A stretch of 36,057 nt of DNA from Oscillospiraceae bacterium. Its GTDB lineage: Bacteria > Bacillota > Clostridia > Oscillospirales > Oscillospiraceae. Made by a program: the position numbers and the translations under genes. Numbering within the stretch: position 1 is the first letter of the stretch; every line of letters begins with the position of its first letter. Positions 1-36,057 of the stretch are shown here, in pieces. A model generated the notes under the pieces. That model did no database searches. It saw only the letters and a program-made list of their open reading frames with translations, and had not been told where the DNA came from. The stretch spans positions 1 to 36,057 of the forward strand of contig JAFQIL010000024.1 of the NCBI GenBank assembly GCA_017397565.1, given 5' to 3'.

Positions 1-43
1 ATAGAGGTAGAGTAAGAGATAGAGATAGAGTAAGAGATAGAGG
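1..43. repeat. Purine-rich simple repeat at window edge
   Basis: The first 43 bases are imperfect repeats of AGAGATAG/AGAGTAAG units, purine-only apart from T. No gene is seen in bases 1-83. The tract may continue to the left of the window. Confidence 0.6.
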
Positions 44-83
44 ACAAGTGTAGGACACAGAGAGGTTATATCATACAAAAGAG

Positions 84-119
84 TTTAAAAATTCCAGATA
101 CCCAAGGGAGTATCTGGAA
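84..119 (-). terminator. Rho-independent terminator of the alcohol dehydrogenase gene
   Basis: On the minus strand a perfect 10-bp stem (TTCCAGATAC / GTATCTGGAA, arms 92-101 and 110-119) with an 8-base loop is followed by a run of five T residues. It lies 44 bases past the dehydrogenase stop codon. Confidence 0.85.
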
Positions 120-163
120 CGGTAGGTATATTATAAACGTGGTTCGTTTTCGCAGGGGTAAAG

Positions 164-1348
164 TCAAAGGGCTGCGGCCATTTGGTAAATTGCCAGCATA
201 TCCGCCTCGTAAAGGACTTTGGCAGAGCCCTGGCAGCCACCGGCAGCGGCACTGCATTTTTTGGCCATATCCTGCATTTCTGCCTCGGTTGGCTGAATGC
301 CCAATTCGGCAAAAGAAGTAGGCATGTGAATGCTGCGGAAGAACGCTTCTGTGGCTTCGATACCCTGCAGAGCGATCTGCTCATCGGTGCCATTGGCAGC
401 AACACCCATAACATTGACGGCAAACCGGCGGAAGCGGTGCAGACAGTCTTTGTAGACGTATCTTGCCCAGCTGCCCCAGATGGCGGCAAGACCGGCACCG
501 TGGGCCACATCGTAAAGACCGCCCATCTCATGCTCCAGCATATGGGAGGAGAAATCTCCGCCGTTGTTGCCGCAGCCGGTCAGACCGTTGTGAGCCAGAC
601 TGCCTGCCCACATGATCTCTGCCCGGGCATCATAATCCATGGGCTTTTCCACCAGAACTTTCGCGCTTTTTATGACGGTGCGCAGCAGCGCCTCAGCAAT
701 ACTGTCTGTGATCTCCATATTGCCGCCGGAGGTAAAGTAACGCTCCATTGTGTGCATCATGATGTCCACACAGCCGCAGGCGGTCTGATAGGCGGGCAGG
801 GTCATGGTCAGCTCCGGGTTCATAATGGCAAATCTGGGACGGCAGAGGTCATCGTCGTAGGCACGCTTTTCCCAGCCTTCTTCCTTGGTGATGACAGAGC
901 CCATGCTCATTTCGCTGCCGGTGGCGGCCAGAGTCAGCACCACACCAATGGGAAGACAGGCTTTCGCGCTGCGGGTATGCTCGTACAGATCCCAGACATC
1001 CCCTTCTTCGGCAAGACCAAAGGCGATAGCTTTAGCCGAGTCAATGACACTGCCGCCGCCGACGGCCAGAATGAAGTCAACGCCCTCCGCTTTCGCCAGC
1101 TCGATGCCCTTGTAAACCAGAGAAAGCCGGGGATTCGGCACTACGCCCCCCAGCTCTGTATAGGCAATGCCGGCAACATACAGAGCATCCCTGACACGGT
1201 CCAAAAGACCGGAGCGGACAACACTGCCGCTGCCGTAGTGGATCAAAACCTTTTTGGCGTCCTGTGCCTTGACAAGCTCACCTACCCGGGCTTCCGCGTT
1301 TCTGCCGAAAACCACATGGGTTGGTGTGTATAACTGAAAATCAAACAT
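164..1348 (-). CDS. Iron-containing alcohol dehydrogenase, butanol dehydrogenase/YqhD type
   Basis: A 394-residue group III alcohol dehydrogenase, a cytoplasmic enzyme that reduces aldehydes to alcohols with NAD(P)H; such enzymes re-oxidise cofactor in fermenting anaerobes. The N-terminal nucleotide-binding part shows GGGSVIDSAKAIA (97-109) and the family segment TLAATGSEM (139-147). The metal ligands are all present in the usual spacing: D195, H199, H269 and H283. Length fits the BdhA/YqhD/YugJ branch (about 387-390 residues). The frame stays open far upstream, but I chose the ATG at 1348 because GGAGG (1357-1361) sits in front of it, the family N-terminus begins there, and the upstream frame runs through repeats. 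It is a single-gene unit with its own promoter and terminator. Exact substrate, butyraldehyde or another aldehyde, cannot be read from sequence. Confidence 0.92.
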   Translation of the reverse strand: MFDFQLYTPTHVVFGRNAEARVGELVKAQDAKKVLIHYGSGSVVRSGLLDRVRDALYVAGIAYTELGGVVPNPRLSLVYKGIELAKAEGVDFILAVGGGSVIDSAKAIAFGLAEEGDVWDLYEHTRSAKACLPIGVVLTLAATGSEMSMGSVITKEEGWEKRAYDDDLCRPRFAIMNPELTMTLPAYQTACGCVDIMMHTMERYFTSGGNMEITDSIAEALLRTVIKSAKVLVEKPMDYDARAEIMWAGSLAHNGLTGCGNNGGDFSSHMLEHEMGGLYDVAHGAGLAAIWGSWARYVYKDCLHRFRRFAVNVMGVAANGTDEQIALQGIEATEAFFRSIHMPTSFAELGIQPTEAEMQDMAKKCSAAAGGCQGSAKVLYEADMLAIYQMAAAL

Positions 1349-1411
1349 AAGAGCAACCTCCTTAACGCGTGCTGCCTTGGGGATAACGGTCGTCACCGTG
1401 GTGTTAATTTT

Positions 1412-1440
1412 ATTATAACAACGGAAACGGGACAAATCAA
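1412..1440 (-). promoter_or_regulatory. Sigma-A promoter of the alcohol dehydrogenase
   Basis: Minus strand: TTGATT (1435-1440), 17-base spacer, TATAAT (1412-1417). Between the -10 and the gene lies a perfect small inverted repeat ACGGT-CGTC-ACCGT (1386-1399), placed in the leader where a repressor could bind; this last point is inference. Confidence 0.75.
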
Positions 1441-1473
1441 CCCGGAAAAAGGCGGTTGCTCCCTTGTACAGAA

Positions 1474-1703
1474 CCGCCCTTTCGAGCGAATGCTTCATCG
1501 ATACGCGCCGGAAGGGACTGCGACTCGCCAAGAGCCGCCTTTGGCGGTTGCTCGCTTGCACAGCGCCTGCGGGCGCTAGTCGTTTGCGTTGCCGTCCGGG
1601 AATGGACGGCAACCAAGGTGTCCTGCCCGTCCAGCCGGGCAGGAGCAACAGTCCACCGGACTGTTGCATTTTAGACTTTCGAGTCCCTTCCGGCAAAAAA
1701 ATA
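1474..1703. repeat. Hairpin element with tRNA-Arg-tail inverted ends, copy 1
   Basis: This copy shares two blocks with copy 2 (1953-2121): 46 bp at 1474-1519 and 122 bp at 1582-1703, the second with one mismatch. Its core is bracketed by an inverted repeat, GCCGGAAGGGACT (1507-1519) and AGTCCCTTCCGGC (1682-1694). That sequence is the T-stem/acceptor 3' strand of the nearby tRNA-Arg. Inside are perfect hairpins: GTTGCCGTCC/GGACGGCAAC (1588-1613), a CCTGCCCG-type hairpin (1622-1643) and GCAACAGTCC/GGACTGTTGC (1645-1667). About 61 bp present only in this copy (1520-1581) adds two more hairpins. No coding capacity is credible. Confidence 0.85.
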
Positions 1704-1952
1704 AGAGAGAGAGCAGAAGTAATTTCACTTTGCAAGAGGGAGAACGTGTTCAGTTTCCGTCCACATCCGTACCGGATACGTCCGGAAACTGAAGGACTCT
1801 CCCACGGGCTTCGTCGGAGGCAGGGTTGCACTGCTGCGTTCCCCTTTCGGGGAACATCCGCCAGCAAGCCTTGCTCCTCCTCTCCCCACAAAGCCTTGGC
1901 TTTGCGGGGGCCCCTTGTGTCAGGTCTCAATGTTACCCTCCCTTTGGTCGAG
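1704..1952. other. Gene-free spacer between the two tRNA-tail elements
   Basis: It contains further short hairpins: an imperfect one with CAGTTTCCG/CGGAAACTG arms (1751-1792), CCCC-TTTC-GGGG near 1841-1852, and GCAAAGCC-like palindromes near 1888-1906. I see no gene, although a long minus-strand frame crosses it. Confidence 0.6.
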
Positions 1953-2121
1953 CCGCCCTTTCGAGCGAATGCTTCATCGATACGCGCCGGAAGGGACTCG
2001 TTTGCGTTGCCGTCCGGGAATGGACGGCAACTAAGGTGTCCTGCCCGTCCAGCCGGGCAGGAGCAACAGTCCACCGGACTGTTGCATTTTAGACTTTCGA
2101 GTCCCTTCCGGCAAAAAAATA
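1953..2121. repeat. Hairpin element with tRNA-Arg-tail inverted ends, copy 2
   Basis: Same unit as copy 1 but lacking the 61-bp extra segment. The inverted ends are a perfect 15-bp pair, GCCGGAAGGGACTCG (1986-2000) and its complement (2098-2112). Both match the 3' end of tRNA-Arg(ACG), which lies just beyond the terminator. The right-hand tail runs directly into that terminator. Confidence 0.88.
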
Positions 2122-2148
2122 TGGGATAGGCGAAAGCCTATCCCATAT
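2113..2148 (-). terminator. Terminator of tRNA-Arg
   Basis: A perfect 13-bp stem (arms 2119-2131 and 2136-2148) with a GAAA/TTTC loop, followed on the minus strand by seven T residues. On the plus strand it would also terminate reading out of the tRNA-tail element, with a shorter T run. Confidence 0.88.
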
Positions 2149-2151
2149 TTT

Positions 2152-2228
2152 TGGTACGCCGGAAGGGACTCGAACCCCCGACCTACTGATTCGTAGTCAG
2201 TCACTCTATCCAACTGAGCTACCGGCGC
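2152..2228 (-). tRNA. tRNA-Arg (anticodon ACG)
   Basis: A 77-base cloverleaf on the minus strand. The acceptor stem GCGCCGG/CCGGCGT closes with a terminal G-U pair, and the anticodon loop CTACGAA on a 5-bp ACTGA/TCAGT stem gives anticodon ACG. The T-loop is TTCGAGT, and ACCA is encoded at the 3' end (2152-2155). It decodes CGN arginine codons, normally after A34 is deaminated to inosine. Its 3' end is the parent sequence of the repeats at 1474-2121. Confidence 0.96.
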
Positions 2229-2251
2229 ATGTGCACCCAAAGTGCCTAAGT

Positions 2252-2280
2252 ATATTAGCACAAGGTTCCAAAAAATGCAA
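2252..2280 (-). promoter_or_regulatory. Promoter of tRNA-Arg
   Basis: Minus strand TTGCAT (2275-2280), 17-base spacer, TAATAT (2252-2257), about 24 bases before the mature tRNA 5' end. Confidence 0.7.
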
Positions 2281-2352
2281 GCCTTTTTTTCAAAAATACC
2301 GAAAAATTTTTCGCTTCCAAAAGAGGGGGAAAAGGGTTTAGAATTAATTGGG

Positions 2353-2381
2353 TTGAAACATACGCTTTTCCGTAGTATACT
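2353..2381 (+). promoter_or_regulatory. Promoter of mutY
   Basis: TTGAAA (2353-2358), 17-base spacer, TATACT (2376-2381). The expected transcript start (near 2388) leaves a very short leader before the ribosome binding site. Confidence 0.82.
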
Positions 2382-2402
2382 TATACCATGGAGGTGGTAG
2401 CG

Positions 2403-3446
2403 ATGGCTTGGTCAAAACTGAAAAAATTGCCCGGGGCATTGCTGCCCTGGTATGAAGCAAGCAAACGGGATCTGCCCTGGCGAAAGACCAAAGATCCCTA
2501 TCCTGTTTGGCTTTCGGAGATCATGCTGCAGCAGACCCGGGTGGAGGCGGTGAAGAGTTATTTTCACCGCTTTTTGCAGGAAATTCCGGATATTCCCGCC
2601 TTGGCAAGCTGCGATGACGGGCTTTTACACAAGCTTTGGGAGGGCCTTGGCTACTACAGCCGGGTTCGCAATCTCAAGAAGGCGGCGCAGGCGGTAGTTA
2701 CGGAGCATAACGGGGTGTTTCCCCGGGAGTATGCCGCGGTGCGTGCCTTGCCCGGCATCGGTGATTACACCGCCGGGGCGATCTGCTCCATTTGTTATGA
2801 TATGCCTACGCCTGCCGTGGACGGAAATGTGCTGCGGGTCATCACCCGGCTGACAGAGGATGCCACCCCCATTGATCAGCCGGCATTCAAGAATCGGGTA
2901 AGGGAGGAATTGGCTGCCGTTTATCCTGCCCGGGCGGGCGATTTTACCCAGGCACTCATGGAGCTGGGGGCGACGGTCTGCGGCCCGAACCGGAAGCCGG
3001 AATGCGAAAGCTGTCCTTGTCGGGGGTTCTGCGGTGGCTGTCTTCACGGTACGGCGGAAAAATACCCGGTCAGACCGGAGAAAAAAGGCAGAAAGCTGGA
3101 AGAAATGACTGTGTTTATTCTCAGCTGTGACGGAAGCTGCGCCCTGCGCAAGCGGGAAAGCACCGGACTGCTGGCAGGGCTTTGGGAGTTTCCCCATGTG
3201 CCGGGAAAGCTGGAAACCGGGGATGCTTTGGCGGCTTTGGAGGCCATGGGCATCAGACCCCGGGAGCTGAAAAGGACGGTAGACAAAAAGCATATCTTTA
3301 CCCACATTGAGTGGAATATGCGTGGCTACTATCTGGAGGTGGCAGAGCCTAATGGTGATATGGTATGGCTGACCCCGGAGGAAGTCCGGAAAGAAGCCGC
3401 CCTCCCCACAGCCTTTCGCCAGTTTTGGGAGCAGGATGCACCTTGA
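2403..3446 (+). CDS. mutY: A/G-specific adenine DNA glycosylase MutY
   Basis: A 347-residue base-excision repair enzyme that removes adenine mispaired with 8-oxoguanine. The HhH-GPD core shows the LPWR start region, SEIMLQQT with the catalytic Glu at residue 39, the helix-hairpin-helix LPGIGDYTAGAI, and VDGNVLRV with the catalytic Asp at 140. An iron-sulfur loop follows with Cys at 193, 201, 204 and 210. Its first spacing is C-x7-C, where well-studied enzymes have x6. The C-terminal part (about 230-340) is the Nudix-like 8-oxoG recognition domain with GLLAGLWEFP. An ATG at 2388 is in frame, but I prefer 2403 because GGAGG (2390-2394) lies 8 bases before it. The gene is monocistronic, between a sigma-A promoter and a strong terminator. 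Confidence 0.95.
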   Translation: MAWSKLKKLPGALLPWYEASKRDLPWRKTKDPYPVWLSEIMLQQTRVEAVKSYFHRFLQEIPDIPALASCDDGLLHKLWEGLGYYSRVRNLKKAAQAVVTEHNGVFPREYAAVRALPGIGDYTAGAICSICYDMPTPAVDGNVLRVITRLTEDATPIDQPAFKNRVREELAAVYPARAGDFTQALMELGATVCGPNRKPECESCPCRGFCGGCLHGTAEKYPVRPEKKGRKLEEMTVFILSCDGSCALRKRESTGLLAGLWEFPHVPGKLETGDALAALEAMGIRPRELKRTVDKKHIFTHIEWNMRGYYLEVAEPNGDMVWLTPEEVRKEAALPTAFRQFWEQDAP

Positions 3447-3460
3447 CAAAATAGAAAGAC

Positions 3461-3501
3461 AGCGCATCTGAAGCGGACATCCGTTTTAGGTGCGCTTTTT
3501 A
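3461..3501 (+). terminator. Terminator of mutY
   Basis: A 17-bp stem (3461-3477 with 3480-3496) that pairs fully if G-U pairs are allowed, followed by TTTTTAT. Confidence 0.87.
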
Positions 3502-3601
3502 TAAAATAGAAAAATTGTAAAAATTTTAGTAACCAAAGACTGGGAATTGTCGCTATATAGAGTGAGAGGATAGATTCAAGAGAGAAAGGGGGGCGATCAA
3601 G

Positions 3602-4162
3602 TTGGAGGATGCACATATTGTGCAGCTGTATCTGCAGCGGGATGAAAGCGCCATTGATGCCACCGCCAGCCGATACGGCATGCGCCTGCGGAATCTGGCA
3701 AACAGCATCTTACAGGACATTCATATGGCCGAAGAGTGTGAAAACGATACCTACCTTGCGGCCTGGAACAGTATCCCTCCACACGAGCCCTTTACATATC
3801 TGTTTGCTTTTTTAGCACGAATTACCCGGCATTTGGCACTGGATCGTTGTCGGGAACAGAGTAGGAAGAAACGAAATGTTCTGCTTGTAGAATTGACCCG
3901 GGAAATGGAGCAGTGTATTCCGGGTACCGGTAATGTAGAGGGGAGCGTAGATGCCCGGATGCTGGGCGTTGCGATCAGTAAATTTCTTCGGGAAATTTCT
4001 GAGGAACGAAGACTGGTTTTCCTGCGGCGGTACTGGTATATGGATTCCGTTGCAGAGATTGCAAAGGGTTTTTCTTTAAGTGGGAGCGCGGTGAAAACGA
4101 TGCTGTTTCGCATCAGACAGGAACTGAAAAGTTATTTGAGAAAGGAGGGACTTATTCCGTGA
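3602..4162 (+). CDS. ECF-type RNA polymerase sigma factor
   Basis: A 186-residue sigma factor of the extracytoplasmic-function group. Region 2 covers roughly residues 5-85; the stretch ending FAFLARITRHLALDRCRE is the region 2.4-like helix that reads the -10 element. A loosely conserved linker follows, then region 4 at about 125-180 with a helix-turn-helix (SVAEIAKGFSLSGSAVKTML) for the -35 element. Start is TTG at 3602 behind GGGGGG (about 8 bases); no suitable ATG lies nearby. The stop overlaps the start of the anti-sigma gene by 4 bases (GTGA), so the two are translationally coupled. A weak ECF-like promoter (GTAACC at 3529-3534, GTCGC about 14 bases on) could make it autoregulated, but this is only a candidate. 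Confidence 0.9.
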   Translation: MEDAHIVQLYLQRDESAIDATASRYGMRLRNLANSILQDIHMAEECENDTYLAAWNSIPPHEPFTYLFAFLARITRHLALDRCREQSRKKRNVLLVELTREMEQCIPGTGNVEGSVDARMLGVAISKFLREISEERRLVFLRRYWYMDSVAEIAKGFSLSGSAVKTMLFRIRQELKSYLRKEGLIP

Positions 4163-5352
4163 GAGCAGATGAAATGTTGGACTGCCTGGAATTTTTGGAT
4201 TCGGATTTGATAGAAGCGGCTGCGCAGCCGCCCACAGCCCGGAAAAAGAGTCCCTTTGGGTGGCAGCTGCGGACCATTGCGGCGACGATTGCAATTTTGT
4301 TTTCAGTAGATTTAATAGCCTTTGTTTTCAAATCCCGACCTTCGGATGTCCATTTGGATCATCCGTCCCAACCAACCTTTGTTACACAGCCTACGGAGGT
4401 GCCGGTACCGTCAAACCCGGTGGTCAGCGAGCCTGTGGAGCAGACCGGTGAAGTGATCTATCTGATGTTGGATATCAATCCCTCCTTCCGGTTTGCGGTG
4501 AAGGATGGAACTGTTTTGGAATGTGAGGCAGGCAATCAGGATGCAGAGCGGATTCTGGATCAGTTGGAATTGGTAGATCAGCCCATGGAAAGCGCTGTTT
4601 CTTTGGTGATGCAGGCTCTGATCAATGAAGGTTATATGAATGTGGAAGACTCTGCCCCGATACTGCTGCTGTCTGCTACAGAAAATGAAGCCTCTGCGCA
4701 GCTGCTGCACGAAGTTTTGTTGACGGTGAATGATTGTGTTTTGCAAAATGAGAAGAATTGCTTTGTGGTTACCCAGCAGATCACAGATGCAGAGGCTGCC
4801 GAGCAGTTGGCCCAGCAGTACAATACATCTCTTGGCAAAATGCAGTATGTGCTGAAACTGCTGCGGGAAGAAACGGGACTTTCGGAGGAAGAAGCTTCTG
4901 CTTTGACCTTGATAGAGCTGTTTGACATAGATATTGAAAAACGGCTGATCGAGCCACCTTACAAAGTGGATGATATCGATGAGTGCGGAGAGCGAGCCTT
5001 GTATGTGGGCACTACGGATAGCTATATCAGTTATGTTTCTTGGCAAAAGATTCCCCCGGAGGAACAGCAACTGCTTCAGGAAATGTATCCACCGGAGGCG
5101 TTGGAAATTATGTTCGGTCCACAGGTATGGAGTACGGTGCCCAATGTGGTAGGGCTGAGTGTGCAAGAAGCGGTGGCTCTGTTTTACAGCCAAAACTTAG
5201 CGCCCCGACTCTGTTATGCGGACAATAAAGATGTCAGAATAACCGAGGGATATACTGACGGCACTTGCTATTATCAGGATATTTCTCCGGGTAGACTCTG
5301 GAATTCCCAAGCCAGTATCCAAATTTACATTCTGCTTACAGAGCCGGAGTGA
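4159..5352 (+). CDS. Membrane anti-sigma factor with RsgI/SEAL-like domain and C-terminal PASTA-like domain
   Basis: A 397-residue single-pass membrane protein. Residues 1-32 are cytoplasmic and carry a short acidic helix (EMLDCLEFLDSDLIEAA), the probable sigma-binding segment. A membrane span lies at about 36-57 and a Pro/Val/Thr-rich linker at 60-96. Residues 98 to about 250 resemble the extracellular middle domain of RsgI, including the signature LDINPS (N107-P108). In the RsgI/SEAL family, autoproteolysis precedes regulated intramembrane proteolysis. Residues 327-393 start VPNVVGLSVQEAV, a PASTA-type repeat; in other proteins these bind peptidoglycan fragments or beta-lactams. Start is GTG at 4159, with AAAGGAGGG upstream, overlapping the sigma stop codon. 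Inference: it holds the ECF sigma factor at the membrane and releases it on a cell-wall cue. Confidence 0.8.
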   Translation: MRADEMLDCLEFLDSDLIEAAAQPPTARKKSPFGWQLRTIAATIAILFSVDLIAFVFKSRPSDVHLDHPSQPTFVTQPTEVPVPSNPVVSEPVEQTGEVIYLMLDINPSFRFAVKDGTVLECEAGNQDAERILDQLELVDQPMESAVSLVMQALINEGYMNVEDSAPILLLSATENEASAQLLHEVLLTVNDCVLQNEKNCFVVTQQITDAEAAEQLAQQYNTSLGKMQYVLKLLREETGLSEEEASALTLIELFDIDIEKRLIEPPYKVDDIDECGERALYVGTTDSYISYVSWQKIPPEEQQLLQEMYPPEALEIMFGPQVWSTVPNVVGLSVQEAVALFYSQNLAPRLCYADNKDVRITEGYTDGTCYYQDISPGRLWNSQASIQIYILLTEPE

Positions 5353-5366
5353 AAGGAGAAACTGTT

Positions 5367-7862
5367 ATGAGAAAATACTTGCTGATTTTATCTTTGATTT
5401 TGCTGTTGGGCATGTTTGTGATCTGCGCCTCTGCGGAGGATACGATTTCCGGAACCTGTGGCGATGTGAAGTGGGTAGTAGATACAAGCACCCAGACACT
5501 GACGATCTCGGGCAAAGGCGCGATCCCGGATTTTGCCTATGCTCCCTTTGGCTGGAATGAATATAGTCCCTGGCACAAGCATGTGACGCATATAAGAAAG
5601 GTTGTCATCGGTGAGGGGATCACAAGAATCGGTAATTTTGCTTTCGGCGAAATGCGCTACATAAACAGTGTGACGCTTCCTGCAAGCTTGAAAGAAATTG
5701 GTGAAGCGGCCTTTTTTGGGTGCTACCAGCTGTCTGAATTGACCATTCCCGGCAAAGTGACCGGTATCGGCAGATATGCTTTCGGTGAGTGCAAAAGTCT
5801 GAAGAGTCTGGATATTCCCGATAGCGTACAGACAATGGGCGATTTTGTGTTTTATCGTTGCGTGGAACTAAAATCCGTTCAATTACCCCAGGGGCTGAAG
5901 ACCCTGGGGGAAGGTGTGTTCCAAAACTGCGTAGAACTGGAAGAAATCGAAATACCCGATTCTGTAACAAGTATTGGTGCAACTTGTTTTTCCTGCTGTA
6001 ACAGCTTGAAAAAACTGGAGTTGCCTGAATCTGTTCAGACCATTGGAGCGCGAGCCTTTGAGAGCTGCTGGCTATTGGAAGAGATTGTGATCCCCCAAGG
6101 GGTTACCAAGCTTAGCAGCGGATTGTTTTTTAATTGCAAGAAACTCACGAGCATTACCATTCCGGACTCTGTAACGGAATACGAGTCACGGGTTTTTGCC
6201 AGCTGTGAGTCTTTGGTAGCCTTTGCGGTTCCGGAGCAAGTCACAAAGATTCCGATGCAATTGTTTATGGGATGCCATCAGCTTATATCGGTGCAGCTGC
6301 ACGAGAAGATAACGGTCATTGATGACAGCGCCTTTGCCAATTGCGGCAATTTGCGGCAGCTTTCCATTCCTTCCGGTGTCAGCTACATTGGCCCCGGAGC
6401 CTTTTCCAACTGTCCTGCGCTGACGAGTGTGGTTGTTCCCACTGGGGTACAGGCATTGTTAAACGATACCTTTGCCGGATGCAGAGGTCTTGTCAGTGTG
6501 GAATTACCGGAGGGACTGACGAAAATCGGGGATAGAGCCTTTGCTGAATGCAGCAACCTCCCGCAGCTTCAGCTTCCCCAAACGGTAACGGAGATTGGGG
6601 AAGGGGCGCTGCAGGGCTGTTCCAGGCTGACACAGCTTCATATCCCCGGTGGTGTCACCAGGATCGGCCGATCAGCCTTCCGCGCTTGCAAAAGCCTTAC
6701 CGGTGTGGTGATTTCCCCCAATGCCAGCTACGGTACGGGTGTCTTTGACGGAAGCTATATGTTTGCCGAATGCAAATCGCTGTATGAAATAACGCTGCCA
6801 AGCAGCTGGACGCAAATTCCCATGGGTATGTTTTCAGATTGTGAGCATCTGATGGATTTGGATGTACTCCAAGGCAGGACGGCTCTTGGCAAATATGCTT
6901 TTCAGAATTGTGAAGGCTTGACCCAGATCGTAATTCCTGCCAGCATTACATCGATAGATATCGGTGCGTTTTCCGGCTGCACCAATCTGCAATTCATAGA
7001 TTTTGCAGGGGATGCTCCCGATATGGGGATGTATTGCTTCTCCGGAGTAAATGCAAATGCTTATTACCCCGCAGGAAACACAACCTGGACGGAAAGTGTG
7101 AAGCAGAACTACGAAGGAAAAATCTCTTGGGCTGAGGGAAATTCGGAGCGTCACAATCTGGTGATCGATCCGGGGGTGGCCCCCACCTGCACGGAGCCGG
7201 GACTTACCCGGGGGAGACACTGTGCAGACTGCGGCGAGGTGACGGTTGCGCAAAAACCCATACCGCCACTGGGGCATAGTTACCGGCAGCTTAACATCGC
7301 TCAACCGGATTGTACAAAACCCGGAACGCTGACCCTATACTGCGATGCTTGCGCAGGAGAAGTGAAAGAACCGATTCCGGCTGGCGAACATACGATGACG
7401 GGGTGGCAAAGGGTCAGAAAGCCAACCTGGAGTGCCACAGGCTTGGAGCGAAGAAATTGTGTGGATTGTAATTATACAGAGGAGCGGGTGATTCCAAAGT
7501 TGGAGGTGAACCTGCCGAATACACAGCCGTCTACAAATCCTGCAACCCAGCCCACAGAGCCGGTAACTGAGCCCACAGAGCCGGTAACTGAGCCTACAGA
7601 GCCGGTAACTGAGCCTACAGAGCCGGTAACTGAGCCTACAGAGCCGGTTACTGAACCAACGGATCCTGTGACCCAACCGACAGAAGCTGTGACCCAACCC
7701 TTTGAGCAGGAGACACAACCTTCGAAACCGGCTGATCCCGGTCAGTCTGAAATGCCGGAGCATTCGGGGCCGGGTCTGCTGCGGATTCTGCAAATCGCGG
7801 TTTTGGCAGCGGTTGTTGTGGCAGTTGTTGCAATCACTTGGTGGCAGAGGCGGAGCCACTGA
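5367..7862 (+). CDS. BspA-type leucine-rich repeat surface protein, large
   Basis: An 831-residue exported protein. It has a signal peptide (residues 1 to about 23, ending CASA) and a BspA-type N-terminal module (SGTCGDVKW, LTISGKGAIPD). About twenty LRR_5 repeats follow, each about 23 residues with the pattern IG..AF..C..L..I.IP. A Cys-rich segment comes next (GRHCADCGEV and GHSY motifs, about 600-690), then a Thr-Glu-Pro-Val stalk (about 730-770). The C-terminal membrane span (about 800-825) ends in WWQRRSH. No LPxTG sorting signal is present, so it is probably membrane-anchored through its tail with the repeats outside. The frame opens at 5349, but I chose ATG 5367 because AAAGGAG (5352-5358) precedes it. 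It lies 14 bases after the anti-sigma gene, so the operon links it to that sensor. Members of this family bind host or neighbour-cell ligands; the ligand here is unknown. Confidence 0.9.
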   Translation: MRKYLLILSLILLLGMFVICASAEDTISGTCGDVKWVVDTSTQTLTISGKGAIPDFAYAPFGWNEYSPWHKHVTHIRKVVIGEGITRIGNFAFGEMRYINSVTLPASLKEIGEAAFFGCYQLSELTIPGKVTGIGRYAFGECKSLKSLDIPDSVQTMGDFVFYRCVELKSVQLPQGLKTLGEGVFQNCVELEEIEIPDSVTSIGATCFSCCNSLKKLELPESVQTIGARAFESCWLLEEIVIPQGVTKLSSGLFFNCKKLTSITIPDSVTEYESRVFASCESLVAFAVPEQVTKIPMQLFMGCHQLISVQLHEKITVIDDSAFANCGNLRQLSIPSGVSYIGPGAFSNCPALTSVVVPTGVQALLNDTFAGCRGLVSVELPEGLTKIGDRAFAECSNLPQLQLPQTVTEIGEGALQGCSRLTQLHIPGGVTRIGRSAFRACKSLTGVVISPNASYGTGVFDGSYMFAECKSLYEITLPSSWTQIPMGMFSDCEHLMDLDVLQGRTALGKYAFQNCEGLTQIVIPASITSIDIGAFSGCTNLQFIDFAGDAPDMGMYCFSGVNANAYYPAGNTTWTESVKQNYEGKISWAEGNSERHNLVIDPGVAPTCTEPGLTRGRHCADCGEVTVAQKPIPPLGHSYRQLNIAQPDCTKPGTLTLYCDACAGEVKEPIPAGEHTMTGWQRVRKPTWSATGLERRNCVDCNYTEERVIPKLEVNLPNTQPSTNPATQPTEPVTEPTEPVTEPTEPVTEPTEPVTEPTEPVTEPTDPVTQPTEAVTQPFEQETQPSKPADPGQSEMPEHSGPGLLRILQIAVLAAVVVAVVAITWWQRRSH
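7557..7682 (+). repeat. 21-bp tandem repeat coding the Thr-Glu-Pro stalk
   Basis: Six 21-bp units beginning GAGCCGGTAACTGAGCC encode the seven-residue unit EPVTEPT. Units two to four are identical and the last two have diverged. Unit length is a multiple of three, so copy-number change would alter stalk length without breaking the frame. Confidence 0.85.
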
Positions 7863-7916
7863 TAAATGGAGCAAGCATATTCTAAGGGCTGAAATAGGAA
7901 AACAGGAGGAAATACA

Positions 7917-9281
7917 ATGAAAAAAAGGTGTATGCTGGTTCTGTTTGTGATTTTCTTGATGATAGGTGTGTTATCTGTGCCTGTTGGTGCGGAGGAAAAT
8001 CCCGGCTGGACCTTCGGAAACACCCGTGGCCCTAACGGTCTTTCGGGAAATACAGTCATACGGTATACGGGTACGGCTACGGAAGTGGAAATTCCCCGGA
8101 TTGATGGCGGCTGGACGGTGATCATGATTGGGCAGAATGCGTTTTCTGACGCGGAAACGGTGAGAAAGGTGATTGTGGGCGATCATATCAAAGCAATCAT
8201 ATATGGTGCCTTTGCCAGTTGTGAGAGTCTGGAAGAGGTGGTATTGCCGAAATCCATTATCATTGGTGCGGCGGCCTTTTCCGGATGCACCAATTTAAAG
8301 AGAATCAATTTTCCATATGAACAAAATATAATCGAACACAGCACATTCAAAAATTCGGGACTGACCAGCTTTGTGGTGTCCTCCAAGGTTTCCGAAATTG
8401 AATCGAAAGCCTTTGCAGGCTGTGCCCAGCTGACGGATATCTGGATCATGAACCCTGTGAGCTACATAGCACCGGATGCTTTTGAGGGTGTTACCGCTAC
8501 GGTTCATTATTCGCCTTCCCGGTGGAAGGAAGATAAGATTAAGGATTATGGCGGCGATTTGACTTGGGTGCCTGAGCAGGAATACAGCTTTTTCCACGAT
8601 AAACAAAACCCAGTTTCCTATGTCATTGGGGGCGGTCAGGATCTTGTGCTGACAGTCAATGCTCCCGCAGAAAAGATTGCGTACATAAAAGGCAATAATT
8701 TTAGCCCGTTTTTGATACCAAGCCATATTGAACTGACCTCTGAGCAATGTCAGATCGTGCCTGTTTCGGCAACGCAGACAAAGCTTGTGGTTAAGGCTTC
8801 CTACCTGGATGCTTTGGGAGAAAACAGGGTGAGTGTGGGTGTTTATTTTACGGAGGGTTATGAACTGTTTGCTCCAATATTACGGACGAGTACGCCCGTA
8901 ACAGAACCGGACCAGCAGCCCACAGAACCTGCAACGCAGCCCACGGAGCCTCCCACGGAGCCGCCCACGGAGCCGCCCACGGAGCCGCCCACGGAGCCGC
9001 CTACCGAACCTCCTACGGAACCACCTACGCAACCGTCTACCGAGCCTTCCACGGAGCCTTCGACCCTACCTTCCACCCAGCCTGAAACAAAACCTGCAAC
9101 CATGCCTACGGAGTCTTCCGGAGAAACTGCGCCTCAGCCCACTGTAGGGACGACTGAGCCAGCGACGGGAACGGGGGAAGGTGAAGATAAGAAGAATCCG
9201 ACAGTGCTGTTGGTAATTTCGGGTGCAGCTGTGATTGTTGTTGCTGCCGCAGCGGTGATGCTGGTTAAACGGCGCAAATAA
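7917..9281 (+). CDS. BspA-type leucine-rich repeat surface protein, small
   Basis: A 454-residue exported protein with a signal peptide (1 to about 24, ending VGA) and a short set of four or five LRR_5 repeats (about 55-195). A region of about 130 residues with no recognisable domain follows. A Pro/Thr/Glu stalk (about 330-415) comes next, with a C-terminal membrane span (about 425-448) ending VKRRK. AGGAGG lies 8 bases before the ATG, and the gene follows the larger LRR protein by 54 bases, so it is the last gene of the sigma operon before the terminator at 9315. The tail-anchor layout matches its neighbour, suggesting they act at the same site. As with the neighbour there is no LPxTG motif. 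The function of the middle region is unknown. Confidence 0.87.
   Translation: MKKRCMLVLFVIFLMIGVLSVPVGAEENPGWTFGNTRGPNGLSGNTVIRYTGTATEVEIPRIDGGWTVIMIGQNAFSDAETVRKVIVGDHIKAIIYGAFASCESLEEVVLPKSIIIGAAAFSGCTNLKRINFPYEQNIIEHSTFKNSGLTSFVVSSKVSEIESKAFAGCAQLTDIWIMNPVSYIAPDAFEGVTATVHYSPSRWKEDKIKDYGGDLTWVPEQEYSFFHDKQNPVSYVIGGGQDLVLTVNAPAEKIAYIKGNNFSPFLIPSHIELTSEQCQIVPVSATQTKLVVKASYLDALGENRVSVGVYFTEGYELFAPILRTSTPVTEPDQQPTEPATQPTEPPTEPPTEPPTEPPTEPPTEPPTEPPTQPSTEPSTEPSTLPSTQPETKPATMPTESSGETAPQPTVGTTEPATGTGEGEDKKNPTVLLVISGAAVIVVAAAAVMLVKRRK
8940..9035 (+). repeat. 12-bp tandem repeat coding the EPPT stalk
   Basis: Eight units of the type CCCACGGAGCCG encode repeated PTEP. Units two to five are identical and the last three have drifted. 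In-frame length variation is possible. Confidence 0.85.
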
Positions 9282-9314
9282 ATCAGCACACAGGGATTTC
9301 TGAAAATGACATAG

Positions 9315-9351
9315 AAAATACCACTACCCACAACAGGTAGTGGTATTTTTT
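9315..9351 (+). terminator. Terminator of the sigma/surface-protein operon
   Basis: A 14-bp stem (9315-9328 with 9336-9349) and 7-base loop, ending in a run of six T residues. Confidence 0.88.
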
Positions 9352-9380
9352 GGTGAAACTGCCACATATTGTTTGCACAG

Positions 9381-9409
9381 TTGACTTTACGGGAGAAATT
9401 GGGTATAAT
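9381..9409 (+). promoter_or_regulatory. Promoter of the parE-parC-yitT operon
   Basis: TTGACT (9381-9386), 17-base spacer, TATAAT (9404-9409). Confidence 0.85.
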
Positions 9410-9447
9410 AAGATCGATAAAATGGATAAGTATGGCAGGTAAACATT

Positions 9448-11436
9448 ATGGCTAAAAAAACTGAACAATACGGAAACTCCAGTATTTCCATGCTCAAGGG
9501 GGAGGACCGGGTTCGCAAGCGCCCGGCGGTCATCTTCGGCTCTGACGATTTGGAAGGCTGCAAGCACGCGGTGTTTGAAATTCTCTCCAACGCCATCGAC
9601 GAGGCAAGAGAGGGTCACGGCGATACCATCCTTGTGACCCGCTACGAGGACCTCAGCGTGGAAGTGGAGGACTTCGGCCGGGGCTGCCCCGTGGACTACA
9701 ACGAAAAAGAAAAGCGCTACAACTGGGAGCTGGTGTTCTGCGAGATGTACGCCGGCGGCAAGTACGGAGAGAACGGCGAGAACTACGAGTATTCTCTGGG
9801 TCTGAACGGTCTTGGCTCCTGTGCCACCCAGTACGCGTCGGAATTCTTTGATGCCACCATCCGTCGGGACGGCTTCCGGTACGACCTGCATTTTGAAAAG
9901 GGGCGCAACAAGGGCGGTCTGAAAAAAGAACCCACCGACCGGGGCAAAAAGACCGGCTCCCGGTTCCATTGGCGGCCGGATAAGCAGGTGTTCACCGATA
10001 TCAACATCCCTGTGGATTATTACCGGGATGTGCTGCGCCGTCAGGCGGTGGTAAACAAGGGCATCACCTTCAAATTCCGCAATCAGGTAGGCAAACGATT
10101 CGAAGAGGAAGAATTTTGCTACAAGGACGGCATCCGTCAGTATATTGAGGAAATGGTGGGGGAAAATGCTTTTACCATGCCTGTTTTCTGGGAAGCGGAG
10201 CGCCGGGGACGGGATGCGGATAACCGCCCGGAGATGAAGCTGAAGATCACCTGTTCCTTCTGCTTCAGCAAACAGGTCAGCCATGTGGAATACTATCACA
10301 ACTCTTCCTGGCTGGAGTACGGCGGCAGCCCCGACCGGGCAGTGCGCCTGGGCTTTACGGCCGCTTTCGATAAGTATTTGCGGGATAACAACAAGTACAC
10401 CAAAAATGAAAATAAGATCCTTTATCAGGATATTCAGGACAGTTTGGTGCTGGTGACCAACTGCTTCTCCACCATCGGTTGCTTTGAGAACCAAACCAAA
10501 AAGTCTGTAAACTCCAAGTTTACCCAGGAAGCCATGACGGCTTTCTTCAAAGAGCAGCTGCAGGTCTGGTTCATTGAGAACAAGAAAGAGGCGGATCAGG
10601 CTGCTGAGCAGATCCTCATCAACAAGCGGGCCAGAGAATCTGCCGAAAAGACCAAGAGCAACATCAAAAAGAACCTCTCTGCCAAGGTGGACATTGCCAA
10701 CCGGGTGCAGAAGTTTGTGGACTGCCGCAGCAAGGACGCGGATAAGCGGGAGCTGTACATCGTGGAGGGTGACTCCGCGTTGGGCAGCGTCAAGCAGTCC
10801 CGGGATGCGGAGTTCCAGGGCATTATGCCTGTCCGCGGCAAGATCCTCAACTGCCTGAAGGCGGACTACACCAAGATCTTCGCCAGCCCCATCATTACCG
10901 ATCTGATGAAGGTGCTGGGCTGCGGTGTGGAGATCCAGGGCAAGAAGGCCAAGGACCTGAGCAGCTTCGATATTGATAACCTGCGGTGGAACAAGGTGGT
11001 CATCTGTACCGACGCCGACGTGGACGGCTTCCAGATCCGCACCTTGATTTTGACCATGCTTTACCGGCTTTGCCCCACTTTGATCCGGGACGGCTATGTG
11101 TATATCGCGGAATCGCCGCTGTTTGAGATCACCTACAAGGACAAGACCTGGTTTGCCTACAATGAGCAGGAAAAGACCCGGATCCTTCGGGATGATCTGG
11201 AGGGCAAGAAGCCTACCAAGATTCAGCGATCCAAGGGCTTGGGCGAAAACGATCCTGAAATGATGTGGATGACCACTATGAATCCCGAGACCCGTCGGCT
11301 TATTAAGGTTATGCCGGAGGATGTGGAGCGCACAGCCTACTATTTCGATGTTCTGCTGGGCGATAACCTCAGCGAGCGCAAGACCTTTATTTCGGAAAAC
11401 GGCGCCAAATATCTGGAGCTGGCGGATATTTCCTAA
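9448..11436 (+). CDS. parE: Type IIA topoisomerase subunit B (ParE-like), divergent
   Basis: A 662-residue ATPase subunit of a DNA topoisomerase IV/gyrase-like enzyme; with the ParC-like partner it would pass one duplex through another. The GHKL ATPase domain has EILSNAIDEA (catalytic Glu 44, Asn 48), DFGRGCPVD (75-83) where DNGRGIPVD is usual, and a GLNGLGS lid (118-124). The TOPRIM domain keeps its acidic residues: E440 in EGDSALG, then D522, D524 and D526 in DADVDG. PVRGKILN follows the first motif. The conserved C-terminal QRYKGLGEM motif reads QRSKGLGEN here. The start ATG at 9448 has only a weak GGCAGG site. The operon continues with parC after 96 bases of palindromes. A complete enzyme of a divergent clade is likely; I call it ParE rather than GyrB because of its pairing and because the partner lacks a GyrA box. 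Confidence 0.85.
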   Translation: MAKKTEQYGNSSISMLKGEDRVRKRPAVIFGSDDLEGCKHAVFEILSNAIDEAREGHGDTILVTRYEDLSVEVEDFGRGCPVDYNEKEKRYNWELVFCEMYAGGKYGENGENYEYSLGLNGLGSCATQYASEFFDATIRRDGFRYDLHFEKGRNKGGLKKEPTDRGKKTGSRFHWRPDKQVFTDINIPVDYYRDVLRRQAVVNKGITFKFRNQVGKRFEEEEFCYKDGIRQYIEEMVGENAFTMPVFWEAERRGRDADNRPEMKLKITCSFCFSKQVSHVEYYHNSSWLEYGGSPDRAVRLGFTAAFDKYLRDNNKYTKNENKILYQDIQDSLVLVTNCFSTIGCFENQTKKSVNSKFTQEAMTAFFKEQLQVWFIENKKEADQAAEQILINKRARESAEKTKSNIKKNLSAKVDIANRVQKFVDCRSKDADKRELYIVEGDSALGSVKQSRDAEFQGIMPVRGKILNCLKADYTKIFASPIITDLMKVLGCGVEIQGKKAKDLSSFDIDNLRWNKVVICTDADVDGFQIRTLILTMLYRLCPTLIRDGYVYIAESPLFEITYKDKTWFAYNEQEKTRILRDDLEGKKPTKIQRSKGLGENDPEMMWMTTMNPETRRLIKVMPEDVERTAYYFDVLLGDNLSERKTFISENGAKYLELADIS

Positions 11437-11445
11437 GACAGGTCA

Positions 11446-11509
11446 CCCTCCCCAGAGGGGAGGGCAACCTCTCCCGCCCCTAACGGGGCACCCTCCCCAA
11501 AGGGGAGGG
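11446..11509. repeat. Pair of short GC palindromes between parE and parC
   Basis: Two near-identical hairpins, CCCTCCCC-AGA-GGGGAGGG (11446-11464) and CCCTCCCC-AAA-GGGGAGGG (11491-11509), flank a smaller GCCCC/GGGGC hairpin. There is no T run, so they are not intrinsic terminators. They may stabilise or divide the message. Confidence 0.75.
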
Positions 11510-11532
11510 CATTAACAAAAAGGAGTGCACAT

Positions 11533-13782
11533 ATGGCACGAAAGAAGAAAGAACAGGAACAGAATAAGCCCAAGGTCAACACCGATCATGTCGTGGGTTT
11601 GGTGGGCTCTACCACAGAGCAGGCCATCACCGAGACTTTGGAAATTAACTATATGCCCTATGCCATGTCCGTCATCGTTTCCCGGGCCATCCCGGAGATC
11701 GACGGCTTTAAGCCTTCCCACCGGAAGCTTCTGTACACCATGTACAAAATGGGACTTTTGAAAAAGGATCGGGTCAAGTCTGCCAATATCGTTGGTCAGA
11801 CCATGCAGCTCAACCCTCACGGTGACGCGGCCATTTATGAGACCATGGTTCGTCTTGCCAAGGGTAATGAAACGCTGCTGCACCCCTTTGTGGATTCCAA
11901 GGGTAACTTCGGCAAGGTCTACTCCCGGGATATGGCCTACGCTGCCTCCCGTTACACCGAGGCAAAGCTGGATGCCATCTGTGAGGAGATCTTTAAGGAC
12001 ATCGACAGCGACACTGTGGACATGGTGGACAACTACGACGGCTCTTTGAAAGAACCCTCCCTGCTTCCCACCACCTTCCCCAATGTGCTGGTATCTGCCA
12101 ACCAGGGCATCGCCGTTGGTATGGCATCGAATATTTGCTCTTTCAATCTGAAGGAGGTCTGCGAGACTGCCATCGCTTTGATGGATAACCCGGATCACGA
12201 CATTTTGGAGACCCTTCCCGGCCCGGACTTCTCCACCGGCGCGGAGCTTTTGTTTGACGAGGCAGCTACCCGGGAGATCTATCAGACCGGCCGTGGCAGC
12301 TTCAAGCTTCGTGCCAAGTGGCGCTATGTGAAAGAGGGTAACCTCATCGAGATCACCCAGATCCCGTATTCCACCGCGGCAGAGGTCATTTTGGACAAGG
12401 TGTCGGATATGATCAAAAGCGGCAAGGTCAAAGAGATCGCCGATATGCGTGACGAGTCTGACCTGGGCGGCTTGAAGCTGACCATCGATCTGAAGCGGGG
12501 CGCAGACCCCGACAAGCTGATGCAAAGGCTCTTCCGGCAGACCCCTCTGCAGGATACCTTCGCCTGCAACTTCAACATCCTCATTGCCGGTATGCCCAAG
12601 GTCATGGGCGTCGGAGAGATTTTGGAGGAGTGGACTGCCTGGCGGATGGACTGCATCAAGCGCCGCCTGTTCTTCCAGATCGGCAAGAAAGAGGAGCGGC
12701 TGCACCTGCTGAAGGGTCTGGAACGGATCTTGCTGGATATCGACAAGGCCATCCGCATCATCCGGGAGACGGAGCTGGAAAGCGAGGTCATTCCCAATTT
12801 GATGATCGGCTTCGGCATTGACGAAGTGCAGGCCAACTATGTGGCTGAGATCAAGCTGCGCAACATCAACAAAGAGTACATCCTCCGTCAAACCCGTGCC
12901 ATTGAGGATCTGGAGCGGGAGATCGCGGAGCTGCAGGATATCTTAGGCAGCAGCCGCAAGGTCAAGGGTGTGATCAAGAAGGAGCTGAAGGCGGTGGCCG
13001 AAAAGTACGGTCAGCCCCGGAAGACCGAGATCATCTATCAGACCGAGCAAATCGAGCCGGAGGATGAGGGTGAGGATATCCCGGACTACCCCGTGACCTT
13101 GTTTGTCTCCAAGGAAGGCTACATCAAGAAGATCACCGCGCAAAGTCTGCGGATGTCCGGCGAGCAGAAGTTTAAGGAAGGCGACAGCTTGGAATTCTCC
13201 GTGGAGACCACCAACCGGGCAGAGCTTCTGGTGTTTACCAACCAGTATCAGTGCTACAAGACCCGCCTGTCTGACTTTGAGGACGGCAAGGCATCCCTGT
13301 TGGGTGACTATCTGCCCCAGAAGCTTGGTATGGAGCCGGGTGAAAGTGTAGTACAGGTGCTGCTGCCCGGCGACTATAAGGGTCATGTGCTGTTCTTCTT
13401 TGAAAACGGCAAGGCGGCAAAGGTACCGCTTTCCGCCTATGAGACCAAGACCAACCGGAAAAAGCTTACCGGCGCCTACTGCGACAAGAGCCCCTTAAAG
13501 ACGGCGATGGTTTTGACAGCGGACGAGCCGGTGGCGGTATACACCACTGACGGACGGGCAGCGGTATTTTCCACAGCCCAGCTGCTGCCCAAAACAACCC
13601 GAAATACACAAGGTGTCAGCGTGGTATCCCTGAAGAAAAAGGCAGCTGTCAGCTTTGTGACTACGGCGGCCAAGAGCGGTATCGTGAATCTGAGCCGCTA
13701 CCGTACCAGAACCCTGCCAACAGCAGGCGCGCTTTTGAAAGAGGAAGACTCTCCTGATAAACAGATCAGTTTTGAGGTGTAG
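11533..13782 (+). CDS. parC: Type IIA topoisomerase subunit A (ParC-like)
   Basis: A 749-residue DNA breakage-reunion subunit. The winged-helix core has the family opening YAMSVIVSRAIPEIDGFKPSHRK (44-64 region), the PHGD loop (95-98) and the catalytic tyrosine Y141 in ASRYTEAKL. At the position of the quinolone-contact serine (E. coli ParC S80) this protein has Ala 99; the acidic E84 equivalent, E103, is kept. A coiled-coil hinge spans about 400-500. The C-terminal beta-pinwheel (about 515-735) has no GyrA box, pointing to decatenation rather than supercoiling. The ATG at 11533 has AAGGAG 7 bases ahead. It follows parE in the same operon and precedes yitT by 5 bases. The ParC/GyrA distinction is by motif, not by tree. 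Confidence 0.87.
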   Translation: MARKKKEQEQNKPKVNTDHVVGLVGSTTEQAITETLEINYMPYAMSVIVSRAIPEIDGFKPSHRKLLYTMYKMGLLKKDRVKSANIVGQTMQLNPHGDAAIYETMVRLAKGNETLLHPFVDSKGNFGKVYSRDMAYAASRYTEAKLDAICEEIFKDIDSDTVDMVDNYDGSLKEPSLLPTTFPNVLVSANQGIAVGMASNICSFNLKEVCETAIALMDNPDHDILETLPGPDFSTGAELLFDEAATREIYQTGRGSFKLRAKWRYVKEGNLIEITQIPYSTAAEVILDKVSDMIKSGKVKEIADMRDESDLGGLKLTIDLKRGADPDKLMQRLFRQTPLQDTFACNFNILIAGMPKVMGVGEILEEWTAWRMDCIKRRLFFQIGKKEERLHLLKGLERILLDIDKAIRIIRETELESEVIPNLMIGFGIDEVQANYVAEIKLRNINKEYILRQTRAIEDLEREIAELQDILGSSRKVKGVIKKELKAVAEKYGQPRKTEIIYQTEQIEPEDEGEDIPDYPVTLFVSKEGYIKKITAQSLRMSGEQKFKEGDSLEFSVETTNRAELLVFTNQYQCYKTRLSDFEDGKASLLGDYLPQKLGMEPGESVVQVLLPGDYKGHVLFFFENGKAAKVPLSAYETKTNRKKLTGAYCDKSPLKTAMVLTADEPVAVYTTDGRAAVFSTAQLLPKTTRNTQGVSVVSLKKKAAVSFVTTAAKSGIVNLSRYRTRTLPTAGALLKEEDSPDKQISFEV

Positions 13783-13787
13783 AAATC

Positions 13788-14651
13788 ATGAAAAAAACCG
13801 TTGCCTTTCTTTGGTGGGCTTTGAAAATCGCATTTGGCTGCAGCCTCTACGGTGTGGCATTTAATCTGTTTTTGGAGCCCAGTGGCACCAATGCCGGCGG
13901 CATGTCCGGCTTGGCTATGGTGGTGGTCCATGTGACAGGCTTCAGCACAGTCGGCACTTTGACTGCTGTGGTCAATCTGCCCCTGCTGCTGATCGGCGGT
14001 TTGCGGGTCAACCGAAAATTTATGATCGGCTCGGTGATCGGCACAGCGGCCATTTCTTTGACCATTGACCTGTTTGCCATACTTCCGCCTGTCCAGGTGG
14101 ATCCTCTGATAGCAGCCATTTACGGCGGTGTATTGGGCGGCGCAGGCTTGGGTATGGTGCTGTCTGCAGGCGGTTCCACCGGCGGTTCGGACATTGTGGT
14201 ACGTTTGCTGAAGAAAAGATATCAGAATGTTCCCATCGGAATCATCACTATGTGCTTCGATCTGGTGGTAGTCGCGCTGACCGGCATCGTCTTCCGGGAT
14301 ATCACCAAGTCTCTTTACAGTGGTATTACAGTGTTTGTCTGCGGTCGGGTAGTGGATGCGGTGGTTTATAGCTTCGACTATTCCAAGGTGGCTATGATCA
14401 TGTCTCCGAAATATGAGCAAATTATTCAGGCAATCAGTCAGCAGCTGAACCGCGGCGCAACACTGTTATACGGCGAGGGCGGTTACAGCCGCCAGGAGAC
14501 AAAGGTGGTGCTGACCACAGTGAAACGGCAGCAGCTGGCGGAGCTGAAGGCATTGGTGGTGGGGATCGACCCGGATGCTTTTATTATCGTTCAGGAAGCC
14601 CACCAGGTTCTGGGTCAGGGCTTTGCCAGGTATTCCAAGGACTCTTTGTAA
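13788..14651 (+). CDS. YitT family membrane protein (DUF161 plus DUF2179)
   Basis: A 287-residue inner-membrane protein. Residues 1 to about 200 hold five or six hydrophobic helices with the Gly-rich family signatures GTNAGGMSGLA (33-43) and GGSTGGSDIVVRLL (near 128-141). Residues about 215-285 form the cytoplasmic DUF2179 domain, including GEGGYSRQETKVVL. The family is widespread in Firmicutes; transport has been suggested but no substrate is established. It lies 5 bases downstream of parC, with GAGGTG overlapping the end of that gene, so it is cotranscribed. Function beyond family name is unknown. Confidence 0.9.
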   Translation: MKKTVAFLWWALKIAFGCSLYGVAFNLFLEPSGTNAGGMSGLAMVVVHVTGFSTVGTLTAVVNLPLLLIGGLRVNRKFMIGSVIGTAAISLTIDLFAILPPVQVDPLIAAIYGGVLGGAGLGMVLSAGGSTGGSDIVVRLLKKRYQNVPIGIITMCFDLVVVALTGIVFRDITKSLYSGITVFVCGRVVDAVVYSFDYSKVAMIMSPKYEQIIQAISQQLNRGATLLYGEGGYSRQETKVVLTTVKRQQLAELKALVVGIDPDAFIIVQEAHQVLGQGFARYSKDSL

Positions 14652-14670
14652 ACCGAAAGGGGGAGTGGCC

Positions 14671-15801
14671 ATGAAACGGTGGCTTTTGATGACAATAGTG
14701 CTTGCCCTGCTGCTTAGCGGCTGCTCCGGAATCCATGATGGGCATTATCACAGTGTAGAGGTCAACAAGGCGCAATCGGATCAGGCAGGATCCCCTGATA
14801 TCAGCGTGGAGAATTTTGACCAGCTGTGTCAGGCTTTGATCGATCTTGTCAAAGAGGGTGTCAAGAGCCAGGTGATTTCCTTTGCGCAGTACGATCAGAA
14901 CGAGCTGGAGCAGGATATGCGAAGCGCCATTTGGCAGGTTAGGACCTACGATCCCATCACAGCCTATGCGGTGGAGAATATCACCTTTGAAATGGGCACC
15001 AGCAACGGGAAAAGCGCGGTGGCAGTAGAGATCTCCTATATCCATGAACGCTCAGAGATCAAAAAGATTCAAAAAGCAGAGAATTTTGTAGATGTGAGGA
15101 AGCTGATCCAGGCGGCTCTGAATAACAGCCAGGCCGGTGTGGTGCTGCTGTGGGAGAACTATAAACAGACAGACTTTGTGCAGCTGGTGGAGGATTATGC
15201 CCTGGAGTTTCCCCAGCTTGTGATGGAAACACCTCAGGTTGCCGCCGCGGTTTATCCGAAAATCGGAGAGCAACGGATAATAGAACTGAAATTTACTTAC
15301 AAAAACAGCCGGGAGAACCTGCGTCAGATGCAAAGCCAGGTCAGCTCTGTGTTTTCCTCGGCAGAGCTGTATGTTATCAGCAAAGGCCCCACCATGGAAA
15401 AAGCAGCGCTGCTGTATTCTTTCCTGATGGAGCGCTATGACTACAAAATCGAGACCTCCATAACCCCTGCGTATTCCTTGCTGCAGTACGGTGTGGGAGA
15501 TAATAAGACCTTTGCTTATGTCTACGCGGCGATGTGCGAACAGTCGGATCTGCAGTGTCAGGTTATTACCGGTACTCGCAGGGGAGAACCATGGTTTTGG
15601 AATTTGATCTATGTGGGCGGTGTATACTACCATGTGGATCTTTTACGGTGCAATCAACTGGGTGGCTTCAGAGCCTGGACGGATGCAGACATGGATGGCT
15701 ATGTTTGGGATTATTCTGCCTATCCTGAGAGTGTCCTGCCGGAGCCGGAAAATCCGGAAACAGAGCCGGTGGAGCCGATTCAAAATGAAACCGGGAATTA
15801 A
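14671..15801 (+). CDS. Lipoprotein with degenerate transglutaminase-like domain
   Basis: A 376-residue exported lipoprotein with signal LALLLSGC, the lipidated Cys being residue 18. Residues about 250-345 follow the transglutaminase-like pattern: a helix-bearing region around YGVGDNKTFAYVYAAM, then a WFWNL strand, then VYYHVD. The expected catalytic Cys is Asn 278, the His of the usual HAWN motif is Trp 308, and only Asp 323 is kept. It should therefore be catalytically dead and act as a binding or structural module. The C-terminal tail is Glu/Pro-rich (EPENPETEPVEP). The upstream frame from 14575 is rejected because ATG 14671 has GAAAGGGGGAG before it and starts the signal peptide. It is last in the parE operon, 19 bases after yitT. 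Confidence 0.78.
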   Translation: MKRWLLMTIVLALLLSGCSGIHDGHYHSVEVNKAQSDQAGSPDISVENFDQLCQALIDLVKEGVKSQVISFAQYDQNELEQDMRSAIWQVRTYDPITAYAVENITFEMGTSNGKSAVAVEISYIHERSEIKKIQKAENFVDVRKLIQAALNNSQAGVVLLWENYKQTDFVQLVEDYALEFPQLVMETPQVAAAVYPKIGEQRIIELKFTYKNSRENLRQMQSQVSSVFSSAELYVISKGPTMEKAALLYSFLMERYDYKIETSITPAYSLLQYGVGDNKTFAYVYAAMCEQSDLQCQVITGTRRGEPWFWNLIYVGGVYYHVDLLRCNQLGGFRAWTDADMDGYVWDYSAYPESVLPEPENPETEPVEPIQNETGN

Positions 15802-15805
15802 ACAA

Positions 15806-15837
15806 GCAGGGCCTGTTGCTTTTGCAACAGGCCCTGC
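15806..15837 (+). terminator. Hairpin after the parE operon, possible terminator
   Basis: A perfect 14-bp stem GCAGGGCCTGTTGC/GCAACAGGCCCTGC with a T-rich loop, four bases after the lipoprotein stop. No T run follows, so it may act only as a 3' stabiliser or weak terminator. Confidence 0.5.
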
Positions 15838-16159
15838 AAATTGCCATTTATCGAGCAGCCCAGCAAAGGCTTCCCCTTGAGGGGAAGCTGGCATTTGCGA
15901 GGAACGAGCAAATGACTGATGAGGAGTAGGCTACGAAGTAGCCGTTACAAGACCTGTTTTCTGCTTCGCAGACCACCTCATCCGGCAAAAATCAAAGATT
16001 TTTGCCACCTGCGTTCTGCGGAACGCCCGGTCGGCGGCTCTGACAGTCCACAGGACTGTCATTCACTACCGCCGACTGCGCTTTGCTTACCTCAAGGGGA
16101 AGGCTTAGCGGCTGCGCCGCAGAGTTTTACACAACTGCCCGATAAACGGGAATTTGTTG
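15836..16159. repeat. Composite palindromic MITE-like element
   Basis: Imperfect terminal inverted repeats of 23 bases (15836-15858 and 16137-16159) share the core ATTTATCG/CGATAAA. An inner inverted pair AAGGCTTCCCCTTGAGG (15866-15882) / CCTCAAGGGGAAGGCTT (16090-16106) follows. Between them are hairpins such as GGCAAAAATC/GATTTTTGCC (15984-16006) and TGACAGTCC/GGACTGTCA (16041-16061). No gene is seen. The same terminal sequence recurs elsewhere in the window. Confidence 0.75.
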
Positions 16160-16250
16160 ACGGGACGGCGAAATATGTCCCCTATGAAAAGGGCGGTAAG
16201 GAATGTGGGGGAGGTGTTTTGCCTCCCTTCAAATGGCCATTTTCAGGGCG

Positions 16251-16325
16251 GTGGCGATTGGGAGTTCGAGCCTCTACCGCTTTGCCATAAAAAGAAAGAA
16301 GCCACCTTTCGGTGACTTCTTCTTT
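16251..16325. repeat. 75-bp tRNA-tail-plus-terminator module, solitary copy
   Basis: Matches 17787-17861 over 75 bp with one mismatch. It contains GAGTTCGAGCCTC, the T-loop region of tRNA-Gly, then a CCA-like end, then the AAGAAGCCACC-TTTC-GGTGACTTCTT hairpin. No tRNA gene is attached here. Confidence 0.85.
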
Positions 16326-16336
16326 ATACAAAAAAT

Positions 16337-16429
16337 CCGGAAATTGTTCCAATTTCCGGCGGCGGGAGCGAGTCCCCGCCCTACAGAATGTCCGGAAAGA
16401 CATGGTAGGGCGGGGGTTTACTCCCGCCG
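16337..16429. repeat. GC palindrome cluster
   Basis: Consists of a hairpin CCGGAAATT/AATTTCCGG (16337-16359), a quasi-palindrome (16361-16380), and the inverted pair CCGCCCTAC (16376-16384) / GTAGGGCGG (16405-16413). The last motif also bounds the element at 31031-31169. No gene is seen between 15802 and 16514. Confidence 0.7.
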
Positions 16430-16514
16430 TAACCTTTCATTTTTGAACACCTAAGGTTAAATAGGGGCAATTGCCCCGAAAGGTGATGATAGCAACTGCA
16501 ACTGACCGGCGATA

Positions 16515-17435
16515 CTATGTAACGATCTTCTCCCGGCACTTGCGCGCAAGCGTTCGGGGCAAGGTTACTTCTGCTTGAAAACCTCTCTGTTCCAATTTGT
16601 CTGCAACCTGTGTCCAAACCTCATAAGCTTTTTCGTATTCGCCCAGTTCCTCATAGCAGAACCCCATAGAAAATGCCGCAGCGTACCACTGTGGCTCCAT
16701 TTCCAAAGCACGCTTCCAATGGGGGAAGGCCTCGTCGTAGCGTTTCATGGAACGCAGCAGGTCACCTGCGTAGATATGGAGGCTGGCGCTCTCCGGGAAT
16801 TTCGCTTCCGCTTTTTGTACCCAATGCCAGGCGGTATCGAAGTTTTCGGCAAAGGTATATGCCTGAATCAGACAGATCCATTCCTGCAATTCGTTACTTC
16901 CTGCTTTCACAAGGGGAAGGAAGGTATCAATGCTTTCCTGATTTCGGCCCAGCTCCCTAAGAAAGTAACCTTTTTGCCGGTATGTAGCCCAGTAGGTCTC
17001 CGGGTCCTCAGTTGGTCCCTTTTTGATTACCCGATCAAAGAATTCCTCTGCTTTGTTCCTACATACCTGCATCATATACTGGTGAAGGATTCCATAAAGT
17101 CTCAGATCTTCTGTTGTATATTCGCCGGACTTCAGCAGCTTCTCATATTCCCTATACGCCTGCATAAAGTCCTCTGTTTTGCGGCTGGCTTCAAAGACAC
17201 TGAGCAGGCGCATGGCGTAATTCTCGTAGACTACGCTGTTTTCTTTATACAGGTCGTCAATGGTGACACAGTACAAAGCGGCAATCTTAGGAAGAATGGT
17301 CACATCAGGCAAGGTGGTGTTACATTCCCACCGGGATACGGTCTGGGCACTGACACCCAGTGCTTCTGCTGCTTGTTCCTGGGTCATGTTCTTAGCCACC
17401 CGGAGCCGTTTTAAATTCTTAGAAAATACAGACAT
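16515..17435 (-). CDS. XRE-family regulator with C-terminal TPR-like repeats
   Basis: A 306-residue cytoplasmic protein. Residues about 6-60 are a Cro/C1-type helix-turn-helix (LRVAKNMTQEQAAEALGVS then AQTVSRWE). The rest is helical with tetratricopeptide-like pairs, clearest at about 220-285 (ASLHIYAGDLLRSMKRYDEA; WYAAAFSMGFCYEELGEYEK). This layout occurs in peptide-sensing regulators of the RRNPP type and in stress regulators, but no peptide partner gene is visible next door. The ATG at 17435 has AAAGGA upstream and a sigma-A -10 beyond it. It is alone on its strand, and its 3' end runs into repeats with no clear terminator. Target genes are unknown. Confidence 0.85.
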   Translation of the reverse strand: MSVFSKNLKRLRVAKNMTQEQAAEALGVSAQTVSRWECNTTLPDVTILPKIAALYCVTIDDLYKENSVVYENYAMRLLSVFEASRKTEDFMQAYREYEKLLKSGEYTTEDLRLYGILHQYMMQVCRNKAEEFFDRVIKKGPTEDPETYWATYRQKGYFLRELGRNQESIDTFLPLVKAGSNELQEWICLIQAYTFAENFDTAWHWVQKAEAKFPESASLHIYAGDLLRSMKRYDEAFPHWKRALEMEPQWYAAAFSMGFCYEELGEYEKAYEVWTQVADKLEQRGFQAEVTLPRTLARKCREKIVT

Positions 17436-17475
17436 TTCATTTCGTTCCTTTCAGGTATTAGAAGCTTCTGACTTC

Positions 17476-17504
17476 ATTATAACGAAAGAACGGCATAAGT
17501 CCAT
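17476..17504 (-). promoter_or_regulatory. Promoter of the XRE/TPR regulator
   Basis: Minus strand TATAAT (17476-17481), with a weak -35 ATGGAC at 17-base spacing. The -10 is perfect and the -35 poor, as expected of a regulated promoter. Confidence 0.6.
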
Positions 17505-17642
17505 ATCTTGATTTATGATTAGTATCTTGAATTTTGATGAGTGGAGAAGGTGTATTCTTTTATCTCTTCTCTCTTATCTTTTATCTGGAAACGACAATTT
17601 GAGAGAAGAGCGAAAAGAGAAAAGTGAAAAGTGAAAAGAACA

Positions 17643-17684
17643 AAAAGAAACGACAATCTTCTGACGAAAATTGTCGTTTCTTTT
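17643..17684. terminator. Bidirectional terminator hairpin beside the tRNA-Gly-tail copy
   Basis: A long stem AAAAGAAACGACAAT/ATTGTCGTTTCTTTT with T runs on both strands. On the minus strand it directly follows the duplicated tRNA tail at 17685-17705, as a terminator follows a tRNA. Confidence 0.8.
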
Positions 17685-17822
17685 TGGAGCGGGTGACGAG
17701 GCTCGTTTACATTTTCATTTCCGATGAAATGAAAATTATGGTAGCCACCAGTTTTTGAACTGGTGGCAGCCACATGCCACCGGCATGTGGCGATTGGGAG
17801 TTCGAGCCTCTACCGCTTTACC
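17685..17822. repeat. Hairpin element bounded by tRNA-Gly-tail copies
   Basis: The left end (17685-17705) is a 21-base exact copy of the 3' end of tRNA-Gly, including its CCA, on the minus strand. The right end carries GAGTTCGAGCCTC (17798-17810) and an ACCA-like end in the opposite orientation, a less exact tail. Between them are hairpins ATTTTCATTTC/GAAATGAAAAT (17711-17736), CCACCAGTT/AACTGGTGG (17746-17766) and GCCACATGCC/GGCATGTGGC (17769-17792). This is the same design as the element beside tRNA-Arg. Confidence 0.85.
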
Positions 17823-17824
17823 AT

Positions 17825-17863
17825 AAAAAGAAAGAAGCCACCTTTCGGTGACTTCTTCTTTTT
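17825..17863 (-). terminator. Terminator of tRNA-Gly
   Basis: An 11-bp stem (17832-17842 with 17847-17857) and T-rich flanks. The stem pairs fully, with one G-U, only in minus-strand RNA; in plus-strand RNA it has a C-A mismatch. This supports service to the minus-strand tRNA. Confidence 0.82.
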
Positions 17864-17864
17864 C

Positions 17865-17940
17865 TGGAGCGGGTGACGAGGCTCGAACTCGCTACCTCCA
17901 CCTTGGCAAGGTGGCGCTCTACCGGATGAGCTACACCCGC
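17865..17940 (-). tRNA. tRNA-Gly (anticodon GCC)
   Basis: A 76-base cloverleaf on the minus strand. The acceptor stem is GCGGGTG/CACCCGC, the anticodon stem CCACC/GGTGG holds loop TTGCCAA (anticodon GCC), the T-loop is TTCGAGC, and TCCA is encoded at the 3' end. It decodes GGC and GGU. It has a near-consensus promoter and its own terminator. The stretch 17941-18041 holds only the promoter and the end of the next gene's neighbourhood. Confidence 0.97.
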
Positions 17941-17950
17941 GAACAAACGC

Positions 17951-17978
17951 ATTATAGCACATCCTGCGAATTTGTCAA
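17951..17978 (-). promoter_or_regulatory. Promoter of tRNA-Gly
   Basis: Minus strand TTGACA (17973-17978), 16-base spacer, TATAAT (17951-17956). Both boxes are consensus, as expected of a stable RNA gene. Confidence 0.9.
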
Positions 17979-18041
17979 CCACTATTTTTGAAATTTTCCG
18001 AATTTGTGCGGTTAATCCGCAAAAAGTTCAAAATAACTCTT

Positions 18042-18491
18042 TCACCCGGTTGTGATTTGTGATACAATATCCTGAGGTGTTATCGGAACATCTTCTTCCA
18101 AATATCCCAGTAGTGTGCTCAGCTCCATAGCCTTTTGGGACGGGATGCAAAGCCAGGGCTTTTCCCCGGACTTCAGATATCGGTCGGCTTTTTGCTGATA
18201 GACGGAGGATCCGCCGTCGGCATAGTGAAGGCTGATCTCGAACAGCGTTCCGTCAGCTGTTTCCGGGTCCTCCGGTGGCTGTCCGTAGGGCTTCAGAAGC
18301 CGAAGGTATGTTAAGATCAGCTGCATTTTTTCATCCTCCGTGTAGTGCAGCTGCCCTTGGATCGGGCCGTTTTCGTAGTGCACGGTGATCTCCGTCACCA
18401 ACGGAAAGGAAGACGGACGCTTCTCCCGGCTGCACCCGGGAAGAAACAGAAAAAGACTAAGTATTAAAATTCCCAATTTTCGTTTCATCAT
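18042..18491 (-). CDS. Small lipoprotein of unknown function
   Basis: A 149-residue predicted lipoprotein. The signal peptide has a basic start (MMKRK), a Leu-rich core and a FLPGC lipobox with Cys at 20, so the mature part would sit on the outer face of the membrane. The mature domain has alternating strands (ITVHYENGPIQGQLHYTEDE; FEISLHYADGGSSVYQQKAD), but I recognise no family. GGAGGG lies 4 or 7 bases before two adjacent ATG codons, so the true start may be 18488. It is transcribed away from the VTC operon, with a shared upstream region of about 165 bases. Confidence 0.75.
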   Translation of the reverse strand: MMKRKLGILILSLFLFLPGCSREKRPSSFPLVTEITVHYENGPIQGQLHYTEDEKMQLILTYLRLLKPYGQPPEDPETADGTLFEISLHYADGGSSVYQQKADRYLKSGEKPWLCIPSQKAMELSTLLGYLEEDVPITPQDIVSQITTG

Positions 18492-18657
18492 AGATCCCTC
18501 CGTTTTTTAGCATACGCACCGGAAGGTGGATTATTGATGAAAAATTACGGCAATACTGCGTATTTTGCCCAAGGAAAATTTATGATTTTTTCATATTTCA
18601 TTTATTTTCTTTTCAAATTTTCCCAGCACAATGAGCTTTAGAAAGGGGGGCGGGGGA

Positions 18658-19389
18658 ATGGGATATCAGTCGGTATTTCAGCGGTATGAACTGAAATACT
18701 TATTGACCCGGCAGCAGCAGGAAACTGTGCTTCGGGAAATGAAAGACTATATGGCGCTGGATCAGTACGGCAAGACCGTGATCCGGAATGTCTATTACGA
18801 TACGGATGACTACCTTCTCATCCGCCGCTCCATCGAAAAGCCGGTGTATAAGGAAAAGCTTCGCCTGCGCAGCTACGCCCAGGCGGTACAGGATACACCC
18901 ATCTTTGTGGAGCTGAAGAAGAAATACGCCTCGGTGGTGTATAAGCGCAGACTTTCCATGCCGGAAGCGCCTGCCATGGCATGGCTTTCCGATGGAAACA
19001 GCCTTTCTCCGGGGTGTCAGATCTCCCGGGAGATCGACTATTTCCGGGACTTTTACGGAAGTCTTCACCCGGTGGTGTTTCTTTCCTATCAGCGCCATGC
19101 CTACTATGCCAAGGATGGCTCAGATTTTCGGGTGACCTTTGACGATGAGATCCTTTGCCGGAATACGGAGCTGACCCTGACAGCCCCTGCCTACGGCACA
19201 CCGATTCTGGATGCGGGAAAGGTGCTGATGGAGATCAAATGCTCCGGCGGTATCCCTATGTGGCTGACCCGGGTGCTGTCCCGGGAGAAGATCTATAAGA
19301 CCTCGTTTTCTAAATACGGAACGGCATACCAAACCCTGATCTATCCAAAACTGAAGGAGGAAGCGCGCTATGCTGGAGAACTTGTTTAA
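18658..19389 (+). CDS. VTC domain protein, polyphosphate polymerase-like
   Basis: A 243-residue protein of the VTC/CYTH tunnel fold. In yeast Vtc4 this domain makes polyphosphate from ATP; bacterial members are annotated by similarity. The charged residues expected to line the tunnel are all visible: E11 and K13 (YELKYLL), K66/R69/R71 (EKLRLRSY), E85 and K87 (VELKKKY), R97-R98, R146, D162-D163, E192 and K194 (MEIKCSG), and K219. The tunnel therefore looks catalytically competent. An upstream ATG (18631) is rejected because GGGGGGCGGGGG lies directly before ATG 18658 and the domain begins there. It overlaps the DUF4956 gene by 20 bases, so they are made together. Confidence 0.88.
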   Translation: MGYQSVFQRYELKYLLTRQQQETVLREMKDYMALDQYGKTVIRNVYYDTDDYLLIRRSIEKPVYKEKLRLRSYAQAVQDTPIFVELKKKYASVVYKRRLSMPEAPAMAWLSDGNSLSPGCQISREIDYFRDFYGSLHPVVFLSYQRHAYYAKDGSDFRVTFDDEILCRNTELTLTAPAYGTPILDAGKVLMEIKCSGGIPMWLTRVLSREKIYKTSFSKYGTAYQTLIYPKLKEEARYAGELV

Positions 19390-20065
19390 AGGACTTTTTG
19401 ATACGGATCTGACGGTGGTGATCTCCGTTGGAGATTTTATGAAATGCCTGGGTACGGCACTGGTTTTGGGCCTTGTGCTGACACTGTGCTATATGCTGCG
19501 TAACCGCTACACCAAGAGCTTTGCGGTGACGCTGTCTCTGCTGCCGGCGGTGGTCTGCGTGGTGATCATGATGGTCAACGGCAATGTGGGCGCAGGCGTG
19601 GCGGTTGCCGGCGCATTCAGTCTGGTGCGTTTCCGCAGCGTTCCCGGTACGGCAAAGGAGATCTGCGCCCTGTTTTTGGCCATGGGCATCGGTTTGATTG
19701 CCGGCATGGGCTATTTGGGCTTTGCGGTTTTATTCGCTCTTGTCATGTGTCTGGCCTTTGTGATCTACAATAGTCTGAGCCTGGGTACAGAGAAAAAGGC
19801 GGCGCGTTATAAGACCTTGAATGTGACCATCTCTGAGGATCTGGATTATTCCGGGATCTTCGATGATATTTTTGCCGAGTATACCGATAGCCATACCTTG
19901 GCGCGGGTGAAGACCACCAATATGGGCAGTATGTTCCGGCTAACCTATCAGATCACCCTGAAAAAGTCGGTAAGCGAAAAGGAAATGATCGACAAGATCC
20001 GTTGCCGCAACGGCAATTTGGAAGTTTCTCTTTCCAATCAGGAAATGGGTACGGTGGAGCTGTAA
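19370..20065 (+). CDS. DUF4956 membrane protein
   Basis: A 231-residue membrane protein with about four helices (residues about 20-45, 52-75, 78-100 and 105-135). The Gly/Ala-rich family signature lies around GAGVAVAGAFSLVRFRS, followed by a cytoplasmic C-terminal domain (about 145-231). Function is unknown. The family is usually encoded beside VTC-domain proteins, as here, and so is proposed to work with them in the membrane. GGAGG precedes the ATG inside the VTC gene. The stop codon overlaps the start of the next gene (TAATG). Confidence 0.88.
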   Translation: MLENLFKGLFDTDLTVVISVGDFMKCLGTALVLGLVLTLCYMLRNRYTKSFAVTLSLLPAVVCVVIMMVNGNVGAGVAVAGAFSLVRFRSVPGTAKEICALFLAMGIGLIAGMGYLGFAVLFALVMCLAFVIYNSLSLGTEKKAARYKTLNVTISEDLDYSGIFDDIFAEYTDSHTLARVKTTNMGSMFRLTYQITLKKSVSEKEMIDKIRCRNGNLEVSLSNQEMGTVEL

Positions 20066-21876
20066 TGATGAAAGCTTGCGGTAAATTCTTAGCCCTTCTT
20101 TTGGCGGCGGCACTTTGTTTTGCCGGCTGCTCGACCCAGCCGGAGCCGGGAAATACCACCGGAAGCGTCACGCCTACCCATGGTGACAATACGAATCTCA
20201 TACCCAGCGGCACCCCGGGAACGCCGGTGCATCTGGATTTTGAAAAGACGGATGACGAGATGCTGTCTGTGCAGGAATATATTCTGGCCCCCGGCACACC
20301 TACATTTACGGTGATATGCAACGGAAATACCGTCACGGCAGATACCGATGCGGTACGGTGTCAAAACGGTATCGTTACGATCACCGGGGAGGCAGCTTAT
20401 CGATTCTCCGGAGAACTGACGGGCATGGTTGTGATTGATGCGGGGAAAGAGGATACTGTCCATCTGATCCTCAATGGCGTTCAGATCCACAGCCCTACCA
20501 GCGCGGCTCTTTATGTCCGCAAGGCCGGCAGAGTGATCGTGACCCTGGCAGATGGCACGGAGAATATTCTTTCCAACGGCGGAAGCTTCCGGGCTGTGGA
20601 TGAAAGCAACATTGACGGCGCTGTGTTTTCCAAGAAGGATCTGGCCTTTGTTGGCAATGGATCGCTTCAGGTGGAGTCGCCCGGGGGGCATGGCATCGTC
20701 TGTAAAGACAATTTGCTGCTTGCGGAAGGCAGCTATACCATTACCGCTGCCGGTCACGGACTGGATGCCAATGACAGCATCCGTATCGGTAAGGCCAGTC
20801 TTATCATCGAAGCGGGACAGGACGGCATCCACGCCGAAACCGCGGATGATAATACCGTAGGCTTTGTGTATCTGTCCGGAGCCAAGGTTGTGGCAAAAAC
20901 CACAGGTGACGGCATCAGCGCCGGGGCCTGGCTGCAGCTTCAAAGCGGCGATTACGACCTGTACTGCGGCGGCGGTTATGAAAACGGAGAGGAGCATTCC
21001 GGCGACATGGGCGGGCCCGGTGGCATGGGCGGTCGTCCCTGGAGTTCTACTCAGACCGATGAAGACAGTGTCAGCTGCAAGGGCTTAAAGGCTGCCACAG
21101 GCTTGGTGATCAACGACGGTACCGTAAAGATCAATGCGGCGGATGATGGGCTCCACAGCGACCGATCCTTGGTGATCAACGGCGGCAGCTTTGCCATGGA
21201 CAGCGGTGACGATGCGTTACACGCCGAAGAGGTGCTGACGGTGACAAACTGCGACATGGATGTTTCTGCCTGCTATGAAGGCCTGGAAGCCCATGAGATC
21301 TATATCACAGGCGGCGATCTGCGACTGGTCTGTACCGATGACGGCATCAATGCCGCCGGCGGTAACGATGACAGCGGCAGCGGCGGACGGGATCAGATGT
21401 TCGGCGGTGGCCCCGGCAGACCCGGCGGCATGGGCGGCAACGCCACCGGCGTGGTGGCGATCTCCGGGGGTAAACTCTATTTGAATGCATCCGGTGATGG
21501 CATCGATGCCAACGGTTCTCTGCGCATCACAGGGGGCTACACCGTGGTCTGCGGCCCGACCCGAGGGGACACCGCGGTGTTGGACTATGATAATCAAGCA
21601 ACTATCAGCGGCGGCACCTTCATCGGCACCGGTGCTATGATGATGGCACAGACCCTGACATCAGATTCCGGACAGGGTGTTGTGGCGGTTTACAGCCAGG
21701 GTGGTTTTTCTGCCGGTACGCGCCTGACCCTGACCGATGGAAGCGGCAAGGAATTGATTTCCTACAACCCGGAGCTGAGCTTCCAGCTGATCATTCTCAG
21801 CACCCCGGATATGCGCTCCGGTGCAGAGTATACCCTGTCTGCAGGGGAAGCCTCTGCCACAGTGACGGCAAACTAA
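20065..21876 (+). CDS. Cthe_2159-like beta-helix lipoprotein (carbohydrate-binding domain)
   Basis: A 603-residue exported lipoprotein with signal LCFAGC, lipid Cys at 22. The mature protein is a right-handed beta-helix of repeating turns rich in Asp-Gly-Ile/Leu and Asp-Asp-Gly-Ile/Leu (ANDSIRI, GQDGIHAE, TDDGINAAGG, SGDGIDANGS). This resembles Clostridium thermocellum Cthe_2159, a calcium-binding protein that binds cellulose and pectin-like sugars. Two Gly/Met-rich loops interrupt the helix (about 312-325 and 446-462). The start is the ATG overlapping the DUF4956 stop, or the next ATG at 20068; an in-frame opening at 20002 lies inside the previous gene and lacks a signal peptide. It completes the VTC-DUF4956 operon, in the place where CotH-like proteins are often found. 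Confidence 0.85.
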   Translation: MMKACGKFLALLLAAALCFAGCSTQPEPGNTTGSVTPTHGDNTNLIPSGTPGTPVHLDFEKTDDEMLSVQEYILAPGTPTFTVICNGNTVTADTDAVRCQNGIVTITGEAAYRFSGELTGMVVIDAGKEDTVHLILNGVQIHSPTSAALYVRKAGRVIVTLADGTENILSNGGSFRAVDESNIDGAVFSKKDLAFVGNGSLQVESPGGHGIVCKDNLLLAEGSYTITAAGHGLDANDSIRIGKASLIIEAGQDGIHAETADDNTVGFVYLSGAKVVAKTTGDGISAGAWLQLQSGDYDLYCGGGYENGEEHSGDMGGPGGMGGRPWSSTQTDEDSVSCKGLKAATGLVINDGTVKINAADDGLHSDRSLVINGGSFAMDSGDDALHAEEVLTVTNCDMDVSACYEGLEAHEIYITGGDLRLVCTDDGINAAGGNDDSGSGGRDQMFGGGPGRPGGMGGNATGVVAISGGKLYLNASGDGIDANGSLRITGGYTVVCGPTRGDTAVLDYDNQATISGGTFIGTGAMMMAQTLTSDSGQGVVAVYSQGGFSAGTRLTLTDGSGKELISYNPELSFQLIILSTPDMRSGAEYTLSAGEASATVTAN

Positions 21877-21882
21877 AAAGAA

Positions 21883-21910
21883 CAGGTGTCTGCCCAAGGG
21901 CAGACACCTG
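21883..21910. terminator. Bidirectional terminator between the beta-helix gene and asnS
   Basis: A perfect 13-bp stem CAGGTGTCTGCCC/GGGCAGACACCTG. On the minus strand it is followed by TTCTTTTTAG, so it serves asnS best; on the plus strand only AATTT follows. Confidence 0.8.
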
Positions 21911-21916
21911 AATTTA

Positions 21917-23308
21917 TTACAGCTCGCAGTTGCCGACAGTTCTGGGGAAGGGGATGGAATCGCGGATGTTGCCGATGCCGGTCATATACATCACGATCCG
22001 CTCGAAGCCGAGACCGAAGCCTGCGTGACGGGTAGAGCCGTATTTCCGCAGATCCATATAGAAGTCGTAGTCAGCGGGGTTCATGCCCAGCTCTTCAATC
22101 CGGTTTTTCAGGATCTCGTAGTTATCCTCGCGCTGGCTGCCGCCGGTGATCTCACCAACGCCGGGAACCAGACAGTCTACAGCGGCAACGGTCTTGCCGT
22201 CGGGGTTCAGCTTCATGTAGAAGGCCTTGATATCCTTGGGATAGTCGGTGACGAAGACAGGCTTCTTGAAGACCTGCTCGGTAAGGAAGCGCTCATGCTC
22301 GGTCTGCAGGTCGCAGCCCCAGGAAACGGGGTAGTCGAACTGATCGTTGTGCTTCTGAAGCAGCTCCACGGCCTCGGTGTAGGTGATACGGCCGAAGTCG
22401 TTGCTCAACACATTGTTCAGCCGGTCCAGCAGGCCCTTGTCCATAAACTGGTTGAAAAATTCCATTTCCTCAGGCGCGTGCTCTAGAACATAGGAGATGA
22501 TATACTTGATCATATCCTCTTCCAGACGCATCAGATCCTGCAGATCCGCGAATGCGATCTTCGGCTCGATCATCCAGAACTCCGCGGCGTGACGGGTGGT
22601 GTTGGAGTTTTCTGCCCGGAAGGTAGGACCGAAGGTGTAGATGTTGCGGAAAGCCATGGCGAAGGTCTCACCGTTGAGCTGACCGGAAACCGTCAGATTG
22701 GTGGGCTTGCCAAAGAAGTCCTGATTAAAATCGATCTTGCCGTCTTCGGTTTTGGGAACATTGTTCAGATCCATGGTGGTGACCTGGAACATTTCGCCGG
22801 CACCCTCGCAATCAGAGCCGGTGATCAGGGGTGTGTGAACATACACAAAGTCCCGATCCTGGAAGAATTTGTGGATGGCCATAGCCGCCAGAGATCTGAC
22901 ACGGAACACAGCCTGGAAGGTGTTGGTCCGGGGGCGCAGATGGGGGATCGTCCGCAAAAACTCCATGGTGTGGCGCTTAGGCTGCAGAGGGAAGTCGCCG
23001 GTGGAAGCGCCTTCCACGGTAACAGTCTGCGCCTGGATCTCAAAGGGCTGCTTGGAATCCGGGGTCAGAACCACCTTACCCTTGACGATGAGGGCAGCGC
23101 CAATGTTGATCTTGGAGATCTCCTGGAAATTTTCGATGGTATCATTATAAACCACCTGAACGGGGGTGAAATAAGTACCGTCGTTCAGGACGATGAAGCC
23201 AAATTGCTTACTGGGGCGACGGTTACGCACCCAGCCGCCGATCTCGATGGTCTGGTCGGCATATTTGTCGGTGTTTTTAAACAGCTCTCTGACAGAAATC
23301 AGTTCCAT
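21917..23308 (-). CDS. asnS: Asparaginyl-tRNA synthetase
   Basis: A 463-residue class IIb aminoacyl-tRNA synthetase that charges tRNA-Asn in the cytoplasm. The N-terminal OB-fold (about 1-110) carries [19 protein letters not shown]. The catalytic core shows the motif 2 region [12 protein letters not shown] and the motif 3 region [15 protein letters not shown] near the C-terminus. [12 protein letters not shown] marks the AsnRS type. Length matches bacterial AsnRS (about 463). The longer frame from 23344 is rejected because GAGG sits 8 bases before the ATG at 23308 and the upstream part overlaps the promoter. It is a single-gene unit with no T-box leader visible. Confidence 0.97.
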
Positions 23309-23343
23309 AAGGCATACCTCGTTTCCAATTGGTATAATATTCA

Positions 23344-23372
23344 AGTATACGCCAATTCGGCGAAATTTACAA
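23344..23372 (-). promoter_or_regulatory. Promoter of asnS
   Basis: Minus strand TTGTAA (23367-23372), 17-base spacer, TATACT (23344-23349), about 36 bases from the start codon. Confidence 0.78.
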
Positions 23373-23451
23373 GAGGAAAGTTACATTTTTGTGGAGAAAT
23401 ATCAAAAATCTGCCCGAGAAAAGCAAATTGCCATTTTTCGCGCTGACGCGC

Positions 23452-23555
23452 AATTAGAAATGAGGAATGAGGAATTAGGAATTTGGGGATAAATCGATAC
23501 AAATCCTTCTGTTTTAGCCGTTTCATTCCTAATTCCTAATTTCTAATTCCTAATT
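23452..23555. repeat. AT-rich inverted-repeat element between asnS and the atp operon
   Basis: Left arm (23452-23483) is made of AATTAGAAATGAGGAATGAGG-like units; the right arm (23524-23555) is its imperfect complement. It shares the AATTAGGAATTAGAAATTAG motif with the element inside the atp operon. Short pieces of the dispersed ATTTATCG-type end sequence flank it (23419-23434 and 23563-23577). Confidence 0.75.
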
Positions 23556-23605
23556 CACAGAACGATAAACGGGAATTGGCACTTCCGATAATGAACCGTA
23601 CAGAA

Positions 23606-23631
23606 GCGCCCTCCGGTTTTTCGGAGGGCGC
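23606..23631 (-). terminator. Probable terminator of the ATP synthase operon
   Basis: A 10-bp stem GCGCCCTCCG/CGGAGGGCGC five bases past the atpC stop. The T run on the minus strand is short (TTCTG). Confidence 0.6.
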
Positions 23632-23636
23632 AGCGC

Positions 23637-25547
<1,911 letters not shown>

Positions 25548-25550
25548 ACA

Positions 25551-26390
25551 TTAAGAGCCGGCGACGATCTCGGTGATCTCCTGGGTAATGGCCGCCTGAC
25601 GGGCCTGATTGAACTTCAGGCTCAGGTCTGCGATCATATCCTCCGCGTTTTGGGTGGCAGATTCCATGGCGGTGCGTCTGGCTGCCTGCTCTGCCGCCCG
25701 GCTTTCGCACAAAGCGCCGTAGAGGATGCCGCCCAAATATTCCGGTACGATGGCACCGAAGACCTCGGTGCTGTCCGGCTCGTAGAGGATCTCTGTTTTT
25801 CTGGGCTTGCCGGAGGGCTGCTGCAACAGCGGCAGCATCTGCAAGGTTGCCGGTGTTTGGGAAAGAACCGAGACAAAATTGGTGTAGCCGATGTGGATCT
25901 CGTCAAATTCTTCCTTCAAATACGCCTTGGAAAGGAGCTTGGCAATGGAGAAGCAGTCGCCAATGGAAACATCCGCGGCATCGCTGTAGGTTTCTGTCAG
26001 AGCGGGGATGCCCTTGCTCCGGAAGAAATCCACAGCCTTTCTGCCAATGGGCAGGACTGTAGCCTCCGCGCCATCCATCTGGGCATACACCAGCTTTAAG
26101 ATGTTGCTGTTGTAGCCACCGGCCAAGCCTCTGTCACCGGCGATGACTACGAAAAGCTTTCGGCTTCCGGTGCGTCTTACGAGGTAAGGGGAGGAAAAGT
26201 CGGAATTGGAATTGACGATATCGGTAATGGTATTGTATAGAGTTTCAAAATAAGGTCGGGAGTTTATGACCCGGGCCTGGGCGTGGCGCAGCTTGGATGC
26301 GGCAACCATTTCCATGGCTTTGGTGATCTGCTTGGTGGATTCCATACTGCGGATCCGGGTCTTGATCTCCTTTGTGGAAACGCCGGCCAT
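25551..26390 (-). CDS. atpG: ATP synthase gamma subunit
   Basis: The 279-residue central rotor shaft of F1. The N-terminal helix (EIKTRIRSMESTKQITKAME) and the C-terminal helix (SATQNAEDMIADLSLKFNQA) form the coiled coil. The middle includes VVIAGDRGLAGGYNSN. AAGGAGG precedes the ATG by 7 bases. It follows atpA by 18 bases. Confidence 0.96.
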   Translation of the reverse strand: MAGVSTKEIKTRIRSMESTKQITKAMEMVAASKLRHAQARVINSRPYFETLYNTITDIVNSNSDFSSPYLVRRTGSRKLFVVIAGDRGLAGGYNSNILKLVYAQMDGAEATVLPIGRKAVDFFRSKGIPALTETYSDAADVSIGDCFSIAKLLSKAYLKEEFDEIHIGYTNFVSVLSQTPATLQMLPLLQQPSGKPRKTEILYEPDSTEVFGAIVPEYLGGILYGALCESRAAEQAARRTAMESATQNAEDMIADLSLKFNQARQAAITQEITEIVAGS

Positions 26391-26408
26391 GACAGGCCTC
26401 CTTCCTTG

Positions 26409-28475
<2,067 letters not shown>

Positions 28476-28479
<4 letters not shown>

Positions 28480-28979
28480 GCCTGTTCACCCAATTCGTTG
28501 ATGAAGGCATCCACAAGGTCAGCCTGGTCAGCAGCGGTCAGCTCCCGACCCACAACCTTTTCCGCGATGGCCAGTGCCATCTCAGAGATCTCGTCTTTGG
28601 CATCGTTAATAGCCTTTTTCTTTTCCATGGCGATATCAGCGGATGCCTTGTCCAAAATGGCGGCAGCCTGGGCGTTTGCTTGACGGATGATCTCTTCCTC
28701 CCGGTTCTGACCCCGGGCTACGGCTTCTTTGACCATGCGTTCTCCAGTCTCAGCGGCCACAGAAAGCTTCTGCTGATATTCCTGCTCCAGTGCCTTTGCG
28801 GTGGCTTCCGCTGCGCCGGCGGCATCATACATATCGTCGATTTCCTTCTGCCGGTCGGTGATCATCTTCATCACAGGCTTAAAAAGGTACTTTTTCAAGA
28901 CCAGAAACAAGGCGACGGTATTGACCAGGGTAAACAGCGCGGTAAAGAAGTTAATGTTCAAAAATTCTCCCGGTCCCAC
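28476..28979 (-). CDS. atpF: ATP synthase b subunit
   Basis: The 167-residue peripheral-stalk subunit with one N-terminal membrane helix (about 8-28, FFTALFTLVNTVALFLVL). A long charged helix typical of the b dimer follows (about 30-165). Start is GTG at 28979, with AAAGGAG 8 bases upstream; a nearer ATG at 28986 is out of frame. Confidence 0.95.
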
Positions 28980-29018
28980 GGTTCATGCTCCTTTCCTTTG
29001 GTTTCGGGAAAGGGCAGA

Positions 29019-29279
<261 letters not shown>

Positions 29280-29308
29280 TTATATAAATTTTTTGTTTTA
29301 CGAAAAGC

Positions 29309-30196
29309 TTATTCCCCATCCGGCGGGGGGCAGGCACCGGCAATGTAGACCATGCTCAGCAGGCTGAACACGAAGGCCTGTACGAAGCCGGAGAAAAGGT
29401 CGAAATAAAGGCTCAGAACACCGGGGATACCAAACTGTAAGATGGGGATGTCCACGCCGCTGAGAAGCCCGAACCGGGACACAAGACCCAAAATACTTAC
29501 GGCAATGAGCATACCGCCGACAATCTTGAGACCGAGGTTATACTTTTTGAATTTCACCACCAGCATCACAATGCCCAGGATCACGAAAATGGCAGGCAGT
29601 ACCCAACTGTTGGATACAGCGCCGATCAGGGCGGTAGAAGCCAGGGACAAGGCTGTGTAGATGATCATGGTAATAATGCTGCCGCCGGCTACATTGCCAA
29701 AGTGACGGAAGGCCATAGCCAGAGGCTGGGCGATCTCCGAAACGATGTTCATGGGGGTCATAACAACGATAGGCTCAGTGAAGCCCTTCAGCCAGCCGAA
29801 AAAGCCGTTGTTTTTAATGGAATGATACCAAATGATCACGCTGGTCATAATTGCCCAGGTCAGCACCACCGCAAGGTCTGCTGTGGTGGAGCGGAGAAAT
29901 CCGGTCAGACCGATGAGACTGCCAAGCAGGGAAGACAGGAAGATGGTGCCGATATAAGGCACCCAGTGAAGGTTATGCTTACCCATGGTGCCTTCCACCA
30001 GGTTCATCAGCATACTGACACCCTTTTCCGTCAGTACCTGCAGGCCGCCGGGACGCTTTTTCAGGTTCCTGCCTAACAAAACACCGGCAATGGCCAAGGT
30101 GGCGGTGACGATGATCATTGAGAAAATCGTTTGCGTGATAGCAAAAGGACCGACGGTAAATAGGGTTTGGGCGCCGCTTACTTCAATTCCGTCCAT
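29309..30196 (-). CDS. atpB: ATP synthase a subunit
   Basis: A 295-residue membrane stator protein carrying the ion half-channels. The essential arginine lies in MAFRHFGN, and the preceding helix has MTPMNIVSEIAQPLA. The C-terminal helices end VQAFVFSLLSMVYIAGA. Extra helices in the middle make it longer than E. coli AtpB. The frame has a GTG at 30199, but I prefer ATG 30196, which overlaps the atpI stop (TGATG) and has AAGGA about 6-8 bases upstream. Confidence 0.94.
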   Translation of the reverse strand: MDGIEVSGAQTLFTVGPFAITQTIFSMIIVTATLAIAGVLLGRNLKKRPGGLQVLTEKGVSMLMNLVEGTMGKHNLHWVPYIGTIFLSSLLGSLIGLTGFLRSTTADLAVVLTWAIMTSVIIWYHSIKNNGFFGWLKGFTEPIVVMTPMNIVSEIAQPLAMAFRHFGNVAGGSIITMIIYTALSLASTALIGAVSNSWVLPAIFVILGIVMLVVKFKKYNLGLKIVGGMLIAVSILGLVSRFGLLSGVDIPILQFGIPGVLSLYFDLFSGFVQAFVFSLLSMVYIAGACPPPDGE

Positions 30197-30588
30197 CACT
30201 GATCCTTCTTTCTAAAGAACTCCGCTACCATCAAAATGGGGCGGGAAAAGGCCAAAGGCAGCACCAGCGCCAGCACATTGGCGCCCATTTGGGTGCCCAG
30301 AACCAGCAGGCCGGCCATGGCAAGAAGCCGTACAATAGAGGAAAGCTGCACTATTTTCTGTGCTTGCTTCACATCGCCTTGCTCCGCCTTGTCTACGGCC
30401 ATATTTACGGTGATAGCCATAAAAAAGTGATTGGCGGTGATCACAAGGCAGCCGCCCAAAGCGCTAAACAGGACGGCGAGGTTAAATTTATCCAACGCGG
30501 CAAAAATACCCACCATAATGGCAGAAAGGATCAGCTCCCCAATGGCCATACAGACAGTTTCCCGCAGGACGAGTTTTCTGGAATCCAT
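30196..30588 (-). CDS. atpI: ATP synthase assembly protein I (AtpI-like)
   Basis: A small membrane protein (130 residues from 30588) with four hydrophobic helices (about 10-30, 35-58, 80-98 and 100-118). AtpI proteins help assemble the c-ring; in some bacteria they affect ion uptake. Sequence is poorly conserved, and the call rests on size, topology and place just before atpB. An ATG at 30594 lies too close to GAGG (30597-30600), so 30588 is preferred. Confidence 0.8.
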   Translation of the reverse strand: MDSRKLVLRETVCMAIGELILSAIMVGIFAALDKFNLAVLFSALGGCLVITANHFFMAITVNMAVDKAEQGDVKQAQKIVQLSSIVRLLAMAGLLVLGTQMGANVLALVLPLAFSRPILMVAEFFRKKDQ

Positions 30589-30598
30589 AGTCATATCC

Positions 30599-30850
30599 TC
30601 AATCGTGTTCGTTAAAGGCTACCGGCGGATCTTTTTCGCTGCCATCGGTAAGCCGTTTCAGTGTTTTCAAGGCGTTTACAAAGCCTGTGATGGCCGCATA
30701 CAGCCCCAGTGCGATGCCAGCCCAAATCACCCAGCTTCCCCAGCCACAGCCTTTGCGAAGCCAGGCAGCCAGCACGATAAAACCGGCCAGGGGCACAGCA
30801 GTGGAAAGCCCCAGCTGGGTGATCCAAACCAATAGATGCAGCTGCTTCAT
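30599..30850 (-). CDS. AtpZ/AtpI-family small membrane protein
   Basis: An 83-residue protein with two membrane helices (about 5-30 and 40-62) and a charged tail. It belongs by position and shape to the small AtpZ-like proteins that open many Firmicutes ATP synthase operons and are linked to Mg2+/Ca2+ uptake or assembly in some species. GGAGG lies 5 bases before ATG 30850; the longer frame overlaps the promoter. It is the first gene of the operon. Confidence 0.78.
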   Translation of the reverse strand: MKQLHLLVWITQLGLSTAVPLAGFIVLAAWLRKGCGWGSWVIWAGIALGLYAAITGFVNALKTLKRLTDGSEKDPPVAFNEHD

Positions 30851-30893
30851 AAGACCTCCCATAAACTGCTTTTGGGTAAACCATATCATTTTT

Positions 30894-30922
30894 AGTATAC
30901 CCCAAAACAAAGATGCTTTCAA
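30894..30922 (-). promoter_or_regulatory. Promoter of the ATP synthase operon
   Basis: Minus strand TTGAAA (30917-30922), 17-base spacer, TATACT (30894-30899). Same box pair as the mutY promoter. Confidence 0.85.
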
Positions 30923-31030
30923 GACTTTTTTATGAACATTATGGCAGATTTGATAATTATTCGTCTGTCACTATACTTTTTACATAACGCAGAGGCCCGT
31001 TTCTGTTTATCTGGCAGTTTCGTTAGTGTT

Positions 31031-31169
31031 CGTAGGGCGGAGTCATGACTCCGCCGATCACTTCCTGGATTCTGAAATGTTTGTGTTTTGCAAAAAGACT
31101 ATGGGAAAAATGGACGAAACTGCTCAAAATAATGCAACCTGGTCGGCGGGCTCATGAGCCCGCCCTACG
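31031..31169. repeat. Element bounded by perfect 20-bp palindromes
   Basis: Outer inverted ends CGTAGGGCGG (31031-31040) and CCGCCCTACG (31160-31169). Each end folds on itself as a perfect palindrome: GGCGGAGTCATGACTCCGCC (31036-31055) and GGCGGGCTCATGAGCCCGCC (31145-31164). No gene is seen from 30923 to 31318. The GTAGGGCGG end is shared with 16376-16413. Confidence 0.8.
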
Positions 31170-31185
31170 CAAGCATGATTTGCAA

Positions 31186-31209
31186 CTGCCCGATAAATGG
31201 CAATTTGCC
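31186..31209. repeat. Copy of the dispersed CGATAAA-type end sequence
   Basis: CTGCCCGATAAATGGCAATT begins a 24-base match to the terminal repeat of the element at 15836-16159. Confidence 0.65.
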
Positions 31210-31264
31210 CTTTTGAAAAAAAGTGCCGGAGGGGTCTTTTCAAGCGGGGGAAAATATAGTAAAC

Positions 31265-31270
31265 TATAAT
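31265..31270 (+). promoter_or_regulatory. Possible -10 box of the recD2 operon
   Basis: A perfect TATAAT about 50 bases before the first gene. I see no acceptable -35 at 16-18 bases, so this is only a candidate. Confidence 0.4.
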
Positions 31271-31318
31271 AGAACCTAAATCGGCTTCCGGGCATATCTT
31301 ATCTTAGAGGTGAAGACT

Positions 31319-31678
31319 GTGCAAATCGTGGTAGGTGTGCTGGCGGCCTTTGGCCTGATATGCGTGATTTGGAGCTTGCTGGGCTTGTGGCTTTCCGGGG
31401 GAAAGGGCTGGGCAGCGGTTTGTTACGCCGGAAAAGGGCAAACAGCAGCGCTGCGTCGCTGCCGCTGGCTGCGAAGCTGGGGACTATACCGGGGGCCGAT
31501 CATTCTGGTAACTCCGGAGGATGCACCTGAGCTGGGGGTAGGCTTGGCCCGGGAAACCGAAGATATAGAAATTTGTACCCTGGAGGCTTTGCCTGCCAGG
31601 TTGGAATTGGAGTTTACATATGCAGGAAACGCAGATCTTACAGGGCACCGTGGCAGCGGTGGTATATCAGAATTATGA
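31319..31678 (+). CDS. Small single-span membrane protein, unknown
   Basis: A 119-residue protein from the GTG at 31319, with GAGGTG (31307-31312) 6 bases upstream; the GTG at 31310 is part of that site. A membrane helix spans residues about 2-25 (VGVLAAFGLICVIWSLLGLW). A basic Arg/Trp-rich region follows, then an acidic stretch and a short C-terminal tail. I recognise no family. The last 59 bases overlap recD2 in another frame. It is probably real because of its site, helix and operon place. Confidence 0.6.
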   Translation: MQIVVGVLAAFGLICVIWSLLGLWLSGGKGWAAVCYAGKGQTAALRRCRWLRSWGLYRGPIILVTPEDAPELGVGLARETEDIEICTLEALPARLELEFTYAGNADLTGHRGSGGISEL

Positions 31679-33827
31679 TAACGGTTATGCGGTACTGCGC
31701 CTTGGCGTCGGTGACGGCGAAACGGTAACGGTGGTTGGCACTATTCCGCTGCCCAGCGTGGGAGAGCGGCTGATGGTCACCGGTCGTTGGGGCACCCATC
31801 AAAGCTACGGACGGCAATTTGAGGCTGAGTTTTTGGAGCGGCTGATGCCCCAAACAGCTATGGAAATTTTGCGGTACTTATCCGGTCGGGTGATCAAGGG
31901 GATCGGTCCGAAAACTGCCGCCCGGATCGTAGACCGTTTTGGGGATGAGACCCTGACGATCATGGAACGCGATCCTCTGCGCCTGGCGGAGGTTCCCGGT
32001 ATTTCCCGGGAAAAGGCCAAAGCCATCGGGGAAGAATTCCGTCTGCGGGTAGGTATGCGGCAGCTGATGGAGTTTTTTACCCTGCATCAGCTGCCTGCGG
32101 AGCTGGCGGTGCGTACCTACAAGCTGTACGGGGAAAGCACCGTGGAGCTGCTGTATGACGATCCGTATCTTTTGATGGATGAGGGGCTGGAAGCCCCCTT
32201 CGGCTCTGTGGACCGGTTTGCCATTGAATTGGGTGTTTCCGCGGAAGATCCCCGGCGAATCCGTGCCGGCATCTTCTTTGAACTGAATTATAATCTGACT
32301 GCCGGGCATAGCTTCCTGCCAAAGGACAAGCTCATTGATGCTACGGCATATCTGCTTTCTGTGACGGATGAGTCGGTGTGCCAGAGCCTGCAAAGCCTGT
32401 TGGAAACACAGCAGCTGATACAGGCGACCCTGGCAGGAATTTCGCTGGTATATCTGCCCCGGCTTTATGAAGCGGAGCAGTATATTACCCATCGGCTTCT
32501 GACAGCGGCAGAGCAGAGCTTCCCCGAGCCTGCCAGACTGAAAGCCTTGCTGAAGGCGGCGGAAAAAGACAGCGGGCTGACCTATTCTGCCCAGCAGGCA
32601 GAAGCGATCCGCCAGGCGGCCTCTGCCGGTGTTCTGCTGGTTACCGGTGGTCCCGGTACCGGCAAAACCACGATTTTGAAGGGTGTATTGTCCCTTTTCG
32701 GGAGAATGCAGCTGCGCTGTGTGCTGGCAGCACCTACCGGACGGGCGGCCAAACGGCTGACAGAGGTGACGGGAGAGGAAGCCAGCACCATCCACCGGCT
32801 TTTGGAGGCAGGCATCGACCCTGCCACCGGCAACATGGTCTTTGCCAGGGATGAAAGCAATCCCTTAAAAGCCGATGTGGTGATCGTGGACGAGATGTCT
32901 ATGGTAGATGTGCTGCTGCTGAGCGATCTGCTTCGGGCAGTGCCTCAGGGGAAACGGCTGATCTTTGTGGGCGACCCGGATCAGCTGCCGCCGGTGGGAC
33001 CCGGGTGTCCTTTCTCCGACTGCCTCAGAAGTAACAGCCTTCCCACGGTGCGGCTGACAGAAATTTTCCGTCAGGCTCAGGAAAGCCTGATCGTTATGAA
33101 TGCCCACCGGGTCAACCGGGGGGAAATGCCGGAGCTTCGGGATGTGAAGCATGATTTCTTCTTCCTGCCGGGAAGATCCGAAGACCATATGCGGCAAACC
33201 ATCGCCCAGCTCTGCGCAGTGCGGCTGCCGGAGAAAATGGGCATTCCTGCCGACCAGATCCAGGTGCTTTCTCCCACCCGCAAGGGCGCGGTGGGAACAG
33301 CTTCCCTGAACCAGTGCCTGCAGGCGGTATTGAACCCGGCTGCTCCGGGAAAACGGGAACGGCAGTTTGGGGATTTTTGCTTCCGGGAAGGCGACCGGGT
33401 CATGCAGATCCGAAACAACTATGATATCCTTTGGAAAAAGACTGACGGTTCTCAGGTGGGTACCGGCATCTTTAACGGAGATGTGGGAACGGTGACGGCC
33501 ATCGATCCTGCCATGGAGACTATGACGGTTACTTACGATGACCGGGAAGCGGACTACGATTTTACCCAGTTGGGCGAGCTGGAGCCTGCCTACGCGGTTA
33601 CGGTACATAAAAGTCAGGGCAGCGAATACCGGGCGGTAATTTTGGCGGCCTGGAACGGCTCACCCTATCTTCTCAGCCGCAGCGTACTGTATACGGCTAT
33701 CACCCGGGCCAGAGAGCTGCTGATTATCGTGGGTCGGGAAGAAACTGTAGCGGTGATGACAGAAAACGCGAAAAAAGGACGCCGGTATTCCGGGCTGAAG
33801 CTGCGGCTTCAGGGGAAGACTGAGTGA
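31620..33827 (+). CDS. recD2: RecD2-type ATP-dependent DNA helicase
   Basis: A 735-residue SF1B 5'-3' helicase, the RecBC-independent RecD form found in Firmicutes. It takes part in replication-fork and repair work, including mismatch repair in some species. The N-terminal OB-like part is followed by helix-hairpin-helix units (GRVIKGIGPKTAARIVDRFG near 90-110). The Walker A is GGPGTGKTT (343-351), with K349. Walker B is VIVDEMSMVD (about 421-430), then GDPDQLPPVGPG (about 453-464). The C-terminal motif is VTVHKSQGSEY (about 661-671). GGAG lies 5 bases before the ATG, inside the preceding gene. Its stop overlaps the comF start (GTGA). Confidence 0.95.
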   Translation: MQETQILQGTVAAVVYQNYDNGYAVLRLGVGDGETVTVVGTIPLPSVGERLMVTGRWGTHQSYGRQFEAEFLERLMPQTAMEILRYLSGRVIKGIGPKTAARIVDRFGDETLTIMERDPLRLAEVPGISREKAKAIGEEFRLRVGMRQLMEFFTLHQLPAELAVRTYKLYGESTVELLYDDPYLLMDEGLEAPFGSVDRFAIELGVSAEDPRRIRAGIFFELNYNLTAGHSFLPKDKLIDATAYLLSVTDESVCQSLQSLLETQQLIQATLAGISLVYLPRLYEAEQYITHRLLTAAEQSFPEPARLKALLKAAEKDSGLTYSAQQAEAIRQAASAGVLLVTGGPGTGKTTILKGVLSLFGRMQLRCVLAAPTGRAAKRLTEVTGEEASTIHRLLEAGIDPATGNMVFARDESNPLKADVVIVDEMSMVDVLLLSDLLRAVPQGKRLIFVGDPDQLPPVGPGCPFSDCLRSNSLPTVRLTEIFRQAQESLIVMNAHRVNRGEMPELRDVKHDFFFLPGRSEDHMRQTIAQLCAVRLPEKMGIPADQIQVLSPTRKGAVGTASLNQCLQAVLNPAAPGKRERQFGDFCFREGDRVMQIRNNYDILWKKTDGSQVGTGIFNGDVGTVTAIDPAMETMTVTYDDREADYDFTQLGELEPAYAVTVHKSQGSEYRAVILAAWNGSPYLLSRSVLYTAITRARELLIIVGREETVAVMTENAKKGRRYSGLKLRLQGKTE

Positions 33828-34483
33828 TCCTTTGGAAATGGTTTTTACATCTGGTGTTTCCACCCCGCTGTGTTTTGTGCAATAAGGTGCTGGATAAAGA
33901 GTTGGATCTATGCCGGGACTGCAGAATACATGCCCCGGAATGCCAAAACTTCAATTTAAAACGAAATTTTATAGACAGTTGGCTGGCATTGTGGTATTAT
34001 GAAGGTAAGGTGCCGGGGAGCTTGACACTTTATAAGTTTCGTGGCCGGCGGAGTAAGGCCCAAGGCTACGGAAGACTCCTGGCGATGAAGATTCAGGAGA
34101 GGTATCCCGAAGGTGTGGACGTGCTGACCTGGATCCCGGTAAGCCGCCAACGCAAGCTGACCCGGGGCTACGATCAGGTACAGCTGTTGGCCCGGGTAGT
34201 GGGCAAACAGCTGCGGATGAAGCCTCAGCGGCTTTTGAAAAAGATGCGGCATAATCCGCCGCAATCCGGTATTGAGAGCGCGGCAGCCCGCAGAGCCAAT
34301 GTTCTGGGTGTTTACCGGGTGACAGATCCCGGGAAGGTGGCAGGCAAAAATATTTTGCTGCTGGACGATATTATTACCACCGGCGCTACAGCGTCAGAAG
34401 CAGCCCGGATGCTGCTGACTGCCAATGCAAAACAAGTACATTTCGCAGCTGTGGCTTCTGCCCGCCGCGAAAAGAATAAGTAG
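33824..34483 (+). CDS. comF: ComF family phosphoribosyltransferase-like protein
   Basis: A 219-residue protein. An N-terminal zinc-finger part has CVLC (17-20) and CRDC (31-34). A type I phosphoribosyltransferase fold follows, with the PRPP loop ILLLDDIITTGATASEA (about 177-193). ComFC is needed for DNA uptake in Bacillus subtilis and other naturally competent bacteria, but its reaction is unclear and the gene is common in bacteria not known to be competent. Start is GTG at 33824, overlapping the recD2 stop by 4 bases. mreB follows directly. Confidence 0.88.
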   Translation: MILWKWFLHLVFPPRCVLCNKVLDKELDLCRDCRIHAPECQNFNLKRNFIDSWLALWYYEGKVPGSLTLYKFRGRRSKAQGYGRLLAMKIQERYPEGVDVLTWIPVSRQRKLTRGYDQVQLLARVVGKQLRMKPQRLLKKMRHNPPQSGIESAAARRANVLGVYRVTDPGKVAGKNILLLDDIITTGATASEAARMLLTANAKQVHFAAVASARREKNK

Positions 34484-34492
34484 GTGAAGATT

Positions 34493-35536
34493 ATGGGTTT
34501 TCGTTTGTTTTCCTATGATTTAGGCGTAGATCTTGGCACGGCTAATGTGCTGATCGCCGTAGGTAATAAGGGCGTAGAGGTTCGTGAACCCTCTGTGGTG
34601 GCTGTGGACAAAAACACCGGCAGAATCCTTCAGGTAGGCGCAGAAGCCCGGAATATGCTGGGTCGTACGCCCGGCAATGTGGTGGCCATGCGTCCGTTGA
34701 AGGACGGCGTGGTATCTGACCATGAAATGACCGTGCGGATGCTCCAGGCCCTGTTTAAGCGGGCATCCCAAAATTCCATATTCTCTCCGAAGCCCCGTGT
34801 GGTCATTTGCGTGCCCAGCGGTGTGACGGAGGTTGAGGAACGGACGGTGATCAATGCTGCCATGGATGCCGGTGCCCGGCGTGTTTACCTGATTGAGGAG
34901 CCTTTGGCCGCGGCCTTGGGCGCAAATCTGGATATCAGCGGACCCAAGGGTCAGATGGTTGTGGATATCGGCAGCGGCACCACGGATATTGCTGTGCTGA
35001 GTCTTAACGGTGTGGCGACCTCTTCTTCCATCAAGGTAGCAGGCGATACCTTTGATGAGGCGATTGGCCGTTATGTCCGGGGTAAGCGGAATGTGGTCAT
35101 CGGTCAGGTGACTGCCGAGGATATCAAGATACAAATTGGCTGCGCTTGTCCCCGGCCGGAGGATATCAGCATGAACATCAAGGGCCGTGATGTCAAAACC
35201 GGTATGCCCAGAGAGCTGACCTTGTGGTCTTCTGAGATCATGGAGGTAATGCAGCGTCCTTGCCGGATCATTGCAGACGAGGTGCTTTCTGTGCTGGAGG
35301 ACACGTCTCCTGAGCTTGTCAGCGATATTTCCGATAACGGTATCACCCTCACCGGCGGCGGCAGCCAGCTTTGGGGCTTGGCACAGATGCTGAAGGAGCG
35401 CACCGGTATTGATTGCCGTGTGGCGGATAATCCGGAGTGCTGCGTAGCCTTTGGCTGCGGCAAGAGCCTGGAGTGGATCAACCATATGCAGGAAGGCCCC
35501 ATCAACCTTGCCAGACGGCGGATCATGCGTGGCTAA
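34493..35536 (+). CDS. mreB: Rod-shape-determining protein MreB/Mbl
   Basis: A 347-residue bacterial actin that polymerises under the membrane and guides lateral cell-wall synthesis, so the cells are probably rods or short rods. Phosphate loop 1 is DLGVDLGTANVL (9-20), loop 2 is VVDIGSGTTDIAVLS (about 160-174) and the adenosine motif is GITLTGGGSQLWG (about 284-296). The ATG at 34493 has AGGTGA 5 bases upstream; the GTG at 34484 belongs to that site. mreC/mreD are not beside it, so it may be Mbl-like. It follows comF by 9 bases. Confidence 0.92.
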   Translation: MGFRLFSYDLGVDLGTANVLIAVGNKGVEVREPSVVAVDKNTGRILQVGAEARNMLGRTPGNVVAMRPLKDGVVSDHEMTVRMLQALFKRASQNSIFSPKPRVVICVPSGVTEVEERTVINAAMDAGARRVYLIEEPLAAALGANLDISGPKGQMVVDIGSGTTDIAVLSLNGVATSSSIKVAGDTFDEAIGRYVRGKRNVVIGQVTAEDIKIQIGCACPRPEDISMNIKGRDVKTGMPRELTLWSSEIMEVMQRPCRIIADEVLSVLEDTSPELVSDISDNGITLTGGGSQLWGLAQMLKERTGIDCRVADNPECCVAFGCGKSLEWINHMQEGPINLARRRIMRG

Positions 35537-35559
35537 TTTGCCGGAAGGATGGATGTTTT

Positions 35560-35853
35560 ATGCAGGAAATTCCGGAAAAAGAAATACTGGAACAAATCGC
35601 GGAGCTGTTTAAAGGCTTCTGTGATCCCACCAGAGTGCATATTTTATCCTTGTTGCAGCAGCAAGAGCGGTGCGTCAGCGAAATTGCCGAGGCGGTGGAG
35701 CTGTCCCAAAGTGCCATTTCCCATCAGCTGCGATTGCTGAAGCAAATGCATTTGATCAAGTTCCGCCGGGAGGGGAAGAATATTCTGTACTCCTTGGCAG
35801 ATGACCATGTCAGGACCATATTGGAAATGGGTCTGGAGCATGTAAAAGAATAA
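35560..35853 (+). CDS. ArsR/SmtB-family repressor with intact alpha-5 zinc site
   Basis: A 97-residue winged-helix repressor. The recognition helix is SQSAISHQLRLLKQM (49-63). The cysteine motif of arsenic or cadmium sensors is absent. All four positions of the alpha-5 zinc site of SmtB/CzrA are present in the right spacing: D81, H83, H94 and E97 (SmtB D104, H106, H117 and E120). A Zn(II)-type sensor is therefore likely. The frame opens at 35437 inside mreB, but ATG 35560 has AAGGAT upstream and starts the domain. It is 23 bases after mreB and ends at a terminator. No metal pump gene is visible in the window. Confidence 0.88.
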   Translation: MQEIPEKEILEQIAELFKGFCDPTRVHILSLLQQQERCVSEIAEAVELSQSAISHQLRLLKQMHLIKFRREGKNILYSLADDHVRTILEMGLEHVKE

Positions 35854-35858
35854 GAAAG

Positions 35859-35895
35859 CCCGGGATGTTTTCCGAAAACATCCCGGGGTTTTTAT
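35859..35895 (+). terminator. Terminator of the recD2-comF-mreB-arsR operon
   Basis: A perfect 13-bp stem CCCGGGATGTTTT/AAAACATCCCGGG with a 3-base loop, followed by GTTTTTATT. Confidence 0.92.
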
Positions 35896-35903
35896 TAGCA
35901 GAC

Positions 35904-35928
35904 CAACAAATTCCCGCTTATCGGGCAG
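35904..35928. repeat. Copy of the dispersed CGATAAA-type end sequence (inverse orientation)
   Basis: CAACAAATTCCCGCTTATCG and the bases after it match the complement of 16135-16159 with one or two differences. It runs into a GGCAGCC/GGCTGCC hairpin. Confidence 0.7.
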
Positions 35929-35940
35929 CCGATGGCTGCC

Positions 35941-36057
35941 AATTGACAATTGAAAATTGACAATGGACAATTAAGGAGTCGCCAAAGGCGACATTTTTAA
36001 ATCATTTCCGAAGGAAATACCACAATTGTCAATTATCAATTATCCATTATCCATTCG
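35941..36057. repeat. AT-rich inverted-repeat element running off the window
   Basis: Left arm is built of AATTGACAATTGAAAATTGAC units. The right arm (from about 36023) is its complement CAATTGTCAATTATCAATTA. A GTCGCC-AAAG-GGCGAC hairpin lies between them. It is cut by the window end. Confidence 0.75.

Follow-up and report, generated by a model that had tools for sequence, protein, structure and literature searches.

Which process has placed copies of the end of a tRNA gene, in alternating orientation, around palindromic sequences next to that same gene? This question is raised by the tRNA-Arg(ACG) locus of the window, by which we mean the whole analyzed stretch of 36,057 nucleotides from an Oscillospiraceae genome (contig JAFQIL010000024.1). 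A preliminary description had noted a duplicated hairpin element at this locus and had offered three readings: a small mobile element capturing tRNA tails, a structured RNA, or an array of attachment sites.

Hairpin units behind two tRNA genes of the window

The units at the tRNA-Arg gene follow one general plan, in which an inverted arm is succeeded by three hairpins (H1, H2 and H3) and finally by a direct copy of the tRNA 3' end. All of them lie downstream of the tRNA in its transcription sense, so that the "upstream" position given to them before holds in window order only. The features are as follows:

2152..2228, minus strand: tRNA-Arg(ACG), the occupied gene; the break point of the family lies within its T-loop, between T55 and C56
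2115..2152, minus strand: T1, a terminator-like hairpin leading from the tRNA to unit 1; inverted repeat with 17/17 pairs
2096..2112, minus strand: inverted arm of unit 1, 17 nt complementary to the tRNA from T54 onward; 5' strand of the P1 stem
2063..2085, minus strand: hairpin H1 of unit 1, GCAACAGTCC-GGT-GGACTGTTGC; seen as inverted repeats and in the ssDNA fold
2039..2062, minus strand: hairpin H2 of unit 1, loop region GGCTGGAC, in the family commonly GGCTNGAC
2006..2031, minus strand: hairpin H3 of unit 1; seen as inverted repeats and in the ssDNA fold
1986..2000, minus strand: direct copy of the tRNA 3' end in unit 1, from C56; 3' strand of the P1 stem
about 1699..1985 (limits by eye), minus strand: type B, a second kind of hairpin unit that separates the two type-A units
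1678..1694, minus strand: inverted arm of unit 2
1588..1667, minus strand: hairpins of unit 2, H1 at 1645-1667, H2 at 1621-1644 and H3 at 1588-1613
about 1520..1580, minus strand: 61-bp hairpin-rich insert that interrupts the direct tRNA-end copy of unit 2
1507..1519, minus strand: rest of the direct tRNA-end copy of unit 2
17865..17940, minus strand: tRNA-Gly(GCC), the second occupied tRNA of the window
17694..17812, minus strand: third unit, with the arm and tail of tRNA-Gly(GCC) (GAGGCTCG / CGAGCCTC)

The sequence of the tRNA-Arg T-loop, T-stem and acceptor (2158-2174) recurs inverted at 2096-2112 and 1678-1694 (17/17 each) and in the same orientation at 1986-2000 (15/15) and 1507-1519 (13 nt). 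Four further tail copies of alternating orientation, as claimed earlier, are indeed present, although the farthest one comprises 13 nt and not the full 15. The duplication of the unit is real as well: units 1 and 2 have 132 nt in common at 97% identity (1580-1711 against 1998-2129), and the 46-bp block noted before falls within a 61-nt block shared by 1459-1519 and 1938-1998 at 90% identity. The roughly 61 bp of extra hairpins reported for the copy farther from the tRNA were found again, and judged by eye the insert has a near-identical counterpart in a copy at tRNA-Asp of another genome (L255). An assembly artefact is an unlikely source of the duplication in the window, because the same architecture was found in other assemblies. 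While both units recognized beforehand were confirmed, the third unit at tRNA-Gly and the type B unit had been missed. The latter, in which GCCCGTGGGAGAGTCC precedes a long hairpin at 1749-1793, is present in three other loci too (L184, L190, L007).

Arms of the window units are 8-17 nt long and complementary to the T-loop and T-stem of the tRNA. Folded as single-stranded DNA and compared with 200 dinucleotide shuffles, unit 1 is predicted to form a cloverleaf with a closing stem of 15 bp (z = -11.8), and the tRNA-Gly unit is closed by 8 bp (z = -10.0); two stretches of another genome reached z = -5.7, for part of a unit only, and z = -5.6. A finder for arm, hairpin and matching copy yielded three matches in the window, compared to 0, 0, 1, 0 and 0 in five mononucleotide shuffles.

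Beyond the window, a unit model built from 51 sequences gave 12 matches in the same genome. When loci of this genome were read, units carrying the tail of their own tRNA were found at tRNA-Leu(TAA), Pro(TGG), Tyr, Thr(TGT), Val(CAC), Arg(CCG), Arg(ACG) and Gly(GCC), together with decayed units at tRNA-Gly(CCC) and perhaps His.

Distribution of the units and their occupied sites

Searched for in related genomes, the unit body occurs as DNA in 48 of 99 genomes, the window's own included: 47 of 61 within the genus and one of 38 outside. Nine of 12 chosen genomes of the genus gave 10-27 matches to the unit model each (E <= 0.1; some of them weak, some on the opposite strand at the same place), and the remaining three, G006, G021 and G035, which are 97-99% complete, gave none. 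In an order-wide sample the model matched seven of 117 genomes, again with the own genome counted. A scan of named genomes for the H1 pattern delivered at least 119 stretches. Among the matches listed, relatives with units are mostly named Oscillospiraceae or Clostridia bins, and two Coriobacteriia-type contigs hold units with the tail of their own tRNA (L043, tRNA-Leu; L102, tRNA-Gln). The bare hairpin pattern is not specific, as unrelated repeats in Actinomycetes bins and others matched too. Phage and plasmid collections held no match to a 191-base query.

The association with tRNA genes is close. Counting repeated loci of the own genome, 109 of 162 pattern occurrences lie within 1.5 kb of a tRNA, and H1 starts a median of 71 nt behind the tRNA end (77 units with H1 within 140 nt). 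With the arm, hairpin and copy finder, 117 units were located behind 30 kinds of tRNA, the nearest tRNA being assigned to each. Furthermore, tmRNA is followed by units (L100, L108), and ends of 5S rRNA are duplicated around H1 hairpins in two loci (L115, L050). About 9-12 different tRNA loci are occupied in each of the three genomes that were read. The body of a unit measures about 100 bp and the repeat unit about 155-180 bp, spacer or terminator included; hairpins, tails and terminator fill it, with no integrase gene on board.

Comparison of corresponding loci revealed filled and empty sites. The spacer between tRNA-Arg and tRNA-His is 22 nt long when empty (L299) and 155-273 nt when filled, and that between tRNA-Thr and tRNA-Tyr 25 nt (L218) versus 137-144 nt. 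Other unit-free spacers differ in length, with, for example, 78 nt in L003, 36 nt in L134, 41 nt in L045 and 20 nt in L269, and two further loci are free of units (L354, L357). Among 30 fetched mutY loci, 21 contain tRNA-Arg(ACG), that of the window included. Read by eye, 13 of these 21 hold a unit, with hairpin sequences that differ among them; five have none (L167, L169, L174, L181, L182), two carry a tyrosine integrase gene at the tRNA and no unit (L173, L192), and one shows a doubtful remnant (L176). In L178 the unit is followed by a tyrosine integrase fragment of 197 aa. Of 12 further stretches, four contained the tRNA, none of them from G006, G021 or G035. The presence of a unit at a given tRNA differs between species. 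The unit of the tRNA-Arg locus is flanked by two terminators whose order is not fixed (L185 versus L190). A terminator-like hairpin precedes many units, but it is not an obligatory part, because units inside tRNA operons lack it.

How the units are related to each other was assessed from their bodies, in 48 units of ten genomes with each unit counted once. Identity was 0.673 between units of the same genome at other tRNAs, 0.620 between units of other genomes at the same tRNA, and 0.638 between units of other genomes at other tRNAs. The within-genome excess was reached by one of 5000 permutations, whereas no same-tRNA excess was present in this set (4457 of 5000 permutations). Examples of like bodies with different arms are the units of tRNA-Cys and tRNA-Gly in G011 (0.89) and those of tRNA-Glu and tRNA-Arg in G055 (0.88). 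Since a body resembles others of its own genome more closely than those found at the corresponding tRNA elsewhere, the units seem to spread from one tRNA to another.

Fit of arm and copy to the occupied tRNA gene

If the tails were a fixed part of the element, all copies would carry the Arg tail regardless of their location. This is not the case. An own-tail test covered 77 of the 105 stretches downstream of tRNAs, namely those with H1 at a distance of up to 140 nt, after removal of repeats; they represent 28 anticodons and 51 different tails. In 66 units, two of which are cut off by a contig end and score 0, the own tail fitted the direct copy at least as well as any other, and in 56 it was the unique best. 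For the inverted arm the own tail was unbeaten in 44 of the 77 units and uniquely best in 24. Mean scores of the own tail were 13.9 versus 6.5 and 12.2 versus 8.1, and none of 2000 permutations reached the observed values. An exact run of at least 8 nt between arm and tRNA was found in 100 of 129 units, compared to 4.9% of comparisons with other tRNAs; as four of the 129 are perhaps assigned to the upstream tRNA of the same operon, the count was repeated without the four units that have another tRNA starting behind them (98 of 125). The pairing between arm and tail mostly spans 8-10 nt.

Arm and copy do not follow the tRNA equally far. Agreement of the arm with its own tRNA is 0.95-1.00 at positions 56-62 and 0.83 at position 63, and drops to chance by about position 70 (129 units). 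The direct copy agrees at about 0.7-0.8 up to position 70 and at about 0.66 at positions 71-72 (106 units), its T-arm values being lowered by misread starts in some of these units. Because the arm is reliable at 56-63 only, the two parts are probably of different origin. The earlier idea that a small mobile element captures the tails of tRNAs is largely supported, with one correction: the direct copy reproduces the tRNA 3' end, whereas the inverted arm matches the tRNA reliably at these few positions only.

The boundary of the direct copy is sharp. In 122 stretches, chosen from 212 tRNA stretches for having both copies, its identity begins at C56 (79 stretches), at T55 (40 stretches) or 1-2 nt further on (three stretches), and 80 of these 122 copies extend through to CCA if up to two mismatches are allowed. 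The break point is thus T55/C56: before the unit stands a regenerated tRNA 3' end, and behind it the displaced copy, which starts at C56 and often reaches CCA. In addition, the spacer or terminator is duplicated together with the tail, at an identity of at least 0.8, in six of 75 units not followed by another one (L018, L024, L061, L111, L126, L297); two of 400 random pairs reach 0.8.

Among 117 units that passed a filter of at most one mismatch between arm and copy, arm, copy and tRNA agree throughout in 90. The arm alone differs in 19 and the copy alone in seven; both differ without compensation in one, and a compensated change occurs in none of the 117. Consequently, a P1 helix maintained by selection was rejected, and as the mismatches are one-sided, the match seems to have been acquired at insertion. 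A single compensated pair change occurs in a unit that this filter does not cover (L127).

Based on these results, we consider it somewhat better than an even bet, with a probability of roughly 55%, that the units represent a non-coding, non-autonomous mobile DNA element, which enters tRNA genes through site-specific recombination, its entering form probably being folded single-stranded DNA, and whose arm is matched to the target at insertion. Spread among tRNA genes would proceed through site-specific recombination at the T-loop. A putative recombinase would act in trans and most likely belong to the tyrosine family, because in the available text of PMC4383910 only tyrosine recombinases are described as targeting tRNA genes. 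As its substrate we envision the element as a folded single strand, a cloverleaf closed by the stem P1 of arm and tail, since arm and tRNA end together rebuild the target as a double strand. The arm of about 8-10 nt would restore this double strand, so that a tRNA gene would receive only those elements that have a fitting arm or one rewritten to fit. Both tails would come from a target duplication from C56 onward; the spacer duplicated with the tail in the six units is also compatible with a long target duplication. The arm would come either from a guide-like selection of elements or from copying at insertion. Simple integration of a circle carrying its old tail does not explain that the proximal tail and the arm both fit the new tRNA; an excised or circular form of the unit was not seen. 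Further points that speak against the preferred reading are the three nearly complete genomes without a match, the six units with a duplicated spacer, the variable terminator order at tRNA-Arg, the compensated change in L127, and an inverted arm that fits its own tRNA uniquely best in no more than 24 of 77 units.

A narrower version of the preferred reading is doubtful, yet deserves mention. Here, integration would be self-guided: a folded single-stranded element would pair its 8-10-nt arm with the T-loop and T-stem of any tRNA gene, a trans-acting recombinase would join the ends between T55 and C56, and the arm would be rewritten or selected at each hop. If true, targeting would be achieved by a DNA guide carried within the element.

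To our knowledge, a target-matched arm is without precedent. In the open-licence literature, judged mostly by titles, no earlier description of such elements was found. Hairpin units whose arm is usually matched to the tRNA they occupy point to a so far undescribed type of mobile DNA, one that adapts to the site it enters. If so, an abundant, gene-free family of mobile DNA would occupy about 9-12 tRNA loci per genome read, and would offer a natural setting in which to study how an element fits many different but related targets without breaking essential genes, the 30 kinds of tRNA being so many parallel tests. It might also represent a class of recombination sites, with 10-27 model matches per genome and some of them beside defence-like or toxin-antitoxin islands, and would bear on how tRNA hot spots are constructed.

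Competing explanations and known systems

The units could alternatively be debris, i.e., leftover attachment regions of tRNA-targeting islands or prophages, accumulated in the manner of CIMEs and not mobile themselves. Although we consider this unlikely, the resemblance is considerable: as in tDNA islands of the Islander type, a regenerated tRNA 3' end is combined with a displaced 3' tDNA fragment, the signature of such islands. Tandem arrays, use of tmRNA and a crossover in the T-loop region (T55/C56 in 119 of 122 units) are shared as well, with the anticodon loop, the T-loop and the T/acceptor junction given as crossover subsites of tDNA islands in the available text of PMC4383910. In line with debris, small gene islands lie upstream of units, and the tyrosine integrase genes mentioned above (L173, L192; fragment in L178) and large serine recombinases directly before units (L041, L162, L266) are located at tRNA ends or units. 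The large serine recombinases were also considered as the enzyme, but their position beside units is ambiguous, because many tRNAs of the genus carry units and islands at tRNAs will often adjoin one. A frame of 331 aa before another unit showed a zinc ribbon domain only (L291).

Debris does not account for a uniform body of three hairpins behind 30 kinds of tRNA with 10-27 matches per genome, nor for a similarity that tracks the genome and not the tRNA; moreover, the cargo islands seem, by eye, to have other termini. In contrast to tDNA islands, the units are about 100-180 bp long, lack an integrase, and possess three palindromes and a target-matched arm. They occupy about 9-12 tRNA loci in each of the three genomes read, compared to an average of 3.01 islands in genomes that contain any; tandem islands are recognized there by their own integrase (PMC4383910). 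An array of attachment sites, the third of the initial readings, thus captures the direct copies, which resemble displaced island fragments, and the tandem arrangement, but not a uniform structured family without integrase. CIMEs, the accretion elements at tRNA genes, lack an integrase and are flanked by att-like direct repeats. The units share both features, yet are far smaller and differ by their uniform structured body and the inverted arm matched to the target.

Some units have genes of the same orientation upstream, and many have no adjoining gene. These genes encode a TIR protein (L070), AbiEi/AbiEii (L047, where AbiEi stays below the Pfam cut-off and the fetched 8 kb contain no tRNA), an HTH protein (L302) and unknown proteins (L300, L052), and a ParE-like toxin gene lies between two units of one tRNA-Tyr (L276). 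By eye, the cargo segments end in shared sequences of their own, forming two groups (L276 with L300; L052 with L302), which suggests that they are other mobile elements. The cargo genes may therefore belong to ordinary islands that share these hot spots with the units.

A structured RNA, in which the transcribed unit would fold into a cloverleaf and mimic a tRNA end as a decoy for RNase P/Z, a sponge or a regulator, was also among the initial readings and is now disfavoured. The predicted fold is strong, H1 varies among 59 distinct strings with its pairing kept nearly perfect throughout, and units within tRNA operons (Thr-Tyr, Arg-His) are probably co-transcribed with the tRNAs. However, a functional RNA should tolerate G·U pairs, and the stems show no sign of this. 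Among 3549 Watson-Crick pairs in the stems of 146 units (42 of 188 lacked a clear orientation), G·T on the tRNA strand was counted 10 times and A·C 11 times; as the choice of H1 had partly favoured perfect hairpins, the other two hairpins were also counted alone, with 7 G·T versus 9 A·C. Both controls differ: 170 terminators that follow tRNAs in the fetched loci, processed with the same hairpin routine, gave 67 G·T versus 9 A·C, and the acceptor and T stems of 131 tRNAs, read by position, 149 versus 5. G·T and A·C are thus equally rare in the units, which argues that the hairpins are kept as DNA, and palindromes that vary yet remain near-perfect are what is expected for DNA hairpins or cruciforms. 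Furthermore, many units lie behind a terminator-like hairpin, mismatches between arm and copy are uncompensated, and among the Rfam families tRNA alone reaches the gathering score in the window. Taken together, this makes a functional RNA rather improbable.

Template switching is improbable to a like degree. A palindromic element might have its arm repeatedly corrected to the nearby tRNA during replication, as known for quasi-palindromes, and such correction would give the almost perfect hairpin arms seen everywhere and an arm match that weakens with distance from the hairpins, in the direction of the acceptor end. It leaves unexplained the sharp boundary at C56, the empty and filled sites and the similarity within genomes, and one-sided mismatches persist in 26 of 117 units.

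Integron attC sites comprise extrahelical bases, R and L boxes and a core of the GTTRRRY type. The units are comparable in that their palindromic body varies in sequence, their ends are complementary, the single strand folds with these ends paired (two window units were folded) and arrays occur. They differ by having three hairpins, whereas attC forms one stem with bulges, by an end sequence that is that of the local tRNA, and by many units being gene-free. An integron-like array of mostly empty cassettes at tRNA genes, with the folded unit as recombination site and an occasional defence or toxin-antitoxin gene, is hardly credible: the same-orientation genes upstream of units in six loci (L070, L047, L276, L302, L300, L052) and an arm-to-tail pairing of 8-10 nt, resembling the 9-11 nt of terminal self-pairing given for attC in the available part of PMC2727003, would favour it, but many units lack an adjoining gene, the cargo segments have, by eye, shared ends of their own, and no integron integrase (TIGR02249) exceeds the cut-off in any of the 61 genomes of the genus, many of which are drafts, so that this absence is not absolute. 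The integron integrase thus has no support as the enzyme.

REP/BIME elements with their RAYT (Y1) transposase are likewise multicopy elements in which DNA hairpins form short clusters between genes. The units, in contrast, sit precisely in tRNA genes and are accompanied by direct repeats of the tRNA end. In addition, the Y1 transposase (PF01797) was absent from six of the nine genomes with 10-27 matches (G001, G011, G022, G026, G055, G060) and present in G018, G019 and G058; as its presence does not track the elements, it has no support as the enzyme either. From MITEs and other IS derivatives, finally, the units differ in having no fixed terminal inverted repeats with a short target duplication; their outer parts carry the sequence of the local tRNA and vary among copies.

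Hairpin-rich insert and type B units

Two further features lie within and between the two hairpin units downstream of tRNA-Arg(ACG) in the window:

1520-1580, hairpin-rich insert of 61 bp within the direct copy of the tRNA end
1699-1985, hairpin unit of another kind (type B), behind the tRNA

The insert appears to be a small mobile repeat lodged inside the first element, because a counterpart that is near-identical by eye is present in the tRNA-Asp copy of L255, a locus from another genome (L-numbers denote fetched loci). Type B units were also found behind tRNAs in L184, L190 and L007, where the unit opens with a tRNA-complementary arm. Their layout comprises GCCCGTGGGAGA, or a near variant, followed by a short stretch of tail sequence from the local tRNA and by a long hairpin.

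The H1 hairpin in other settings

The bare pattern of H1, the first hairpin of the main unit, is not specific, since the identical 23-nt hairpin occurs in an apparently unrelated repeat of Actinomycetes bins (L087, L095, L112, L120, L137). In eight loci from other bins (L044, L054, L059, L065, L090, L134, L140, L156) the H1 core is the same while the flanking stems differ; these units are likewise situated behind tRNA ends and, judged by eye, fall into four or more additional layouts. The same H1 is also flanked by duplicated 5S rRNA 3' ends with terminator, with three H1 copies in the L115 array:

L115:4-404, duplicated 5S rRNA 3' end and terminator
L050:7185-7381, duplicated 5S rRNA 3' end and terminator

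Genes near tRNA-end sequences

Sequences resembling tRNA acceptor ends were observed at the 3' ends of three large serine recombinase genes:

L041:1469-2887, large serine recombinase gene
L162:1080-2675, large serine recombinase gene
L266:319-1851, large serine recombinase gene

Small gene islands lie upstream of the units in L070, L047, L276, L052, L300 and L302, and across these loci encode TIR, AbiE, ParE-type toxin, HTH and unknown products. By eye, the islands of L276 and L300 share a right end that contains TGCACCCC repeats plus TTAGGGTT, and those of L052 and L302 one containing TTCGAATTCATACGC.
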